This document shows, piece after piece, positions 1-64,000 of a stretch of DNA of 64,000 bases; position 1 is the first letter of the stretch; each line of letters begins with the position of its first letter. The DNA is taken from the NCBI RefSeq assembly GCF_009363095.1, contig NZ_CP045295.1:5299001-5363000 (forward strand), given 5' to 3'. The DNA is from Paenibacillus cellulositrophicus (GTDB lineage: Bacteria; Bacillota; Bacilli; Paenibacillales; Paenibacillaceae). The position numbers and the translations under genes are program-made. The notes under the pieces were generated by a model. The model saw nothing but the letters and a program-made list of their open reading frames with translations, had not been told where the DNA came from and ran no database searches.

Positions 1-1
1 G

Positions 2-1021
2 GACAACCCCGCCATTTTGGTTACAGGCGGTGCGGGGTTCGTAGGGGGGAACTTTCTGAGGCTGATGCTTCCGAAGTATCCTTCATACCGCTTCATTAAT
101 CTCGATAAGTTGACCTATTCGGGGAATATACAAAATATTGCCGCCTTGTCAGACTATGACCACTATACCTTTATTCAAGGCGATATTTGCGACCGGGATC
201 TGGTAGATGCCGTCACAAGGGAGCACCAGATCGATGTTATCATCAATTTTGCCGGCGAATCCCACGTGGACCGGAGTATAGTGGATCCGGTGACATTCGT
301 CGCCACGAATATCAATGGAACGCAATCTCTGCTTGACGCCGCAGTCCGCTACGACATTGGGCTGTTTCTGCAGATCTCAACCGACGAAGTCTATGGTTCT
401 TTGAATGACACGGGCTATTTTACGGAAAACTCCCCGATCGCTCCTAACAATCCGTATTCGGCCAGTAAAGCTGGAGCCGATATGCTGATTCATTCCTACA
501 GCAATACGTATGGATTACCGTTCAATATCGTCCGGTTCGGCAACACATACGGCCCTGCACAGCACCCGGAGAAGCTCATTCCTATGGTCATCATGAACGC
601 TTTGCAGGACAGGAAGATTCCGATCCACGGCGAGGGTCTCAGCATTCGCGATTGGGTCTATGTCCGCGATAACAATACGGCAATCGACCGTGTTCTGCAC
701 CTGGGGCGCAGTGGAGAGGTATACAACATTGGTTCACATCAGGAAGTGAAAACGATTGACGTCACGCATTTTATTCTGGATATGCTCGGAAAGCCCCGAA
801 GCCTCATTGAGTTCATCCCGGACAGGCCGGGGCAGGATTACCGATATGCCAACAATCCGGCAAAAATTATGAATGAGCTCGGATGGAGGCCCGAATACAG
901 GTTTACCGAAGGGTTGAAACAAACCGTGGAATGGTACGTCGAGCACGCAGATTGGTGGCAAGAGCCGAATAGTCGTAGCTATGAATCTAACATCCCGATG
1001 GGTTCTCAACAAATTATATGA
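2..1021 (+). CDS. rfbB: dTDP-glucose 4,6-dehydratase, 5' end cut by window
   Basis: Extended short-chain dehydrogenase that converts dTDP-glucose to dTDP-4-keto-6-deoxyglucose, the entry step to dTDP-deoxysugars. The NAD-binding GGAGFVG motif lies within the first codons (about nt 26-46), the catalytic Thr-Asp-Glu (TDEVYG) near nt 379-396, the YSASK active-site motif near nt 455-469, and RDWVYVRD further on. The frame is open to the left edge and reads DNPAIL before the glycine motif, so the true start lies just outside; the TTG at 17 is not the start. The gene ends 18 nt before a lasso peptide B1 gene, and that gene's AAAGAGGT ribosome binding site lies in the gap, so the two are probably co-transcribed. 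Family membership is clear; a role in decorating the lasso peptide is inference. Confidence 0.93.
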   Translation, partial: DNPAILVTGGAGFVGGNFLRLMLPKYPSYRFINLDKLTYSGNIQNIAALSDYDHYTFIQGDICDRDLVDAVTREHQIDVIINFAGESHVDRSIVDPVTFVATNINGTQSLLDAAVRYDIGLFLQISTDEVYGSLNDTGYFTENSPIAPNNPYSASKAGADMLIHSYSNTYGLPFNIVRFGNTYGPAQHPEKLIPMVIMNALQDRKIPIHGEGLSIRDWVYVRDNNTAIDRVLHLGRSGEVYNIGSHQEVKTIDVTHFILDMLGKPRSLIEFIPDRPGQDYRYANNPAKIMNELGWRPEYRFTEGLKQTVEWYVEHADWWQEPNSRSYESNIPMGSQQII

Positions 1022-1039
1022 GAAAGAGGTAGGTCAATC

Positions 1040-1345
1040 ATGAGTACAGCAGAAATCGACGCAGCCAACATCATCTCCCAATCCCCCGGCTATCTCGTCA
1101 GCGACATGGATGGGGAGAAAGTCATGCTGAGTATCGAGACCGGAAAGTATTACAACCTGGGGCAGATCGGTGGGCGGATCTGGGAGCTGATTGCTGCGCC
1201 GACCAGCCTGACGGATCTGGTGGGCCAATTGGTCGAAGAGTATGATATCGGGCCGGAAGCGTGCGAGCAGCAGGTGCATCCGTTTCTGAACAAGCTTGCG
1301 GCTGAGGGTCTAATCCAGGTGAGAAGCGGGCATGAGCTGGATTAG
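1040..1345 (+). CDS. Lasso peptide biosynthesis PqqD-like RRE protein (B1)
   Basis: A 101-residue PqqD-fold protein. In split lasso systems this RiPP recognition element binds the precursor leader peptide and presents it to the B2 protease. The match is seen in the GYLVSDMDGEKVMLSIETGK stretch (two beta strands typical of PqqD), in GGRIWELI, and in the C-terminal winged-helix region around EEYDI and FLNKLAAEGLI. Length is normal for a stand-alone B1. Its end overlaps the B2 start by 14 nt, which implies translational coupling, and an ABC exporter follows. The precursor and the asparagine synthetase-like cyclase are not in the window and should lie to the left. Confidence 0.9.
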   Translation: MSTAEIDAANIISQSPGYLVSDMDGEKVMLSIETGKYYNLGQIGGRIWELIAAPTSLTDLVGQLVEEYDIGPEACEQQVHPFLNKLAAEGLIQVRSGHELD

Positions 1346-1826
1346 GCAACTGCGCGCGTTTGTCCGATTTCCATGGGCCCAGAAGACGATGTACGCCGAA
1401 GCCTACGTGCTCCTGGCATGGGGAAGAGTGCTGAAGGCACTCCCGTTCGCCAAAGTCGCCCCTTCCCTGGGGAGCTATATGAAGGAGACTCCGGAGGAGG
1501 AGCTTAGCCGACAGGAACTGCTGACCATCCGTCAAGTCTCCAAAGCCGTTCACGGGATGAGCCGGTACACGTGGTGGGAGAGCCAATGCCTGGTCAAGGC
1601 GATCGCCGCCATGAAAATGTTGGAGCGCCGCGGCCTGTCGAGCACGCTGTATTTGGGAAGCGGCAGGGACGAGCAGGGGCGGCTGGCGGCTCACGCCTGG
1701 CTGCGCTGCGGGTCGTACATCGTGACGGGAAGGGAAGGGCACGAGAAGTATACGGTTGTGGGCATTTTCGGCAACGGAGCGGCAGCGGACCGAGAGGCCG
1801 GGCTCATGACGCGGCAATCCGGATAA
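1332..1826 (+). CDS. Lasso peptide leader peptidase (B2, transglutaminase-like)
   Basis: A 164-residue cysteine protease of the transglutaminase-like B2 family, which removes the leader peptide with the help of B1. The catalytic cysteine is Cys86 in WWESQCLVKA and the catalytic histidine is His121 in AHAWLRCG, followed by the IVTGREGHEKYTVVGIFG tail usual for Firmicute B2 proteins. The ATG at 1332 lies inside the end of the B1 gene, downstream of an AGGTGAGA sequence. The next gene starts 13 nt later, so B1, B2 and the exporter form one unit. Confidence 0.92.
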   Translation: MSWIRQLRAFVRFPWAQKTMYAEAYVLLAWGRVLKALPFAKVAPSLGSYMKETPEEELSRQELLTIRQVSKAVHGMSRYTWWESQCLVKAIAAMKMLERRGLSSTLYLGSGRDEQGRLAAHAWLRCGSYIVTGREGHEKYTVVGIFGNGAAADREAGLMTRQSG

Positions 1827-1839
1827 GGAGCTACGTACA

Positions 1840-3648
1840 ATGAAGGATTTATTCTACTATATTCGCAAAATCCAGCGGGTCGCCGGAGGCAAACTGTACT
1901 TGAACATGTCCATGACCCTTTTCATCAGCCTGTTGGACGGCATCGGCATGTATTTGATCGTTCCGCTGCTGGGCATGATCGGCCTGCTGCAAATGGATTC
2001 GGGGAGCCTGCCGTTTTTGGCCCCGCTTACCGGGCTGATCCATTCCTGGTCCCTGCAGCTCAGCCTGCCGCTGGTCCTGGCGGTTTATGTCCTCATCCTG
2101 GGTGGACAAGCGCTGCTGCAGCGGAGCCAGACCCTCCTGAACGCAAGGATTATTCAATCCTTTATCCGGACGCTGCGGACCGAGACGTATGAAGGGCTGC
2201 TGCGGGCAAAGTGGGAGTTTTACCTGCGCAAACGCCGGTCGGATTTCAACCACGTGATGTCCAACGAGCTGGGGCGGGTCAATTACGGCACGACTTTATT
2301 TTTACAGATGGTGACGTCGCTGATCTTTACCGTGCTTCAAATTGCCCTGGCCCTGTGGCTGTCGCCGGCATTGACAGTGATGGTGCTGATCAGCGGGGGG
2401 CTGCTTGCTCTGTTCGCACGGAGGTTTGTGCGCAGGTCCAAGCGGATCGGGGAGGAGACGACCGAGCTGTCCAAGCATTATTTTGCGGGCATCAGCGACC
2501 ATTTCGGCGGCATTAAGGATATCAAAAGCAACCGGCTGGAAGCGTCCCACATCCATTGGTTCCGTAAGCTGACCGACCAAATGGAGCATAACTTCCTCGA
2601 GTTTGGCCGGGTGAACTCCATGTCGCAGGTTATTTACCGCCTGTCCTCCGTCGTGCTGATCGCGGCATTTATGTACGTGGCGATCGCGGTACTGCATACT
2701 CCGCCGGAGCAGCTGATTACGGTCGTGCTCATTTTTACCCGGCTGTGGCCGAGGTTTATCGGCATTCAGTCAAATATGGAGCAGCTCAGCTCGAATCTGC
2801 CCGCGTTTCATGACATGCGGAAGCTGCAGCAGGAATACGAAGCGGAGCAGGAGCTGATCAGCCCGGAAGAAGTGGGGGCTTCGAAGCTTGCCTTGGTAGA
2901 CGGAATCAGCTGCACCCATGTCAGCTACCGGTACAACCCCAAGGAGCCGCAGTACGCGCTGCGCGATATCAATGTCCATATTCCGGCTAACCGCATGACC
3001 GCTATCGTCGGCAAATCCGGCGCTGGGAAAAGCACCCTGGTCGACCTGCTGATGGGGCTGATCCATCCCGAAGAGGGCGAGGTGCGGGCGGACGGCGTTT
3101 CGCTCCAGCGCGAACGCCAGCTGCTGGCGCTGCGCGGCTCGATCGGATACGTGGCGCAGGATCCGTTCCTGTTCAACGAGAGCATCCGCTACAATTTGCA
3201 GCTGGTGGACCCCAATGCGCAGGATGACGATCTATGGCAGGCGCTGGAGTTCTCGGCCTCGGCCGAATTCGTCCGCAAGCTGCCGCAGGGATTGGACACG
3301 GTCATCGGGGACCGGGGCGTTCGCTTGTCGGGTGGAGAGCGCCAGCGGCTGGTGCTGGCCCGCGCGATTTTGAAGCGGCCGAGCATCCTTGTTCTGGATG
3401 AAGCGACCAGCGCGCTCGACAGCGAAAATGAGCTTCTGATCCAGCAGGCGTTGGAACGCCTCAAAGGAAGCATGACGATGATCGTGATCGCCCACCGGCT
3501 GTCCACCATCCGGAACGCGGACCATGTGATCGTGATGGAGCAGGGCGAGGTGATTCAGCAGGGCGGTTATTTGCAGCTCTCTCAGGAGAGCAAAGGTTCC
3601 TTCAGCAAACTGCTGAGCTACCAGAGCGGGGCTCAAATGCAGGTATGA
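1840..3648 (+). CDS. ABC transporter, fused permease/ATPase, lasso peptide exporter and immunity (D)
   Basis: A 602-residue half-transporter with an N-terminal six-helix membrane domain (about residues 15-310) and a C-terminal ATPase. Walker A (GKSGAGKST) is near residue 390, the LSGGERQR signature near 495, Walker B (ILVLDEATSALD) near 515, and the H-loop in AHRLST follows. The family acts as a homodimer. In lasso clusters this gene exports the mature peptide and gives the producer immunity. The ATG is preceded by AAGGAG. A hairpin terminator follows and the next gene is on the other strand, so this is the right end of the cluster. Confidence 0.92.
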   Translation: MKDLFYYIRKIQRVAGGKLYLNMSMTLFISLLDGIGMYLIVPLLGMIGLLQMDSGSLPFLAPLTGLIHSWSLQLSLPLVLAVYVLILGGQALLQRSQTLLNARIIQSFIRTLRTETYEGLLRAKWEFYLRKRRSDFNHVMSNELGRVNYGTTLFLQMVTSLIFTVLQIALALWLSPALTVMVLISGGLLALFARRFVRRSKRIGEETTELSKHYFAGISDHFGGIKDIKSNRLEASHIHWFRKLTDQMEHNFLEFGRVNSMSQVIYRLSSVVLIAAFMYVAIAVLHTPPEQLITVVLIFTRLWPRFIGIQSNMEQLSSNLPAFHDMRKLQQEYEAEQELISPEEVGASKLALVDGISCTHVSYRYNPKEPQYALRDINVHIPANRMTAIVGKSGAGKSTLVDLLMGLIHPEEGEVRADGVSLQRERQLLALRGSIGYVAQDPFLFNESIRYNLQLVDPNAQDDDLWQALEFSASAEFVRKLPQGLDTVIGDRGVRLSGGERQRLVLARAILKRPSILVLDEATSALDSENELLIQQALERLKGSMTMIVIAHRLSTIRNADHVIVMEQGEVIQQGGYLQLSQESKGSFSKLLSYQSGAQMQV

Positions 3649-3659
3649 TTCGGATGAAA

Positions 3660-3709
3660 AGCAGCCCTCGGGAGGCGTTCGCGCTTCTGCGGGGGCTGCT
3701 GTTTTATTT
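3660..3709 (+). terminator. Rho-independent terminator of the lasso operon
   Basis: AGCAGCCC at 3660-3667 pairs with GGGCTGCT at 3693-3700, followed by GTTTTATTT. It lies 11 nt after the exporter stop codon. Confidence 0.8.
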
Positions 3710-3788
3710 CATGTGAGATGGTTTCGAACGGAACCGCATGCATACTCCTTTTTCTCATGAACAGTATATGGGTACGATATTATCGATA

Positions 3789-4616
3789 TTAGCCTTGTTT
3801 ATGCTCGCTGCTTAACAGGTCATACAACAGATTTGACAAAGGTGCGGGGGCCCCGGCCCGCTGTGATGCTTGTTTAAAAATGCCCACGTCCTTTAACGGA
3901 ATGTGGCTTTGAGTAAAGAGATGAGCCATGTTCTCGGCAGCCATCTGGCCGTAACGCTTATAAATCGGGGCGTTAAACAGCGTTTGGGTCAGCATATCCA
4001 TCACGGGCTTGGGATCGCCACCGCTCTTTTCGACCATCGAGAGAGCTTCCCGAATGGTGTACACGGCGGAAGTAATCATGAAGTTTCCGACCAGTTTCAC
4101 TTGATTCGCTGCCCCGGCTTTTTCACCAAAATCGAAAATATTCAGCCCTCCCATAGCCTCCAACACCGGGCGGACGCGGTCTTTAGCCTGCTGCGGCCCA
4201 GCCATGGGGATGGAGAGCTGACGTGCTGCTGCAGCCTCCGGGACTCCAAAGATGGGGGCTTCGACCAGGGTGCTGCCATGCTCTGCGTGGACAGCTGCAA
4301 GCTTTTTGGATGTATCCGGCGATATCGTGCTCATCGAGATATGAATCCCCCCTTTACCAAGCTTCTCTAAAAAGCTATCGCTCATGACGATGCTCTCCAC
4401 GGACGCATCATCCCACAAAATGGTGACGACGATTCCGCCAGCGGTAACGGCCTCGTCGGGTCTGGATGCCAGCCGGGCGCCTTGGGCAATCAAAGGTTCG
4501 GCTTTGCTGGCCGTCCTGTTATGCACCACCAAAGGATACCCTGCATCGAGGAGATTGTTAGCCAGCGGCAGACCTAGGCTGCCAAGTCCGATAAATCCGA
4601 TCGTCTCGTTCATCAT
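3789..4616 (-). CDS. NAD(P)-dependent beta-hydroxyacid dehydrogenase family oxidoreductase
   Basis: A 275-residue member of the 3-hydroxyisobutyrate / 6-phosphogluconate dehydrogenase superfamily. The Rossmann motif GFIGLGSLGLPLA is at the N terminus and the substrate-region lysine motif (GAANQVKLVGNFM) lies at about residue 170. The physiological substrate cannot be told from sequence; related proteins reduce aldehydes or imines. The start at 4616 is chosen because AGGAGG lies 6 nt upstream; an in-frame extension to 4715 would run through that site and the operator. It is downstream of the merR gene on the same strand, with a copy of the merR operator between them, so it is probably the regulator's target. 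Confidence 0.85.
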   Translation of the reverse strand: MMNETIGFIGLGSLGLPLANNLLDAGYPLVVHNRTASKAEPLIAQGARLASRPDEAVTAGGIVVTILWDDASVESIVMSDSFLEKLGKGGIHISMSTISPDTSKKLAAVHAEHGSTLVEAPIFGVPEAAAARQLSIPMAGPQQAKDRVRPVLEAMGGLNIFDFGEKAGAANQVKLVGNFMITSAVYTIREALSMVEKSGGDPKPVMDMLTQTLFNAPIYKRYGQMAAENMAHLFTQSHIPLKDVGIFKQASQRAGAPAPLSNLLYDLLSSEHKQG

Positions 4617-4643
4617 GTTAATCCTCCTGAAATATAAATGTAC

Positions 4644-4667
4644 AAACATTACGTTAACGTCATGTTT
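4644..4667. promoter_or_regulatory. MerR operator upstream of the dehydrogenase
   Basis: A 24-bp near-perfect palindrome with core ACGTTAACGT flanked by AAACAT and ATGTTT. The same palindrome, with minor changes, lies upstream of the merR gene at 5083-5106. Shared operator use is inferred from this identity. Confidence 0.75.
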
Positions 4668-4680
4668 TCGGCAAAAAAAA

Positions 4681-5070
4681 TTAATGCTGCTCTGCGTCCT
4701 TGAGCCATTGCTCAAAGCGGTCGATATGGTTCAGCAAATCGGTCCGGAATTGTTGTAACCCCTCGATCTTCTGATCCGTCTCTGCGAGGTGCTGCTTCAA
4801 GATGCCGAGCACTTTCTGTTTAGGTTGTACACCACTGGGGTCCATGAAATAGAGATCGATCACGTCCCGTATTTCCTCCAAGCTGAGTCCAAGCTTCTTT
4901 AATTGGTCGATTTTGCGCAGCCGGGCAACGGTCTCATCTGTATAGTAATGCTGCCCATTGCCTTCACGCTCGCCTGGAGGGATCAGCCCCATTTTTTCGT
5001 AATATCGAACCGTACGCTGAGTAACCCCCGCTCGTTCCGATAAATCCCCTATGCGCATGCGATCCTTCAT
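4681..5070 (-). CDS. MerR family transcriptional regulator
   Basis: A 129-residue regulator. The N-terminal winged helix is clear (MRIGDLSERAGVTQRTVRYYE, then KMGLIPPGEREGNGQHYY), followed by a long coiled-coil dimerisation helix (about residues 75-120). There is no separate effector domain and no conserved cysteine set for a metal, so the inducer is unknown. The start at 5070 has a GGAGGG site 6 nt upstream; the longer open frame to 5184 crosses its own operator. It probably controls itself and the downstream dehydrogenase. Confidence 0.9.
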   Translation of the reverse strand: MKDRMRIGDLSERAGVTQRTVRYYEKMGLIPPGEREGNGQHYYTDETVARLRKIDQLKKLGLSLEEIRDVIDLYFMDPSGVQPKQKVLGILKQHLAETDQKIEGLQQFRTDLLNHIDRFEQWLKDAEQH

Positions 5071-5082
5071 ATCTTGCCCTCC

Positions 5083-5106
5083 AAACATGACGTTAACGTC
5101 GTGTTT
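5083..5106. promoter_or_regulatory. MerR operator upstream of merR (autoregulation)
   Basis: A 24-bp palindrome centred on GACGTTAACGTC with AAACAT and GTGTTT arms, one mismatch between the arms. It repeats the sequence at 4644-4667. Confidence 0.75.
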
Positions 5107-5348
5107 ATAAAATACCATCTTAATCCGGCTTTGTAAAGCCGGTACGCATATTGTACCAGCTGCATCCCATGCGGTGTTGAGCAAAATGATCGCAAAACAA
5201 ACGCAAAATAGGTCACAGGTTGCTTTTAACCGCCCTATGAGGCACCAAAGCTTATTCGTTCAGTCTTTATAAAAAAGAAACAAGTTCTGCTTTGGACAAC
5301 ACAGCCCCTGCATTATACAATGAAGAAAACATCTTTCGAAATAACCTG

Positions 5349-5433
5349 ACAGAAGACAGACCGCGTTTGGCGGGTTCGTTTTCTTGGGAAGTCAGAATAC
5401 AGGTGTCCATTTTGATGCTTACTGATTTCGTTA
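5349..5433 (-). repeat. Single inverted copy of the 25.6-26.1 kb intergenic repeat
   Basis: The left end (ACAGAAGACAGACCGCG, then TTTGGCGG) is the reverse complement of the tandem repeat unit near 26 kb with one mismatch in 25 positions. The rest (TTTTCTTGGGAAGTCAGAAT onward to GTTAGG) is an eroded match to the same unit. It fills the gap between merR and the acyl-CoA dehydrogenase-like gene, whose ribosome binding site begins at the end of the repeat. Confidence 0.7.
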
Positions 5434-5442
5434 GGAGAAAAG

Positions 5443-6687
5443 ATGCAGGCGAGGGGAGAGTGCAGGATGAATTCCATGCAAACGGATCCGTTTATACGCA
5501 ATAATCGGGAGGCCGAGATCGCGTCCAGGTCCGAGCGGCTTGCGGCGGTATTTGCGGAGAGGGCTGCGGAACATGACCGGGAAGGATCGTTCCCGTTTGA
5601 AAATTTTGCTGACCTGAAGGAGTCGGGTTATTTAAAGCTGACGGTGCCGGCGGAGTTTGGCGGTGAGGAAGCGTCGCTGTACGAAATGATCCTTGCCCAG
5701 GAACGGCTGGGAAAAGGGGACGGCTCGACGACGCTCGCGGTCGGCTGGCATGTGAGCCAGGTGCTGCAGATGCGCATCGGCCAGTCGTGGCCGCGCGAAC
5801 TGTATGCCAACTTCTGCAGGCAAATTGTCCGTGACGGGGCGATGATCAACCAGTTTGCCAGCGAACCGTCGACCGGCAGTCCGAGCCGGGGCGGCCGTCC
5901 GGGAACGAAAGCGGAGCGTACGGAAGGGGGCTGGCTGCTGACTGGCCGCAAAACGTTCAGCTCGCTCATTCCGGTGCTGGATCAGTTTACGGTCACTGCA
6001 TTTGTGGAGGAAGAAGACAAGACCGGAACGTTTTTGGTGCGGAAGGGTCCAGGTGTCAGCATTGACGAAACGTGGAATACGATGGGCATGCGGGCGACCG
6101 GCAGCCACGACCTGGTGATGGAAGAGGTGTTCGTGCCGGACGGGGAACGGATCGATAGTGAGGATCCTTTAGGAGGACAGCCGGCAGGTAAGATGTCCGA
6201 TCACGGAGGGGCGCTGCTGCATATCCCGGCATGTTATATCGGCATCGCCTGGGCTGCCCGGGATTTTGCGGTGCGTTACGCCGCCAATTACCGGCCAAAC
6301 AGCCTGCCGGGGCCCATTGCCGACCTGCCGCATATTCAGCAGAAGATCGGGGAGATGGAGTCCGAGCTGATCACCGCCCGCACGCTCATGTACAGTGTGG
6401 CGGACCACTGGGACCGCCACCCGGAGCTGCGGCCGGGCATGAGGCCCGATCTCGGGCTCGTGAAGACGACGGCGACCCATGCGGCCCTGCGCATCGTCGA
6501 TCTGGCGATGCGGATTGTGGGCGGGGCCAGCCTGTCGCGCCAGCTTCCTCTGGAGCGGATGTACCGCGACGTGCGGGCGGGTCTGCACAACCCGCCGATG
6601 GACGATACGGTCACATCGATGCTCGCCCGCCGGGCGATCGCGGACGTATCCGGGGCCGGAGAAGGGAACTTGGGAACTAACCGGTAA
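5443..6687 (+). CDS. Acyl-CoA dehydrogenase family flavoprotein
   Basis: A 414-residue protein with the three acyl-CoA dehydrogenase domains: N-terminal helices (about 20-120), a central beta domain with TGRKTFSS and GMRATGSHD, and a C-terminal helical domain with GGASLSRQLPLERMYRDVRAG. That C-terminal signature (RDVRAGLHNPPMDD) resembles the DszC/SfnB-like and YdbM-like branch, which often lack the catalytic glutamate, so the reaction may be flavin-dependent oxidation or monooxygenation of a small substrate rather than beta-oxidation. Two starts are plausible: 5443 with AGGAG 5 nt upstream, or 5467 with GGGGAGAG 6 nt upstream. It stands alone between a repeat and a terminator. Confidence 0.85.
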   Translation: MQARGECRMNSMQTDPFIRNNREAEIASRSERLAAVFAERAAEHDREGSFPFENFADLKESGYLKLTVPAEFGGEEASLYEMILAQERLGKGDGSTTLAVGWHVSQVLQMRIGQSWPRELYANFCRQIVRDGAMINQFASEPSTGSPSRGGRPGTKAERTEGGWLLTGRKTFSSLIPVLDQFTVTAFVEEEDKTGTFLVRKGPGVSIDETWNTMGMRATGSHDLVMEEVFVPDGERIDSEDPLGGQPAGKMSDHGGALLHIPACYIGIAWAARDFAVRYAANYRPNSLPGPIADLPHIQQKIGEMESELITARTLMYSVADHWDRHPELRPGMRPDLGLVKTTATHAALRIVDLAMRIVGGASLSRQLPLERMYRDVRAGLHNPPMDDTVTSMLARRAIADVSGAGEGNLGTNR

Positions 6688-6739
6688 GATCGGTTCGTAG
6701 GCTCGTGCTCGCAGGATCGCAGGACTTCGAAACAGCAGA

Positions 6740-6780
6740 AAAGGCAGTCGGAATGATTCCGGCTGCCTTTTTCTTTTTTT
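6740..6780 (+). terminator. Rho-independent terminator after the acyl-CoA dehydrogenase gene
   Basis: AGGCAGTCGGAA pairs with TTCCGGCTGCCT (one G-T pair) around TGA, followed by a long T run. Confidence 0.9.
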
Positions 6781-6883
6781 GTGAGATTGAACTTCTACCC
6801 TCTAATGAACGGCAACGGCGATGGGTGCGCTCCCCGATTTGAGGGGGCACCGGGTGTTACGGAGCCGTTTCCGCAATATACGT

Positions 6884-7837
6884 CTATGTCTCAAGCAAGA
6901 TCTCCCCGGTACGGGACAGATCATACCCTGCGATGCTCTGCAGCTCGCGGCGGAACTCCTCCGAACGTAAAATGCCCATCAGCGACTCGATCCAAGGCAT
7001 ATTTTCCGCCGATTTGAGCACAACCAGGTCGTAGCGTTCCTCGATTAGCGGGATAAAATCCACGCCGCCTACGATTGCCGCCGCCTTTTCGATGCCAACC
7101 CCGACATCAGCCTCCCCGGCGGCGACAGTGCCGGCGACCGCAATATGGTTGGTCTGCTCCTCGCCGTAGCCCTGCAGCTGATCCCGCCGGATCCCGTGCA
7201 GCCGCAGCTGTTCATCCAGCAGAACGCGGGCACCCGACCCTTTTTCGCGGTTGACGAGCCGCAGCCCTGGACGGGAAAGATCGGCCCAGTCCTTGAGCCC
7301 GAGCGGGTTCCCCTTTTGGACATAGAGTCCTGCTTTTCTCGAGAGCAGGTTGACGACCAGATATGGAAAGCCGACTAAAATCCGCTTAATGTACGGCAAA
7401 TTGTATTCGCCCGTATCGCCGTCGAGCAGATGGGTGCTCACGATGTCGGACTCTCCGCGGTACATCGCAATCAGACTGTCCAGACTCCCGACATATGCGC
7501 GGAGCGGACGGATGCCGGGCTTATGCTTTTCCATATGCTTAACGAGAATGTCAAGGCTGATATCCTGCCCCGTAATGACAACCGAACGGGTTCCGCCGGC
7601 TCCGACAGCGGCAGGTTGAAAGGAAACCGGCTCCGCCGGAGCCGGGCGGTGTTCGGCCGCCTGCAGTCCTTTAGCCCTTTGCTTGTAGGCTTCCAAATCT
7701 GCGGCATCAACGCGCATTTGCTTGCCCACCCGATACGAGGGCAGCTCGCCTTTTTTGATCAGGTCGTAGACGGTGAGCTTGGATATTTTCAGGAGCTTGG
7801 CAATCTCCTCGGTCGTATACGAAATGTCGCTGGACAT
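6884..7837 (-). CDS. yvgK: Helix-turn-helix regulator with periplasmic-binding-protein-like sensor (YvgK type)
   Basis: A 317-residue two-domain protein. The N terminus is an excisionase/MerR-like helix-turn-helix (YTTEEIAKLLKISKLTVYDLIKKGELPSYRVG, about residues 6-50). After a proline/alanine-rich linker, residues of about 85-310 form a PBP-like ligand domain (VVITGQDISLDILV, STHLLDGDTGEYN, NREKGSGARVLLDE). The same fusion lies beside modA-modB in Bacillus subtilis (yvgK-yvgL-yvgM). Here it is divergent from modA. It likely senses molybdate or a molybdenum cofactor species, but this is inference from fold and context. The ATG has GGAGGA upstream. Confidence 0.85.
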   Translation of the reverse strand: MSSDISYTTEEIAKLLKISKLTVYDLIKKGELPSYRVGKQMRVDAADLEAYKQRAKGLQAAEHRPAPAEPVSFQPAAVGAGGTRSVVITGQDISLDILVKHMEKHKPGIRPLRAYVGSLDSLIAMYRGESDIVSTHLLDGDTGEYNLPYIKRILVGFPYLVVNLLSRKAGLYVQKGNPLGLKDWADLSRPGLRLVNREKGSGARVLLDEQLRLHGIRRDQLQGYGEEQTNHIAVAGTVAAGEADVGVGIEKAAAIVGGVDFIPLIEERYDLVVLKSAENMPWIESLMGILRSEEFRRELQSIAGYDLSRTGEILLET

Positions 7838-7978
7838 GAGCTTCCTCCTTGTACGTCGTATGTTTCGCTGAACGTTTCGTTATATGTTATCTTTTCTTGT
7901 AATGGCTTAGGTCTTAACCCTGTGAACACAGTGTCTTCTATTGTATCACACCCGGATGTGAAATTTGTGCAAACCGTA

Positions 7979-8008
7979 TTTACAACCTCGCGGCCCACTG
8001 GATATAAT
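7979..8008 (+). promoter_or_regulatory. Probable sigma-A promoter of modAB
   Basis: TTTACA at 7979-7984 and TATAAT at 8003-8008 with an 18-bp spacer. Transcription would start near 8015, inside the 10-bp repeat array. Confidence 0.65.
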
Positions 8009-8040
8009 CAATTATATCTAATTATAACTAAATATAACGA
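8001..8040 (+). repeat. Four 10-bp AT-rich tandem repeats over the modA promoter
   Basis: Four consecutive decamers: GATATAATCA, ATTATATCTA, ATTATAACTA, AATATAACGA. The period of about one helical turn and the position over the -10 box and start site suggest binding sites for the divergent YvgK-like regulator acting as a repressor. Confidence 0.6.
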
Positions 8041-8060
8041 TTTAGGATTGGAGATTACGG

Positions 8061-8918
8061 ATGATCAAAAGGGGTATGAAACCAGGTGTCTGGCTGATCC
8101 TCGCCGCCTTCGTTCTGATGCTGGCAGGCTGTGGATCGAATTCCGGTTCGGCTGCAGACCCGAAGTCGGCCGACTCAGGAGCCGCTGCGGAAACTTCTAA
8201 TAGAGAGGCTGCGCAGCAGGTAGAACTGACCATCTCCGCTGCGGCCAGCATGACGGATGCGCTCAAGGAGATTCAACAAGCGTACGAGGCGGAGCATGCC
8301 AACGTCAAACTGAACTTTAACTTTGGCGCTTCGGGGGCGCTGCAGCAGCAGATCGAGCAGGGCGCACCGACGGATTTGTTCCTGTCGGCTGCCGTGAAGA
8401 ACATGAAGGCGCTGGAGGACAAGCAGCTCATCGATTCTTCGCATGAGAAAGACCTTCTCGCCAATGAGCTTGTGGCCGTGGTGAACGCCAAAGAACCGGC
8501 TCAAGTCTCAGGCATGGAGGACCTGAAAGGAACCGGCTTGAAAAAAATCGCCATCGGCATTCCGGAAAGCGTTCCGGCAGGGAATTACGCCAAGGAAGCA
8601 CTGACGAACGCCAAGCTGTGGGACACGCTTCAGTCGAAGCTGGTGCAGGCCAAGGATGTGCGGCAGGTGCTGCAGTACGTGGAAACTGGCAATGCGGATG
8701 CGGGTTTTGTGTATAAAACGGATGCATTGACTTCGGATCAGGTCAAAGTGGCGTTTACTGTCGACCCGTCTGCCTATACGCCGATCGTTTACCCGGTCGG
8801 AATCGTCAAGGCGACGAAGCACAGCCAGGAGGCGGTGGATTTATACGAGTACCTCCAGACGGATTCGGCCTTGGACATTTTTAAAAAATACGGATTTTCC
8901 GCGCCGCAGCAGGGTTAA
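8061..8918 (+). CDS. modA: Molybdate ABC transporter substrate-binding lipoprotein
   Basis: A 285-residue binding protein that captures molybdate (or tungstate) outside the membrane. A lipoprotein signal ends in the lipobox LAGC (Cys at about residue 24), followed by a low-complexity linker and the ModA fold (ISAAASMTDALKEI, FGASGALQQQIEQGAPTDLFLSA, GNADAGFVYKTDA, YPVGIVKATKH). The next gene, modB, begins 3 nt downstream. Confidence 0.95.
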   Translation: MIKRGMKPGVWLILAAFVLMLAGCGSNSGSAADPKSADSGAAAETSNREAAQQVELTISAAASMTDALKEIQQAYEAEHANVKLNFNFGASGALQQQIEQGAPTDLFLSAAVKNMKALEDKQLIDSSHEKDLLANELVAVVNAKEPAQVSGMEDLKGTGLKKIAIGIPESVPAGNYAKEALTNAKLWDTLQSKLVQAKDVRQVLQYVETGNADAGFVYKTDALTSDQVKVAFTVDPSAYTPIVYPVGIVKATKHSQEAVDLYEYLQTDSALDIFKKYGFSAPQQG

Positions 8919-8921
8919 CAG

Positions 8922-9635
8922 ATGATGGACTGGCAGGCGTTTTGGGATCCGGTCAGACTGTCCTTACAGGTTGCCCTGCTCTCGAGTCTGATCGTGATCA
9001 TCCTGGGTACGGGAGCGGCCTGGTGGATAGCAAGGCATCATTTCCCGGGAAAAATCGTTCTGGAGACGTTGTTCATGCTGCCGCTGGTCCTGCCGCCGAC
9101 CGTGGTGGGGTTTTTGCTGCTGATGCTGCTCGGCCGCCGCAGTTGGGTGGGGCAGCTGATCGAATGGCTGTGGGATGCGCCGATTATTTTTTCCTGGTGG
9201 GCTGCTGTTGTGGCGACCATCGTCGTGGCATTCCCGCTCGTCTATCAGACGATGAAGAACGGCTTTGCCGCCGTTGATCCGGATCTGGAAAAGGCAGCCC
9301 GCTCCGACGGGGCAGGCGAGTGGAGGGTGTTCCGTTCCATTACGCTGCCGCTCACTTATTCCTCGCTGCTGACCGCGCTCGTGCTTGGGTTTGCCAGGGC
9401 GCTCGGCGAGTTCGGCGCTACGCTTATGGTTGCCGGGAACATTCCCGGCAAGACGCAGACGGTCCCGACGGCCATTTACGTGGCGGTCGACGCCGGCAAC
9501 ATGCCGATGGCCTGGGCGTGGACGCTGGCGATCGTCGCGATGTCTTTTGTCATGCTGCTGCTGACCGGAAGGAAAGCGCCGGAAGCGGAGCGGCCGCGAG
9601 CGGGCACAGAGGTATCGAGGGAAAGCCGGGGATAA
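8922..9635 (+). CDS. modB: Molybdate ABC transporter permease
   Basis: A 237-residue inner membrane permease with about five helices. The family hallmarks PLVLPPTVVGFLLL and the cytoplasmic EAA loop (EKAARSDGAGEWRVFRSITLPL), ending with ARALGEFGATLMVAGNIPGKTQT, are present. No ATPase gene (modC) follows; the next gene is on the other strand. As in B. subtilis yvgLM, the energising ATPase must be encoded elsewhere. Confidence 0.95.
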   Translation: MMDWQAFWDPVRLSLQVALLSSLIVIILGTGAAWWIARHHFPGKIVLETLFMLPLVLPPTVVGFLLLMLLGRRSWVGQLIEWLWDAPIIFSWWAAVVATIVVAFPLVYQTMKNGFAAVDPDLEKAARSDGAGEWRVFRSITLPLTYSSLLTALVLGFARALGEFGATLMVAGNIPGKTQTVPTAIYVAVDAGNMPMAWAWTLAIVAMSFVMLLLTGRKAPEAERPRAGTEVSRESRG

Positions 9636-9668
9636 CGGGAGAGTACTGGTATTGGGGCCGTTTGTTGA

Positions 9669-9956
9669 TCATGAATTGATAAGAATATGCAGCCCCAGGC
9701 AAAACAGTATAGCTGATATCAAATAGAGGGCTGTTTTTCTCAGCCACCATGGAAAATGCTTATAGATCAACCCTGCAATAAAGCTGCAGATTATTGCTGC
9801 GATATTTCCTGATATCGTATCGGCAAGTGGCCATACATTCATCACATCCGTAACACTGCCCTTAGATTTTCCACGTTTAATGGCAAGGCCAGATCTAATC
9901 GCCATAAAAGATACAATCCATATGAGGACAACGAGTATAAGCTTCCACCACTTCAT
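9669..9956 (-). CDS. Small hypothetical membrane protein
   Basis: A 95-residue protein, not recognised. Three hydrophobic segments are visible (LILVVLIWIVSFMAI, IAAIICSFIAGLIY, LYLISAILFCLGLHIL), separated by a basic loop containing KRGKSKGS. The ATG at 9956 has AAAGGA 7 nt upstream; a TTG two codons earlier is a poorer start. It faces modB and stands alone. Confidence 0.6.
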   Translation of the reverse strand: MKWWKLILVVLIWIVSFMAIRSGLAIKRGKSKGSVTDVMNVWPLADTISGNIAAIICSFIAGLIYKHFPWWLRKTALYLISAILFCLGLHILINS

Positions 9957-10184
9957 GTGCAATTCCTTTCTATGTAGCAGGATATTGTAGCAGTATATAT
10001 AAACGGGCGGATTACGCCGAGACTAATGTTTGTACGGTATATCGCCTAAAGTCCGTAGGATATTGTATAGCATAGGTCGTTATATGCCTATAGAAATAAT
10101 CTGGAATAAGTGATGTGATTTTGGCCCATAAAGCGGCTTTAGGGCGAAGATAGGTATACTTGTGCTTTGTTCGATTTTGTCATA
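9957..10184. other. Intergenic stretch without a recognised feature
   Basis: AT-rich non-coding sequence between the small membrane protein gene and the adenine deaminase operon terminator. I found no gene or clear promoter in it. Confidence 0.4.
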
Positions 10185-10229
10185 CAAAAAAAGGGCTGTC
10201 CCACGCCAAAATGGCGGGGACAGCCCTTT
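10185..10229 (-). terminator. Terminator of the purine nucleoside operon
   Basis: AAAGGGCTGTCCC at 10190-10202 pairs with GGGACAGCCCTTT at 10217-10229, with CGCC/GGCG extending the stem. Read on the minus strand it is followed by eight T residues. Confidence 0.9.
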
Positions 10230-10316
10230 GTGATATATACGGCAAGGCTATTTATAAAAGGTCACACCTTACGGCATGCCAAGCCTAACGGTTAAATGTT
10301 ATACCTGGCCAGTAAC

Positions 10317-12032
10317 TTACACCTGCTCAATAATAAGAGGTACGACTTTGCCTGCATTGACGTCAATCAGCCCGTGATCGGTGATTTTGAGGTACGGACT
10401 CACCGGCAGGGAATGCGTGGCGATCGACATGATCGGGTTGTAGTGCTTATACCCGAGCTCTTCCATCGCCTCGCGAACCTGCTGGACGGATTCGGCGGCC
10501 AGATCGAGCGGATCCTCGGTCAGGATGCCGCCGACCGGCAGGTGCATGTTGGCTTTGATCTCGCCGTCCAGGGTAACGCAGAAGCCGCCCTGCTGGCGGA
10601 TGACCGTGTTTGCGGCGAGGACCATGTCCTCGACGTTGTGGCCGATCACGAGCAGGTTGTGGTTGTCGTGGGAGTAGGTCGTCGCCACGGCGCCGCGCTG
10701 GATCGTATCGCCCGCGATAAAGCCGAACGCTTTTTGGCGTCCTTTGCCGTACCGTTCAAATGTGGCGATCATTCCGCAGCCGCTGTCCTCCCACAGCAGC
10801 CGGCCATTCGCGGCCGGCACATCCACCTGGCTCTCCTTGGTGAAGGTCGAGCCGTCCTGGATCGTCATCACCCGGCACCGGTAGATGCCGTCCTCCACGC
10901 CGGCCGCCGCTTCAAAATCGGCGGCGCTCAGCTCGTCCAGCTGGACGCTGTGGTAGAAGTGCTCCGGGAACCGGTAGCCGCTCGACTGCGGCTCAAAGGC
11001 TTTGGCAGCGGAGTACACCTCCGCGCCGTTTTTGTACACCGATTCCAGCTTCAGCTCGGACAAATCCGAGATCAGCTGGAAGTCGGCGATTTTGCCCGGT
11101 GCGATGGAGCCCCGATCGTACATCCGCATGCGGCGGGACGGGGAGAACGTCGCGGCGTAGATCGCCCGCTCCGGAGACATCCCCATGCCGATGGCCTTGC
11201 GGACGATCTGGTTCAGATGGCCGCGGGCGCGGAACGAATCCGCCATGACGTCGTCGGTCACGAAGCAGAAATGCTCGGAAACGTCGTGGCGGATCAGGTA
11301 GTCCATCACTTCCGGCGTCATCGACTTCTCCTGGATTTCAATAAACATGCCGGCCGCAATCCGCTCCTCCAGACCCTGCAGCGTCTGATGCGTATGGTCC
11401 GAGTTGACACCAGCGTAAATGACGCGCTGCAGGTCCAGATCCAGCAGCTTCGGCACATGGCCTTCAATGACGAGCTCAGGATAATGCGAGCGGATATGCT
11501 CCAGGATGCGGTTCGTTTTGCAGTCCGGGTCGGTAATGATGTCGACGTAGTTCATGATCTCGCCGAGGCAGATGACGTCCCCTGTGGACAGGAGGGCATC
11601 CATGTCCTCGATTTCGATCGATCCGCCCGTCGTTTCCATCGAGGTGGACGGGACCGAGCTTGGAATGGCGTAGAACATGTCCACCGGACAGTTCCGGCTC
11701 GCCTTGATCATCTCAAGAACGCCATCGAGGCCGAACACGTTGGCCATCTCATGCGGCTCGGGTACGATCGTGGTGACGCCGTTTCGTAGGAGACCCGCCG
11801 AGAAGGATTCAGGCGTCACCATGGTGCTTTCGATGTGCAGATGGATGTCGATGAAGCCGGGGACCATATAGAGTCCCTCCGCGTTAATGACCTGCTTGGC
11901 CTGGAACGTATCTTCGCCCCTCAGGCCGATATAGAAAAACTTGCCGTCCTTGACGGCGACGTTGTTGGTAGACCACTGCTTAAAGTAACTGTTGTACACC
12001 TTGGCTTGAAGAAATAGCAAATCTGCATGCAT
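10317..12032 (-). CDS. ade: Adenine deaminase
   Basis: A 571-residue metal-dependent amidohydrolase that converts adenine to hypoxanthine and ammonia in purine salvage. The HxH metal site is seen in GFIDIHLHIEST, with EPHEMANVFG, the GHVPKL motif and FCFVTDDV downstream, and the family's C-terminal domain (AANTVIRQQGGFCVTLDGEI, LPVGGILTEDP) is complete. Length is normal. It is the last gene of the minus-strand operon, 18 nt after the ATPase gene. Release of adenine by the operon's nucleoside hydrolase would supply its substrate. Confidence 0.93.
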   Translation of the reverse strand: MHADLLFLQAKVYNSYFKQWSTNNVAVKDGKFFYIGLRGEDTFQAKQVINAEGLYMVPGFIDIHLHIESTMVTPESFSAGLLRNGVTTIVPEPHEMANVFGLDGVLEMIKASRNCPVDMFYAIPSSVPSTSMETTGGSIEIEDMDALLSTGDVICLGEIMNYVDIITDPDCKTNRILEHIRSHYPELVIEGHVPKLLDLDLQRVIYAGVNSDHTHQTLQGLEERIAAGMFIEIQEKSMTPEVMDYLIRHDVSEHFCFVTDDVMADSFRARGHLNQIVRKAIGMGMSPERAIYAATFSPSRRMRMYDRGSIAPGKIADFQLISDLSELKLESVYKNGAEVYSAAKAFEPQSSGYRFPEHFYHSVQLDELSAADFEAAAGVEDGIYRCRVMTIQDGSTFTKESQVDVPAANGRLLWEDSGCGMIATFERYGKGRQKAFGFIAGDTIQRGAVATTYSHDNHNLLVIGHNVEDMVLAANTVIRQQGGFCVTLDGEIKANMHLPVGGILTEDPLDLAAESVQQVREAMEELGYKHYNPIMSIATHSLPVSPYLKITDHGLIDVNAGKVVPLIIEQV

Positions 12033-12050
12033 ACGTTGTTCCCCCTATGG

Positions 12051-13106
12051 TTATTCGACAAGAACGAGCTTATCCGATGGAAACAACAGACGGATTTCCT
12101 GCCCGTTCGCATAGGGCTGCTGCATTTCCTGGTTGACAGTAAATTCCCCCAGCGGCGTATCGACGACGTATTGGTAGCTGCGTCCAAGATACGTGCTGAC
12201 TTTGACCTTCCCGGTCAGTACGTTGTCGCCGGGATTGATCTCCTGCAGCGTACCGGCAATGAGGTCGTCGGGGCGGATGGCGCCCTTCATAGTGACAGGC
12301 ATGCCATCGGCCTTGGCGGCATGAAAATGGTAGTTTCCCTTGCGCAGGGTGAAGAAGGAGCCTTCGCTGTCCCGCTCGTCAAAATGGATGAAGTTGTTGA
12401 AGCCGATGAAGCGGGCGACGAATTCGGATTTCGGATACTGGAAAATGACCGACGGCTGATCCAACTGCTCGATGATCCCTTTGTTCATGACGGCGACCCG
12501 GTCCGAAATGGAGAAGCACTCCTCCTGGTCGTGGGATACGTAGACGGTCGTGATGCCGAGCTCCTGCTGGATGCGGCGGATCTCCACGCGCATGTTCACC
12601 CTGAGGTTGGCGTCCAGATTGGAGAGCGGCTCATCGAACAGGAGCAGATCCGGCTCAATGACAAGGGCCCGTGCGATGGCGACGCGCTGCTTCTGGCCGC
12701 CGGAAAGCGCCTGCGGGAATCTTTTTTCAAATCCGCCGAGGTTGACGATCTCCAGCATGTTCATGACCCGCTTCTTGATCTCGTCTTCCTTGACTTTGCG
12801 CTGGCGCAGTCCGAAGGCGACGTTGTCAAACACGGACAGGTGCGGGAACAAGGCGTAGCTCTGGAAAACGAAGCCGAAATTCCGCTTGTTGATCGGCACG
12901 CGCGTATAGTCCTTGCCGCTGAATTTGAAGGCTCCGTCCGTCGCTTCGAGGAAGCCGGCGATGAGCCGAAGGGTGGTCGTTTTGCCGCATCCGCTGGGAC
13001 CCAGCAGGGAGATCAGGTGGCCTTTCTCAATGGAAAGGTTGAAGTCTTTTAAAATATACTGCTGGTCATAGGCGACCGATACGTTTTCAAGTTGTAGTAG
13101 TGCCAT
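12051..13106 (-). CDS. ABC transporter ATPase, spermidine/putrescine (PotA) type
   Basis: A 351-residue importer ATPase. Walker A is GPSGCGKTTT, the Q-loop FVFQSYALFPHLSV, the signature LSGGQKQR, Walker B LLLFDEPLSNLD, and the H-loop SHDQEE. The C-terminal extension (about 240-350) is a TOBE-type regulatory domain. PotA-like family is clear; the cargo is inferred from the flanking nucleoside hydrolase and adenine deaminase to be purine nucleosides or bases rather than polyamines. Confidence 0.88.
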   Translation of the reverse strand: MALLQLENVSVAYDQQYILKDFNLSIEKGHLISLLGPSGCGKTTTLRLIAGFLEATDGAFKFSGKDYTRVPINKRNFGFVFQSYALFPHLSVFDNVAFGLRQRKVKEDEIKKRVMNMLEIVNLGGFEKRFPQALSGGQKQRVAIARALVIEPDLLLFDEPLSNLDANLRVNMRVEIRRIQQELGITTVYVSHDQEECFSISDRVAVMNKGIIEQLDQPSVIFQYPKSEFVARFIGFNNFIHFDERDSEGSFFTLRKGNYHFHAAKADGMPVTMKGAIRPDDLIAGTLQEINPGDNVLTGKVKVSTYLGRSYQYVVDTPLGEFTVNQEMQQPYANGQEIRLLFPSDKLVLVE

Positions 13107-13122
13107 CGTCTCACGCCTTTCG

Positions 13123-13911
13123 TTATTGTTTGGTGAAATAGGTTAGTCCGAGCAGCCTTTCGATGACGAACATGAACACGGCCGTGATCAGCATGAGCAG
13201 GACCGAGATGGCTGCGATGGTCGGGTCAAAATAGTTTTCGACGTAGGTCAGCATTTGGATCGGCAGCGTGCTGACGCCCGGACCGGTCATAAACAGCGAA
13301 ATATCCACGTTGTTGAACGATTCGAGGAACGCGAGCAGCACCGAAGCGATGATGCCGGATTTAATGTTCGGCAGGACGACTTTGAAAAAGGTCGCAAGCC
13401 GGCTGGATCCAAGGCTGAGCGCCGCTTCCTCGACCGCGAAATCGAAGTTGGCGAGGCTGGAGCCGATGACCCGGATAATAAACGGCAGCATAATGATCGT
13501 ATGGCCGATCAGGAGCGACGTATAAATCGGGAAGTGGAATGTGATGACGACGTACTTGAGCAGCGTAAAGCCCAGCACGATCCCCGGAATGAGCAGGGGG
13601 GACAGGAACACCGCATTCAGCGTGTCTTTGCCCCGGAACGTCACCCGGTTCAAGGCGTAAGCGGCCGGAACGCCGAGCAGAATCGCGATCACGTTGCCGA
13701 GCAGCGAGACGATGATCGACGTTTTGAAGGTCGACATGAACATCTCCACGTCAAAAATATTCTGGTACCATTTCAGCGAAAAACCGGTCGGCGGAAATTT
13801 CAGCACCGTTCCCGGCTCGAAGGACGTCACCGCGATGATCAGGAGCGGCCCGAGCAGGAACAAGTAAACGATAAAGGAAAAGAGGGCGAGCCCCGGATTT
13901 TTGGTCTTCAT
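13123..13911 (-). CDS. ABC transporter permease (PotC type)
   Basis: A 262-residue permease with about six membrane helices. The EAA loop reads EEAALSLGSSRLATFFKVVLPNIKSG, followed by the PotC-like SFNNVDISLFMTGPG. It lies between the ATPase gene (16 nt gap) and the second permease (4 nt gap). Confidence 0.88.
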   Translation of the reverse strand: MKTKNPGLALFSFIVYLFLLGPLLIIAVTSFEPGTVLKFPPTGFSLKWYQNIFDVEMFMSTFKTSIIVSLLGNVIAILLGVPAAYALNRVTFRGKDTLNAVFLSPLLIPGIVLGFTLLKYVVITFHFPIYTSLLIGHTIIMLPFIIRVIGSSLANFDFAVEEAALSLGSSRLATFFKVVLPNIKSGIIASVLLAFLESFNNVDISLFMTGPGVSTLPIQMLTYVENYFDPTIAAISVLLMLITAVFMFVIERLLGLTYFTKQ

Positions 13912-13915
13912 AGTT

Positions 13916-14737
13916 CTACCCCTTCGGATTGAATTTGGCCGCTGCTTTATTCATCAGCCCGATGACGATGAACGTAATGATCATCATGATGGTGGCAATG
14001 GCCGAAGCCGCCTGCCAGTCATTCAGCGTAATGGCGTTCTGGTAAAGGAAGGTCGCGACGACGCGCTTTTTCCCGCCCAGCAGGGCAGGCGTGGTGTAAG
14101 CGGTCAGGCTGCCCACGAACACGAGAATGCTGCCGACGATTAATCCCGGTATACTGAGCGGGATGACGATTTTGCGGAAAGCCGTCAGCTTGGACGCTCC
14201 CAGGCTCTGCGCCGCCCGGACCAGATCGTGGTCAATGGACTCCAGCACCCCGACCAGCGTAATCAGAATCAAGGGAAGGAACAGATGGACCAGACCGATA
14301 ATCATCGCCGTCGGTGTATAGAGAATGCTGAGCGGATCGTGAATGATCCCCAGCTTGATCAGCACATTGTTGACCAGACCGTTTTTGCCGAGAATGATCA
14401 TCCAGCTGAAGGAGCGGACGACCGAGCTCGTGAGCAGCGGGAAAATCGCCAGAGCCAGCAGAATGCCCTTTTTGCGCGGAGGCATCATGGACAAATAGTA
14501 GGCGACCGGGAATCCGATCAGGATGCACAGCAGGGTGGTCGCGACGCTGACGAGCAGCGTCGTTCCCAAAATATCAAGGAAATACGAGTCCTTGAAAAAT
14601 TGCAAGTAGATGCCGAACGTGAAGCTCCCGTCCTTGAACAGCGTCGAGCCGACCGTGAGGATCAGCGGAACGATCATGAACAAGGTCAGAAACAGCAGCC
14701 CGGGTGCGAGCAGCAGGTACAAGTATCGCTTTTTCAT
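13916..14737 (-). CDS. ABC transporter permease (PotB type)
   Basis: A 273-residue permease with about six helices. The coupling loop reads VRAAQSLGASKLTAFRKIVIPLSIPG. The N terminus has a short basic start then a hydrophobic helix (LYLLLAPGLLFLTLFMIVPL), typical of the first permease of POPT-type importers. It forms the heterodimeric channel with the product of the next gene. Confidence 0.88.
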   Translation of the reverse strand: MKKRYLYLLLAPGLLFLTLFMIVPLILTVGSTLFKDGSFTFGIYLQFFKDSYFLDILGTTLLVSVATTLLCILIGFPVAYYLSMMPPRKKGILLALAIFPLLTSSVVRSFSWMIILGKNGLVNNVLIKLGIIHDPLSILYTPTAMIIGLVHLFLPLILITLVGVLESIDHDLVRAAQSLGASKLTAFRKIVIPLSIPGLIVGSILVFVGSLTAYTTPALLGGKKRVVATFLYQNAITLNDWQAASAIATIMMIITFIVIGLMNKAAAKFNPKG

Positions 14738-14752
14738 GAATGTAATCTCCTG

Positions 14753-15697
14753 TTATTGGTAGGATCCACCGCGCAGCACGGCGATAAAGCGGTTCAAAAA
14801 GGCGTCTGAATCGGCATCGAGGCATACGTTCAGGTTCGGCTGGTGCTGCAAACGGTTTTGGAAATCGCACACCGTCTGCCCGTCGCACAGCTCGCTCCGG
14901 GTCTCCACATCGACGTATAGACGCTCCGTCCGAACCAGTTCGGGCCAAATGGCGGCGCCGACCGCCAAAGGGTCGTGCATGGCGCAGGCCCGGACCCCGT
15001 TGCGCTCATAGTAGCGCTCCATGTAATCCGATGTGCTCTGGCGCACGTAACCCGCGATCTCCGAGGAGCCGAGCGCGTCGATGTGCGCGCTGGTCAGCAG
15101 TGCCTTGCGCGTCACGTCGAGTCCGACCAGCGTCAGGGACGGGAATCCGGCCTGAAAGACCAGGCGCGCCGCTTCCGGATCGACATGGATGTTGTATTCT
15201 GCTGTCGGCGTAATGTTGCCGTGCGTACGGACCGCACCGCCCATGACGACCAGCTCCTTGATATCGTCGACCAGGCCCGGATGCTTGGCGAGGGCTAGAG
15301 CCACATTCGTCAGCGGCCCGGTAGCGATCAGCGTGATTTCTCCAGGATAGCGCTTGGCCTGCTCCACGATGAAATCGGGCCCGAACGTATTCGGGTCGGT
15401 CCGGTCGGCAGGCTGCATGTCCAAGAGGGCGCCGCCCAATCCGTCCTCGCCGTGCACGCGGTGCTCAAACAGACGGTCCCGCAGGAGCGGCCGGGATGCC
15501 CCGGGATAGACCGAGATGGACGCCGGCGCCTTGATGAAGTCCAATATTTTGCAAGTGTTCAGGGTTGCAGTCGTCAGTGACACGTTGCCGTTGACTGTCG
15601 AGATCCCGAGTACGTCCAGCTCGCCGCTGCGGACAGCCAGCATAATTCCGAGTGCGTCGTCAATGCCGGTATCGACATCCAGGATGGCTTTCTTCAC
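14753..15697 (-). CDS. Purine/pyrimidine ribonucleoside hydrolase
   Basis: A 314-residue inosine-uridine nucleoside N-ribohydrolase family enzyme that splits nucleosides into base and ribose. The calcium-binding signature DVDTGIDDA is at residues 7-15, with ISTVNGNVS, IATGPLTNVALAL, VVMGGAV, EYNIHVDPEAA and the catalytic-region MHDPLA. Length is usual. It lies between the binding-protein gene and the permeases, which strongly suggests that the transporter imports nucleosides. Confidence 0.92.
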   Translation of the reverse strand: MKKAILDVDTGIDDALGIMLAVRSGELDVLGISTVNGNVSLTTATLNTCKILDFIKAPASISVYPGASRPLLRDRLFEHRVHGEDGLGGALLDMQPADRTDPNTFGPDFIVEQAKRYPGEITLIATGPLTNVALALAKHPGLVDDIKELVVMGGAVRTHGNITPTAEYNIHVDPEAARLVFQAGFPSLTLVGLDVTRKALLTSAHIDALGSSEIAGYVRQSTSDYMERYYERNGVRACAMHDPLAVGAAIWPELVRTERLYVDVETRSELCDGQTVCDFQNRLQHQPNLNVCLDADSDAFLNRFIAVLRGGSYQ

Positions 15698-15750
15698 ATG
15701 GATTCCCCTTTCAAAATGAAGGATGTGCCGCCTTGTATCCAGGCAGTGGT

Positions 15751-15785
15751 GAATAAAAAGCAGGGGCGGGCAGCCCCTGCTGAAT
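15751..15785 (-). terminator. Intra-operon terminator/attenuator behind the binding-protein gene
   Basis: AGCAGGGGC at 15759-15767 pairs with GCCCCTGCT at 15773-15781. On the minus strand it is followed by TTTTTATT. Its place between the binding-protein gene and the hydrolase suggests partial termination that keeps the binding protein more abundant. Confidence 0.75.
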
Positions 15786-15829
15786 CATAACCCCGTAAGG
15801 CTGCTTATATTTACAAAAAAGGCTTGGCG

Positions 15830-16900
15830 TTACTTCGTCACTTCACGGTTGAAACGGTCCGTCCAGCTCTTCAGGTTTTTGTTGACGAACGCCATGTCCA
15901 GCTTTTGCAGCTTCTCAACGACACTGGAGCCGTACGTTACGGCTGCAGCCTCCTCTGCGCTGAGGCTGACATTGCGGTTGGCAGGAGAATCGACCTTGGC
16001 TTTAGCCGCTTTTTCCTGAACTTCCTGGCTAAGCTGCCAGTTGATGAAGTCTTCGGCAAGTTCTTTGTTTTTGCTTCCTTTGACGACGTTCAGCGTATTG
16101 ACGATGGCGTACGCGCCTTCCGACGGCGTTACGAATTCGACGTTCGGGTCGGCCTTCTTCAGGTCGCCGAGATACATTTGCATGATCGGTCCTGCAGCGG
16201 CTTCGCCTTGCGTGAACATGTTGATGAACTCGGACGTCTGGCTGTAGTATTTCACGACGCTCGGATTGAGCTCGGCCAGTTTGCCAAATGCCTTGTCTTC
16301 ATTGAATTCCGTGCTTCCAGCTACCTTGGAGGCGGCGTCGACCATCATCGGACCGCTGGTGGACGTAATGCTCGGCATCGTCACTTTGCCTTTCAGCTCC
16401 GGCTTCCACAAGTCAGCCCAGGAGGATATCGTCGTTCCGGCTGCCTTCTGGTCATAAGCGATACCCAATTGGCCAATCGTGTAGGCCGGACCGTAATCTT
16501 CACCGTTTGGCGCTTTGGCGATATCATAGAGCGAGTCAAGATTGCTCAGCCGGCTGCGGTCGATCTTTTCGAAGGCTCCCGCTTCAATGCCTTGCTGTGC
16601 GTAGTAATCCGACAGGTAGACGACATCGACGTCGGAGCTGCCCTGCAAAATTTTGCTCAGGCGGTCGGCGTTGTTGCCGGTCTCCAGGACGATTTTCACA
16701 TTATGCTCTTTTTCGAATGGGGCATACACTTCTTTATTGTAGAAATCCTCAGCAAATCCCCAGGTCGAAACGACCAGCTTCTTCTGACCGCCGGAAGATC
16801 CGCCGGAGCTGCTGTCTTCGCTTCCTCCGTTTCCGCATCCCGCAAGTACCAGCGCTGCCAGCGTACAAGTCATGAGTCCCTTAATCCATGGTTTCTTCAC
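15830..16900 (-). CDS. ABC transporter substrate-binding lipoprotein (PotD type)
   Basis: A 356-residue extracellular binding protein. The signal ends in the lipobox LAGC (Cys at about residue 22), then a Gly/Ser-rich tether, then the PotD-like fold (NKEVYAPFEKEHNVKIVLETGN, DVVYLSDYYAQQGI, NVVKGSKNKELAEDFINWQLS). The start is GTG with AGGAG about 10 nt upstream. It is the first gene of the operon. The ligand is inferred to be a purine nucleoside from the downstream enzymes. Confidence 0.88.
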   Translation of the reverse strand: MKKPWIKGLMTCTLAALVLAGCGNGGSEDSSSGGSSGGQKKLVVSTWGFAEDFYNKEVYAPFEKEHNVKIVLETGNNADRLSKILQGSSDVDVVYLSDYYAQQGIEAGAFEKIDRSRLSNLDSLYDIAKAPNGEDYGPAYTIGQLGIAYDQKAAGTTISSWADLWKPELKGKVTMPSITSTSGPMMVDAASKVAGSTEFNEDKAFGKLAELNPSVVKYYSQTSEFINMFTQGEAAAGPIMQMYLGDLKKADPNVEFVTPSEGAYAIVNTLNVVKGSKNKELAEDFINWQLSQEVQEKAAKAKVDSPANRNVSLSAEEAAAVTYGSSVVEKLQKLDMAFVNKNLKSWTDRFNREVTK

Positions 16901-17104
16901 AATCGATTCACTCCTGTAATGGTTTATTTTTTATTTGTTTTTCTGCTGCAGGCCGTATGCCGGGCTTCCGCCGCCGGGAAATTTTTTTCTCTGCTGTATA
17001 TGATTGTTTTTCCCTGCAGGACGGTTGTTGTATCCCCCTTTTGAATAGACATTTTGGCATGTCACAAGAAAAATCAAACAAATTCTATAACTAAATCTAT
17101 AAAC
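16901..17104 (-). promoter_or_regulatory. Leader region of the nucleoside operon
   Basis: About 200 nt upstream of the binding-protein start on the minus strand. A small hairpin (GACAT with ATGTC, 17050-17066) and GC-rich pairing around 16950-16980 are visible. I looked for the conserved purine riboswitch core and did not find it, and no clear -35/-10 pair stands out. Confidence 0.3.
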
Positions 17105-17157
17105 AAAAAAGAAAAGCACCCTAGATAGAAGAAAATCTCTAACTAGAGCGCTTTTCA
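17105..17157 (-). terminator. Terminator of the DUF2294-like gene
   Basis: GAAAAGC plus CTAG and TAGA blocks at 17111-17129 pair, with a few mismatches, with the complement at 17135-17156. On the minus strand a T-rich run follows. Confidence 0.6.
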
Positions 17158-17236
17158 ATGTAAACAAAGAATAGCGGCATCCGTTCTTGTTACGGTTCGG
17201 CCAGTCCTTAAGATAAATCAAAAGAAAAGGGCCGTG

Positions 17237-17584
17237 TTATTCAGGTTGTGACAATATGATGTTCGTGACTGCCCACTGCGTGGCGGGATCATAATCCCGA
17301 AGGAGAACCTCGATGTTCAGTCCCAGTTCCTCTTCCAGCCGAGATTTCAGCTTCTTCTTATAAATCATCGACATGTAAAAATCGACCTCGTATTTCAATG
17401 CCGGAACCTCGCCCTCCAGTGCAGTGGAGCGGGGAGACCGACGGTGTCTGGCATACAAGGCAATCGCATCGGACTGAATGCTTGTCTTCAATAAAGAAGT
17501 ACCAAAGCCGAACAGCTCCTTGGAAACTTCATTATATACCTGACTCAGCTTCTGCTTGAATTCGTTGGAATCTAAATGAACCAT
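17237..17584 (-). CDS. DUF2294-like protein
   Basis: A 115-residue soluble protein. It resembles DUF2294 in layout: an N-terminal amphipathic helix, a strand region (SIQSDAIALYARHRRSP), a helical segment (FYMSMIYKKKLKSRLEEELGLNIEVLLRDYD) and a final strand (WAVTNIILS). Function is unknown. It stands alone with its own terminator. The frame has a clear hydrophobic pattern and no membrane segment. Confidence 0.6.
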   Translation of the reverse strand: MVHLDSNEFKQKLSQVYNEVSKELFGFGTSLLKTSIQSDAIALYARHRRSPRSTALEGEVPALKYEVDFYMSMIYKKKLKSRLEEELGLNIEVLLRDYDPATQWAVTNIILSQPE

Positions 17585-17805
17585 TGGTCACCTACAAACG
17601 GTTGATTATTTTGGTGATGAGGAGTTCAGATAGGACTATATTACATAAAAAACGAGTTTTTTGCAATACCATCGTTCGGGTTTTGTCGATTTTTGATGAT
17701 AAATTAATGTCATAAATGATTTGAATTGAATCCATTCACGAACTTTTCAACCGATGTCAGGTTTGATTGAATGCTCCGAAACGAAAAATACGGTTAAAAA
17801 AAGCA

Positions 17806-18042
17806 TCAATTATAATACGGCCAGCCGCTGAAATCCCAATACAGATCGCTGATCAGCAGCTTGGGAGCGCCGTTCTCGGCTGCGCTGTAAGCGTGGCGAG
17901 CGATGATGCTGATGCCTTCGATGTCCTGTCCGCCAGGACCAGCCCAGGCGCTGTTTCCGCTGTCGATGACCGACGCGCCGCCGTTTTTCATGTCGGTTCC
18001 GTTTTTGTCAACCTAAGGCCCGGGAATGCTCTTCGAGCGATG
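17806..18042 (-). pseudogene. 3' remnant of a GH43 arabinan endo-1,5-alpha-L-arabinosidase gene
   Basis: Reading the minus strand gives HRSKSIPGP, a TAG stop, then VDKNGTDMKNGGASVIDSG, AGPGGQDIEG and KLLISDLYWDFSGWPYYN. These match the C-terminal part of GH43 arabinanases, where the sequence is RSKSI-x-GPY-x-DK-x-G-x-DM and the end is PKL-x-I-x-x-LYWD-x-x-GWP. The tyrosine codon after GP is replaced by TAG at 18013-18015, and a further stop (18046-18048) ends recognisable homology. Only about 79 codons of a gene of roughly 300 or more remain. The rest is missing; the next gene lies just beyond on the other strand. Confidence 0.75.
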
Positions 18043-18147
18043 AAATCAGGCTACGTGCCGCACTTGCTCAGCAAATTTTGAATCGATGGAAAAGAATGTT
18101 ATTCTACCTGTACGCCAAAATTTCCATGTTTTGAAGGAGGTCATCCG

Positions 18148-18747
18148 ATGAAAGTCATCAACAGCTCTGTGTCCGCCATTCTGCTGTGTGCTGCCGTTAC
18201 CGGCTGCTCCGCTGCGTCGGATGAACAACAAGGGCAAGGAAGCTCTGCTCATAACGGTGCAGTAACAGAAGGCTCTGCTGCTGACGTTCAAGCCCTGTTC
18301 ACGAGCGAAGGCGAACGTCCGGAGAAAGCGATCGTACAGCTCATCAAGGAGGCCAAATCCTCGCTGGATATTGCCGTATACAGCATCAGCTACGAGCCGG
18401 TTGTGACGGCCATCATCGATGCGGCGGACCGCGGGGTTCAGGTACGGCTTATTACGGACCGGGCGCATGCGGAAGAAAAAGGGAAACAGAAGAAAGCGCT
18501 GAAGCGGATCCGGGAAGCCGGCGTTCCGGTCAAGGTGAATGCGCATGAAGGGAAGATGCATCTGAAAATGCTGATTGCGGATCAAAGCCGGGTGGAGGCT
18601 GGATCGATGAATTATTTGGAGTCCTCTGCCCAGGAAAATGACGACGTCGTGCTGATTATCAAGGATGCGGCCGTTGCCGCCAAGTTTGAGCAGGCGTTCA
18701 GCCATCTGTGGGACGATGCCGATCGTTTCACGGACTGGAGCGGGTGA
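18148..18747 (+). CDS. Lipoprotein with a single phospholipase D-like (HKD) nuclease domain
   Basis: A 199-residue exported protein. The signal ends in TGCS (Cys at about residue 20), followed by a Ser/Gly/Ala linker. The PLDc_2 domain starts near residue 60 (AIVQLIKEAKSSLDIAVYSIS) and carries one HxKxxxxD motif (HLKMLIAD) followed by EAGSMNYLESSAQENDD. A single HKD motif implies a homodimeric active site, as in Nuc-type nucleases and PLD6. Activity on DNA, RNA or lipid cannot be told apart from sequence. AAGGAGG lies upstream of the ATG. Confidence 0.85.
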   Translation: MKVINSSVSAILLCAAVTGCSAASDEQQGQGSSAHNGAVTEGSAADVQALFTSEGERPEKAIVQLIKEAKSSLDIAVYSISYEPVVTAIIDAADRGVQVRLITDRAHAEEKGKQKKALKRIREAGVPVKVNAHEGKMHLKMLIADQSRVEAGSMNYLESSAQENDDVVLIIKDAAVAAKFEQAFSHLWDDADRFTDWSG

Positions 18748-18775
18748 TATGTCAGAGATCAGAACATTTTTTAAA

Positions 18776-18806
18776 TTGTAACTTACTTTTTTACAGTTAG
18801 TATGAT
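18776..18806 (+). promoter_or_regulatory. Promoter and candidate operator of the nitroreductase gene
   Basis: TTGTAA at 18776-18781 and TATGAT at 18801-18806 with a 19-bp spacer. Within the spacer region lies an inverted TAACT / AGTTA pair (18779-18799), the kind of site HxlR or MarR regulators use. No such regulator is adjacent. Confidence 0.45.
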
Positions 18807-18856
18807 ATGATAACTTCGTAGCCAGTTGGAAATTTATACATATGGAGGCGAACAGC

Positions 18857-19486
18857 ATGACGTCCTTTACAGACCTTGTCAAAGCAAGAAGATCCGCTAA
18901 TAAATTCGACCCGAGCGTAACCATCAGCCCGCAGGAGCTGGACGACATGTTCAACCTCGTCAAATTTGCACCCTCGGCCTTCAATCTGCAGCACGCTCAC
19001 TACGTTCCCGTCATCGATCCAACGAAGAAGGAACAGGTGCATGAAGCAGCATTCAAGCAGTACAAAGTGTTAACGAGCTCGGCCGTCATCGCCGTATTGG
19101 GCGATCTTGAAGCCTACCACAATGTGGGACCGATCAACGAAGGGCTGCTCAGCCTTGGTGTTATCGACCAGCGCGAATTTGAGGAGACGGTCAGCAGCGT
19201 AACAGACATGTATGAAAGCAGGGGCGACACGTTCAAGCGGGATGAGGCCATCCGGAACGCCAGCTTGTCCGCGATGCTGTTTATGCTGATCGCCAAGGAC
19301 CGGGGCTGGGACACCTGCCCGATGATCGGATTTGATCCGGAAGCGCTGCGGAAGGTGCTGAACATTCCGGACCGGTATGTGCCCGCCATGCTGATTACGA
19401 TCGGCAAGGAGGATACGGGCAGACAGAGACCGCGCGGCTACCGGAAGCCCGTGGCGGAGTTTGTGACATACGACGGGTTTAACTGA
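18857..19486 (+). CDS. Nitroreductase family FMN oxidoreductase
   Basis: A 209-residue NAD(P)H:FMN reductase-like protein. The family start is clear (FTDLVKARRSANKFDPS, FMN phosphate-binding arginines), followed by KFAPSAFNLQHAHYVPV, NASLSAMLFMLIAKDRGWDTCPMIGFDPE and ITIGKED. The physiological substrate (quinone, nitro compound, enal) is unknown. The ATG at 18857 has GGAGG 9 nt upstream; an ATG at 18842 overlaps that site and is rejected. Confidence 0.9.
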   Translation: MTSFTDLVKARRSANKFDPSVTISPQELDDMFNLVKFAPSAFNLQHAHYVPVIDPTKKEQVHEAAFKQYKVLTSSAVIAVLGDLEAYHNVGPINEGLLSLGVIDQREFEETVSSVTDMYESRGDTFKRDEAIRNASLSAMLFMLIAKDRGWDTCPMIGFDPEALRKVLNIPDRYVPAMLITIGKEDTGRQRPRGYRKPVAEFVTYDGFN

Positions 19487-19562
19487 TTAAAAAAGAAGCG
19501 GCGGCCGTTCCAACGTTTTTTACGGTAAGTCCATGCAATTATTCATAAAGTAGTGTCAAGCC

Positions 19563-19602
19563 AAAGCCCTCTCCGATATGCGGGAGGGCTTTTTCGTTTG
19601 CA
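19563..19602 (+). terminator. Terminator after the nitroreductase gene
   Basis: AAGCCCTC and GAGGGCTT form the stem around a short loop, followed by TTTTTCGTTT. Confidence 0.85.
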
Positions 19603-19621
19603 ATCCTTTGTTTATACACTG

Positions 19622-20512
19622 TCATTCCCTTGATGCAGGCGGGGAGATCATGTCGATAAAATGCCGCGCCGCCTGGGACAGGTGGTGCTCTTTCAGCCAG
19701 ATCAAAGCATACGGCGATGACAAGTCCGGGTCCGCGATTCTCGCAACCTTGACATCATGGCTGGCATGAAGCTTTACGATCGTCTCAGGGACGACCGCCG
19801 CCCCAAAGCCGCTCGACACCAAAGATAGCAGCAGGGGAATGTCCGAGCATTCGGCGATGATCCTGGGCTCAAAACGGTGCTTCGCGCAGGCCATCAGGAC
19901 GGTGTAGTGGACGCCGAGTCCTTCCGTGCTCGGAAGGATCAGGGGGTAGTTTCGAATCTGCTCAAGCGGGATCTCCGGAGCAAGAGGCTCAGGGATAAGC
20001 TGCCTGGATGCCATCAGATAAAAGGGCTCTGTATTCAAATGAAGCACCGAGAACTCGTCCAGCGCAAGCGGAAGGCGGATGATCGCAAGCTCAAGCACCC
20101 TGCTCTTGACCATGCTGCACAGCTGGGCGGATTCGTTCTGCTGGATTTTGTAGGTGACCTGCGGATAGTTCTCCTTGAACCGCATCAGCGTATCGGGGAG
20201 GTCCACCGACGACAGGGTGTTGATGCCGATGCGGAGCACCCCTTTAAAGCCGCTGCCGATCTCCTGAACCTCGGTCTTTGCTTCGTCCATCAGCTGCAGC
20301 AGCTTCAGGGCGTAGCTGTATAGTGCCTTGCCCGCTTCGGTAAGCTCCAGATGCTTGCCACTCCGCTCCACAAGAGCCGATCCAAGCTCGTCCTCCAGTG
20401 CTTTTAACTGCTGGCTCAGCGGAGGCTGCGACATGTGCAGCCTTCGGGCTGCGGCAGAAATCTGCTTTTCCTCTACGATGATCGTAAAATACCTCAGCTG
20501 TCTGACATCCAT
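19622..20512 (-). CDS. LysR family transcriptional regulator
   Basis: A 296-residue regulator. The N-terminal winged helix (MDVRQLRYFTIIVEEKQISAAARRLHMSQPPLSQQLKALE) is followed by a two-lobed effector domain (GVLRIGINTLSS to the end). It is divergent from a pair of CodA-like amidohydrolase genes and probably responds to their substrate. An AT-rich dyad at 20567-20583 lies in the shared promoter region. Confidence 0.93.
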   Translation of the reverse strand: MDVRQLRYFTIIVEEKQISAAARRLHMSQPPLSQQLKALEDELGSALVERSGKHLELTEAGKALYSYALKLLQLMDEAKTEVQEIGSGFKGVLRIGINTLSSVDLPDTLMRFKENYPQVTYKIQQNESAQLCSMVKSRVLELAIIRLPLALDEFSVLHLNTEPFYLMASRQLIPEPLAPEIPLEQIRNYPLILPSTEGLGVHYTVLMACAKHRFEPRIIAECSDIPLLLSLVSSGFGAAVVPETIVKLHASHDVKVARIADPDLSSPYALIWLKEHHLSQAARHFIDMISPPASRE

Positions 20513-20566
20513 GGGTCATCCCTCCAGTCAATTCTGCTCAATGTATATATAAAACCTTTGTATTTC

Positions 20567-20583
20567 AAATATTATAAATATTT
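20567..20583. promoter_or_regulatory. Candidate LysR box
   Basis: AAATATT and AATATTT face each other with a 3-bp gap, fitting the AT-rich T-N11-A dyads that LysR proteins bind. It lies between the lysR gene and the first amidohydrolase gene. Confidence 0.4.
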
Positions 20584-20673
20584 TTCATATATCAAATCCC
20601 ATGTTAGCATACGGGATATGAGGCAGGGAAGTCTGCGCTTCTATCGAAGGACCACCAAAGGAGGAAGGGCTTG

Positions 20674-21897
20674 ATGGAACATTCATCATTATGGCTGACC
20701 CATGTCCGGCTGGAGACCGGCTGGCGTTACGAAGGAGACGCCGTCAGCGGCACGGAAACCGCATTGTACCATATCCGCATTTCGGAGGGGAGCATCGCCG
20801 AAATCCGGCCGGCGGATACGCTGCCGGAGGACGGCTTCCCCCAAACGGACATGGGCGGGGCTTTGATGCTTCCGGCGATGCGGGACATGCATATTCATTT
20901 GGACAAAACGTATTACGGCGGCCCATGGAAAGCACCGGGACCTGCGCCCAAAGGCATCTTTTCCCGGATCGAGGAGGAGGAGGCGCTGCTGCCCAAGCTG
21001 CTGCCGACGGCGCAGCACCGAGCGGAGCGGCTTATCGAGCTGCTGCTTGCGTCCGGGACGACGCATTTTCGCACCCACTGCAATATCGATCCGGTTGTCG
21101 GGCTGAACAATCTGGAAGCGACGCTGCGTGCGGCCGAGACCTATAAGGACCGCGCCACCTTCGAGATCGTGGCGTTTCCGCAGCACGGGCTGCTGCGCAG
21201 CCAAGCGGCCGGCCTGGTGCGGGAGGCGCTGCGCAGCGGGGCTTCCCTGGCAGGCGGCGTCGATCCGGCCACGGTGGACGGCGACATCGAGAAGTCGCTG
21301 AACACGATGATGGAGCTTGCCGTAGAGGCGGACGCCGGGGTCGACCTGCATCTGCACGATCCGGGCCACCTGGGCGTGTTTACGATCCAGCGCCTCGCGG
21401 ATCTGACCGAGCAGGCCGGATGGCAGGGCAGAGTCACGGTCAGCCACGCCCTGGCGCTGGCGGACATTCCGCCGGAGGAGGCGGCTGCGGTAGCCGCCCG
21501 GATGGCGGGCCTTGGCATCTCGGTCACGTCGTCCGTACCGCTCGGGCGGACGATTCCGATCCCGATGCTGGCGAAGCAGGGGGTTCGGGTGGAGCTGGGG
21601 CATGACAGCATCACCGATCATTGGTCCCCGTTCGGCAAAGGGGACAGCCTGGAGAAGGCCGGAACGCTTGCCGAGCGTTTCGGCTGGGGCAGTGAGGCGG
21701 CGCTTGGCGCCAGCCTCGGCTTTGTGACCGGCGGACGGACCCCGCTGGACGGGGAAGGCCGCCGGGTGTGGCCGATGCCGGGGGACGAGGCCAGCGCCGT
21801 CTTTGTGGACGCCAGCTGCTCGGCGGAAGCCGTGGCAAGGCGGGCAGCGCGGAAAGCTCTTCTGCATCGGGGCAAGCCCGTTTTCGGTATGAAATAG
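20674..21897 (+). CDS. CodA-like metal-dependent amidohydrolase, copy 1
   Basis: A 407-residue protein of the cytosine deaminase branch of amidohydrolases. The metal site HxH is in DMHIHLDKT. DLHLHDPGHLG corresponds to the third histidine region, VTVSHALAL to the fourth, and GHDSITDHWSPFGKGD to the catalytic aspartate loop. Where E. coli CodA has a glutamate (HCDE), this protein has HLHD, so it is unlikely to be a plain cytosine deaminase; the substrate is unknown but probably a cyclic amide or amine. The ATG at 20674 or the TTG at 20671 may start it, with GGAGG upstream. A closely similar second copy follows. Confidence 0.8.
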   Translation: MEHSSLWLTHVRLETGWRYEGDAVSGTETALYHIRISEGSIAEIRPADTLPEDGFPQTDMGGALMLPAMRDMHIHLDKTYYGGPWKAPGPAPKGIFSRIEEEEALLPKLLPTAQHRAERLIELLLASGTTHFRTHCNIDPVVGLNNLEATLRAAETYKDRATFEIVAFPQHGLLRSQAAGLVREALRSGASLAGGVDPATVDGDIEKSLNTMMELAVEADAGVDLHLHDPGHLGVFTIQRLADLTEQAGWQGRVTVSHALALADIPPEEAAAVAARMAGLGISVTSSVPLGRTIPIPMLAKQGVRVELGHDSITDHWSPFGKGDSLEKAGTLAERFGWGSEAALGASLGFVTGGRTPLDGEGRRVWPMPGDEASAVFVDASCSAEAVARRAARKALLHRGKPVFGMK

Positions 21898-22003
21898 ACA
21901 TGAGGGCATAACTTCTTTTGAATTTCTTTTACCCCATAGAATGAACTAAATACAATGTGAAACTTTTAGTTCAATCTATAGAATAGAAAGGATGTTGATA
22001 TCG

Positions 22004-23227
22004 ATGCAATCAACTCTTTGGCTAACCAATGTCCGCCTGGAGAGCGGACTCCAAACCGACAACGGCGTGGTGACCGGTACGGAAACAGAGCTGTGCCATC
22101 TCCTGATCCGGGACGGCAAGATCGCGAATAAAATTCCGGCGAATCAGGCGATTACGGACGATCTGCCGCGACTGGACGCCAAGTCGAATCTGGCGCTTCC
22201 TTCTTTTATCGAGAAGCACTGCCATCTGGACAAGACGCTGCTCGGTTCCAAGTGGCGGCCGGTTACGCCGGCAAAGCATATTTTTGACCGGCTGGATGAG
22301 GAAAAGCGCCTGCATGCGGAGCATGCCGTTTCCATCGCCGAGCGGGCCTCCCTGTATCTGGAGACGGCATTGCGATCCGGAGTCACTCACGTCCGGACCC
22401 ATGTGGACATTTACCCGGAGGCCGGCCTCAAGCAAATGGAAGAGGTACAGAAGGCGCTGCAGGCGTTTGAAGGCAAGCTGACGTATGAAATCGTCGCTTT
22501 TCCGCAGCAGGGGCTTCTGCGCTCGCAGTCTGCCGAGCTGGTGCGGGAAGCGCTGCGCAGCGGGGCGTCGCTCGTCGGCGGGGTCGATCCGGCGACGGTC
22601 GACGGGGATGTGGAACAATCCCTGCGGACGATGGTGGAGCTTGCGGCCTCCGAAGGCGCGGGGATCGACCTGCATCTGCACGACCCGGATCATCTCGGGT
22701 TGTTTACGCTGAAGCGTCTGGCCAGCCTCACCCGGGATGCCGGTCTGGCGGGCAAGGTCGCTGTCAGCCATGCGTTCTGCCTCGGCGACATTCCCGCCGG
22801 GCAGGCCGAAGCGGCCGCAGACATGCTGGCGGAAGCCGGGATCGGCATCATCACGAGCGTGCCGATGAACCGCAAGTTTCCGCCCGTACGCCTGCTGCAA
22901 GGCAGGGGCGTATCCGTGTCGGTCGGCTGCGACAACGTCTTTGACGTATGGTCGCCGTTTGGCACCGGCGACATTCTTGAGCGCGCCGGCCGCCTGGCCG
23001 AAATCTCCGGCTGGGTGAACGAGCAGGCGCTCGCGCAGGGCCTGCAGTACATCACGGGCGGAGTTACGCCGCTTGATGCCGAAGGCCGCCAGGCTTGGCC
23101 GCGGATCGGCGACGAGGCGAGCCTTGCGCTGGTCGACGCGTCGTGCTCGGCCGAAGCGGTCGCCCGCAAATCACCCCGGGTGGCTACATTGTTCCGGGGG
23201 AGCGTCGTAGCCGGAGCGCTGGACTGA
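22004..23227 (+). CDS. CodA-like metal-dependent amidohydrolase, copy 2
   Basis: A 407-residue paralogue of the gene before it, alike along its whole length (TLWLTNVRLESG, EIVAFPQQGLLRSQSAELVREALRSGAS split by small changes, GGVDPATVDGD). Metal motifs are KHCHLDKT, DLHLHDPDHLG, VAVSHAFCL and GCDNVFDVWSPFGTGD; the last has Cys where copy 1 and CodA have His before the catalytic Asp. The ATG at 22004 is chosen because it matches the start of copy 1; an ATG at 21992 overlaps the ribosome binding site. The pair probably arose by tandem duplication, with separate substrates or chain steps. Confidence 0.8.
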   Translation: MQSTLWLTNVRLESGLQTDNGVVTGTETELCHLLIRDGKIANKIPANQAITDDLPRLDAKSNLALPSFIEKHCHLDKTLLGSKWRPVTPAKHIFDRLDEEKRLHAEHAVSIAERASLYLETALRSGVTHVRTHVDIYPEAGLKQMEEVQKALQAFEGKLTYEIVAFPQQGLLRSQSAELVREALRSGASLVGGVDPATVDGDVEQSLRTMVELAASEGAGIDLHLHDPDHLGLFTLKRLASLTRDAGLAGKVAVSHAFCLGDIPAGQAEAAADMLAEAGIGIITSVPMNRKFPPVRLLQGRGVSVSVGCDNVFDVWSPFGTGDILERAGRLAEISGWVNEQALAQGLQYITGGVTPLDAEGRQAWPRIGDEASLALVDASCSAEAVARKSPRVATLFRGSVVAGALD

Positions 23228-23315
23228 AGCAGTAGGTCGGGCCGGTCCTTGCCGTGTCGCTGGACTAACTGAAGCCAACTAGACAGCCGGGCTCTCCGGG
23301 CCGGGGGACAAACAA

Positions 23316-23357
23316 GAAAGCCGTCAGCCTCTGTTATGCAGGGTTGACGGCTTTTTT
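23316..23357 (+). terminator. Terminator after the amidohydrolase pair
   Basis: AAAGCCGTCA and TTGACGGCTTT form the stem, with T residues after it. Confidence 0.88.
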
Positions 23358-23424
23358 GTGCTTGCGGTTGGCGCTTGAAGGGATCTGCCAACAGTGAGAT
23401 GACTTCGCTTATCTAAATTAGGTC

Positions 23425-23453
23425 TTGCAACAAAACGCAGGGTTTTCTATAAT
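23425..23453 (+). promoter_or_regulatory. Sigma-A promoter of the methyltransferase gene
   Basis: TTGCAA at 23425-23430 and TATAAT at 23448-23453 with a 17-bp spacer. The start site would lie about 120 nt before the gene. Confidence 0.65.
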
Positions 23454-23476
23454 CAAGACAGTAATTAATGGAACTG

Positions 23477-23495
23477 TGTTTCATTCTGTGAAACA
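23477..23495. promoter_or_regulatory. Inverted repeat in the methyltransferase leader
   Basis: A perfect TGTTTCA - TTCTG - TGAAACA dyad, downstream of the predicted start site. It could be an operator or a small RNA hairpin. Confidence 0.45.
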
Positions 23496-23577
23496 TATCA
23501 TCGAGAAAGTACAGCAGGATGCAGGTTCGTGATTCGATGCGAGGGCATGATCTAACGATGCTAAAGGAGCGTGAAGC

Positions 23578-24342
23578 ATGATGAGCAGTGACAGCAAGGC
23601 AAGATTTTCAAACCGGGTGGAGAACTACGTCAAGTACCGCCCAAGCTACCCTGCGGAGGCGGTGGATTACCTCTATTCCGTAGTCGGCATGACGGCCGAT
23701 TCGGTGGTTGCCGATATCGGCGCGGGTACGGGCATTTTCTCCAAGCTGCTGCTGGAGCGGGGCAGCAAGGTTATCGCCGTAGAGCCCAACGCAGCCATGC
23801 GGGAAGCGGCGGAGCAAGAGCTCGGCGGGTCGTCGAATTACCGCTCGCACGCCAGCGCTGCCGAAGATACCGGGCTGCCTGCGGACGCGGTCGATTTCAT
23901 CGTTTGCGCCCAATCGTTTCATTGGTTTGACCGTCCGGCCGCGCAGGCGGAGTTTCACCGGATCCTGAAGCCCGGCGGCAAAGCCGTCCTGATCTGGAAC
24001 TCCCGGCTCACGAGCGGTACGCCTTTTCTGGAGGGATACGAGCAGCTGCTGAAGCAGTTCAGTAAGGATTATGAGAAAATGACCCACAAAAACATTTCCG
24101 GAGCGCAGCTGCAGCCATTTTTCCGGGATGGGAATATGCATACCGCCGTATTTGCCAACCGCCAGCTGTTTAATGTGGAGGAGCTGATCGGCAGGGCTAT
24201 GTCGTCTTCCTATGTGCCGGCCGAGGGCGAGCCGAACCATGAGCGCATGAAGCAGGGACTGCAGGAGCTGTTTGAGCGGACCCAGGTGGACGGAATGGTC
24301 AGCTTCGATTACGAAACGGAATTGTACTGGGGTGAAGTGTAG
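23578..24342 (+). CDS. Class I SAM-dependent methyltransferase
   Basis: A 254-residue methyltransferase of the UbiE/Methyltransf_11 type. Motif I (VVADIGAGTGIFSKLLLERG) starts near residue 42, the acidic end of strand 2 is VIAVEPNAAM, and DFIVCAQSFHWFD and RILKPGGKAVLIWN follow. The HWFD motif is common in the Tam-like branch; the methyl acceptor is not evident. AAAGGAG precedes the ATG. It is a single gene with its own promoter and terminator. Confidence 0.88.
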   Translation: MMSSDSKARFSNRVENYVKYRPSYPAEAVDYLYSVVGMTADSVVADIGAGTGIFSKLLLERGSKVIAVEPNAAMREAAEQELGGSSNYRSHASAAEDTGLPADAVDFIVCAQSFHWFDRPAAQAEFHRILKPGGKAVLIWNSRLTSGTPFLEGYEQLLKQFSKDYEKMTHKNISGAQLQPFFRDGNMHTAVFANRQLFNVEELIGRAMSSSYVPAEGEPNHERMKQGLQELFERTQVDGMVSFDYETELYWGEV

Positions 24343-24373
24343 CATACGATCGATCCAGTCCGGAAATGTGAAA

Positions 24374-24417
24374 TGCCGCGGGTACCTGGCTAACTGCAGG
24401 GCTCCGCGGCTTTTTGC
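24374..24417 (+). terminator. Terminator after the methyltransferase gene
   Basis: GCCGCGG and CCGCGGC form the stem around a 22-nt loop, followed by TTTTTG. Confidence 0.75.
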
Positions 24418-24433
24418 TATATTTAGAGGCTGT

Positions 24434-24530
24434 TCAAGATCATGAGAAATTAATAAATATCTTAGTCAGGCTGAACCATTTCTGCTTGCAGGAAAGTCTC
24501 CCGCTGAACGCGAACGCGTGCCCGCCTCAT
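24434..24530 (+). repeat. Possible eroded copy of the intergenic repeat
   Basis: GTTCAAGATCATGA and GCAGGAAAGTCTCCCGCTGAACGCG resemble the start (GTTAAGAGATCAGA) and middle (GCAAGAAAAACTTCCGCTAAACGCG) of the 26-kb repeat unit in the same order and orientation. The match is loose; an alignment score is needed. Confidence 0.35.
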
Positions 24531-24564
24531 GTAAACCCAGCTCGATGGCATATGGCTCAAAGCC

Positions 24565-25584
24565 TCAAGGATGCTTACGGATAATCGAATCATCCTCTTC
24601 CATAAAGGGCCACGCCGGATATTCAATCGGCAGCCGGCTCACCTCATCCAGACGGGCCAGCTCGTCATCTGTCAGCACGATGCCGCTGGCTTCGAGGTTA
24701 TCCTGCAGCTGATCTGGGCGCTTGGCGCCGACGATTACGCTGGTTACCGCCGGCTGGTTCAGCACCCAGGCGAGGGCGATGCGGGCCACGGTGGACTCAC
24801 GATTCTTTGCGATGTCCTCCAGCACGTCGATGATGGAGTACGCCTTTTCCAGATCTACCGGTGGAAAAGCAAACTTGGTGTGCCGGTCCTCGCTGTTTCC
24901 GGTACGCGTGCGCGCGTATTTACCGGACAGGAAGCCGCCGGCAAGCGGGCTCCATACGAGCAGTCCCATGTTCTGATCCTTCAGGACAGGAATGATCTCC
25001 CTTTCGATGTCACGGCCGGCCAGCGAATAGTAGGACTGGCTGCTTTTGAAGGCGTGCAGGCCGAGTTCCCTGGAAATGCCCCGGGCTTTCATCAGCTCCC
25101 AGCCGGTCATATTGGAAGAGCCAATGTAGCGGACTTTGCCGCTGCTGACCAGGTCGTCCAGTGCCCGTAGCGTTTCTTCCCAATCGGTCAGCTGGTCCGG
25201 GTTATGGATTTGATACAGGTCGATGTAGTCCGTGCCGAGCCGTTTCAGGCTTTCTTCAACCTGGCGCATGATATGCAGTCTGGACAAACCGAGGTCGTTC
25301 GGGCCACTGCCCGTACGCCCCCTCACCTTGGTGGCAATAATGACGTCCTGCCGCTTCGCCCCAAGCGCTTTGCCGAGAATTTCCTCTGAGCGTCCGCCGG
25401 CGTAAATGTTGGAGGTATCAAAAAAGTTGACCCCAGCGTCGAGCGCCTGCCACACAAGCTGTGCAGCGTCCTGCTCTCCCAGTCCGCCGAAAACGCCCCA
25501 TTGTCCGCCGCCGCCAAAGGTCATGGCTCCCAGCCCGATCTCCGATACCAGCACGCCTGTATTTCCCAACAAATTGTATTTCAT
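24565..25584 (-). CDS. Aldo/keto reductase
   Basis: A 339-residue NADPH-dependent reductase of the AKR superfamily (YccK / potassium channel beta-subunit-like branch). The catalytic Asp and Tyr are in FFDTSNIYAGGRSE, the Lys in VIIATKVRG and the His in YQIHNPD. The cofactor loop is in the last third (AWVLNQPAVTSVIVGAKRPDQLQDN). GGAGGG lies upstream of the ATG. Substrate unknown, probably aldehydes. Confidence 0.92.
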   Translation of the reverse strand: MKYNLLGNTGVLVSEIGLGAMTFGGGGQWGVFGGLGEQDAAQLVWQALDAGVNFFDTSNIYAGGRSEEILGKALGAKRQDVIIATKVRGRTGSGPNDLGLSRLHIMRQVEESLKRLGTDYIDLYQIHNPDQLTDWEETLRALDDLVSSGKVRYIGSSNMTGWELMKARGISRELGLHAFKSSQSYYSLAGRDIEREIIPVLKDQNMGLLVWSPLAGGFLSGKYARTRTGNSEDRHTKFAFPPVDLEKAYSIIDVLEDIAKNRESTVARIALAWVLNQPAVTSVIVGAKRPDQLQDNLEASGIVLTDDELARLDEVSRLPIEYPAWPFMEEDDSIIRKHP

Positions 25585-25599
25585 TTTTTATCCCTCCAG

Positions 25600-26068
25600 G
25601 TTTTGTTTTAAGAGATCAAAATGATAAGCTTCAGTGGTCATACCATCTTGATCTCGCAAGAAAAACTTCCACCAAACGCGTTCTTTCTTTTGCAAACGCG
25701 GTCTGTCTTCTGAGATGTACGTCGGTAGATGTTTTTGTTAAGAGATTAGAAATGATAAACCTCTGAGGCCAAGCATCCTGATCTCGCAAGGAAAACTTCC
25801 ACCAAACGCGGTCTGTCTTTTACGAATGTACGTCGATGAATGTTTTTGTTAAGAGATCAGAATGTAAGCTTCAGTGGCCAAACATCCTGATCTCGCAAGA
25901 AAAACTTCCGCTAAACGCGGTCTGTCTTCTGTGAATGTACGTCGATGAATGTTTTTGTTAAGAGATCAGAATGTAAGCTTCAGTGGCCAAACATCCTGAT
26001 CTCGCAAGAAAAACTTCCGCTAAAGGCGGTCTGTCTTCTCAGATGTACGTCGATGAATGTTTTTGTTA
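25600..26068 (+). repeat. Four tandem copies of a ~110-bp intergenic repeat
   Basis: Units start at about 25600, 25731, 25842 and 25951, and the first ten bases of a fifth lie at 26059. Lengths are about 131, 111, 109 and 108 bp; unit 1 is longer because it holds a duplicated AAACGCG segment. Units 3 and 4 are almost identical. Each unit has GAGATCAGAATGT facing ACATCCTGATCTC, which can fold into a 13-bp imperfect stem, then CCGC-TAAAC-GCGG (or an eroded form of it), then GTCTGTCTTCT. No open reading frame is conserved. The array ends about 120 nt before the sigma factor gene. Confidence 0.92.
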
Positions 26069-26189
26069 TATTGATGGAGACGGGGAAACCCGATCAAAGA
26101 CGCAAAAGTGCGGGAATTTTTTAAAAAATTTATATTCAACGCAGGATAAATATAAAAAAGCCGTGTACTACGGGGAAGGAGATGTCATA

Positions 26190-26927
26190 ATGCAGGATAG
26201 ACCAGCACAGGAAAAGGGATATGAACCGAAGCAGGTACACACAGCCGTGAACCATTCCGTGATGACGGAAGATCAGGCCGGATATACGGATGCTGCAGGA
26301 TGGAAGGCCAATGGCTGCCGGCCGGCGATCACGCCGGAAATGCTGTGGGATCAATATCACGAGCCGATTTCCGCTTTCGTCGCGCGCCGAACGAATCGCC
26401 ACCCCGATACCGAAGACATCGTGCAGACGGTATTCATGAAGGCTTACCTGCACCTGCCGGAACTGCAGGACCTGGATCGGCTTCGGGCCTGGCTGTATCA
26501 GATTGCCCGGAATGCGGTGACAGATCACTTCCGTAAGGAGAGACGGTTGGATGAACTTCCGGAGCAGCTGCCAAGCATGGTAGAAGAGGAAGGCGAAGTT
26601 TTCTCGCAGGAGGCGATCTGCGGGATGAAAGGCGTCATTCCCTACCTGCCGGATAAGTACCGGGAGGCCGTCGAGCTCTCCGAACTGAAGGGGATGTCGC
26701 AGAAGGAACTGAGCGAGCGGCTCGGCATTTCTTATTCGGGCGCCAAATCCAGGGTCCAGCGGGGTCGGGAAATGGTGCGGGAGCTGATGAACAGCTGCTG
26801 CACGATCCGGACTGACAAGTACGGCAGCATCATCGATTACCGCGTGAACCTGCCCAAGCCGGTCGTCTACGGAAGGGTTGCCAAGAAGCCGGCACGGCGA
26901 AAAGCATCGACCCGGGCGGAGCGTTAA
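26190..26927 (+). CDS. SigZ-like ECF RNA polymerase sigma factor
   Basis: A 245-residue sigma factor. Region 2 (LWDQYHEPISAFVARRTNRHPDTEDIVQTVFMKAYLHL, then LRAWLYQIARNAVTDHFRKERR) is at about residues 50-120, and region 4 (LPDKYREAVELSELKGMSQKELSERLGISYSGAKSRVQRGREMVRE) at about 150-200. The tail CCTIRTDKYGSIIDYR is typical of SigZ. The N terminus is about 50 residues longer than usual and of low complexity. The start at 26190 has AAGGAG 8 nt upstream; the longer open frame runs into the repeat array. No anti-sigma gene is adjacent. Confidence 0.88.
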   Translation: MQDRPAQEKGYEPKQVHTAVNHSVMTEDQAGYTDAAGWKANGCRPAITPEMLWDQYHEPISAFVARRTNRHPDTEDIVQTVFMKAYLHLPELQDLDRLRAWLYQIARNAVTDHFRKERRLDELPEQLPSMVEEEGEVFSQEAICGMKGVIPYLPDKYREAVELSELKGMSQKELSERLGISYSGAKSRVQRGREMVRELMNSCCTIRTDKYGSIIDYRVNLPKPVVYGRVAKKPARRKASTRAER

Positions 26928-26975
26928 CGTATTTGAGTGGGTCAGCGAATGTTGTTATTCCTTTCATTTGTAAGG

Positions 26976-27007
26976 AACACGTCACAATAATGAGTGGCGT
27001 GTTTTTT
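26976..27007 (+). terminator. Terminator after the sigma factor gene
   Basis: AACACGTCAC pairs with GTGGCGTGTT (one wobble), with TTTT following. Confidence 0.8.
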
Positions 27008-27082
27008 GATTTGAAGGGATATTTTACCATGGTGTCGAATCATACAAGGATTTGCCTAAATATGACATGACAAAGAGGGGTT

Positions 27083-29071
27083 ATGAACTTGAACGTAACA
27101 TGGAAAAGAAGGCTGTCCACGATTGCGCTAGGTGCCTTAATGATGGGTGCCGTCCCGACTTTCGGCCATCAGACGGCTTTTGCCGACGGGGCTCAGCAGT
27201 TGCAGATTAAAGACATCGCCGGCAAAAATACGTATCTGATGAGTGACGGCTCGATGTGGTCTATGGTCGACGGAAACCGGACCATCTATACGAAAGGCTC
27301 GGTCGAAGAGATTTCGGGGAACACGTACGAAGGCTTGGGCATTACGCGTGACGGCCGGTTGGTTGAATGGGATATCGGCATGAAGCCGCATGTGGTTGAG
27401 GGGAAAAGCGGAATCAAGCAGGTGTCCGGGCCATACCGGCTTCAGGCCGATGGTACCGTCTGGGACGGTGACAGCAAGCTGAAGAATCTTAGCGGAATAA
27501 CGCTGATTGGCTACGGGGAACAGGATTTTGCCGCGTTGACCCAGAGCGGAGAGCTGTTGTTCAAGGATCCGTACAAGACCGATCAATACAAAAAAGTCGG
27601 AACCGTAAACAATGCCGCATCGGTCAAGTCGATGGCCGTGCATGATGACCGCGTCGCTCTGCTGTACACAGGTGGAGAAGTCGTGGTCTATCAAATGTCG
27701 AACTTTGACGACAATGGCCGGGTTATCCCGGTAACCATCGCTACTGATGCGATACATATTTCTTATGTTTCCGCAGAACCAACCGACGTGCTGATCGTGA
27801 CTCGCAAGGATGGAACCGTATGGCAGACGGGAGAATACTCCAACCGCTGGAAGCTGACCACACAGGTTCAGGGGCTGAGCAACGTGGTTAAGACGGCGGT
27901 AGATGCGTATAAGGATGACTTGGCCGAAGGCATTTACGCGCAGCGTACCGACGGGACATGGGTCATCAGCAAGGACGGCGAGGTCCAGCCGGTGGAGGTG
28001 CCTGCCGTTAAGGCGGTGTCCATGTCCGTATCCGATAAGAAGCCGTATGTTGGCGATACGGTACAGGTCGATATTCAAGAGACGTATACCAACGGGGCCA
28101 AGCTGAAGGTGCCTCTGAAGGAAGCGCAGCTTGAGATGGACAAGCCTTACCTGCTGAAAGTGCAGCCTGACGGCAAGCTGAAAGCGGCCGGTGTAGGCGA
28201 GACGAAGCTGACGGTGACTTCTGGCAGCGTCTCCTCCAGCGTGACGGTGACAGTCAGCCTCCGCGATCCGTTGAAATATGCCAAACAGGTCAAGGGAACC
28301 GTATATCTTCCAGCCAAGACGTTGTTCTAGGCGCTGGGAGGTACGGCTGAGGTATCGGGCGGAAATTGGAACGCTGCTCTCGGGGATGCGAAGCTGTCAT
28401 TTAAGGCCGGCAGTCAGGCAGCCCAATTTAACGGCAGTAATCTGACATTAAAAGCATCGCCAATCATCGACAAAGGCGAAACGTACATCCCTGCCTCCCT
28501 GCTTGCCGATACGCTGGGGGCCAAGGTAACCTGGGATGCCAAATGGCGGCAGGCCGAAGTTGCAATCGGTCAGGGCAAGATGACGATCGTCTCCCAAGAC
28601 ACTGCGGGCTTGATCAAGAAAGCAATGCAGGGCAGTCTGGCCAAATTCATCGGGAAAACGTATTGGGTGAACGACTTTGATGGCTGGGAACGGTTCTCCA
28701 AAGTCACGGTGACGGATGTTCTTCCCACGGACACCGGAAGCTTTGTCGTCGTTTTTAAATCGGCTGCTGGAAAAACGCTGAAGAGCTACGCCATGAATAC
28801 GTCGGAAGTGACGCAGTTGTTTGCCGATTCGACCTACTTTTTGAAATATGATCCCTATACGAAGTATAAATGGTCATCTTCGGTCTGGAGCCAGATTAAG
28901 GCGGGCAATGTAACGCTCGGTATGACCAAGGAGCAGGTGCTGCTGTCCTGGGGAAATCCCGCCGCCAAGGATATCCAGTCCGTGAACGGAACGAAAATCG
29001 AGACCTGGGGCTGGTCCAATTACGATGTTGTCTCTTTCATTGATGGCAAGGTTACATTAATAATCATGTAA
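27083..29071 (+). pseudogene. Secreted copper-amine-oxidase-N-domain protein interrupted by an in-frame TAG
   Basis: The first 415 codons encode a signal peptide (cleavage near AFADG), a region of RCC1-like or propeller-like repeats (GTVWDGDSKLKNLSG, KDGTVWQTGEYSN) and a bacterial Ig-like domain (VKAVSMSVSDKKPYVGDTVQVD). At 28328-28330 TAG interrupts the frame within VYLPAKTLF-TAG-ALGG. The same frame then continues without a break to 29071 and encodes the rest of a copper amine oxidase N-terminal-like domain (YIPASLLADTLGAKVTWDAKW) and a SmpA-like end (GMTKEQVLLSWGNP). The lost residue is probably Gln or Glu. The upstream part could still yield a truncated secreted protein. The ATG at 27083 has a close ribosome binding site; TTG at 27089 is an alternative start with better spacing. 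Confidence 0.85.
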
Positions 29072-29113
29072 CGGCAGGCATAGCAATCATATGAGCCGCC
29101 AGACCATTTACGC

Positions 29114-29151
29114 AAACCGGCACCGGGTATACCCCGGTGACCGGTTTTTTT
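29114..29151 (+). terminator. Terminator after the interrupted secreted-protein gene
   Basis: AACCGG and CACCGGG pair with CCCCGGTG and CCGGTT, followed by seven T residues. Confidence 0.88.
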
Positions 29152-29182
29152 AGATCGTGTCACAGGAAAAATAAACTGCGGC

Positions 29183-29229
29183 TTGCCATGAAAAAAATGC
29201 CGTGCTACAATACTGACTGAACGTTCGGT
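29183..29229 (+). promoter_or_regulatory. Promoter and TetR operator of the tetR gene
   Basis: TTGCCA at 29183-29188 and TACAAT at 29206-29211 with a 17-bp spacer. ACTGAACGTTCGGT at 29216-29229 lies over the start site and is repeated upstream of the MFS gene. Confidence 0.75.
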
Positions 29230-29254
29230 ATATATATGTATTGGAGTGAGCGTC

Positions 29255-29866
29255 ATGAACCAGAAGCAGCTGCAAAGCGAACAGACCAAGAGGAAGATTG
29301 CAGATGCCGCCCGCGCGCTGTTTATTCAAAAGGGATATAAGGCGACTTCGATCGAAGATATCGTGGCCGCGACCGGGAGCAGCAAAGGCAACATCTACTA
29401 TCACTTCAAGAGCAAAGAAGGATTATTCCTTCACCTGCTCGAAGAATGGGACCGCGAATGGGAACTGAACTGGGAGCAAAACGAGCACTTGTATAAGACC
29501 ACTACCGAGAAGCTGTATGCTGTGGCGGAACAGTTGGCGGCTGACGACTTGAACCATCCGCTCACGAAGGCAGCCGATGAATTTTTTCATAACGAAGAAA
29601 AGACATCCGAAGTGGAATCCCGTATGGCCGAGATGAAGGTCAAGCATTTGGCGTTTAATCAGAACCTGCTGCAGGAAGGAATTGACCGCGGCGAATTCAT
29701 GCCGGGGGATGCGGAGCGGCTCGCTGCCGTGCTGGAGGCGATCTTTTTCGGCGCCAATCAGCTGTCGCGCAGATTAAACCCTGAGAAGACGACCCTGCTG
29801 TACTGGGATGCCGTCACTGTTTTTTTGAACGGAGTGGCGACGGATAAGCAAGCAAAAGAACGATAG
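29255..29866 (+). CDS. TetR/AcrR family transcriptional regulator
   Basis: A 203-residue repressor. The helix-turn-helix is in KRKIADAARALFIQKGYKATSIEDIVAATGSSKGNIYYHFKSKEGLF (about residues 11-56), followed by a helical ligand domain. The ATG at 29255 has GGAG 8 nt upstream; a GTG three codons earlier is less likely. It precedes an MFS pump on the same strand, and copies of the palindrome GAACGTTC lie upstream of both genes, so it most likely represses both until a drug-like ligand binds. Confidence 0.92.
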   Translation: MNQKQLQSEQTKRKIADAARALFIQKGYKATSIEDIVAATGSSKGNIYYHFKSKEGLFLHLLEEWDREWELNWEQNEHLYKTTTEKLYAVAEQLAADDLNHPLTKAADEFFHNEEKTSEVESRMAEMKVKHLAFNQNLLQEGIDRGEFMPGDAERLAAVLEAIFFGANQLSRRLNPEKTTLLYWDAVTVFLNGVATDKQAKER

Positions 29867-29904
29867 CGGAGAATGGTCTTCGTTATCTCACGCCATAATA
29901 CATA

Positions 29905-29917
29905 ACGAACGTTCAGT
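29905..29917. promoter_or_regulatory. TetR operator upstream of the MFS gene
   Basis: ACGAACGTTCAGT, the same palindrome as at 29216-29229 apart from one end. Confidence 0.7.
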
Positions 29918-29950
29918 ATACATGCTGAATTTGCTTACGGAGGCTTTTTT

Positions 29951-31159
29951 ATGTCGCTGCTAGTTAGAAACCGGGGAGCTATTCTGCTCCTCATGCTCAA
30001 CAACTTCATTATTTTTACGGGCATTGGACTTATCATTCCAATTATGCCGAGTTATATGAATCTGCTGCACATTAACGGAAGCGTGCTGGGCCTGCTGGTC
30101 GCGGCCTTTTCCATTACGCAGCTCGTCTTTTCGCCGATCGCCGGAAGGCTGTCGGACTCCATCGGCCGCAAAAAGGTCATCCTGGCCGGACTGCTGCTGT
30201 TCGCCGTGTCGGAATGGTTGTTTGGCGCTTCCAGCACGCTGCCATTTCTGTTCCTGGCGAGAATGCTGGGCGGGGTGAGTGCGGCTCTGGTTATGCCGGC
30301 CGTCATGGCCTATACCGCTGACGTCACAAGCGAGGAAGAGCGCGGGAAAGGGATGGGCTTCATCAACGCTGCCATTACGACCGGTTTTATCATCGGACCC
30401 GGCATCGGCGGCTATCTTGCCGAATATGGCATTCGGGTTCCTTTCTACGCTGCCGCGGTCGGCGGGCTGCTGGCCATGGCGGTTACCGCGTTCTTCCTGC
30501 GGGAGGTGCCGAAGGCGGCACAGACCAGCGACGGATCGGATAGCAAGATGGCACCGGCCGGATTGCTGCGCCAGCTCGCAGGTGCCTACCGGGCCCCTTA
30601 TTTTATCAGTCTGATCGTCGTGTTTGTCGCTTCGTTCGGACTTGCCAATTTCGAGACGGTGTTTGGGCTGTTTGTCGATCATAAATTCGGCTTTACGCCT
30701 AAGGATATCGCCTTTATCATTACGTTCGGCTCGGTCTGCGGGGCGGTGGTGCAGATAACCATCTTCGGCTGGATCCTGAACCGGTTCGGAGAGAAAAGAG
30801 TCATCACGCTCAGCATTTTCGTATCAATCCTCTTTATTATTTTCACGCTGCTTGTGCATACGTTCTGGCTTATGGTCGCCGTGACCTTCGTTCTGTTTCT
30901 GGCGATGGATATTTTGCGCCCGGCCATCGGGACGCAGATGTCCAAGTTTGCCAATGAGGAGCAGGGTTATGTGGCGGGGCTGAACTCCGCGTTTACGAGC
31001 CTTGGCAACATTATCGGCCCGATCATTGCGGGGGCGCTGTTTGACATGAATGTGAATTATCCGTACATTCTCGCGAGCATCGTGCTGGTGTTTGGATTCC
31101 TGCTGTCCTTCAAGTCCCGGGAAACGCAGTATGAGATGGAGTCCAGATCGGTGCGTTAA
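29951..31159 (+). CDS. MFS multidrug/tetracycline-type efflux transporter
   Basis: A 402-residue transporter with 12 predicted helices. The loop 2-3 signature GRLSDSIGRKKVI and the antiporter motif C region (GFIIGPGIGGYLAEYGIRVPF) place it in the DHA1 proton antiporters, close to tetracycline and multidrug pumps. GGAGG lies upstream of the ATG. The tetR gene and shared operator suggest that it is induced by its own substrate. Confidence 0.9.
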   Translation: MSLLVRNRGAILLLMLNNFIIFTGIGLIIPIMPSYMNLLHINGSVLGLLVAAFSITQLVFSPIAGRLSDSIGRKKVILAGLLLFAVSEWLFGASSTLPFLFLARMLGGVSAALVMPAVMAYTADVTSEEERGKGMGFINAAITTGFIIGPGIGGYLAEYGIRVPFYAAAVGGLLAMAVTAFFLREVPKAAQTSDGSDSKMAPAGLLRQLAGAYRAPYFISLIVVFVASFGLANFETVFGLFVDHKFGFTPKDIAFIITFGSVCGAVVQITIFGWILNRFGEKRVITLSIFVSILFIIFTLLVHTFWLMVAVTFVLFLAMDILRPAIGTQMSKFANEEQGYVAGLNSAFTSLGNIIGPIIAGALFDMNVNYPYILASIVLVFGFLLSFKSRETQYEMESRSVR

Positions 31160-31210
31160 TTCAGAAACAGGTTAGAATGATGAATAAATAAATACCGGAA
31201 TATTATGATG

Positions 31211-31250
31211 AAAAATCCTCCGAGCCCTATGGGCCCGGAGGATTCTTTTT
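31211..31250. terminator. Bidirectional terminator between the MFS gene and the pectin locus
   Basis: AATCCTCCG and CGGAGGATT form the stem, with CCC/GGG inside. TTTTT follows on the plus strand and TTTTT on the minus strand. Confidence 0.88.
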
Positions 31251-31369
31251 GCGTCTATTAGCGGAATAAAGCCGCAAGTCATGGCCATGGTCCCTGTGAA
31301 TCCGCGACGGCTTTAAGCTTGCGGACAGACAACGGCCATCATAAGCAGGCAAGGCAGCCACTCGCCGCA

Positions 31370-32080
31370 TCAGCTTGTCGGGGCAAGGTTGCGCAGCAGC
31401 GGGTGCAGTCCGGGCAGCGATTCGCACTGCCGGATCGCTTCCGCTGCCAGTGCGGCGATTTCCCGGGCACCCCGATCCGAGAAGTGCGTGTCGTCGGCGA
31501 TCCCATCGGGATAATTGGGATGGGACCCGGCGGGCAGATGCATAAACAGATGCTTCGTCTCCTCCTGGCCCATCCGGAGATACAGCTGCTGGGAAGCCGC
31601 GAACAGGTCAAGCAGCGGCGCGCCGGCCTCCCGGGCGGTTTCGCGCATCGCCTCGGGGTAAGGACCGACAGCGTCGGGATCCGGCAATCCTTCCGCCGTA
31701 AAACGGCGGCGGCTGACCGAAGTCAACAGCACGGGGATGGCGCCGCGCGAGCGGGCCGATTCGATAAACCGCTTCAGGTTGGCGCGGTATTCCCCGCCGG
31801 GAGCAGGATCCGCGAAGCGCGACGGATCTTCCTGCTTCTGATCGTTGTGGCCGAACTGGATGAACACGTAGTCGCCGGGCTGAAGCTCGTTCTCCACGGC
31901 GGCCCAGCGGCCTTCGGCGATAAAAGAGCGGGTGCTGCGCCCGTTGATCGCCCGGTTGTCTACCCGGATCGCCGGATCCAGGTGCTGCTGGAGGTATTCG
32001 CCCCAGCCGGTCATGGGCTTCTCGATGGCGCCCTTCAGGGCGGCCGTGGAATCGCCGACGATATACAGCGTCATGGTCAT
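31370..32080 (-). CDS. rhgT: Rhamnogalacturonan acetylesterase (SGNH hydrolase)
   Basis: A 236-residue GDSL/SGNH esterase of family CE12, which removes acetyl groups from rhamnogalacturonan. Block I is IVGDSTAALKG (nucleophile Ser), block II has RAINGRSTRSFI, block III is FIQFGHNDQK and block V is DDTHFSDRGA (Asp and His). No signal peptide is visible, so it may act on imported oligosaccharides. The start at 32080 follows GGGAGGAC; upstream in-frame codons overlap that site. It is the last gene of the uxa operon. Confidence 0.88.
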   Translation of the reverse strand: MTMTLYIVGDSTAALKGAIEKPMTGWGEYLQQHLDPAIRVDNRAINGRSTRSFIAEGRWAAVENELQPGDYVFIQFGHNDQKQEDPSRFADPAPGGEYRANLKRFIESARSRGAIPVLLTSVSRRRFTAEGLPDPDAVGPYPEAMRETAREAGAPLLDLFAASQQLYLRMGQEETKHLFMHLPAGSHPNYPDGIADDTHFSDRGAREIAALAAEAIRQCESLPGLHPLLRNLAPTS

Positions 32081-32175
32081 AGAACGGAGTCCTCCCTTTC
32101 TTTTACCAGAGACCAAAAAGTGGCCTGGCGGCAGGCTTGGGGTGGTTATCGTTCAGCATTGCCTCACGCTCATGC

Positions 32176-33597
32176 CTAGGAACGAAGCGCTTCGGGAATG
32201 CCAAGCTCTTTGAAGCCGAAATACCGCTCCGCGTTGCCGTAGGCGATATCTTCCACGATTTGTCCGAGCAGCGCCTCATCGTCAGGCGCTTCCCCGCGCT
32301 CGGCCCACTCGCCGATCAGCTCGCACAGCACGCGGCGGAAGTATTCGTGCCGGGTATAGGAAAGGAAGCTGCGGGAGTCGGTCAGCATGCCGACGAAGTT
32401 GGCCAGCAGGCTGTTGTCGGCGAGCAGGGTGAGCTGATGACGCATGCCGCTGCGCGTGTCGTTGTACCACCATCCGGAACCGAGCTGGAATTTGCCGGCC
32501 GTTTCCTTTTGATAGCAGCCCATCAGGGTCAGCAGGACGGGATAGTCGTTCGGGTTGAGCGAATACAGAATCGTCTTCGGCAGGCCCTGGCCGCATTCGG
32601 CACGGTCGAGCAGCCGGGACAGCGGGCCGGCCAGCGGCAGGTCGTTCAGGGCGTCATACCCGGTGTCAGGCCCCAGACGCTTGAACATCGGCGTATTGTT
32701 GTTGCGGAAGGCATGGATATGCAGCTGCATCGTCCAGTTTTTGCTGTGGTACAGTCCGATCAGCGCGCTCAGCAGTTCCGTGCGGTAAACGGTGATTTCC
32801 TCCAGGGAGAGCGTCTCGCCGGCCACCCTTTTCGCAAAAATCCGCTCCAGCTCTTCGGCGCTGCCCTCCTGATAGCGCAGCACATCGATCGCATGGTCCG
32901 AGAGGCGGCAGTCCTGCTCATGGAAAAAGTCGATCCGCTGCTTCAGAGCATCCAGCAGTTCGGCATACGTCGTGACCTGCTGGCCTGCGGCTTGCGCAAG
33001 GCGCTCCAGCCAATCGGTAAAACCGGGAGCGTCGATGTTCAGCGCCTTATCGGGGCGGAAGGCCGGGAACACGCGGAAGCCGGTGTCCTCTTTATTCAGC
33101 AGCTGGTGATATTCCAGCGAATCGGTCGGATCATCGGTCGTGCAGACGACCTTGACGCCCGAATTCTTGATGATATTCCGCCGCCTGAAATCGTCCGTCG
33201 CCAGTTTGGCGTTCACCTGTTCCCAAATCCGCGGGGCGGATTCTTCGTTCAGCAGTTCGGTAATGCCAAAAAAGCGGCGCAGCTCCAGATGGGTCCAGCT
33301 GTACAGGGGATTGCCTGCCGTTTTCGGGACAGTCCGGGCCCATGCCAGAAACTTGTCGTAATCGGAAGCGTCACCGGTAATATGGGATTCCGGGATGCCG
33401 TTCGCCCGCATTAACCGCCATTTGTAATGGTCCCCGGCGAGCCAGGCTTCGGTCAGGTTGCGGAAGTTCTGGTTGTCATAGATTTCCTTGGGATCGAGGT
33501 GGCAGTGATAGTCGATGATCGGCATGTCTTTGGCATGCTGATGAAACAGCTTGCGGGCGGTATCGGTCGTCAGCAGAAAATCGTCGTTCAAGAACAT
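32176..33597 (-). CDS. uxaC: Uronate isomerase
   Basis: A 473-residue glucuronate/galacturonate isomerase that converts D-galacturonate to D-tagaturonate (and glucuronate to fructuronate), the first intracellular step of pectin monomer breakdown. The metal site is in MPIIDYHCHLDPKEI; other conserved blocks are WLAGDHYKWRLMRANGI, VCTTDDPTD, LHIHAFRNNN and GMLTDSRSFLSYTRHEYFRR. Length is normal. AAAGGAG precedes the ATG. It lies between uxaA and rhgT. Confidence 0.95.
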   Translation of the reverse strand: MFLNDDFLLTTDTARKLFHQHAKDMPIIDYHCHLDPKEIYDNQNFRNLTEAWLAGDHYKWRLMRANGIPESHITGDASDYDKFLAWARTVPKTAGNPLYSWTHLELRRFFGITELLNEESAPRIWEQVNAKLATDDFRRRNIIKNSGVKVVCTTDDPTDSLEYHQLLNKEDTGFRVFPAFRPDKALNIDAPGFTDWLERLAQAAGQQVTTYAELLDALKQRIDFFHEQDCRLSDHAIDVLRYQEGSAEELERIFAKRVAGETLSLEEITVYRTELLSALIGLYHSKNWTMQLHIHAFRNNNTPMFKRLGPDTGYDALNDLPLAGPLSRLLDRAECGQGLPKTILYSLNPNDYPVLLTLMGCYQKETAGKFQLGSGWWYNDTRSGMRHQLTLLADNSLLANFVGMLTDSRSFLSYTRHEYFRRVLCELIGEWAERGEAPDDEALLGQIVEDIAYGNAERYFGFKELGIPEALRS

Positions 33598-33649
33598 GGT
33601 CCACAGCTCCTTTGGATAAAATCGAAATGGATTTAAGAGTCCAGCGACA

Positions 33650-35137
33650 TCACAGGGTAACCCCGGTTTTAAAAATGGCCAGCTCCCGTACGTCGTTTTG
33701 CTCGTTCCGCGTTTGTTGGCCGCTCGCTACCTGGATCAGGTAGGCGATGAATTCCTCCAGCACTTCCTGCATCGGACGGTCCAGCAGCGACCCGGCGTTA
33801 AAATCCATCCAGTGCTTTTTCTTGTTGTAAAGGTCATGGTTGGTGGCGATTTTGACGGTCGGGACAAAGCTGCCGAACGGCGTGCCCCGTCCGGTCGTGA
33901 ACAGCACGAGCTGGCAGTCCGCGGCGGCGAGTGCGGAGGACGCAACCAGATCGTTGCCCGGCGCCTGCAGCAGGCTGAGGCCCTTCTTGCGCAGCTTCTC
34001 GCCGTACTGCAGCACGTCGACGACCGGGGCGGTGCCGGCCTTCTGCGTACAGCCGAGCGATTTGTCCTCCAGCGTGCTGATGCCGCCGGCCTTGTTGCCG
34101 GGAGAAGGATTCTCGTAGACCGGCTCCCCGTAGGACATGAAATACTGCTTGAAGTCGTTGATCAGCGAGGTGATGCTTTCGAATACCTCGCGGCTCTCGG
34201 CGCGGGCCATCAGCATGCGCTCGGCGCCGAACATCTCCGGCACCTCGGTCAGGATCGTGGATCCGCCCTGCGAGATGAGAAAATCGGAGAAGGCACCGAG
34301 CAGCGGGTTAGCCGTAATGCCGGAGAAGCCGTCGGAGCCGCCGCATTTGAGGCCGACGTTCAGCTCGCTGAGCGGGATCGGCTCGCGCTTGTCGAGGCTT
34401 GCGGCTTCATACAGCTCTTCGAGCAGGGCCATGCCGGCTTCAACCTCGTCGCCAACCTCCTGCGCCACGAGGAATTTGACGCGGGACTCGTCGTAGTCTC
34501 CTAGCAGCTCACGGAACTCGGTGACGATGTTGTTCTCGCACCCGAGACCGAATACGAGCACGCCGCCGGCATTGGGATGATGGACCGCGTCCAGCAGGAT
34601 GCTGCGGGTCTGGCGGTGGTCGTCGCCCAGCTGTGAGCAGCCGTACGGGTGCTTCAGGATCGTGACGTTGTCAAAGGGACCGAGGTCCGGGTGAACGGCT
34701 TTGAATTCCTGCAGGATCAGCTCGGCCACGCCGTTCACGCAGCCGACGGTCGGAACGATGTACAGGTCGTTGCGGATCCCTGCCTTGCCATTAGCCCGCC
34801 GGTATCCTTCAAAAGTGAGGCCCCGGTTCGGGTAGGAAATCGGGTGAAGGTCCGGCTGATATTCGTATTCCTCCTCACCGTCCAGGTTGGTCCGGAGGTT
34901 ATGCGTATGCACCCAATCGCCAGGAGCGATCGCGGAAACCGCATGGCCGATCGGATACCCGTATTTGATCACCATATCGCCCGGGGGAATCGCCGTCAGG
35001 GCGATTTTGTGGCCCTGCGGGATCTCCTGGAGTGCCTCGAGCTTCACGCCGTCCACTTCCAGCGGTTCCCCGGCCTGAATCGGCCGGAGGGCAACGGCGA
35101 CGCTGTCCCGCGGGTTCAGTTTCATCAATGATTTCAT
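33650..35137 (-). CDS. uxaA: Altronate dehydratase
   Basis: A 495-residue enzyme that dehydrates D-altronate to 2-keto-3-deoxygluconate. The N-terminal SAF domain (about residues 10-90, GHKIALTAIPPGDMVIKYGYPIG) and the large C-terminal domain (NRGLTFEGYRRANGKAGIRN, GLKCGGSDGFSGITANP, CTTGRGTPFGS-like end) are both complete in one chain. GAGGAGG lies upstream of the ATG. Eleven nucleotides separate it from uxaB. Confidence 0.95.
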   Translation of the reverse strand: MKSLMKLNPRDSVAVALRPIQAGEPLEVDGVKLEALQEIPQGHKIALTAIPPGDMVIKYGYPIGHAVSAIAPGDWVHTHNLRTNLDGEEEYEYQPDLHPISYPNRGLTFEGYRRANGKAGIRNDLYIVPTVGCVNGVAELILQEFKAVHPDLGPFDNVTILKHPYGCSQLGDDHRQTRSILLDAVHHPNAGGVLVFGLGCENNIVTEFRELLGDYDESRVKFLVAQEVGDEVEAGMALLEELYEAASLDKREPIPLSELNVGLKCGGSDGFSGITANPLLGAFSDFLISQGGSTILTEVPEMFGAERMLMARAESREVFESITSLINDFKQYFMSYGEPVYENPSPGNKAGGISTLEDKSLGCTQKAGTAPVVDVLQYGEKLRKKGLSLLQAPGNDLVASSALAAADCQLVLFTTGRGTPFGSFVPTVKIATNHDLYNKKKHWMDFNAGSLLDRPMQEVLEEFIAYLIQVASGQQTRNEQNDVRELAIFKTGVTL

Positions 35138-35148
35138 GTCAATCCTCC

Positions 35149-36558
35149 TCAGGTCAGTTGATGGAGCGAGGCCCGGACGCCTTCGCGTTCCAGCAGGCCG
35201 ATATGCTCCTCAAGCAGCGCTTTAAGACCCGGAACTGCCGTTAAATCCATGCCCCACAGCCGTTCTTCCTTCAGAATGCCGGTAACGAACGATTCCGGGT
35301 CGATCCAGTTCCGGTCAAATGCCTCCAGCACTTCCGGCACATCGCGGCGGGCGACCTGGTCGCCGCGGTAGGTCAGGAGGAGTGCGGCGAAGGAGAGGAC
35401 GAGCAGGCGGGGAAGCTTCCCCTGGGCCTGCTGGTAACGGATCAGCACCGGCAGCAGGCGTGCCGTGAATTTCGAAATGCTGTTCAGCGAAATCGATGCC
35501 AGCTCATGCCGGATCAGCGGGTTGTTGAACCGCTCGCGGATAGCCGCCGCGTATTCGAGCAGCTCGGCCCGCGGCAGCTTCAGCACCGGCAGGATTTCGT
35601 CTTCCATCAGCTCCTCGACGAAGCGGCCCAAATCGCTATCCTTCATCACGTCCTCGACCGTTTCAAGTCCGGCAAGGAGGCCCAGGGGCACCATAGCCGT
35701 ATGCGGGCCGTTGAGAAGGTGAACCTTGCGCTCGCGGTAAGGCGACAGGTCATCCGTGACGATGACGTTCAGCCCGGCTTCGGCAAGAGGGAGCTTCTCC
35801 CGCTGCCACGCCGGCCCTTCGATCACCCACAGATGATAGGGCTCGGCACTGACCATGAAGGGGTCTTCATAGCCGAGCTTCTGCTCCAGGTCGTCCGCCT
35901 GATCCCGCGGGTACCCCGGAACGATGCGGTCGACCAGGCAGGAGCAGAACGTGTTGGCTTCCGTAACCCAGGCGGCAAATGCATCGCCAAGCTGCCAATC
36001 GGCGGCATGCTGCAGCACGAAGCGGCGCAGCTTCTCGCCGCTGTCCTCGATCAGCTCGCAGGGGAGGATGATAAAGCCGGCTTTGCCGAGCTGGAACCGC
36101 CTGTAGAGCAGCTCCGTCAATTTGGCGGGAAAGCTGGAATGCGGAGCGTCCTCCCGGCGCAGGCCGGCCTCATACACAATGCCGGCTTCGGTCGTGTTGG
36201 AGGTAATGAACTCGAGTTCGTCCTGTTCGGCCAGTTTCAAGTAGGCCTCATAATCCGTGTAGGGATTGATGACCCGGCTGACGGTGGCGATAACTTCGCT
36301 TGAGTTGACCAGCTGTCCTTGAAGCCGCCCTTTAAGCAGCACGGTGTACAATCCGTCCTGCTCCATGAGCGCAGTGCTTTTGCCGTGTGCGGTCGGCTGC
36401 ACGACGACGGCGCTTCCGTTAAATAATCCCTTCAAATTCATCTGCTGCATCTGCCAGTTCACGAAAGCCCGCATAAAGTTGCCGCCGCCAAACTGGATCA
36501 TGCGCTCGGGCAGGGCGGGGAGTTCGGGAAACAGGCTGCGGGAAAGACGTGATGTCAT
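35149..36558 (-). CDS. uxaB: Tagaturonate reductase (altronate oxidoreductase)
   Basis: A 469-residue polyol-type dehydrogenase that reduces tagaturonate to altronate with NADH. The nucleotide-binding start IQFGGGNFMRAFVNWQMQ is typical of the mannitol dehydrogenase superfamily, and VHLLNGPHTAMVPLGLLAG carries the catalytic-domain signature. It is the first gene of the uxaB-uxaA-uxaC-rhgT operon and has a candidate LacI operator and promoter just upstream. Confidence 0.93.
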   Translation of the reverse strand: MTSRLSRSLFPELPALPERMIQFGGGNFMRAFVNWQMQQMNLKGLFNGSAVVVQPTAHGKSTALMEQDGLYTVLLKGRLQGQLVNSSEVIATVSRVINPYTDYEAYLKLAEQDELEFITSNTTEAGIVYEAGLRREDAPHSSFPAKLTELLYRRFQLGKAGFIILPCELIEDSGEKLRRFVLQHAADWQLGDAFAAWVTEANTFCSCLVDRIVPGYPRDQADDLEQKLGYEDPFMVSAEPYHLWVIEGPAWQREKLPLAEAGLNVIVTDDLSPYRERKVHLLNGPHTAMVPLGLLAGLETVEDVMKDSDLGRFVEELMEDEILPVLKLPRAELLEYAAAIRERFNNPLIRHELASISLNSISKFTARLLPVLIRYQQAQGKLPRLLVLSFAALLLTYRGDQVARRDVPEVLEAFDRNWIDPESFVTGILKEERLWGMDLTAVPGLKALLEEHIGLLEREGVRASLHQLT

Positions 36559-36591
36559 ACGTATTTCAAGCCTCCTTTAGAGATGATAAAC

Positions 36592-36620
36592 ATTATGCAC
36601 ACGTTAACATTTTGGTGTAA
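36592..36620 (-). promoter_or_regulatory. Promoter and LacI-type operator of the uxa operon
   Basis: On the minus strand TTACAC (36615-36620) and CATAAT (36592-36597) have a 17-bp spacer. TGTTAACGTGTGCA (36596-36609) fills the spacer and reaches the -10 box, and shares TGTTAACG with the site upstream of the lacI gene. Confidence 0.6.
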
Positions 36621-36678
36621 AAAAATCATGTTTGAAATGACGGCCTCGAAAAAATCGAGGGCATTACAGCTGCCCCTC

Positions 36679-37677
36679 CTATGTGACAGCCGCAACACTT
36701 TGCCGCACGATCAGCTCCGTCTGGACAAACAGCTGTTCCGGCGCCGAGTCCGGCTGCTCGAGCCGCTCGATCAGCTTGGTGGTGCCGAGCTTGCTGATAT
36801 CGGCAATCGGCTTGCGGATCGTTGTCAGCGGCGGGTACGTATACTGCGAGAACAAAATATCGTCGAACCCGATCAGCGACAGCTGTCCGGGAAGCGCGAC
36901 GCCCCGCGCGTAACAGGCATTCAGCGCGCCGATGGCCATATCGTCGTTCGAGCAGAAGACCAGGGTCGGCGGATCGGACAGGGAGAGCAGCGACATCATG
37001 GCGTTATAGCCGCTTTCGACCCCGTAGTCCCCGGCGGTGAAATAGTCCGGAACCAGCGGGAGGCGGTGGGAGATCAGACTGTCCATAAATCCCTGCTTCC
37101 GCTCCGTTGTCGACTTGAAGCCGGCCTTGCCTTCAATGATGGCGATCTTCCGGTGACCGAGGCCGATGCCGTAATCCAGCGCCTCCCGGACGCCTTCGCG
37201 GTCATTGGCGACCACGTTCAGAATGCCGGGGTCATCCAGCTGGCGGTTCAGGACGACGAAGGGGATGCCGGTCTGCTTCAGGTGATAAATGAAAGCATTG
37301 TCCGCTTCGCTCTGGCTCATGACGAGCACGCCGTCGAAACGCCTTGGCGTTATAGCATCATAGTGCCGGATGCTGTCGATCCCATGGACCGTCAGGCTGT
37401 AGTTCTCGTCGAGCACCTGATGAATGCCCTTGATGGCGTCCACGAGAAAGCTGGCCGAAGTTCCCTGGTCGATGCTGGAGAAGAACAGGCCGATCGTGTA
37501 GGACTTCTTCATCACCAGGCTCTTGGCGCTGTAATTGGGAATGTAGTTAAGTTCGGCGGCGATGCGTTCAATGCGGTCGCGGGTTTCCTTCTTGATGAGC
37601 GGGTTGCCGTTCAGCGCCCTGGAAACGGTCGTATGCGATACCCCCGCAACGCGCGCGATGTCTTTAATCGTAATCAT
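36679..37677 (-). CDS. LacI family regulator of galacturonate catabolism
   Basis: A 332-residue repressor. The helix-turn-helix and hinge (MITIKDIARVAGVSHTTVSRALNGNPLIKKETR) occupy the first 60 residues, followed by a periplasmic-binding-like sugar domain. It resembles KdgR and ExuR regulators of uronate pathways. The ATG at 37677 has GAGG just upstream; an ATG five codons earlier has no ribosome binding site. It lies directly upstream of the uxa operon on the same strand. The effector is probably 2-keto-3-deoxygluconate or a uronate, by analogy only. Confidence 0.88.
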   Translation of the reverse strand: MITIKDIARVAGVSHTTVSRALNGNPLIKKETRDRIERIAAELNYIPNYSAKSLVMKKSYTIGLFFSSIDQGTSASFLVDAIKGIHQVLDENYSLTVHGIDSIRHYDAITPRRFDGVLVMSQSEADNAFIYHLKQTGIPFVVLNRQLDDPGILNVVANDREGVREALDYGIGLGHRKIAIIEGKAGFKSTTERKQGFMDSLISHRLPLVPDYFTAGDYGVESGYNAMMSLLSLSDPPTLVFCSNDDMAIGALNACYARGVALPGQLSLIGFDDILFSQYTYPPLTTIRKPIADISKLGTTKLIERLEQPDSAPEQLFVQTELIVRQSVAAVT

Positions 37678-37700
37678 ATGACCTCGTGACATGAAATATT

Positions 37701-37714
37701 TGTTAACGGTTTCA
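37701..37714. promoter_or_regulatory. LacI/CcpA-type operator upstream of the lacI gene
   Basis: TGTTAACGGTTTCA fits TG-N2-A-N-CG-N-T-N2-CA, the dyad used by LacI-family proteins including CcpA. The TGTTAACG half is shared with the uxa operator at 36596-36609, which favours the local LacI protein. Confidence 0.55.
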
Positions 37715-37740
37715 GTTTAAGTTCAGACAGGGTTCAAGTC

Positions 37741-37777
37741 AATATGATTCCGGAAAAATGCACACGTGAATCATATT
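37741..37777. promoter_or_regulatory. Perfect 10-bp inverted repeat upstream of the araC promoter
   Basis: AATATGATTC at 37741-37750 and GAATCATATT at 37768-37777 with 17 bp between them. It ends at the -35 box of the araC promoter, where an activator would bind. Confidence 0.6.
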
Positions 37778-37805
37778 GTCAACCCAATCATGAAAACGCT
37801 ATAAT
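37776..37805 (+). promoter_or_regulatory. Sigma-A promoter of the AraC-type regulator gene
   Basis: TTGTCA at 37776-37781 and TATAAT at 37800-37805 with an 18-bp spacer. Confidence 0.65.
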
Positions 37806-37837
37806 TGGAAACAAGAACGGGCTAAAGGAGCATCACA

Positions 37838-40081
37838 ATGAAAAAAGGCCGCATGTTTTATAAAACGTTTATTCCCATTCTGGTCCTTGGGATCGGACTG
37901 GTCGTCAGTTTTGGCAGCTACATTTATATCAATACGACCCACTCGGTGATCGACCGGGTGGCGGGCAGCAAGCAGAGCTTTATTACCCAGACCAAAAATT
38001 CGCTTGAGCAGAAAATCCAGACAATCGAATACGCCTTTAATACATATAGCACGACGAGCTCGTTTGATGCCGTCGTAAAAAGGCCGATCACGGAACAGGA
38101 TTTCGAAGAATACCGGAACGTCAATACACAGCTGAACTATATCGCCACGATGGGACTGGAAGGGACCGAGTATTCGCTCATCAGCCTCGTACAGAATTGG
38201 CAGATTACGAGCGGAAAGCTGTCCTATTTGACGGATGCCGACCGGCGCAAGCTGTACGAGGCCTACATCGATAACAAAGACAAAGGGCTGTTCTGGATCA
38301 AAACGGATGACGGCATCCGTTTCGTGAACACGCTGCCGGTCTTTTCCAAGCAAAAGCAGGCGATCGCCCTTTCGGATATTTCCCGGTCCACGCTCGACCG
38401 GATCCTGAAGACCGAGGACAATGCACCGGTCATCATTTTAAACAAGCAGGGAGAGCTGATGTACGAGACCGATCCCGACAAGCAGCTGCTGTCCGCTGAC
38501 CAGCTTGGACGCATCGTCCAGTCGGCCGGGGAAGATCATCGTGCCGGCAGGCTGAAGGTGACCGCATCCGGGCGCCAGTCGGCCGAAGCGATCTATGCCA
38601 AATCCAGCTACAACAATTGGATCTATGTGACGCTGCTGGATCAGAAGGAAATTTCCGGCGCGCTCAAGACGACCAAATACGGAATCATGCTGATGGTGGC
38701 TGTCATTACGCTGCTGATCATCGTGGTGGCTTACGGCATCTCCGTTTATTTCACGAAGCCGATCCGTCAAATCCAGCGCAGCCTGCCGCGCAGCTCCCAT
38801 TTGCCGTATAAGAACGAAATCGAAGGCATCCTTCATTCCATCGACACGATCGTCACCGAGAAGGAAAACCTGGAGAGCATGATGGAAGCCGAATTGCCCC
38901 AGCTGGAAACGCAGCTGATCCTGAACCTGTTCCGGAACCGGGTGTCCCCGGAGGAACTGGAGCGGATGCTGCCGCGGTTCGGTTATCCGGAACTGACGCA
39001 GCCGTCGTTCGTCGCGATGCTGATCCAGATGGACAGTTACGGCGGCCGGGAGGCGTCGGACCGGGATATGCTGCTGCTCGCCATCAACAAAATGGTCGAG
39101 GAAGTCGTGCCGAAGGAAGGGCGCATGCTGCCGATTATTTTAAACGACAACACGCAGGCGACCATCCTGACGTTTACAGACCAGGAGGAGCAGGATATTC
39201 GCAGGCAGGTGCTCTCCTTTTCGAAAACGATTATGATGACGGCGCGCGACTATTTGAACTGCTCCGTCAGCTTTGGCATCAGCAAGACGTACCGGCATCT
39301 GTGGGAGAGCAAGGAGGCTTGCGAAATGAGCAAGCAGGCGCTCCGGCACCGGCTCAATCTGGGCAAAGAATCGATCATCTTCTATGAAGACATCGAGACG
39401 GTCGTCTCGGGACCGGTGCTTCTGCATTATCCGACGGAGCTGGAAACCCAACTGTTCGACGCGATCCGGCTGGGCGACGAAGAGCAGGTTCCCCGGGCGC
39501 TGTATCCGCTGCTGGCCGAGATGATGAAGAAGAACAAAAACTCGATGAATTTTGAAGTGGCCCTGGTGCGTTTCGTCAATAATCTAATCCAGCTGGAGCA
39601 GCTGCTCGGCGTGGAGGTGCTGCTGACGCAGGATAATCACGCGCTATACCACCGCCTGCTCGATATTCGCAACCCGGAAGAGATCGAGCGGATCCTCGTG
39701 GAGGAGGTCATCTCGCCGATGGTGCGCAGCATGAAGGAGAAGACCAACCGCCAGTTCCGCTCCCTCGCCGAGAAGATCGCCACGATCGTCCGCACGGAGT
39801 ACGACCAGGAATTGTCCCTGGAATGGATCAGCGACCGGCTTCATTATAATCCGAACTATTTAAGCAGCATTTTTAAAAAGGAGTTTGGCATGACGTTCAG
39901 CGAATACCTGATGAATTACCGGCTGGAGATGGCCAAGAAATGGCTGGTTGAAACGGACATGACAATCAAGGAAATCGCCGAGCGGCTCCAGTACCACAAT
40001 CCGCAAAACTTCATCCGGTCCTTCCGCAAGAAGGAACTCGTGACGCCGGGAAATTACCGCAAAGTCAAACAGGCTCAGTAA
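37838..40081 (+). CDS. AraC family regulator with extracellular sensor domain (YesS type)
   Basis: A 747-residue membrane-anchored regulator. A first helix (FIPILVLGIGLVVSFGSYIYI, shortened here) near residues 10-30 and a second near 280-300 (IMLMVAVITLLIIVVAYGI) bracket a Cache-like outer domain. A cytoplasmic middle region follows, and the C-terminal AraC domain (about 645-745: LSLEWISDRLHYNPNYLSSIF, MTIKEIAERLQYHNPQNFIRSF) binds DNA. The same layout is found in B. subtilis YesS, which governs rhamnogalacturonan use. It likely senses oligogalacturonides outside the cell and activates the transporter and glycosidase genes. Confidence 0.9.
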   Translation: MKKGRMFYKTFIPILVLGIGLVVSFGSYIYINTTHSVIDRVAGSKQSFITQTKNSLEQKIQTIEYAFNTYSTTSSFDAVVKRPITEQDFEEYRNVNTQLNYIATMGLEGTEYSLISLVQNWQITSGKLSYLTDADRRKLYEAYIDNKDKGLFWIKTDDGIRFVNTLPVFSKQKQAIALSDISRSTLDRILKTEDNAPVIILNKQGELMYETDPDKQLLSADQLGRIVQSAGEDHRAGRLKVTASGRQSAEAIYAKSSYNNWIYVTLLDQKEISGALKTTKYGIMLMVAVITLLIIVVAYGISVYFTKPIRQIQRSLPRSSHLPYKNEIEGILHSIDTIVTEKENLESMMEAELPQLETQLILNLFRNRVSPEELERMLPRFGYPELTQPSFVAMLIQMDSYGGREASDRDMLLLAINKMVEEVVPKEGRMLPIILNDNTQATILTFTDQEEQDIRRQVLSFSKTIMMTARDYLNCSVSFGISKTYRHLWESKEACEMSKQALRHRLNLGKESIIFYEDIETVVSGPVLLHYPTELETQLFDAIRLGDEEQVPRALYPLLAEMMKKNKNSMNFEVALVRFVNNLIQLEQLLGVEVLLTQDNHALYHRLLDIRNPEEIERILVEEVISPMVRSMKEKTNRQFRSLAEKIATIVRTEYDQELSLEWISDRLHYNPNYLSSIFKKEFGMTFSEYLMNYRLEMAKKWLVETDMTIKEIAERLQYHNPQNFIRSFRKKELVTPGNYRKVKQAQ

Positions 40082-40084
40082 AAA

Positions 40085-40142
40085 AACAAAGTCTTGTAAT
40101 TCCGTCCGGGCTGCTTTCTTGAGCGGAATGCAAGACTTTGCT
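40085..40142. terminator. Long-stem terminator between the araC and lplC-like genes
   Basis: CAAAGTCTTG plus ATTCCG pair with CGGAAT plus CAAGACTTTG. The T run lies on the minus strand, so it mainly ends the permease message; it may also serve the araC gene. Confidence 0.8.
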
Positions 40143-40147
40143 GTTCG

Positions 40148-41038
40148 TTACCCTTTGACCGAGCCGAGCAGCGCCCCTTTGACAAAATGCTTCTGCACGA
40201 ACGGATACGCGATCAGCATCGGTACAGTCGCGATGACGATCACCGCCATTTTGATGGTCTGCGCCGGCGGAACGACATCCACGGACGTCCCTTCGGCCTG
40301 CATGCCGCTGGAGACGATGACGATCTGGCGGAGCAGCACCTGGATCGGCCACTTGGTCGAATCCGTCATGTACAGGATCGCATTCATATAGGTGTTCCAG
40401 TAAGCTACCGCATAGAACAGCGAAATGGTAGCAATGGATGGCAGGGCGAGCGGAAGCATAATTTTGAAGAAAACGCCAAAATCGTTGCATCCGTCAATTT
40501 TGGCCGATTCCTCGAGCGCGTCCGGAAGCGCCTGAAAAAAGTTTCTCATAATAATCAGGTTAAACGCGTTAATAGCGACCGGAAGGATGAGCGACCAGTA
40601 GGAGTCGATCAGTCCGAGGCTTTTGACGACGAGGAACGTCGGGATCATGCCGCCGCTGAACAGCATGGAGAATACGACGATGAAGTTGACGAAGCCCCGG
40701 CCGTAGAGATATCTCCTGGACAGGCCATAGGCCATGAGCGCCGTCAGGATCATGCTGACGATCGTGCCTACTACGGTGATCCCGATTGATACCCCCAGCC
40801 CTTTAAAAATCGTAGGCGTCGATAAAATGTACTTATAAGCATCGAGAGAGAACGTCGTCGGAAACAGAATGAATTTTTTGGCCACGACTTCCTGGGTGGA
40901 AGCGAAGGAGCTCGCAATCACGTTTACAAAAGGCAGCAGGCAAATGAGGGAAATCAGAATGAGCAGGAGGCTGTTTACGACGGTAAACAGGCGGCTGCCG
41001 AAAGACTCTTTTCTACGCAAAGCTGTGGATGGTGTCAT
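40148..41038 (-). CDS. Carbohydrate ABC transporter permease (LplC type)
   Basis: A 296-residue permease with six helices. The EAA loop reads EESAKIDGCNDFGVFFKIMLPLALPS, and AEGTSVDVVPPAQTIKMAVIVIATVPMLIAYPFVQKHFVKGALLGSVKG is the classic LplC end. The start at 41038 is preceded by AAGGAGG 10 nt away. Its partner LplB-type permease is on the opposite strand, divergent, which is unusual for this transporter family. Confidence 0.9.
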   Translation of the reverse strand: MTPSTALRRKESFGSRLFTVVNSLLLILISLICLLPFVNVIASSFASTQEVVAKKFILFPTTFSLDAYKYILSTPTIFKGLGVSIGITVVGTIVSMILTALMAYGLSRRYLYGRGFVNFIVVFSMLFSGGMIPTFLVVKSLGLIDSYWSLILPVAINAFNLIIMRNFFQALPDALEESAKIDGCNDFGVFFKIMLPLALPSIATISLFYAVAYWNTYMNAILYMTDSTKWPIQVLLRQIVIVSSGMQAEGTSVDVVPPAQTIKMAVIVIATVPMLIAYPFVQKHFVKGALLGSVKG

Positions 41039-41054
41039 ACGCGGGTATCCTCCT

Positions 41055-41068
41055 TGTAATCGTTTACA
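41055..41068. promoter_or_regulatory. Catabolite response element (cre) upstream of the lplC-like gene
   Basis: TGTAATCGTTTACA matches the CcpA consensus TGWAANCGNTNWCA at every position. It overlaps the region just before the ribosome binding site of the minus-strand permease gene, where CcpA would repress. Confidence 0.7.
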
Positions 41069-41302
41069 GTTAGACTGTACCAAGCGCACCAGGTTACGTA
41101 TATAATCAGCTCCTGAGGTGTTGTCCGGCAGGGGGGAGAGCGGGGAATCCGCGGCTGTCACCCGGATAATCATCAGCTTCAATCCGTAATCATCAGCTGA
41201 GATGCGGAAGGCGGAAATGGCGCCGTTATGCGGTTTTATGGCCGGTGTCAATGAAATGATTATGTACGGAATTCCCAAAACGGCCTAAGCTGGAGTCGTA
41301 AC

Positions 41303-41316
41303 AGGAAACGCTTACA
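41303..41316. promoter_or_regulatory. Weaker cre-like site upstream of the lplB-like gene
   Basis: AGGAAACGCTTACA; read on the other strand TGTAAGCGTTTCCT fits the cre consensus except at two end positions. It abuts the ribosome binding site of the lplB-like gene. Confidence 0.45.
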
Positions 41317-41330
41317 AGGAGGTCGACCTG

Positions 41331-42296
41331 GTGAAGGACTCGAACACGGCCGTCATGAACATGAATGTCAAACCGGCCAGGAAGGTACGGACGGACACCG
41401 CTCTGGACCGTATCAAACGTCACAAGCTGCTGTACCTGATGATTTTGCCCGGCGTGTTGTATTTCATCATCTTTAAGTATCTGCCGATGGGCGGTCTCGT
41501 CATTGCCTTTCAGGATTACCAGCCTTTCAAGGGGATCACGGGCAGCCCTTGGGTCGGAATGAAGCACTTTGTCCGCTTGTTTACAGAACCGACGTTCTTC
41601 ATGCTTCTGCGCAACACGCTGATTCTGTTTGCACTCAACATCGTGATCTTTTTTCCGCTTCCCATTATATTGGCGCTGATGCTGAATGAGGTCAGGCACC
41701 GGCTGTTCAAAAACTGGGTACAGACCATCATCTACATCCCGCACTTTATGTCCTGGGTCATCATCGTCTCCATTACCTACGTATTCCTCACCGTGGACGG
41801 AGGCGTGCTGAATGAGCTGATCGCCAGGCTGGGCGGGCACAAAATCAGCTTCCTGACCGCTCCCGAATGGCTGCGCACCGTGTACATCGGGCAGATCATC
41901 TGGAAGGAGCTCGGCTGGTCCACCATTATTTATCTGTCTGCGATCACGGTGGTGGACACTCAGCTGTACGAAGCAGCCGAAATGGACGGAGCCGGACGGT
42001 TCCGCAAAACGTGGCACGTGACGCTGCCGGCGATCCGACCGGTCATCATCACCCTGCTCATTCTCAAGATCGGCAGCACGCTTGATCTGGGGTTCGAGCA
42101 TATGTACCTGCTGCTCAATTCGCTGAACCGCGAGGTGGCCGAAATTTTCGACACCTACATCTATACGGCGGGACTGAAGAACGGACAGCTGAGCTTCAGT
42201 ACAACGGTAGGCTTGTTCAAGGGCTTGGTGGGACTTGTGCTGGTCATGGCATCCAACCGGCTGGCGAAGAAGTTCGGCGAGGACGGCGTGTACTAA
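41331..42296 (+). CDS. Carbohydrate ABC transporter permease (LplB type)
   Basis: A 321-residue permease with about six helices after a 35-residue cytoplasmic head. The family motifs KYLPMGGLVIAFQDYQPFKGI and the EAA loop EAAEMDGAGRFRKTWHVTLPAIRPV are clear. The start is GTG with AAGGAGG 8 nt upstream. The binding-protein gene follows 77 nt downstream on the same strand. Confidence 0.92.
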   Translation: MKDSNTAVMNMNVKPARKVRTDTALDRIKRHKLLYLMILPGVLYFIIFKYLPMGGLVIAFQDYQPFKGITGSPWVGMKHFVRLFTEPTFFMLLRNTLILFALNIVIFFPLPIILALMLNEVRHRLFKNWVQTIIYIPHFMSWVIIVSITYVFLTVDGGVLNELIARLGGHKISFLTAPEWLRTVYIGQIIWKELGWSTIIYLSAITVVDTQLYEAAEMDGAGRFRKTWHVTLPAIRPVIITLLILKIGSTLDLGFEHMYLLLNSLNREVAEIFDTYIYTAGLKNGQLSFSTTVGLFKGLVGLVLVMASNRLAKKFGEDGVY

Positions 42297-42311
42297 TCAA
42301 GGCACGGCGGG

Positions 42312-42345
42312 TGTGGGATCCATCCACGGATGTGGGATCAATCCA
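42312..42345 (+). repeat. Two 15-bp direct repeats before the binding-protein gene
   Basis: TGTGGGATCCATCCA at 42312-42326 and TGTGGGATCAATCCA at 42331-42345, 19 bp apart. Each half carries an imperfect TGGGAT / ATCCA dyad. They lie in the short gap between the permease and binding-protein genes. Confidence 0.7.
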
Positions 42346-42373
42346 AAGGATAATAGAAAAGGGGAAATGGCAC

Positions 42374-43903
42374 ATGAAACCAATGGTAAGCAAGATGGCT
42401 GCGTTTACGCTGGTCTGCGGGCTGCTGCTCTCGGCCTGCGGCGGGGGAGGCGGCAAGGGGGAAACGGCCCAGGGCTCGGGAGGCAGCGCTGCGGCAGGTG
42501 ACGAGAAGACGACGATTACGTGGCTGAACATTTTGCACACGGCGTCGCCGCCGACCGATACGGTGCTGAACAAAATTGAGGAGAAGACCGGGACGGATAT
42601 CAAATTTTCGTGGATTCCGGATGCTTCCAAGGAAGAACGCATCAATACGTCGCTGGCGTCCGATTCCCTGGCGGATATCGTTACGCTCACCATTCTCGAC
42701 AATTCCTCCGTGCGCAACGCCCTGAAGTCTGGCATGTTCTGGGAGGTTGAACCGTTCCTGGACGAGTTCCCGAACCTGGCGAAAATTTCGCAGGATATGC
42801 GGAGATCGGCTTCGATCGACGGCAAGCTGTACGGCGTGCCTTTCCAGAAGGATCTCGCCCGCAACGGCGTCGTCATCCGCAAGGACTGGCTCGATAAGCT
42901 TGGACTGTCCGTGCCGAAGACGACCGATGAGCTGATGAACGTCGCCAAAGCGTTCACCGAGCAGGACCCGGACGGCAACGGACAGAAGGATACGACGGGC
43001 TTCATGGACCGGAGCGATCTGATCTACGGCGCCTTTAAGACGCTGGGGTCATACTTCGGCACGCCGAATAACTGGCAGGTGACGGATGACGGGAAAATGA
43101 TCCCCGAATTCGAAACCGAAGGGTACGTCAAAACGATGGATTACATGAAGACACTGTACGAAAAAGGATATATCAATCAAGACTTTGCGGTGACCGCCAA
43201 GACCGACCAACAGCAAAAATTCGCCCAGGGCAAAGCCGGAATTTACGTCGGCGCCCTGTTTGACGGGAAGAACCTCTTGAATATGGCCAAGGGCGTTCAG
43301 GATAACATGCAGCTCGCCCTGGTCAACAACATTACATCGACAGGCAACGAAAGCGACCGCGCGATTTGGGCGGCGAACAACGGAATCGGCGGACTGCTGG
43401 CTTTCCCGAAATCCGAAGTGAAGGATGAAGCCGAGCTGAAGCGCGTTCTGAAATTCGTCAACGACCTGATGGACGACGATGTGTACGCCCTCATGACTTA
43501 CGGAATCGAAGGCGTCCATTATACCGTGGATGCGAATGACGCGGTTACGATTACCAATACCGATTTGTGGCAGCAGGAAGTGCAGCCGTTTGCCTCTTCC
43601 CGTCCGAGCGAAACGGGCTACAAAATCCATGACGCCGATCCGCTGAAGGCCGAGGCCGACAAGCTGATCAAGGAAAATGCAAAATACGGGGTGCTGAACC
43701 CGGCATATTCCCTGGAATCCGAAACGTACACGACACAGGGCTCTGAGCTGCAAAAGATCATCACCGATGCGACTTACAAATACATTCTCGGCAAAATCAA
43801 CCTGGACGAATTCAAAGCTGCGGTGGAGAACTGGAAGAAATCCGGCGGCAGCAAAATTATCGAGGAATATGAGGCCGCTTACAAAGCCACTCAGCAAAAA
43901 TAA
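42374..43903 (+). CDS. Carbohydrate ABC transporter substrate-binding lipoprotein (LplA type)
   Basis: A 509-residue binding protein. The signal ends in the lipobox LSAC (Cys at about residue 21), followed by a Gly-rich tether and the family 1 binding-protein fold (WLNILHTASPPTDTVLNKIEEKTGTD, ARNGVVIRKDWLDKLGL, DPDGNGQKDTTGF). In context the ligand is an oligogalacturonide or rhamnogalacturonan fragment. No ATPase gene is nearby; such transporters often share an MsmX-type ATPase. AAAGGGG lies before the ATG at 42374; the longer open frame has no good site. Confidence 0.9.
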   Translation: MKPMVSKMAAFTLVCGLLLSACGGGGGKGETAQGSGGSAAAGDEKTTITWLNILHTASPPTDTVLNKIEEKTGTDIKFSWIPDASKEERINTSLASDSLADIVTLTILDNSSVRNALKSGMFWEVEPFLDEFPNLAKISQDMRRSASIDGKLYGVPFQKDLARNGVVIRKDWLDKLGLSVPKTTDELMNVAKAFTEQDPDGNGQKDTTGFMDRSDLIYGAFKTLGSYFGTPNNWQVTDDGKMIPEFETEGYVKTMDYMKTLYEKGYINQDFAVTAKTDQQQKFAQGKAGIYVGALFDGKNLLNMAKGVQDNMQLALVNNITSTGNESDRAIWAANNGIGGLLAFPKSEVKDEAELKRVLKFVNDLMDDDVYALMTYGIEGVHYTVDANDAVTITNTDLWQQEVQPFASSRPSETGYKIHDADPLKAEADKLIKENAKYGVLNPAYSLESETYTTQGSELQKIITDATYKYILGKINLDEFKAAVENWKKSGGSKIIEEYEAAYKATQQK

Positions 43904-43931
43904 CGGCTGAGCCATACGCTAGGAGACGGCA

Positions 43932-43977
43932 ACAGGTCCTATCCCGCCTGCATGGGGGTTAGGACTGTGTTTTTTCC
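43932..43977 (+). terminator. Terminator after the binding-protein gene
   Basis: CAGGTCCTA plus CCC pair with GGG plus TAGGACTGTG around a short loop, followed by six T residues. It separates the transporter genes from the enzyme genes. Confidence 0.8.
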
Positions 43978-44065
43978 AAGACGGCAGGGTGTAAAAAAAG
44001 CAATCCCCGGCGAAGATGGAAATTTTATCAGAGAAAGCCGGAAATTTTATCCGAGGAGGATCAGC

Positions 44066-45211
44066 ATGCAGACATTCAACGCGGCGCAGCGCATGGCCGA
44101 GTCCATCATGGCACGGACGCCGAAGCTGTACGAGGGTAAGGGATATGAAGGCAAGTGGTCGTATGATTACGGCGTGGTGCTCAAGGGCTTCGAGCTGCTC
44201 TGGAAGCAGACGGGAGACCGCCGGTATTGGGATTATATCCGGGACAACATGGACCATTTTATTCAGGAAGACGGGAGCATCCGCGGGTACAGCCCCGAAG
44301 AATACAACATCGACCATATCAACAACGGCAAGCTGCTGTTCACCCTGTACCGGGAGACGGGGGAGGAAAAGTACAAGCAGGCCGCCGGGCTGCTGCGATC
44401 CCAGCTGGCTTCCCATCCCCGGACGTCGGAAGGGGCATTCTGGCATAAAGAAATTTATCCTTACCAGATTTGGCTGGACGGCCTGTATATGGGCTCGCCT
44501 TTCTACTTGGAATATTTGCTGACGTTTGAAGACGGGACGGGACTGGACGACGTGACGAAGCAGTTCAAGCTGTGCGAGCTCCATACGAAGGATGAGGCCA
44601 CCGGGCTCTTGTATCACGCCTGGGACGAGAAAAAAGCCCAGCCGTGGTGCGACCCGGCCACCGGCTTATCTCCAAATTTCTGGGGAAGATCCCTTGGCTG
44701 GTTCGTCATGGCGCTGGCGGACAGCCTGGAACTGCTGCCGGCAAGCCATCCCGATTATCCGGAGCTGAAGCGCATGCTGAGCGATACGCTGCGTGCGCTG
44801 AGATCCTATCAGGATCCGGGCAGCGGCGTCTGGTACCAGGTGGTCAATGAGGGCGGCCGCAAGGGGAATTACTTGGAGGCCTCGGCTTCCAGCATGATCA
44901 CCTATGCCATCGCGAAAGGGCTTCGCCTCGGCGTGCTTGCACCGCAGGAATGGCAGGACAGCCTAGACAGAGCGTATCGGGGGCTGCTGGAGGAGTTTGT
45001 GCTGGAGACGAAGGAAGGCTGGCTGAACCTGAACAAAAACTGCCAGGTGGCCGGGCTGGGCGGAGCCGACCGGCGCGACGGCACGTACGCCTATTACATC
45101 AGCGAGCCGATCATCACCAACGACCAGAAGGGGCTGGGGGCGTTTCTGCAGGCCTGCGGCGAATACGAGGCCAGGATTCCGGCCGCTGCGGCGAAAGGAG
45201 AACAGCCATGA
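44066..45211 (+). CDS. Unsaturated rhamnogalacturonyl hydrolase (GH105)
   Basis: A 381-residue (alpha/alpha)6-barrel enzyme of the YteR/YesR type, which removes the unsaturated galacturonyl residue left by lyases. Conserved blocks are KWSYDYGVVLKGFELLWK, YNIDHINNGKLLF, YPYQIWLDGLYMGSPFYLEY (catalytic Asp), NFWGRSLGWFVMALAD and NYLEASASSMITYAI. No signal peptide is present, so it works inside the cell on imported fragments. GAGGAGG precedes the ATG at 44066. It overlaps the GH28 gene by 4 nt (ATGA). Confidence 0.93.
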   Translation: MQTFNAAQRMAESIMARTPKLYEGKGYEGKWSYDYGVVLKGFELLWKQTGDRRYWDYIRDNMDHFIQEDGSIRGYSPEEYNIDHINNGKLLFTLYRETGEEKYKQAAGLLRSQLASHPRTSEGAFWHKEIYPYQIWLDGLYMGSPFYLEYLLTFEDGTGLDDVTKQFKLCELHTKDEATGLLYHAWDEKKAQPWCDPATGLSPNFWGRSLGWFVMALADSLELLPASHPDYPELKRMLSDTLRALRSYQDPGSGVWYQVVNEGGRKGNYLEASASSMITYAIAKGLRLGVLAPQEWQDSLDRAYRGLLEEFVLETKEGWLNLNKNCQVAGLGGADRRDGTYAYYISEPIITNDQKGLGAFLQACGEYEARIPAAAAKGEQP

Positions 45212-46578
45212 GCGGGTACAGCATCACCGAGTTCGGGGCGGTGCCCGGCGGCGCCGAGCCGGCGACCCGGGCCATCGCTGCGGCGATCGAGGCAGCGGAT
45301 GCCGCGGGCGGCGGGACTGTGTTCGTCCCCGCAGGCACGTACCTGACCGGGGCCATCCTCCTGCGCAGCAACATCGAGCTGAGGCTGGACCCGGGGGCGG
45401 TCCTGTCCTTCAGCACCGATCCGGCGGATTATCCGGTCGTGACTTCCCGCTGGGAAGGGGTGCTGCGTGAGGTGCACGCCTCCTGTGTGTACGGACACGG
45501 GCTGAAGAACGTGTCCATTACCGGCAGCGGCACGCTGGATGGCAACGGCCAGCCCTGGTGGGACAAGATGCGCAGCCGCCCGGAGGAGCTGACCCACCCC
45601 CGGCCGAAGTTGATCAGCCTCGACCGCTGCACCCGGGTGACAATCCGCGACGTCACGCTGATCAACTCCCCGAGCTGGACGGTCAATCCGATTCTCTGCG
45701 ACAACGTGACGATCGACAACGTCTCGATTTACAATCCCGCGGATTCACCGAATACTGACGGCATCGACCCGGAGTCGTGCCAGAACGTGCGGATCAGCGG
45801 CTGCCACATCGACGTCGGCGATGACTGCATCGCCATCAAGGCCGGTACGGAGGACACGGCGCAGCGGGTACCATGCGAGAACATCACGATCACGAACTGT
45901 ACGATGATCCACGGCCACGGCGGCGTCGTGCTTGGCAGCGAAATGAGCGGGGACATCCGGAATGTCGTGATCAGCAACTGCATCTTTAAGCACACCGACC
46001 GCGGCATCCGGCTGAAATCGCGGCGGGGGCGCGGAGGAACGGTGGAGGATATCCGGGTCAGCGGCATCGTCATGGAGGAAGTCATCTGCCCGTTCATTTT
46101 GAACCTGTATTATTTTTGCGGACCGCGGGGCAAGGACAAGTACGTCTGGGATAAGCGGCCTTATCCGGTCACCCTGGAAACGCCGACGTTCCGGCGGATT
46201 CACTTTTCGAATATTACCGCAAGAAACGTACATGCGGCGGCAGGGTTTGTTTATGGTCTTGCGGAAAGGTATATTTCGGAATTAACGTTTGCCGACATCG
46301 ATATTTCCATGGCGGAGAACCCCGTTCCGGGGCGTCCGGCCATGATGTCCGGCATCCAGGATATGAAAGCGCGCGGCTTTTATTTAGGCAATGTGAGGGA
46401 CATTCGGTTTGACCGGGTCACGGTTGGCGGCCACGAAGGGCCGGCTTTCTACGTCGAGAACGGTGAAGATGTGGAATGGCAGCAGTGCCGGTCAAAGGAT
46501 ACGAAGGTGCCGGAACAGCTTGTAAAACAGGTAAGCGTAGTTCCGCAAGAGGAGGATCTCAGCGAAGAGGAGGTTTAA
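45208..46578 (+). CDS. Polygalacturonase / exo-galacturonosidase (GH28)
   Basis: A 456-residue right-handed beta-helix glycosidase that hydrolyses galacturonan chains. The four GH28 signatures are visible: NTDGIDPE, GDDCIAIK, GHGGVVLGSE and RGIRLKSRRGRGG. No signal peptide is present, so it probably acts on oligogalacturonides in the cytoplasm. The start at 45208 has AAAGGAG upstream and overlaps the GH105 stop. The next gene begins 3 nt later. Confidence 0.93.
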   Translation: MSGYSITEFGAVPGGAEPATRAIAAAIEAADAAGGGTVFVPAGTYLTGAILLRSNIELRLDPGAVLSFSTDPADYPVVTSRWEGVLREVHASCVYGHGLKNVSITGSGTLDGNGQPWWDKMRSRPEELTHPRPKLISLDRCTRVTIRDVTLINSPSWTVNPILCDNVTIDNVSIYNPADSPNTDGIDPESCQNVRISGCHIDVGDDCIAIKAGTEDTAQRVPCENITITNCTMIHGHGGVVLGSEMSGDIRNVVISNCIFKHTDRGIRLKSRRGRGGTVEDIRVSGIVMEEVICPFILNLYYFCGPRGKDKYVWDKRPYPVTLETPTFRRIHFSNITARNVHAAAGFVYGLAERYISELTFADIDISMAENPVPGRPAMMSGIQDMKARGFYLGNVRDIRFDRVTVGGHEGPAFYVENGEDVEWQQCRSKDTKVPEQLVKQVSVVPQEEDLSEEEV

Positions 46579-46581
46579 CCA

Positions 46582-47472
46582 ATGATGAGGGAACGGTTGA
46601 AGAAGCTGCTGGGCGATATGCCGGAGGACCGGCCTATCCAGGCGGAGCTGCTCAAGCAGGAAGAGAAGGACGGGTACAGGCTGGAGACGCTGCTGCTGGA
46701 TTTAAACGGACTGGAACGGGTGCCCGCCTATGTCGCACTTCCTATCGACGGAGAGGGTCCCTATCCTCTCGTCGTTTTCAATCACTCGCATGGCGGCAAT
46801 TACACAAACGGACGCAGGGAGCTGATCAGCGGCAGCTCGTATTTGCAGCAGCCGTCTTTTGCCAGCACACTGACAGGTATGGGTTATGCCGTTTGCTGTA
46901 TCGACATGTGGGGCTTCCATGAGCGGTCGGGTAAGACGGAGAGCGAAATCGTCAAGGAAATGTTATGGCAGGGGCGCGTCATGTGGGGCATGATGCTGTA
47001 TGACAACCGGCGGATGCTGGATTACATGTGCTCCAGGGAAGATATCGATGCCTCGCGGGTCGCGACCCTCGGCATGTCCATGGGCGGGATGATGGCTTGG
47101 TGGCTGGCGGCGCTGGACGAGCGGATCAAGGTGACCGTGGACATCTGCGGACAGGTGGATGCGCATACCTTGATGAAGAAGCGCGGGCTGGATCACCACG
47201 GCTTCTACTACTACGTTCCGGGCTTGCTGAAGCACTTCACGACGCTGGAAATCCAAGCCATGATCGCCCCGCGGCCAAGGATGAGCCTGACCGGGCGCAC
47301 CGACCGGCTGACACCGGAGGAAGGCGTCGTGCTGCTGGCCGAAGGCCTGCGGGAGGTATACCGGGCCGCCGGACAGGAGGAGCATTGGCAGACGGTCATG
47401 ACCGGCGGCGGCCATATGGAGACGGCTGAAATGCGGGCCCGCTGGCAGGGATTTTTGGCGGAACACTTGTAA
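46582..47472 (+). CDS. Alpha/beta hydrolase of the dienelactone hydrolase / acetyl esterase type
   Basis: A 296-residue serine hydrolase. The nucleophile elbow is GMSMGG (Ser near residue 170), preceded by the oxyanion region (LVVFNHSHGGNYTNGR), with an aspartate in GRTDRLTP and the histidine in TGGGHMETAEM. Position between GH28 and pectinesterase, and the lack of a signal peptide, suggest deacetylation or deesterification of imported pectin fragments. The exact ester is not known. Confidence 0.8.
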   Translation: MMRERLKKLLGDMPEDRPIQAELLKQEEKDGYRLETLLLDLNGLERVPAYVALPIDGEGPYPLVVFNHSHGGNYTNGRRELISGSSYLQQPSFASTLTGMGYAVCCIDMWGFHERSGKTESEIVKEMLWQGRVMWGMMLYDNRRMLDYMCSREDIDASRVATLGMSMGGMMAWWLAALDERIKVTVDICGQVDAHTLMKKRGLDHHGFYYYVPGLLKHFTTLEIQAMIAPRPRMSLTGRTDRLTPEEGVVLLAEGLREVYRAAGQEEHWQTVMTGGGHMETAEMRARWQGFLAEHL

Positions 47473-47508
47473 GCAATGGCCGCAGCCCGAAACGAAAGGG
47501 GGAAGGTC

Positions 47509-48492
47509 ATGATTGTAGGAAAGCTGGACCACTGCGATTATCCGACGATTCAGGAAGCGGTGGATGCGTTGGAGAAGCAAGATCCGCAGCGGCCCGAAAC
47601 CCTGTACATCCTGTCGGGTGTCTATGAGGAAGCGGTACGGATATACCGGTCCGATCTGGCCGTGATCGGCATCGGATATGTGGAAATCACGAAGGGCCGG
47701 TATGCCAAGGAACTGGACGAGGACGGGAATGAGATTGGCACATTTGCAACGCCGACGCTGTTCCTTGGCGGCCGACGGCTGCTGATCGAGAATTTGGTCG
47801 TGACCAATTCGGCCGGGCAGGGCGAGGACATCGGCCAGGCCGTGGCGGTCTACGCGCACTGCGACGAAACGGTTTTTCGCTACTGCACCTTTAAAGGGCA
47901 CCAGGACACGCTGTTTACCGGACCGCTTCCGCCTGCGCCCAAGCATGGCGGCGTGTTTGGAGGAATCCCGCTCCGGGAGTATCACCGAGAGTACCGCCAG
48001 GTGTACGAATACTGCCGTATCGAAGGGACGGTGGATTTTATATTCGGCGGCGCGGCCGCCTTCTTTGACCGCTGCGAGATTCGCAGCCTGCGCCATTCGG
48101 GCGGGCATGCCGGTTATATCGCCGCGGCTTCTACTCCCGCGGGGCAGGAATACGGGTATGTCTTTAACCTCTGTTATTTGACGGCAGAGCCCGGCGTATC
48201 GGGCGTGTATCTGGGAAGGCCGTGGCGCGAATATGCACGCACTGACTACGTCGACTGCCGGATGGGCGGACATATCGAACCGCTGGGCTGGGACGACTGG
48301 AACGATCCGGGGCGGCGGCTGACGGCCAGGTACCGGGAATTCGGCACCCGCTTTGATCCGGCAGCACCGGCTCCGGGAGGACAGCGGGCCGGGTGGGCGG
48401 TCTATCAGGAGACGCTGGAAGGGGCTCCGCAGAAGGAGCAAGTTTTTGCCGGAACGGACTTTTGGAAGCGAAAAGGAGAGGGAAGAGCATGA
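47509..48492 (+). CDS. Pectinesterase (CE8)
   Basis: A 327-residue beta-helix enzyme that removes methyl esters from galacturonan. The catalytic residues are in GHQDTLF (Gln, Asp), GTVDFIFGGAAAFF (Asp) and VYLGRPWREYA (Arg). No signal peptide is visible, so it probably acts on methylated oligogalacturonides inside the cell. The ATG at 47509 has GGGGGAAGG just upstream. It overlaps the GH43 gene by 4 nt (ATGA). Confidence 0.93.
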   Translation: MIVGKLDHCDYPTIQEAVDALEKQDPQRPETLYILSGVYEEAVRIYRSDLAVIGIGYVEITKGRYAKELDEDGNEIGTFATPTLFLGGRRLLIENLVVTNSAGQGEDIGQAVAVYAHCDETVFRYCTFKGHQDTLFTGPLPPAPKHGGVFGGIPLREYHREYRQVYEYCRIEGTVDFIFGGAAAFFDRCEIRSLRHSGGHAGYIAAASTPAGQEYGYVFNLCYLTAEPGVSGVYLGRPWREYARTDYVDCRMGGHIEPLGWDDWNDPGRRLTARYREFGTRFDPAAPAPGGQRAGWAVYQETLEGAPQKEQVFAGTDFWKRKGEGRA

Positions 48493-50084
48493 CCATATCC
48501 ACCCAAACGGGAACCATTCGAAACCCGGTGCTGCCGGGCTTTAATCCGGATCCGTGCATCGTGCGGGCAAAGGACACTTATTATATCGCGGTGTCTTCCT
48601 TCGAGTGGCTCCCTGGCGTAAGGGTATATGCCTCCAAGGATTTGGCGGTATGGGAGCACTGCACCGACGTGCTGACCGATCAGGTCGACCTGCGGGGAAA
48701 TCCGAAGAACTGCAGCATCTGGGCGCCTCAGCTCAGCTACCATGACGGGTTGTTTTACCTCATTTATACCGATGTGAAAAGCACCAAACGCCCATTTAAA
48801 GACGTTCACAATTATTTGATTACGGCGCCTTCGATTCACGGGCCTTGGTCCGAGCCGGTCTATCTGAACAGCAGCGGCTTCGATCCGAGCCTGTATCATG
48901 ACGAAGATGGGCGGAAATGGCTGCTGAACGAAATCTGGGATTACCGTATTCCGGAAGGGAATAAATCGAGCGGCATCGTTATTCAGCAGTATGATCCGCA
49001 GCAGCAGAAGCTAGTTGGTAAACCGTTCAAGCTGTTTGACGGGACGGATCTGAAGAAGACCGAAGCGCCGCATATCTATAAGCATCAAGGCTATTACTAC
49101 CTGGTTACGGCCGAAGGCGGCACCGGGAGCGGCCATGCCGTGACGGTAGCCCGTTCCCGCAGCTTGATGGGCCCTTACGAAGTGGACCCCCGCAATCCGA
49201 TGCTGACCTCCCGGGACAACCCGGAGCTCCTGCTGCAGTGTGCCGGCCACGGCAGCCTGATCCAGACGCCGCAAGGGGAATGGTACATGGCCCATTTGTG
49301 CACGCGTCCGGTTGAAGGCCAGTACGCGCTCCTTGGCCGGGAAACGGCACTGCAGCAGGTGTACTGGGACGAGGAAGGCTGGCTTCGCCTGACCGCCGGT
49401 GGGAATTCCCCGCAGATGGAGGTCCCGCGTCCGAAAGGGATCACGCCGGCAGAGGTCAAGACGGCCGCTGAACGGAGCTTGTTTGAGGATACCTTTGACG
49501 GACCGGAGCTTGCCAAAGCCTGGAATACGCTCCGCATACCGGCGGACCCATCCTGGTGCTCGCTGTCGGAGCGCCGGGGGTATCTCCGCCTGCATTCCGG
49601 GGAATCGCCGCAAAGCCTGTTTCATCACCACATTGTGGCCGTCCGGCAGGCGGATATCCATTTCCGGGCCGAGACGTCGCTGGAGTTCGAGCCAGCAAGC
49701 TATTTGCAGATGGCCGGGCTGATGCTTTATTTGAACGATGAAAATTATTTGTATGCTTATGTGACGCAGGACGAAGAGCTGGGCAAGGTGATCCGGCTCA
49801 TGCGCTGCGCGGATGATGCGTTCACCGTTATTCCGGACATGATTCCGGTGAATGCCGGGGAAACCGTTCAATTGGCCGTGGAAGTCCAAGGCATCCGCGG
49901 ACGGTTCTATGGCCGGTTCAGCCCGGGGCAGGATTGGGTCCCGCTGTTTGAAGAACAGGACATCCGCTTCCTCTGCGGCGGCTTCACCGGCAACTTTGTC
50001 GGTATCGCTGTCCATGATATGCAGACCTTTGGGGGAAGCTATGCGGACTTTTCCCATTTTCGCTATACGGGAATTGAAGCATAG
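48489..50084 (+). CDS. Glycoside hydrolase family 43 protein (beta-xylosidase / alpha-L-arabinofuranosidase type)
   Basis: A 531-residue enzyme with an N-terminal five-bladed propeller (GFNPDPCIVRAKDTYYIAVSSFEW, catalytic base Asp; KTEAPHIYKHQGYYYLVTAEGG, catalytic acid Glu) and a C-terminal beta-sandwich (from about residue 330, FEDTFDGPELAKAWNTLR) typical of GH43 beta-xylosidases. It probably removes arabinose or xylose side chains from pectin fragments. No signal peptide. Substrate within GH43 is uncertain. It is the last gene of the enzyme operon. Confidence 0.9.
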   Translation: MTISTQTGTIRNPVLPGFNPDPCIVRAKDTYYIAVSSFEWLPGVRVYASKDLAVWEHCTDVLTDQVDLRGNPKNCSIWAPQLSYHDGLFYLIYTDVKSTKRPFKDVHNYLITAPSIHGPWSEPVYLNSSGFDPSLYHDEDGRKWLLNEIWDYRIPEGNKSSGIVIQQYDPQQQKLVGKPFKLFDGTDLKKTEAPHIYKHQGYYYLVTAEGGTGSGHAVTVARSRSLMGPYEVDPRNPMLTSRDNPELLLQCAGHGSLIQTPQGEWYMAHLCTRPVEGQYALLGRETALQQVYWDEEGWLRLTAGGNSPQMEVPRPKGITPAEVKTAAERSLFEDTFDGPELAKAWNTLRIPADPSWCSLSERRGYLRLHSGESPQSLFHHHIVAVRQADIHFRAETSLEFEPASYLQMAGLMLYLNDENYLYAYVTQDEELGKVIRLMRCADDAFTVIPDMIPVNAGETVQLAVEVQGIRGRFYGRFSPGQDWVPLFEEQDIRFLCGGFTGNFVGIAVHDMQTFGGSYADFSHFRYTGIEA

Positions 50085-50109
50085 AAGAGCAGGGATGATC
50101 GGTAATGAT

Positions 50110-50150
50110 AAAACAGGGGTTGCTTCTATTGTGAAGCAGCCCCTGTTTCG
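50110..50150. terminator. Bidirectional terminator between the pectin operon and the ger operon
   Basis: AAACAGGGG plus TGCTTC pair with GAAGCA plus CCCCTGTTT. T-rich sequence follows on both strands. Confidence 0.85.
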
Positions 50151-50154
50151 TTTC

Positions 50155-51264
50155 CTACTTTTCCTTGGACGGATTAATGAACGGCCTGCGTCTCAGCTGA
50201 AGGCCCGTGTTTTTCAGCTCGGAATCCAGCTTGAACTCCAGGGTCGCTTTCGAGTACAGCTTGGACCACCGGTCGTATTGGCTGGGCGGGACCTTTCCTC
50301 TGAAGCGGTTGCCAAGCCCAAAAATGTCGGATTCCTGCGCCTGCGTCATCCGGAATACAGCGGCTGCCCGCTGCTCAATCAGGCGGTTAATGGAAGCTTC
50401 CAGATGCTTTGCCTTGATGTCGATCCCGCGGGCGGAATCCATGAGGGTCATCGAGAGCTTGGCATGAATGCGGATGACGGGCTTGCCATTGTTCATGTCC
50501 GTGTCGATATCGGCACTCGAATTCAGAATTTTAAGGTTCATTTTATCCGCGGTTTCGATTTCGAAGGGGGACATCTTGCTCGTAACGATTTCGTAAATCA
50601 GGGTTTCCTCCGGAGAGATCATGCCGACCATGGCGTCATTTCTAAAGAATGCATTGCCCGCGACTCGGAATATCGTTTCGGAATCCGTCACCAATACAGG
50701 CACGAGGCATTCCTCGAGCGGATCATAGTAACCTCTGAAAATTTCCCATAGCGATACGACGTTTTTTTGTGAGGTTCCGCCGGCATAGCGTTCAAAAAAC
50801 AGCTTCGTGTAGATACCCGAGAGCTCGCCCGTCGGGTTGGGACGTTCAAATATCGACTTCATGCCGCCTGTCGTAATCGCAATTAACGAATCCAGAGGAA
50901 CGGTCCGGTCCCTGATCGTGAATTCCAAATAGGGCATGAATCCTTTCTTAGCCAGTGCCTGATCCAGAAAGATCGACTGGTTCTGCGACATATCCAGGCT
51001 TTTGGGCAGCCTTAACCGGAGCTGGTCTATGGCTTCAATCACGGTGCTGCCTTCCTGCTTGATGACGAAAAAATCCTTATGGGCTCCGTCCTGCGACTGA
51101 GGGAGTGGGAACCTCATCCAGACCCGCACCCGGTCACCGTCGGCCGGCTCGATACCGATCGCGGTCTCGAGGAGCCGGTTGTCGACATCTTTGACATCCC
51201 AGCAGCCGGGGAGGAAGAGAAGCAGGCATAAGATGGCCAGGCATCGGGCTGCGCGTCTGCTCAT
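50155..51264 (-). CDS. Spore germination lipoprotein, Ger(x)C family
   Basis: A 369-residue lipoprotein of the C-subunit of a nutrient germinant receptor, anchored in the spore inner membrane. The lipobox is LPGC followed by WDVKDVDNR, the family signature. The rest is a three-domain Ger(x)C fold (LDMSQNQSIFLDQALAKKG, RVAGNAFFRNDAMVGMIS). The start at 51264 overlaps the end of the gerB gene (ATGA), and a longer frame is rejected because it lies within that gene. Confidence 0.92.
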   Translation of the reverse strand: MSRRAARCLAILCLLLFLPGCWDVKDVDNRLLETAIGIEPADGDRVRVWMRFPLPQSQDGAHKDFFVIKQEGSTVIEAIDQLRLRLPKSLDMSQNQSIFLDQALAKKGFMPYLEFTIRDRTVPLDSLIAITTGGMKSIFERPNPTGELSGIYTKLFFERYAGGTSQKNVVSLWEIFRGYYDPLEECLVPVLVTDSETIFRVAGNAFFRNDAMVGMISPEETLIYEIVTSKMSPFEIETADKMNLKILNSSADIDTDMNNGKPVIRIHAKLSMTLMDSARGIDIKAKHLEASINRLIEQRAAAVFRMTQAQESDIFGLGNRFRGKVPPSQYDRWSKLYSKATLEFKLDSELKNTGLQLRRRPFINPSKEK

Positions 51265-52364
51265 TGGCGGGCCCTCATCTTGTTGGAAATGAAGGACTTG
51301 ACCAGCACAGCCATAGGAAAGCCATACATTAAGTAGAGGCGTAGAACCGTATCCCACTCCACGGCTCTTTCGACCCATTCCCATGAAGGAATAAGCCGGA
51401 TGGCGGCGTATGCCGTGACTCCTGCCAGCACATACAGCAGCTTTTCGTTCCAGCTGGGAAATACCGCCTTGATTGCCGTTACGATGCAGTTCAGGATCAG
51501 GGCAAGCAATAAAAACAAATAGAGGATGGAGCTGACGATAAATACGGCGGTTAAATTTTCGATCACCAACCAGTAATAGCTTACCGAGTCCATTTTGCTG
51601 ATATAAGGAAGCGTCAAAATTCTTGACATCTCCGGACTAAACGTCAGCGCCGGCTGATAGACGGAGGCGGCCAGTAAAGGCAGAAAACAGAGCGCAGCCA
51701 CGGTATAAGGCCGCCACAGCTTCTTCGGCTGTTTGGCGTATCTGCCGCAAGCCGCATAGTAAAGATAGCCGGCCCAAATGAAGGATGTCGTGTAGAATTT
51801 CGGGCTGGTCAGAAAATCCCCATTGGTATAGAGCCACGGTTTGCCCAGATTAAAATCGAGATCACCAAATCCCAGCAACACGAGCCCGACGGACAGCGGA
51901 AAGCTGACAAGCAGAAACAGGACGGAAGCGCGGATAATCGAACCGATTCCCCCGAAAGCCAGAAAGACGCCAATAAAGATCATCCCGTCCAAAAACCACT
52001 GCGGCGTGCTGTGAAGGATCGTCATCGAGATGATCTCGCTGTGAGCCCGGACGATGATCACCATGGCGCTCCACATAAACCAAAGCAGCGGAACGATAAA
52101 AAGAATGACCCCCGGCCACCCAAGTACGCGCTTTGTAATCGTATAAGCGTCTTTTCCTTGATGCAGCGCGAGGACCCGGCTGAACAGCCAGGCTCCCAGC
52201 AGTCCGAGCAGCATCCAGATCAGGATTGGGATCCAGTAGCTCTGGGTGGTGGATTGCAGGACGAGCCAAGGGTACACATGAAAAGAGATCGCCCCGAATA
52301 CCATCATCTGCAGGACGAAGTATTGGGGCATGGAGATCTTCAGTTCCTCGTTCGATGGATTCAT
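51261..52364 (-). CDS. Spore germination permease, GerAB/ArcD/ProY family
   Basis: A 367-residue membrane protein with ten predicted helices, the B-subunit of a Ger receptor and an amino-acid-transporter-like germinant binder. The N-terminal start (KISMPQYFVLQMMVFGAISFHVYPWL) and YTITKRVLGWPGVIL match the family. It overlaps both neighbours by 4 nt, as is common in these operons. Confidence 0.92.
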   Translation of the reverse strand: MNPSNEELKISMPQYFVLQMMVFGAISFHVYPWLVLQSTTQSYWIPILIWMLLGLLGAWLFSRVLALHQGKDAYTITKRVLGWPGVILFIVPLLWFMWSAMVIIVRAHSEIISMTILHSTPQWFLDGMIFIGVFLAFGGIGSIIRASVLFLLVSFPLSVGLVLLGFGDLDFNLGKPWLYTNGDFLTSPKFYTTSFIWAGYLYYAACGRYAKQPKKLWRPYTVAALCFLPLLAASVYQPALTFSPEMSRILTLPYISKMDSVSYYWLVIENLTAVFIVSSILYLFLLLALILNCIVTAIKAVFPSWNEKLLYVLAGVTAYAAIRLIPSWEWVERAVEWDTVLRLYLMYGFPMAVLVKSFISNKMRARQ

Positions 52365-53809
52365 TGTCTCGACCCTCTTCCGAAGGTAATCCAGTAGCTG
52401 AGTGAAAATTTGCGGGAACCGCCGATCAGCCCAAGACTCATAGACCGGATCCGGGCACCGGGACCGATCGGAGTCAAATAGGAGACGCCGAACGATTGGA
52501 TGCGGGAAAGGCAGATGACCAGAATGGCAAAGCAGATGAATATGCCGAGAATTCCGATGACGCTGGCCCCGGCGAGCGTGAAATATTTCAAAATCCGCTG
52601 AACCAGGCCCATCTGATAATCCACGACGATAAAATTGGTCAGCGCCGTCGTTGCGACGATGATCACCAGCAAATTGCTCACAATATTCGCTTGAATGATC
52701 GCCTGTCCCAGCACCACCCCGCCAACCATCGTAACGGTGGAGCTGATCGACCTTGGCAGGCGTATGCCGGCCTCAACGATGCAGTCCAGAAGAAACAGCA
52801 TGATGAGGGACTCGATCCACACGGGATAAGGGACCCCTTCCCTGCTGCCGGCCGCGGCCAGACTGATCTCCAGACGGTTGAGATCAATGTTTACCGAAGT
52901 GACCGCCACGTAGAAGGCGGGCAAAAACAGGTTGATCATGAGTGCGATGAACCGCAGCCACCTTAAAAATAATGCGATCAGCGGCGTCAAATATTGATCT
53001 TCGGGGGATTCCCAGAAATCAAAGAAGGACCCCGGGGCGATGATCGAAAACGGCGTTCCGTCCATCAAGACGACAATCTTGCCGTTTAACAGGGAGGCCG
53101 TTACCCGGTCCGGGCGTTCCGTCGTGACGGCGGCAGGGAAGAGGCGGGAGGATCCGGGGTTCATGAACCGCAGCAGTTCGCCGGATTCCTGGATCCCGTC
53201 TGCTTGGATGGCGCTGATTTGACCGCAGGTGTATTGGACGAGACCCGGATCGGTCACCCCTTCCAGGTAAACCACGCCCACCTTCGTATTGGTCAGATCT
53301 CCGACGCTGGTCTCCCAAATTTTCAAACGGGAGGTTTGCATCCGCTGGCGTATGAGGGAGATATTGGTTTGATAGTTCTCGATAAAACCGTACATCGGCC
53401 CCTGAATTACGTTCTCCGTCTGCGGCTGTTGCAGCCCCCGCTGCTGCGGATTTTCTGTTGCCAGAATCAGGCCGTTGGCAGACTCCGCAGTGCACAGCAC
53501 GGTTTTGCCGGCACATACCGCTTTTTCGCAAGCGGAAAAATCACCAGCCGAATAGCTGGTGCCATAATAACTGTGCAGTGTGGTCAGGACACCATCCTGC
53601 GGCTGCCGGTTCACATTGAATATGAAATGATCGGAGCCGACAAGCGTCGTAAGGTACAGCAAATACAGCTTGCCGGCGTCCGATTCACCGATGCAGACGG
53701 CCTGGAAGTCGGCCGCGTGCTGAAAAGCCTCCTGGAGCCGGGGAAGAAGAAATTCAGAGGACGTATGCTGGAGATGCTGAAGCATCGTTGCACCTTTGCT
53801 GAGTTCCAC
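52361..53809 (-). CDS. Spore germination protein, GerA family
   Basis: A 482-residue A-subunit of a nutrient germinant receptor. A large N-terminal soluble domain (about residues 1-270; KVGVVYLEGVTDPGLV, PDRVTASLLNGKIVVLMDGTPFSIIAPGSF) is followed by four or five membrane helices (LAAAGSREGVPYPVWIESLIMLFLLD, SSTVTMVGGVVLGQAII). The start is GTG at 53809 or ATG at 53785; both have AAAGG-type sites. The gene heads the gerA-gerB-gerC operon. Confidence 0.92.
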   Translation of the reverse strand: MELSKGATMLQHLQHTSSEFLLPRLQEAFQHAADFQAVCIGESDAGKLYLLYLTTLVGSDHFIFNVNRQPQDGVLTTLHSYYGTSYSAGDFSACEKAVCAGKTVLCTAESANGLILATENPQQRGLQQPQTENVIQGPMYGFIENYQTNISLIRQRMQTSRLKIWETSVGDLTNTKVGVVYLEGVTDPGLVQYTCGQISAIQADGIQESGELLRFMNPGSSRLFPAAVTTERPDRVTASLLNGKIVVLMDGTPFSIIAPGSFFDFWESPEDQYLTPLIALFLRWLRFIALMINLFLPAFYVAVTSVNIDLNRLEISLAAAGSREGVPYPVWIESLIMLFLLDCIVEAGIRLPRSISSTVTMVGGVVLGQAIIQANIVSNLLVIIVATTALTNFIVVDYQMGLVQRILKYFTLAGASVIGILGIFICFAILVICLSRIQSFGVSYLTPIGPGARIRSMSLGLIGGSRKFSLSYWITFGRGSRQ

Positions 53810-53851
53810 GGTCGATCATCCTTTGCATGACACTTTGCCTTCGATCACCCT

Positions 53852-53882
53852 AATTATTCCAATTACTGCATCAAATTATGCA
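53852..53882 (-). promoter_or_regulatory. Candidate sigma-G promoter of the ger operon
   Basis: On the minus strand TGCATA (53877-53882), a full match to the sigma-G -35 TGMATA, then an 18-bp spacer and AATAATT (53852-53858), which matches five of seven positions of CATWMTA. Forespore expression is expected for ger receptor operons. A CTGCAT / ATGCAG dyad overlaps the -35. Confidence 0.45.
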
Positions 53883-53896
53883 GGAGGATGGTGAGG

Positions 53897-54889
53897 TTAC
53901 TCTGAAGGCAATCCTGACAGCATCGATCCGTAGTGTTCCGCGATTCCCCGGCTGACTTCGGCCATACGCAGCACCAGCGATTCCGGTTCGGCGATGGTCA
54001 GCGCTTTTCCGTAGGGAAGAAGAAAGTAGGGGACGTATGAATGCAGGGAGGAGGAATCAAGCCGGTATACCGCCTCCCCTGGGCTTCGCTCAATCAGTGC
54101 ATGTCCGAGCAGCCAGTGCTGCTTCAGTTCGTTCAGGACGTGATCGTGAGCCTGAATCCGGACCGTAACCAGGGAAGGATCGCCAGCCGGGTCCGGCAGC
54201 AGCTGTTCCAGCAGAACGTCCTTGGCCGAAAAGTTCTCGGGGCGCTCAAAATGCCGATCCGTCACGTCCAGGCTCACAATCCGGTCAACGCGGAAGTTCC
54301 GCAAATCCTTGCGGAGATGGCAGTATCCGGTGGTGTACCATTGCCCTTTCCAATGGATGATGCTGTAAGGATCGAACTCCCGTACCGACCCGGTTCCGGA
54401 ATCTCCATTGGAGCCGCCGTACACCATCCGGAGGGTCTGCCTTTGTCCAGCGGCTTCCTCAAGGCATTGCAGCCGCCCTTTTTGCTCCGAATCGATGGGC
54501 GGCTGAAGGACGGACAGCCCGCTGCTGTGGCGTTCAATTTGCGTGAGCTGCTTCTCGTTCGTATACCGTTTCAGTTTATCCACGGCCCTGCCAAGGGCAT
54601 CGGTGTGAGGATACCCTGCCTCCTGGGCAAACACCGAAGCATGGACGAGGGCTTTCTGCTCCTCCGCATCGAACATGAGCGGCGAGTCGGCAAAGGTCCC
54701 AAGGATTTGGAATCCTCCGTTCGGGCCGGAATCCGCAATGATCGGGACGCCGCTTGCGCAGAGCGAATCAATGCACCGGTACACTGTGCGGACATGGATC
54801 TCCAGCTCGTCGGCAAGCTGCTGCGCCGTCATTTTTTTGCCGGACCGGAGCATCCAGAGGATCGAGAGCATGTTATCAGCTTTGGACAT
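53897..54889 (-). CDS. WYL-domain transcriptional regulator (YafY/DeoR type)
   Basis: A 330-residue regulator. The N-terminal winged helix (ADNMLSILWMLRSGKKMTAQQLADELEIHVRTVYRCIDSL) is followed by the WYL domain (about 140-230; REFDPYSIIHWKGQWYTTGYCHLRKDLRNFRVDRI) and a WCX tail. The ligand is unknown. The start at 54889 has AAGGA 8 nt upstream. It follows a dinB-like gene on the same strand at a 70-nt distance, a frequent pairing in Firmicutes. Confidence 0.9.
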   Translation of the reverse strand: MSKADNMLSILWMLRSGKKMTAQQLADELEIHVRTVYRCIDSLCASGVPIIADSGPNGGFQILGTFADSPLMFDAEEQKALVHASVFAQEAGYPHTDALGRAVDKLKRYTNEKQLTQIERHSSGLSVLQPPIDSEQKGRLQCLEEAAGQRQTLRMVYGGSNGDSGTGSVREFDPYSIIHWKGQWYTTGYCHLRKDLRNFRVDRIVSLDVTDRHFERPENFSAKDVLLEQLLPDPAGDPSLVTVRIQAHDHVLNELKQHWLLGHALIERSPGEAVYRLDSSSLHSYVPYFLLPYGKALTIAEPESLVLRMAEVSRGIAEHYGSMLSGLPSE

Positions 54890-54959
54890 CGGAGAAATCC
54901 TTTCGTAAAAGAGAGTTACCCGGGATACGATCCCGGGTATCAGCTCCATTGTAACGCGT

Positions 54960-55457
54960 CTAGGCGAGCGGTTCCATTCCTTGTTCCACCCATGAATCGT
55001 AAGTCGGACCGTACAAATCCGGCAGCTTCAATCCAGCCTGCCGCATCAGGACGGTCATCTGTCCGCGGTGGTGGGCTTGGTGCATGAGGGTAAAGCGCAG
55101 CGAACCTCCGTTGTTCCACTCCTGGCCGGCGATGGTTTGCGTCTCCAGAAGCTTGGCGTCCGTCCACTGCGTCTCGACCGCTTGGAGAATGGCCCGGCTG
55201 ACCCGCTCGTACTGGCCGGCAAGCGCAGCGGCCGATTTTTTCACTTCGTCACTGTTATCGGGTGCATCAAACGCCAGCCCGAGCGATGTCATATAATGAA
55301 CGGATTCCACGAGATGCCATGCCAGCCCGCCCAGGGTCCGGTGCTTGTCCGTTATGGCCTGCCCGAGCGATTCATCGGTCAGCGCGTTCATGATCTTCTG
55401 GGTCATTTCCGCTTCGTTGGTCCATTCCGCTGCAAAATCTTTAATGCTTGTAAACAT
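54960..55457 (-). CDS. DinB family protein
   Basis: A 165-residue four-helix-bundle protein. The three metal-binding histidines are seen in WHLVESVHY (first) and HQAHHRGQM (second and third). DinB/YfiT folds include metal-dependent thiol transferases, but most members have no known reaction. The start is the ATG at 55457 (or 55460) after GGAGG; an ATG at 55472 overlaps that site. Confidence 0.85.
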   Translation of the reverse strand: MFTSIKDFAAEWTNEAEMTQKIMNALTDESLGQAITDKHRTLGGLAWHLVESVHYMTSLGLAFDAPDNSDEVKKSAAALAGQYERVSRAILQAVETQWTDAKLLETQTIAGQEWNNGGSLRFTLMHQAHHRGQMTVLMRQAGLKLPDLYGPTYDSWVEQGMEPLA

Positions 55458-55507
55458 CATGCATTCCTCCATTTTTTTGAAGTTTTGTTCGGTTTATTAG
55501 CAGTATA

Positions 55508-55545
55508 CACAAAAATCACTGACAGTCTCGGTCAGTGATTTTTTG
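55508..55545. terminator. Bidirectional terminator upstream of the dinB gene
   Basis: AAATCACTGAC pairs with GTCAGTGATTT around a 7-nt loop, with T runs on both strands. It ends the tetR message on the minus strand. Confidence 0.88.
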
Positions 55546-55585
55546 GAATGCTGCTGTATGTATTTATTTTTAATGTGGGCAACCA

Positions 55586-56158
55586 CTAAGCCGTTCCTCG
55601 AAGGATCAACTGGACAATATAACTGGCCGTTTCTTCTGCGGGGCACGCAGCTGTTCCTCTGCTCCATTCGAGGGCGGCGCCGTAAAGGGTCCAACTGGCC
55701 GCAAGGGCTACGGTATCCAATGGAACGTTCCAGCCGAAATCCTCCGGTTTGAGCCGCTGCAGCCAGGCCGTGAGCAGTGATTTGATTTCCTGCTGCATCG
55801 TTCGTTCAAAGACAGGATTGATCGTTTCCACCGGACTGCAGCGACCGTGAAGGGACCGGAAATGCTCAAGGAGGTTCACGGCCAGCATCTGAAGATGATC
55901 GCTGTTCCATCCGGCATCCGGGGACAGATGCTGCTGCAGGCGGGTATGGAGCTTATCACGGATCGATTGTTCCAGCAGGGCGTATTTGTCTGGATAATGC
56001 GAATAAAAGGTGCCCCTATTGACATCCGCACGTTCGGCAATATTTCCAACCGTCATGGCGGTAAAGCCCTTTTCTTTCATCAGCTCAGCGAACGACTGCT
56101 TCAGCAGATTCTCCGAGCGCCTGCTTCGCCGGTCTTGCGGAACGCCTCTGTTTTCCAT
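55586..56158 (-). CDS. TetR/AcrR family transcriptional regulator
   Basis: A 190-residue repressor. The helix-turn-helix is in SENLLKQSFAELMKEKGFTAMTVGNIAERADVNRGTFYSHYPDKYALL (about 15-63), followed by a TetR_C_33-like helical domain. AGGAGG lies upstream of the ATG. It is divergent from a quinone-type oxidoreductase gene and probably controls it. Confidence 0.92.
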   Translation of the reverse strand: MENRGVPQDRRSRRSENLLKQSFAELMKEKGFTAMTVGNIAERADVNRGTFYSHYPDKYALLEQSIRDKLHTRLQQHLSPDAGWNSDHLQMLAVNLLEHFRSLHGRCSPVETINPVFERTMQQEIKSLLTAWLQRLKPEDFGWNVPLDTVALAASWTLYGAALEWSRGTAACPAEETASYIVQLILRGTA

Positions 56159-56316
56159 GCATGTGCCGCCTCCTTTATACCTATGTAATATTCAACAATG
56201 AGGCTCAGATGTCGGATAACGGTCAAATGCGAATGATTGACGATTTTCTCCGGCCCGTGTTTTCCCTATTGTAGGGGGTGGCAGGAAAAGAATCAATCCA
56301 TGGAGGTAAGGTGAAC

Positions 56317-57282
56317 ATGCCTGGTTATCAGCGAAAAGAAACCATGAAAGCGATCCGGTATCACCGGCACGGAGGGCCGGAAGTGCTGCAGTATGAAGAT
56401 GTTCCGGTTCCGTTAGTCAACGAGCGCGAAGTGTTGGTCCGCGTGCATGCGGCATCGATCAATCCGGGAGATTGGCAGATCCGCTCGGGGATGGCGGGAG
56501 ACCGTTTTCCGCTGCCGTATATTCCCGGGTGGGATATTTCCGGCACCGTCGAAGAGGTCGGAGCGGGCGTCACGTCTCTGCGGGTCGGTGACGAGGTTTT
56601 TGGCATGACGGCGAACAGCGGCGCGTGTGCGGAATATGCTGTCCTGCCTGCAGCGCAGCTTGCACGAAAGCCCCGCAGCATCAGCCATGAAGCGGCGGCT
56701 GCCCTTCCGCAGTCGGCCTGTGCGGCCTGGAACGCGCTGTTCGTTCAAGGAGGCCTGAAGGCTGGCCAAAGGGTGCTGATCAACGGTGCATCCGGCGGCG
56801 TCGGCCACTTCGCCGTGCAGCTCGCCAAATGGAAGGGAGCCGAGGTGATCGGCGTGGCTTCCGGGAGAAATGAAGCATTTTTGCGTGAGCTTGGGGCAGA
56901 TCAATTTGCTGATTATTTGTCTGGATCATGGACTCGGGCTGTTGATCCGGTCCGGCTTGTGGTCGACACGGTCGGCGGAACCGAAGGAAACCGGCTCTTG
57001 GAGGTGATCACGCCCGGAGGATCACTGGTTCCGGTCACATGGGGGAATTATGACACCGATCAGGCAGCCGCCGGGCAGATTGACGTTCATGAAGTTGCGA
57101 TGCTGCCGGTCACGACAGCGGATTTGGACCGGATATCCCGTTTAGTGGAGGAAGGGCAGCTTCGAGCGGTCATCGACCGGATGTTTCCTTTAAAAGAGAC
57201 CGCCCTGGCTCATGAGCTCAGCGAAAGCCGGCGAGCCAGGGGGAAGATCATTATTCGTGTAAGCAGCGCGGCGGATCGATAA
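56317..57282 (+). CDS. NADP-dependent oxidoreductase, quinone reductase (MDR, zinc-free) type
   Basis: A 321-residue medium-chain dehydrogenase/reductase. The N-terminal catalytic domain (YHRHGGPEVLQYEDVPVP, INPGDWQIRSG) lacks the zinc-ligand cysteine set, as in quinone reductases. The Rossmann domain reads VLINGASGGVGHFAVQLAKWKGAEVIGVASG. GTG or ATG starts at 56311 or 56317 both follow GGAGGTAAGG. It is divergent from the tetR gene and converges on the MFS gene. Confidence 0.9.
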   Translation: MPGYQRKETMKAIRYHRHGGPEVLQYEDVPVPLVNEREVLVRVHAASINPGDWQIRSGMAGDRFPLPYIPGWDISGTVEEVGAGVTSLRVGDEVFGMTANSGACAEYAVLPAAQLARKPRSISHEAAAALPQSACAAWNALFVQGGLKAGQRVLINGASGGVGHFAVQLAKWKGAEVIGVASGRNEAFLRELGADQFADYLSGSWTRAVDPVRLVVDTVGGTEGNRLLEVITPGGSLVPVTWGNYDTDQAAAGQIDVHEVAMLPVTTADLDRISRLVEEGQLRAVIDRMFPLKETALAHELSESRRARGKIIIRVSSAADR

Positions 57283-57290
57283 AAACACCC

Positions 57291-58751
57291 TTATTTTTTT
57301 CGCGGAAGGAACAAGGCTGCGACTCCCCCGATGATCATCCCGGCGGCAGCCAGATACATGGCGGTGCGGACGCCTGCTGCCTGCGCGACCAGAAGCGAGC
57401 CGCCGCTTTGACCGGCGATACCGGAATTGGCGATGAAGATCAGGAAGGCCATGCCGATGGCGTTGCCGATATTCAGCGTCGTCGAGGCCATACCCGAGGC
57501 CACGCCCTGCTCCGATGGAGCCACGCCCGCGGAAGCGGTGATCCACATGCCGGTCCATACGACGCCCTGGCCGAGGCCGGAAATGATCAATCCGGGCACG
57601 ATAAGCAGATATCCGGAGTCGGCATACGCCCCCAGCGGGATGAGGGCGGTGCCCGCGATGCCGATCATGATGCCGGTCAGAATCGTGCTGCGCATGCCGT
57701 AGCGCGTGGCAAGCCTTTCGCCCCATTGGGTTCCAAGGGCAATGGATAGCGATGGCACGATAAAGGCAAGTCCGGTTTGCAGGGCATTGAATTGATGCAC
57801 ATTCTGGAACAGTACCGTCAGGAAGTAGGGGATGGCTCCGAAGGTACCCATGTAAAGAAAGGTAATGATCATGCCTGTGACCAGGCTCCGTCTCCGGAGA
57901 AGACGCGGCGGCATCAGCGGATTGGAGGTGCGGTTTTCGATCCAGGCAAAAGTGAGAAATAACACCAGGGACAGAAGGGCGCATATCAGGATGCCGGCGG
58001 AGCCCCACCCTGCCTCAGGTCCTTGAACGAGGCAATACACGAGCAAAGTCGCAGCGCCGGTAAAGCTCAGCGCACCGGGCAGATCGAAGCTGCCTTTTCC
58101 GGATTGGACGGAGTCCCGCGGAATGGCAGCGAGTGCCGCCAGAGCTGCACCTCCGGCAAACAATACGTTAACGAAGAAGACGGCTTCCCACCCTATGGCG
58201 TTCGTCAGAATGCCGCCGAGGAGAGAGCCCAAGGTCAATCCGCTGGCTCCCGCTCCGCCCCAGACTGCGAGGGCTCGGTTGCGCTTAGGTCCTTCTTCAT
58301 ACAGCCGGTTGATAAGGGATAGGGTCGCCGGAAAAAGAAAAGCGGCTCCGATACCTTGCAGCGCTCGGGCCAGGATAATGACCAGCGGACTCCATGCCAG
58401 CCCTCCAAGCAAGGAGGCCAGCGCGAACAGGAGCAGTGCTGATATGAACATCCTTTTTTGCCCGAGCTGGTCTGCGGCACGTCCGCCAAGAAGGAGGAAG
58501 CCGCCGCAGAAAATCGTATAGGCGCTGACGACCCACTGAAGGGATTGTTCCGAAAAGCCCAGTGCTCGGCCCACTTCGGGGAGCGCAACAAAGACGATAT
58601 TAATGTCAAGAGAGTAGATCAGCTGGGCGAAAGCAAGGATGGCCAGGCTCCAGCCCAAGGCTTTCTTTGACATCGCCGGTGTGGCCGCAGAATGGGCAGC
58701 GGTAATGACCTCGCCCCTTGGACTTGCTGACAACGGGTCTCGTGATGACAC
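57291..58751 (-). CDS. MFS efflux transporter, DHA2 (EmrB/QacA) family
   Basis: A 486-residue, 14-helix drug:proton antiporter. Motif D1 (LDINIVFVALPEVGRALGFS), motif A (LLGGRAADQLGQKRMF) and motif C (WGGAGASGLTLGSLLGGILTNAIGWEAVFFVN, split here) place it in DHA2. The start is GTG at 58751 with GAGGTG 8 nt upstream. It is divergent from an ArsR-type gene, with two copies of one operator between them, so its expression is probably released by that regulator's ligand. Confidence 0.9.
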   Translation of the reverse strand: MSSRDPLSASPRGEVITAAHSAATPAMSKKALGWSLAILAFAQLIYSLDINIVFVALPEVGRALGFSEQSLQWVVSAYTIFCGGFLLLGGRAADQLGQKRMFISALLLFALASLLGGLAWSPLVIILARALQGIGAAFLFPATLSLINRLYEEGPKRNRALAVWGGAGASGLTLGSLLGGILTNAIGWEAVFFVNVLFAGGAALAALAAIPRDSVQSGKGSFDLPGALSFTGAATLLVYCLVQGPEAGWGSAGILICALLSLVLFLTFAWIENRTSNPLMPPRLLRRRSLVTGMIITFLYMGTFGAIPYFLTVLFQNVHQFNALQTGLAFIVPSLSIALGTQWGERLATRYGMRSTILTGIMIGIAGTALIPLGAYADSGYLLIVPGLIISGLGQGVVWTGMWITASAGVAPSEQGVASGMASTTLNIGNAIGMAFLIFIANSGIAGQSGGSLLVAQAAGVRTAMYLAAAGMIIGGVAALFLPRKK

Positions 58752-58765
58752 GCGAAAAGCACCTC

Positions 58766-58785
58766 ATTTCAAAATGTTTTGAAAT
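58766..58785. promoter_or_regulatory. ArsR operator O1
   Basis: ATTTCAA-N6-TTGAAAT dyad over the predicted start site of the MFS gene. Confidence 0.75.
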
Positions 58786-58786
58786 G

Positions 58787-58816
58787 ATTATATTTCAACA
58801 AAAATTGAAATGTCAA
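58787..58816 (-). promoter_or_regulatory. Promoter of the MFS gene
   Basis: On the minus strand TTGACA (58811-58816) and TATAAT (58787-58792), both perfect consensus, with an 18-bp spacer that holds operator O2. Confidence 0.8.
58792..58811. promoter_or_regulatory. ArsR operator O2
   Basis: A second ATTTCAA-N6-TTGAAAT dyad, 26 bp from the first. It covers the spacer of the MFS promoter and the -35 box of the arsR promoter. Confidence 0.75.
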
Positions 58817-58833
58817 TACAGAGCGTGTATAAT
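58805..58833 (+). promoter_or_regulatory. Promoter of the arsR-type gene
   Basis: TTGAAA at 58805-58810 and TATAAT at 58828-58833 with a 17-bp spacer. Only seven bases separate the -10 box from the ATG at 58841, so the transcript is probably leaderless. Confidence 0.8.
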
Positions 58834-58840
58834 ATTTTCT

Positions 58841-59167
58841 ATGAGATCCCATTACGAAACCGAGATGGCCAAAGCGGCCAAAGCACTCAGCGACCCGATC
58901 CGGATGAAAATTTTGGTGATGATTAAAATGGGCAGGCAGCCGGATTTCCAGTCTCCTGTCTGTACGTTCGAGCCTGGGGCCGTATGCCCCGCGGACCTGC
59001 AGCTTAAGCTGGGAGACGTGTCGCCGTCCAAGCTGTCCTACCATTTGAAAGAGCTTAAGGATGAGGGGTATATCAAGGAATGCAGGGAGGGAAAACGGCA
59101 TTATTATTCACTTCAGCCGGAACGGCTGAAACAGTTCACGAAAGATTTAAGCTGGCTGTATGAATAG
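58841..59167 (+). CDS. ArsR/SmtB-like winged-helix regulator
   Basis: A 108-residue repressor. MAKAAKALSDPIRMKILVMIKMG starts the winged helix and VSPSKLSYHLKELKDEGYIKECREGKRHYYSLQ holds the recognition helix and wing. Two cysteines (SPVCTFEPGAVCPADL) sit in the loop before the recognition helix, where they could sense a thiol-reactive compound or metal, but they do not form the usual ArsR metal motif. No ribosome binding site precedes the ATG at 58841; upstream in-frame codons lie within the promoter. It most likely represses itself and the divergent MFS pump. Confidence 0.85.
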   Translation: MRSHYETEMAKAAKALSDPIRMKILVMIKMGRQPDFQSPVCTFEPGAVCPADLQLKLGDVSPSKLSYHLKELKDEGYIKECREGKRHYYSLQPERLKQFTKDLSWLYE

Positions 59168-59225
59168 GAAAGCGGAGCGGGGGTTTGGAAACAGATCAGC
59201 TGGTGCCTGCCCCTTATCCGTAAGC

Positions 59226-59262
59226 ACCAACAACCCCCGACAGTGTCGGGGGTTGTTTCGAT
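59226..59262. terminator. Terminator between the arsR and histidine kinase genes
   Basis: CAACCCCCGACA pairs with TGTCGGGGGTTG around one base, with TTTCGATTT on the plus strand. The stem could serve both converging genes. Confidence 0.7.
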
Positions 59263-59293
59263 TTGAGGCAAGACAGAGAGCAGTCAGTTGCGT

Positions 59294-60664
59294 TCAGGCG
59301 TCCCCCTCCCGCCTGTATGGCAGCCGGACCCGGAACGTGGTCCCTTCGCCCGGTGAGCTCTCGGCATCGATGGTGCCTTGATGCGCCGCAACGAATTCCT
59401 TGGCGATGGCGAGCCCAAGCCCCATTCCGCCGCTGTGCCGCGAGCGGGAAGCATCGGCCCGGTAGAAGCGGTCGAAGAGGTTCGGGAGATGCTCGGGGGC
59501 GATGCCGGTGCCGGTGTCCTTCACCGCGATCTCCAGCCATGGCCGTCCGTTTGCATCCTGTGTCTCCGACAGGATCACTTGGATCGAACCGCCATGCGGC
59601 GTATGCCGGACGGCATTGGTCAGCAGGTTGAGAAAGACCTGGGTTATCCGGCCGGAGTCTACCGGGATTTCCGTGGAGCCGGCTTGGCTCACCAGCGTCA
59701 TGGCAATGCCGGCATCCTGCGCGCGGGGCAGAAGCCGCTCGAGCGTCTGCTCCAGCAGGGCACGGGCGTCCGTCCGGCTGAACTCAAACGACAGCTTGCC
59801 TGCCTCAGCCAGTGAGAGCTGATGCAGGTCGTCCACGAGCCGGGTGAGCCGGATCAGTTCATCCTGCAGCGGAAGCAGCTGCTCGGGTTCGATCGCTTCG
59901 CCTTGCTGCTGCAGCATATCCATCTTTCCCCTCATGATGGAGAGGGGAGTTCGCAGCTCATGCGCGACGTCAGCCACGAGATTGCGCCTCGCATCCTCGG
60001 CCCGGCCCAGCTGCAGGGACATCCGGTTGAAGGCGGATGCGACCTCGCCATACTCATCTTTAGTCGTGACCGGAACCTGTACCCCATGCCGGCCTTCCTT
60101 AATCTGCTCGATCGCAGAAACCAGCCGGCGAAGCGGGGAAGTCAGACGGCGGGAGATCCAATAGGCAGCCAGCAGGGCATCAACAATGAATACCACCGCG
60201 CTGACGATCAGCAGAAAGCCAACGCCATGTGATATGCCCAGCTTCACCTTGGAGATCACGCTGATTTCTGGATCGTAGTATCGGAAAGACCCGACGTCCC
60301 GTCCATTCGTCTCGATGCGGTATTCTACCCCGAGCCCCCTGATCATGGGCTCGGCCACGCTGCCGAAGATGGCAAGCTTCCTGTCGTGGACGTCGTACAA
60401 GATCAGGCCGCTGTCCTGAACTTCTTCCAGTAAGTCGCCAGGGGCCAGCTTCTCAACACCGTTCCAGGAACCACCGTGCCGATCATAATATTCGGCGAGC
60501 GTATGCGACAGGCGGCTGATTTGCTCTTGGTCGGAGGACGGTGTCAGCTCGCCTAGCAGCCCGTGCACGACTGCGTTTGTGATCAGCATAAACGTCAGGC
60601 TCATGACCAGGATAAAGGCGGCCATGGCCCAAAACAGTTTCCGGCTAACGTTCACGGCGGTCAC
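59294..60664 (-). CDS. Sensor histidine kinase
   Basis: A 456-residue membrane kinase. Two helices (about 10-32 and 145-168) bracket an extracytoplasmic sensor of about 110 residues. A HAMP domain follows, then the dimerisation/phosphoacceptor domain (DVAHELRTPLSIMRG, His near residue 235), and the ATPase domain with N box (NLLTNAVRHTPHGG), G1 (VKDTGTGIAPEHLP) and G2 (GGMGLGLAIAKEF). The start is GTG at 60664, inside the end of the response regulator gene, so the two are translationally coupled. The signal is unknown. Confidence 0.92.
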   Translation of the reverse strand: MTAVNVSRKLFWAMAAFILVMSLTFMLITNAVVHGLLGELTPSSDQEQISRLSHTLAEYYDRHGGSWNGVEKLAPGDLLEEVQDSGLILYDVHDRKLAIFGSVAEPMIRGLGVEYRIETNGRDVGSFRYYDPEISVISKVKLGISHGVGFLLIVSAVVFIVDALLAAYWISRRLTSPLRRLVSAIEQIKEGRHGVQVPVTTKDEYGEVASAFNRMSLQLGRAEDARRNLVADVAHELRTPLSIMRGKMDMLQQQGEAIEPEQLLPLQDELIRLTRLVDDLHQLSLAEAGKLSFEFSRTDARALLEQTLERLLPRAQDAGIAMTLVSQAGSTEIPVDSGRITQVFLNLLTNAVRHTPHGGSIQVILSETQDANGRPWLEIAVKDTGTGIAPEHLPNLFDRFYRADASRSRHSGGMGLGLAIAKEFVAAHQGTIDAESSPGEGTTFRVRLPYRREGDA

Positions 60665-61334
60665 CGAACCGGTATCCGAATCCGTACACGGTGTTAATAA
60701 ACACCGGGTTGGACGGATCGTCCTCGATCTTTTTGCGGATCCGGCTGATGTGGGCGTCCGCGGTCCGCTCGTCGTTCAGCAGGTCGTCATCGACCGCAGC
60801 CAGCAACTGCAGGCGGCTGTATACGATGCCCGGCCGCGAAGCCAGGGTGGCGAGCATTTTGAATTCGGTCGGGGTCAGCAGAACTTCCTCCCCGCGTTTC
60901 CACACCCGGCACTGCGCCTCGGATATCGTTAAATCTCCCCGCACGATCCGGTCATCCGGAGTCTCGTCCCCATGGATTCTCCGGAGGACCGAGCGTATTC
61001 GTGCGACCAGCTCCCGGAGGGAGAAGGGCTTCGTCAAATAATCGTCGGCGCCGACCTCCAGCCCGATGATTTTATCCGTTTCTTCCACTCTGGCGGTCAG
61101 CATGATGATTCCCAGCTTCGGCAGCTTCCGCAGCTCCCGGCACACGTCAATGCCGCTCATTCCCGGCATCATCCAGTCGAGGACGACCAGGGACGGCTTC
61201 CGTTCGCCAGCGATCCGGAGCGCTTCCCGGCCGGATAAAGCCGTGATCGTCTCGTATCCCTCCTGCTGGAGAAACGGCTCCATAAAGGCCAGCACTTCCT
61301 TTTCATCATCGACAAGCAGCAGAGTATGCGTCAT
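60645..61334 (-). CDS. OmpR family response regulator
   Basis: A 229-residue two-domain regulator. The receiver has the acidic pair VDDEKE, phosphoacceptor Asp53 (VVLDWMMPG), the switch Thr in MLTAR and the Lys in TKPF. The C-terminal winged helix runs from about 130 to 225 (LTPTEFKMLATLASRPGIVYSR, HISRIRKKIEDDP, VYGFGYRF). It precedes and overlaps its kinase gene, and is divergent from two small membrane protein genes that may be its targets. Confidence 0.94.
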   Translation of the reverse strand: MTHTLLLVDDEKEVLAFMEPFLQQEGYETITALSGREALRIAGERKPSLVVLDWMMPGMSGIDVCRELRKLPKLGIIMLTARVEETDKIIGLEVGADDYLTKPFSLRELVARIRSVLRRIHGDETPDDRIVRGDLTISEAQCRVWKRGEEVLLTPTEFKMLATLASRPGIVYSRLQLLAAVDDDLLNDERTADAHISRIRKKIEDDPSNPVFINTVYGFGYRFGDRRER

Positions 61335-61696
61335 GTGTTCATTCTCCTTTATCTCGAGAGCCTTGGGCCGTTGCAGCCTTTCCGGCTTTTATCCCCCTCA
61401 TTATATACCGGTTCCCGCGGATGCGGGGACAATTCACCAAAGCCGTAAGGAACCGCAACAAGTTCGCAACATTCCTGAAGGACAACCCCCGACAACCCCA
61501 CCATAGACCCGGGAAAAAGCCGCAAATATCCGGATGCATTTTCATCGCAACAGCAAGAGAACTTCACAGGTTCACAACAAGTCGCTGCTACAATAAACTC
61601 CAGGCGGCAAAACACGGGTGCGCCGCAGACCATCGCAATTCATTGCCTTCATTGCGGTCAATGCAATGGAAGCAATTCAACGGGGGAGGGGTGATT
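61335..61696. other. Intergenic region between the two-component system and small membrane proteins
   Basis: About 360 bp without a convincing gene. Two TTCACA direct repeats (61563-61568 and 61571-61576) precede a TACAAT at 61590-61595, which would be a plausible -10 box for the plus-strand pair; OmpR-type regulators often bind such direct repeats. No strong -35 box is visible, as would fit an activated promoter. Confidence 0.4.
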
Positions 61697-61921
61697 ATGC
61701 TGAAGCAGCGCCATGTGATCAAAGTACTGCTGGCTGCCGTCGGCGGCGCTGCCTGCGGCATCTTTCTGTCAACCATTATTGCCGCTCTCGGTTATCTGAT
61801 CCATGACCGGCCGGCCGGGACACCTTATCTTCCGCTGATCATGGCTGCGTTGTTTGCGGGGATCGCCGCGTTGACGTCCGATTATAAGGGAGGAAAACCA
61901 CATGACAAGCATCGATCTTAA
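61697..61921 (+). CDS. Small membrane protein, DUF5957-like
   Basis: A 74-residue protein with two hydrophobic helices (VLLAAVGGAACGIFLSTIIA and PYLPLIMAALFAGIAAL) joined by a loop with HDRPAG. It resembles DUF5957; function unknown. GGGGGAGGGG lies before the ATG at 61697; the longer open frame lacks such a site. It overlaps the next gene by 20 nt. Confidence 0.65.
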   Translation: MLKQRHVIKVLLAAVGGAACGIFLSTIIAALGYLIHDRPAGTPYLPLIMAALFAGIAALTSDYKGGKPHDKHRS

Positions 61922-62300
61922 TCCATCTAAAGATAAAATTTCAGGGGGCAGACGGATTTCCCGGGGCATCTTTATGGGGCTGTCCTGGATATTGGTCGCA
62001 TGTATCACGATTCAGGTGTACATCGCAGGGTCGGCTGTGTTCCAAAATCCGGTGAACTGGCGGCTCCACGAAAACTTTGTTCATTTTTTTGGGTTTGCCC
62101 CGCTTCTGATGATCATTTTTGCCATTACGGGAAAATGCTTTAAAGGCAGCGCGTGGCTCAGTTTGGCCATGTTTGTTCTGATCGACTTGCAGTACATGAC
62201 GGCGCATGTGCCTGCGCTGGGCGCCATCCATCCGGTGATGGCCCTCGTGCTTATCCTGCTGTCGTTGTACACCGCACTGCGAAGCACACGGCGGCAGTAA
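61902..62300 (+). CDS. Four-helix membrane protein, DUF6220-like
   Basis: A 132-residue protein with four hydrophobic segments (GLSWILVACITIQVYIAGSA, FFGFAPLLMIIFAI, AWLSLAMFVLIDLQYM, HPVMALVLILLSLYTAL). Histidines in LHENFVHFFG and MTAHVPALGAIHP are placed in the helices as in DUF6220, whose function is unknown. GGGAGG precedes the ATG. It is co-transcribed with the gene before it and lies opposite the two-component system. Confidence 0.7.
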   Translation: MTSIDLNPSKDKISGGRRISRGIFMGLSWILVACITIQVYIAGSAVFQNPVNWRLHENFVHFFGFAPLLMIIFAITGKCFKGSAWLSLAMFVLIDLQYMTAHVPALGAIHPVMALVLILLSLYTALRSTRRQ

Positions 62301-62322
62301 TGCGGAATTTATGCCAGAACAG

Positions 62323-62352
62323 TTGTGGAGGGGACCGGTGCCCGGGTATACT
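62323..62352 (+). promoter_or_regulatory. Promoter of the lysR-type gene
   Basis: TTGTGG at 62323-62328 and TATACT at 62347-62352 with an 18-bp spacer. Confidence 0.55.
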
Positions 62353-62387
62353 TTGAAATAAACGAAGATCATATCGTTGTTTCAAAG
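62351..62387. promoter_or_regulatory. Inverted repeat over the lysR start site
   Basis: CTTTGAAATAAACGA faces TCGTTGTTTCAAAG with an 8-bp gap (one bulge). It would fold in the RNA or act as an autoregulatory operator. Confidence 0.5.
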
Positions 62388-62401
62388 AGAGGGCTGTAGC
62401 A

Positions 62402-63304
62402 TTGACCTTACAACAGTTAAAATACGTCATCGAAGTCGCCAACCGCGGGTCCATGAATGAAGCGGCCAAACGGCTGTTTATTTCGCAGCCAAGCCTGTCG
62501 AATGCGATCAAGGATCTGGAGGAAGAGCTGAACATTACGATTTTTGAACGGACGAACAAAGGGATTACCCTGTCCAAGGAAGGCGCCGAATTTCTCGGCT
62601 ATGCCCGGCAGGTGACCGAGCAGGCAGAGCTGCTGGAGAGCCGCTATATGAACGCCAAGCCGTCACCGCAGCATTTTTCCTTATCGACCCAGCACTATGC
62701 GTTTGCCGTCAATGCGTTCGTGCATTTGGTCAACGAGTATGGGCAGGACGAATACGAGCTGGCGCTGAGGGAAACGAAGACCCATGAAATTATCCAGGAT
62801 GTCAAAAGCCAGCGGAGCGAAATCGGCATTCTGTACCTCAATGAATTCAACAGCAAGGTCATCAACCGCCTGCTGAAGGACGCCAATTTGAAATTCACGA
62901 GCCTGTTTACGGCCCGGCCTCATATTTTTATCAGCGTCCATAACCCGCTCGCCAAGCAGTCTATTGTGACGATCGACCAGCTGCAGGATTATCCCTACCT
63001 GTCGTTTGAGCAGGGGGAGTACAACTCCTTTCACTTCTCCGAGGAAATTCTGAGCACACTGACGCATCCGAAAAGCATCCGGGTCAACGACCGCGCCACG
63101 CTGTTCAACCTGCTGATCGGACTGAACGGTTATACGATCTCAACCGGTGTTCTCAGCGCCGACCTGAACGGGAACGAGATTATTCCTGTGCCGCTCGACT
63201 GCGACGAGACGATCAATGTCGGCTGGATCTGCCATCAGAATGCGGCGTTGTCCAAGCTGGCGCTGGAGTATATCGAAGCGCTGCACCAGGCGATTTCCGA
63301 TTGA
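62402..63304 (+). CDS. LysR family transcriptional regulator
   Basis: A 300-residue regulator. The winged helix is MTLQQLKYVIEVANRGSMNEAAKRLFISQPSLSNAIKDLE in the first 60 residues, followed by a full effector domain (HFSLSTQHYAFAVNAFVHLV, PHIFISVHNPLAKQSIVTIDQLQDYPYLSFEQGE). The start is TTG at 62402, with GAGAGGG 8 nt upstream. No divergent target is adjacent. Its effector is unknown; the sequence resembles CysL/YofA-like regulators only in general. Confidence 0.9.
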   Translation: MTLQQLKYVIEVANRGSMNEAAKRLFISQPSLSNAIKDLEEELNITIFERTNKGITLSKEGAEFLGYARQVTEQAELLESRYMNAKPSPQHFSLSTQHYAFAVNAFVHLVNEYGQDEYELALRETKTHEIIQDVKSQRSEIGILYLNEFNSKVINRLLKDANLKFTSLFTARPHIFISVHNPLAKQSIVTIDQLQDYPYLSFEQGEYNSFHFSEEILSTLTHPKSIRVNDRATLFNLLIGLNGYTISTGVLSADLNGNEIIPVPLDCDETINVGWICHQNAALSKLALEYIEALHQAISD

Positions 63305-63365
63305 TCCCTAATTTTGAAAATATGGATGAAGCGCCGGGACGTAGTCTCAAGGTATGATTTTTTGC

Positions 63366-63406
63366 AGCCACGCTTGCCGCTGTATGCGGCGGGGGTGGTT
63401 TTTTGT
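63366..63406 (+). terminator. Terminator after the lysR-type gene
   Basis: CCAC and GCCGC pair with GCGGC and GTGG around TGTAT, followed by six T residues. Confidence 0.75.
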
Positions 63407-63481
63407 AACGCATAAGTTGGGTGCTCCATCTCATATATTGTCCAGTGACGGATGGTTATTGATGGGAGGGATACGCCTGCA

Positions 63482-64000
63482 ATGAATGAAGAGGCGCTCT
63501 TTGAGCACAGGTTTTGGCTGCAGATTTTGGGGGATCATGCCCGTTTTATCTACAACGCGCTGGCTTCGAAGGAAGTCAAGGACGTACAGACGGCGGCTTC
63601 GTTCGTCCAATGGTTCGACCGGCTGCTGGGACAGGCGCGCTCGTTCCCTGAGGGACAGCCGCTGACGGAGCTGAACGAACAGGCGAATCAGGCGGTTCAT
63701 GAACTGCGGGCGTTTAAGCTGGATCTTCTCGACCGGGTGCTGCAGCGCAAAGTGGTCATCGGGTTGTCGCCAACATTTATCAATCATATGGTGAACGAGC
63801 TGGAGGAATATGAGCGCATTCTCGCTGAGCTGTTAAAGGGAAATCCGGTTCCCCGTTATCACCCGCTGCATCACGATCTGCTGTGGCTGCCTGACGCGGC
63901 TTTTCACTCGGCATCGATCGCTTCGGATCTCGACGGGGTGGAGCGGAGGCTGATCCAGAGGAGCAAGGAATTTGAGCAGCATTTCAACGAATTTTATTTG
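63482..64000 (+). CDS. DUF2935 protein, 3' end cut by window
   Basis: The frame is open for 173 codons to the window edge. It reads MNEEALFEHRFWLQILGDHARFIYNAL, then LDRVLQRKVVIGLSPTFINHMVNELEEYERIL and YHPLHHDLLWLPDAAFHSASIASDLDGVE (each shortened here). This is the DUF2935 helical bundle, with histidine and glutamate pairs (EHRFW, DHARF, NHMVNELEEY, HHDLLWL) that fit a di-metal site. Function unknown. GGGAGGG lies upstream of the ATG. Confidence 0.85.
   Translation, partial: MNEEALFEHRFWLQILGDHARFIYNALASKEVKDVQTAASFVQWFDRLLGQARSFPEGQPLTELNEQANQAVHELRAFKLDLLDRVLQRKVVIGLSPTFINHMVNELEEYERILAELLKGNPVPRYHPLHHDLLWLPDAAFHSASIASDLDGVERRLIQRSKEFEQHFNEFYL

Follow-up and report, generated by a model that had tools for sequence, protein, structure and literature searches.

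The four tandem repeats that precede a SigZ-type sigma factor gene in the window (the whole stretch of 64,000 nucleotides analysed here) are, in our assessment, probably copies of a mobile element that is about 111 bp long, encodes no protein and depends for its movement on a hairpin-reading enzyme acting in trans. The first-pass annotation had listed a mobile non-autonomous element among its readings, and this is strongly supported by dispersed copies, empty sites, fixed ends and a target rule, to which a compensated two-hairpin structure can be added.

The array, its neighbours and its dispersed relatives

All four units lie on the plus strand, with borders set from the empty-site junctions described below: unit 1 (25611-25740, 130 bp) has some 20 bp duplicated within its right half, and is followed by unit 2 (25741-25851, 111 bp), unit 3 (25852-25960, 109 bp) and unit 4 (25961-26068, 108 bp). 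Tandem Repeats Finder scored the array at 580, with a period of 109 and 90% matches. Units 3 and 4 are 95% identical while unit 1 is the most different, which is the order of divergence originally reported. The original description of four tandem non-coding units also stands, in that no plausible gene lies within 25611-26068 and the frames overlapping the units are short, antisense to the neighbouring reductase gene, or the upstream run-in of sigZ. This aldo/keto reductase gene (24565-25584, minus strand) lies upstream of the array and is divergent, and the SigZ-type ECF sigma factor gene (26190-26927, plus strand) lies 3' of it; both are context only, sigZ being outside the element. The labelling of the downstream gene as SigZ-like is borne out by TIGR02959 (193.4 bits, cut-off 168.65) and not by NF007215 (190.2, cut-off 212). 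Further 3' of sigZ, the predicted proteins at 27083-28330 and 28580-29071 gave no Pfam or NCBIfam match. Elsewhere in the window, at 5322-5436 on the minus strand, lies one isolated and degenerate copy (E 4.6e-9) that the first pass had missed.

Copies are numerous beyond the window. With one unit as BLAST query, the own genome (two contigs, 7.42 Mb) yielded at least 66 matches, 40 of 98 candidates having been scored. A covariance model, for which 150 of 1636 candidates were scored, found at least 112 matches at E up to 1e-6 and at least 133 when the limit was relaxed to 0.01, the latter count including at least two reverse-strand shadows of true units. BLAST across genomes gave matches in 13 of 40, the own genome among them. 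Such a search of own and related genomes had been proposed at the outset as a check on neutral local duplication, and the further copies that it found stand against that null. In a sample of Paenibacillales the covariance model found a match at 1e-6 in 178 of 392 genomes, representing 19 of 49 genera, with nine candidates scored per genome; genomes with no match at this threshold are referred to below as element-free. Many Paenibacillus species and an Ammoniphilus are carriers among the matches listed, and copy number between species ranges from none found to more than 100.

We studied 42 places in the own genome (the window plus 41 others in 40 stretches), which hold 75 units grouped into 43 clusters, each with one to five copies in tandem, one of the 43 having been newly met in these stretches. 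The clusters are intergenic, apart from overlaps of 27-82 bases in three of them and of up to 15 bases in two, with the surrounding genes predicted from codon usage rather than taken from annotation. The upstream gene is co-oriented with the element in 33 of the 43 clusters and the family lies mostly behind unrelated genes, which argues against the earlier suggestion of a regulatory array in the leader of the sigma factor gene; sigZ seems to be an incidental neighbour. In 34 of 39 clusters the element is oriented with the replication arm, a proportion not clearly above the 75-76% coding bias.

Copies at different loci are up to 99% identical, and in one genome of an independent genus (G113) 33 of 35 matches are full-length at E below 1e-19, many of them near-identical. 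Near-identical copies at separate places show recent spread. A search for an autonomous version yielded none among the 33 partial copies encountered, which appear decayed or truncated. At loci L049, L132, L167, L188, L200 and L210 the left part of the element is kept and the match ends at model positions 92-102, before the 3' end. Phage and plasmid collections contained no match to the element at E 0.01, and viral contigs no exact match to one core pattern of it; on these grounds a phage or plasmid was ruled out as the vehicle.

Insertion sites, target and array growth

The joined flanks of 12 single-copy clusters were searched in 25 genomes, the own genome included. In P. rhizosphaerae CECT 5831 (G005) nine of the 12 run uninterrupted across the site (L046, L048, L054, L055, L062, L069, L072, L082 and L085), with slight differences from the empty site at the junction in L069, L072 and L085; of the other three, L057 is empty beside a further difference, L068 holds the same copy and L080 is ambiguous. 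Because nine of 12 sites lack the element in this species and have their flanks joined there, we conclude that it is an insertion element. When filled and empty sites are aligned, the junction falls behind a T-run that ends in TTA or something similar, as in GGCTTTGCTTA/TTCATC and TGTTTA/TGCCC. At L082, P. rhizosphaerae has TTTTTTGA/TTCG where the own genome has TTTTTTGA, then the element ending in CTTA, then TTCG; the final CTTA must therefore come with the element, and any duplication made at that site is at most 1 nt. At most other empty sites the target already ends in TTA, and a 3-nt duplication is opposed by L082 alone. The ends of the element are fixed (AGAG...TTTTTCTTA), and the base that follows the right end is T in 25 of the 38 ends that were readable among the 43 clusters.

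The sequence in front of the element commonly folds. In 32 of the 43 clusters the 46-base left flank of the first unit has a folding energy of -10 kcal/mol or better, versus 13 of 43 for the mirrored right flank (p 1.6e-7), the left flank being weaker than this in the other 11 clusters; among 210 post-stop control windows, 36% fold at -10 kcal/mol or better. A finder of short-loop hairpins, which misses loops of more than 10 nt and was superseded by the folding-energy test, gave 21 of 43 left flanks versus one of 43 right flanks. At loci in other genomes (47 of 48, with L244 omitted as near a contig end, and unfiltered for first units of arrays), 26 left and 10 right flanks reach the same energy. 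In G113, where 20 of the 35 matches were sampled, a hairpin and T-run stand before 19 of 20 copies versus two of 19 readable right flanks, copy L276, with the right end TTTTTTTTA, having been left out of these 19. T occupies positions -7 to -2 of the 5' flank in 95-100% of the 20 copies and A occupies -1 in 95%, while T follows the right end in 14 of 19. Where a hairpin and T-run exist, the aligned empty sites of P. rhizosphaerae retain them (L082, L046 and L054), indicating that the terminators predate insertion.

Insertion behind an intrinsic-terminator-like hairpin in sense orientation is thus the pattern in most clusters, to which the window array is an exception. Unit 1 is preceded by a T-rich target, GTTTTGTTTTA (25600-25610, plus strand), that lacks the terminator hairpin of most sites, and the left flank of the array folds at -0.4 kcal/mol. 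The single unit at the corresponding site of P. rhizosphaerae is preceded by ATTTTGTTTTA, a near match to GTTTTGTTTTA.

Of 40 full-length tandem units, 34 have their nearest relative in the same array and six at another locus; unit 2 of L081, for example, is 97% like a unit of L047 and 85% like its own neighbour. Arrays therefore grow by local recombination and, as these six units make it seem, also by fresh insertion beside an existing copy. The one unit that P. rhizosphaerae holds at the window site has a left half nearest to that of unit 2 (92% identity) and a right-end variant, CGGTAGATG, as in unit 1, whose own right end (TCTTCTGAGATGTACGTCGGTAGATGTTTTTGTTA) is one base off that of the P. 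rhizosphaerae unit; the combination of a unit 2-like left and a unit 1-like right is as expected from unequal recombination. The stepwise local duplication proposed in the first-pass annotation accordingly fits the window array, with its nearest relatives within arrays and its four units where P. rhizosphaerae has one, and it is not the whole account. Were neutral tandem duplication the only process, as these same observations might invite one to think, the unit would not be expected at 43 clusters of the own genome and across the order; it is already refuted as a complete account, and we give it next to no credence. One own-genome locus (L084, C2 at ~578.4-579.1 kb) has a single copy and a five-unit array facing each other about 80 bp apart, the units of this array carrying the variant arm/end pair ACTAAAAAC / GTTTTTAGT.

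Folding and covariation of the element

The element of about 111 bp consists of two adjacent imperfect hairpins, of which P1 starts at the 5' end and P2 closes on the 3' end. In unit 3, P1 spans 25853-25894 on the plus strand (arms 25853-25860 and 25887-25894) and is supported by folding and by two-sided covariation in the family. P2 spans 25897-25959 on the same strand, with the A-rich arm AAGAAAAAC (25897-25905) opposite the 3' end GTTTTTGTT (25951-25959); it includes one G/G mismatch, and a P2 mismatch is also present in unit 4. The 13-bp stem recognized at first sight (GAGATCAG/CTGATCTC) is real, with 13 consecutive pairs on the minus strand, and on the plus strand of unit 3 it becomes 8 + 4 interrupted pairs. 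The CCGC/GCGG hairpin that had been ascribed to every unit occurs in units 3 and 4, with weak covariation support across the family, and is not found in the other units. When units 2, 3 and 4 were folded against 200 shuffles, units 3 and 4 beat all of them and unit 2 did not (z +0.33). Single units from five genomes all fold P1 from the 5' end, and P2 forms in three of the five, the energy model favouring a hairpin at the 3' end in the other two (L248 and L261).

Covariation analysis of the stems, also proposed with the first reading, found structure conserved across the family, against neutral duplication. P1 has many two-sided changes. In P2 an internal arm, most often AAGAAAAAC, is paired with GTTTTTCTT at the terminus, and arm and end co-vary as AATAAAAAT with ATTTTTATT, AAGAAAACC with GGTTTTCTT and ATGAAAAACTTC with GAAGTTTTTCAT, the native pairs scoring above all 2000 swaps. 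A small hairpin just before the 3' T-run, P5, is supported once distant genera are included, as in an alignment of 38 sequences (A2), and has no covariation support in a narrower alignment. In A2 the covariation scores of P1, P2 and P5 each lie above those of all 500 shuffles; this control leaves relatedness in, and pairings in slid registers score far lower as well. Wobble pairs (G-T) and their complements (A-C) occur in similar numbers, 10 versus 8 in P1 and 50 versus 33 in P2 among 135 sequences, and 19 versus 27 in P5 among 49 sequences, and so favour neither strand as the one that folds.

P5 and the arm of P2 overlap by two bases. The 3' end thus has two possible readings: a hairpin and T-run, resembling the target, or the base of P2. 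The 3' end of the element is a small hairpin followed by TTTTTCTTA, and at this end the element resembles its own target. Rfam 15 gave six chance-level matches in the window, all below gathering scores, and no family matched the element at gathering scores in 13 loci; a known RNA family was ruled out by these searches.

A covarying structure in which a terminator-like hairpin (P5) and the P2 arm compete is also what one might look for in a regulatory RNA, whether a terminator/antiterminator or a small RNA, conserved for its function and mobile only in appearance. The downstream gene is co-oriented in 25 of the 43 clusters, and the plus strand of the array contains one terminator-like site (0.6 in shuffles), both of which would suit such an RNA. 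Against it stand the nine of 12 sites that are empty in the sister species and a copy number running from none found to more than 100, and in the array no promoter pattern of the sigma-70 type was seen on the plus strand (the minus strand has two, with 1.3 in shuffles). We regard regulation as a quite improbable explanation of the family.

Candidate enzymes and comparison with known systems

We infer instead that the folded ends of the mobile element would be joined to a terminator, itself folded as a hairpin with its T-run, by an enzyme that reads hairpins and is provided in trans, the substrate being one strand or one circle in the style of IS200/IS605 or attC. Such an enzyme would treat the folded 3' end of the element and the terminator as the same type of site and would make no duplication, and every inserted copy would then give a new target at its own 3' end. 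Imitation of the target by the 3' end would explain the tandem arrays, which may also expand and contract through ordinary unequal recombination. A host function or a transient one is the probable source of mobilization, more so than a resident Y1, IS110 or reverse-transcriptase gene; for these genes we searched with absence defined as no match at E 0.001.

IS200/IS605 elements have subterminal hairpins, make no target duplication and insert 3' of a short motif, and the related REPIN/BIME (TnpA-REP/RAYT) and PATE elements are non-autonomous, intergenic paired hairpins with guide-like end pairing. The present element is similar in having hairpins near both ends, an internal segment that pairs with the joined end, insertion 3' of a fixed short motif and, judging by L082 only, no duplication, and it could in principle be a REPIN- or PATE-like element moved in trans by a Y1 transposase of the IS200/IS605 or RAYT kind. 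Full-length Y1 genes are present in G113, which is the cleanest target case, and in G014 and G010; in G014 three units (L289, 1459-1774) lie just downstream of a Y1 gene on the same strand. This array is the sole clear case of units nearby among 20 Y1 loci (one a gene fragment) in element-bearing genomes; at L291 a weak edge match to the element (E 0.01-0.04) lies about 2 kb from a Y1 locus. Unlike what would be expected of a REPIN or PATE, no Y1 match was found in the own genome or in six other carriers (G004, G005, G006, G020, G030 and G037), in a search of carriers that left out G017, G019 and G021, and no association appears across 50 chosen genomes, with Y1 matched in 16 of 31 element-bearing genomes (in some as fragments only) versus eight of 19 element-free ones. 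We therefore think it improbable that a Y1 transposase moves the family.

Integron cassettes and their attC sites likewise offer tandem arrays in one orientation, hairpin sites and no target duplication, all of which the element shares; it differs from them in carrying no cassette gene. It differs from IS110 bridge-RNA elements in that the DEDD recombinase (PF01548) was not found in eight of 13 carriers, including G005, G006, G020 and G030, while five of the 13 have it and the own genome (G000) has four matches.

Group IIC introns insert beside a terminator hairpin that serves as a recognition feature, in the part of the source available (PMC3898094), and the element resembles them, so described, in inserting behind intrinsic terminators in sense orientation. 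A retroelement moved by a group IIC-like reverse transcriptase, its RNA being inserted behind terminator hairpins, would account for this choice of target; the internal A-rich segment could act as an exon-binding sequence, and insertion would fall near the release point of terminated RNA. However, the element is only 111 bp long and matched no group II intron family in Rfam, a group II maturase domain was not found in nine of 13 carriers, the own genome included, and a reverse transcriptase of any kind was not found in seven of 13, among them G005, G006, G030 and G037. The own genome has one partial reverse transcriptase. On this evidence we consider reverse transcription of the element unlikely.

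In G005, G006 and G030, of which G006 is a single contig, none of Y1, IS110, group II maturase and reverse transcriptase was found. As obligatory resident machinery each of the four is ruled out by the carriers without it; since present-day copies may descend from an ancestor in which the enzyme was present, each is otherwise weakened rather than excluded.

The bcr1 repeats are 147 or 167 bp long (PMC2267715), and the accessible portions of three reports describe bcr1 and other group A repeats of the Bacillus cereus group as intergenic, MITE-like and present in many copies with a conserved fold, bcr1 being reported there from the B. cereus group only (PMC6542083, PMC3446304, PMC2267715). A TTTAT motif has been tied to its mobility, with a mechanism resembling site-specific recombination suspected, in the accessible portion of one of these (PMC6542083). 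By these partial descriptions, the element is like bcr1 in being a short, folded, intergenic mobile repeat with a TTTAT-like junction (the terminal TTA is followed by T at 25 of 38 ends, and at 14 of 19 in G113), and unlike it in spanning the Paenibacillales, forming tandem arrays and targeting terminators. The element is closest in kind to bcr1 and REPINs, and closest in target choice to group IIC introns. We place it outside all of these classes because in each case a defining feature failed or, for bcr1, because the comparison is by description only.

In the part of the open-licence literature covered, no title or abstract describes this family, which is seemingly undescribed. It may be, and we offer this tentatively, as somewhat less likely than not, that it represents a distinct class: a gene-free pair of hairpins of 111 bp that carries a replica of its target (a terminator-like hairpin plus TTTTTCTTA), each copy being a landing pad, moved by a host or other hairpin-reading enzyme that is none of Y1, IS110 and reverse transcriptase, and colonizing terminators across the order. 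If so, a large part of the Paenibacillales carries behind its terminators a mobile family that is unannotated and unmatched in Rfam, and that can alter the ends of genes, fragment assemblies and give rise to tandem arrays. The movement of protein-free repeats such as bcr1-like ones without a fitting resident transposase would become testable, with G113 (many near-identical copies) and G006 (none of the four machineries found) as ready comparison genomes.

Matches lie within the first 3-17 bases of G020 contigs C13, C62, C98 and C113. Because matches fall at several contig starts in this genome, the element may break assemblies, and copy numbers from drafts may be underestimates. At another locus (L264, 1672-1808, minus strand) a copy of the element has a SAM riboswitch some 50 bp away.
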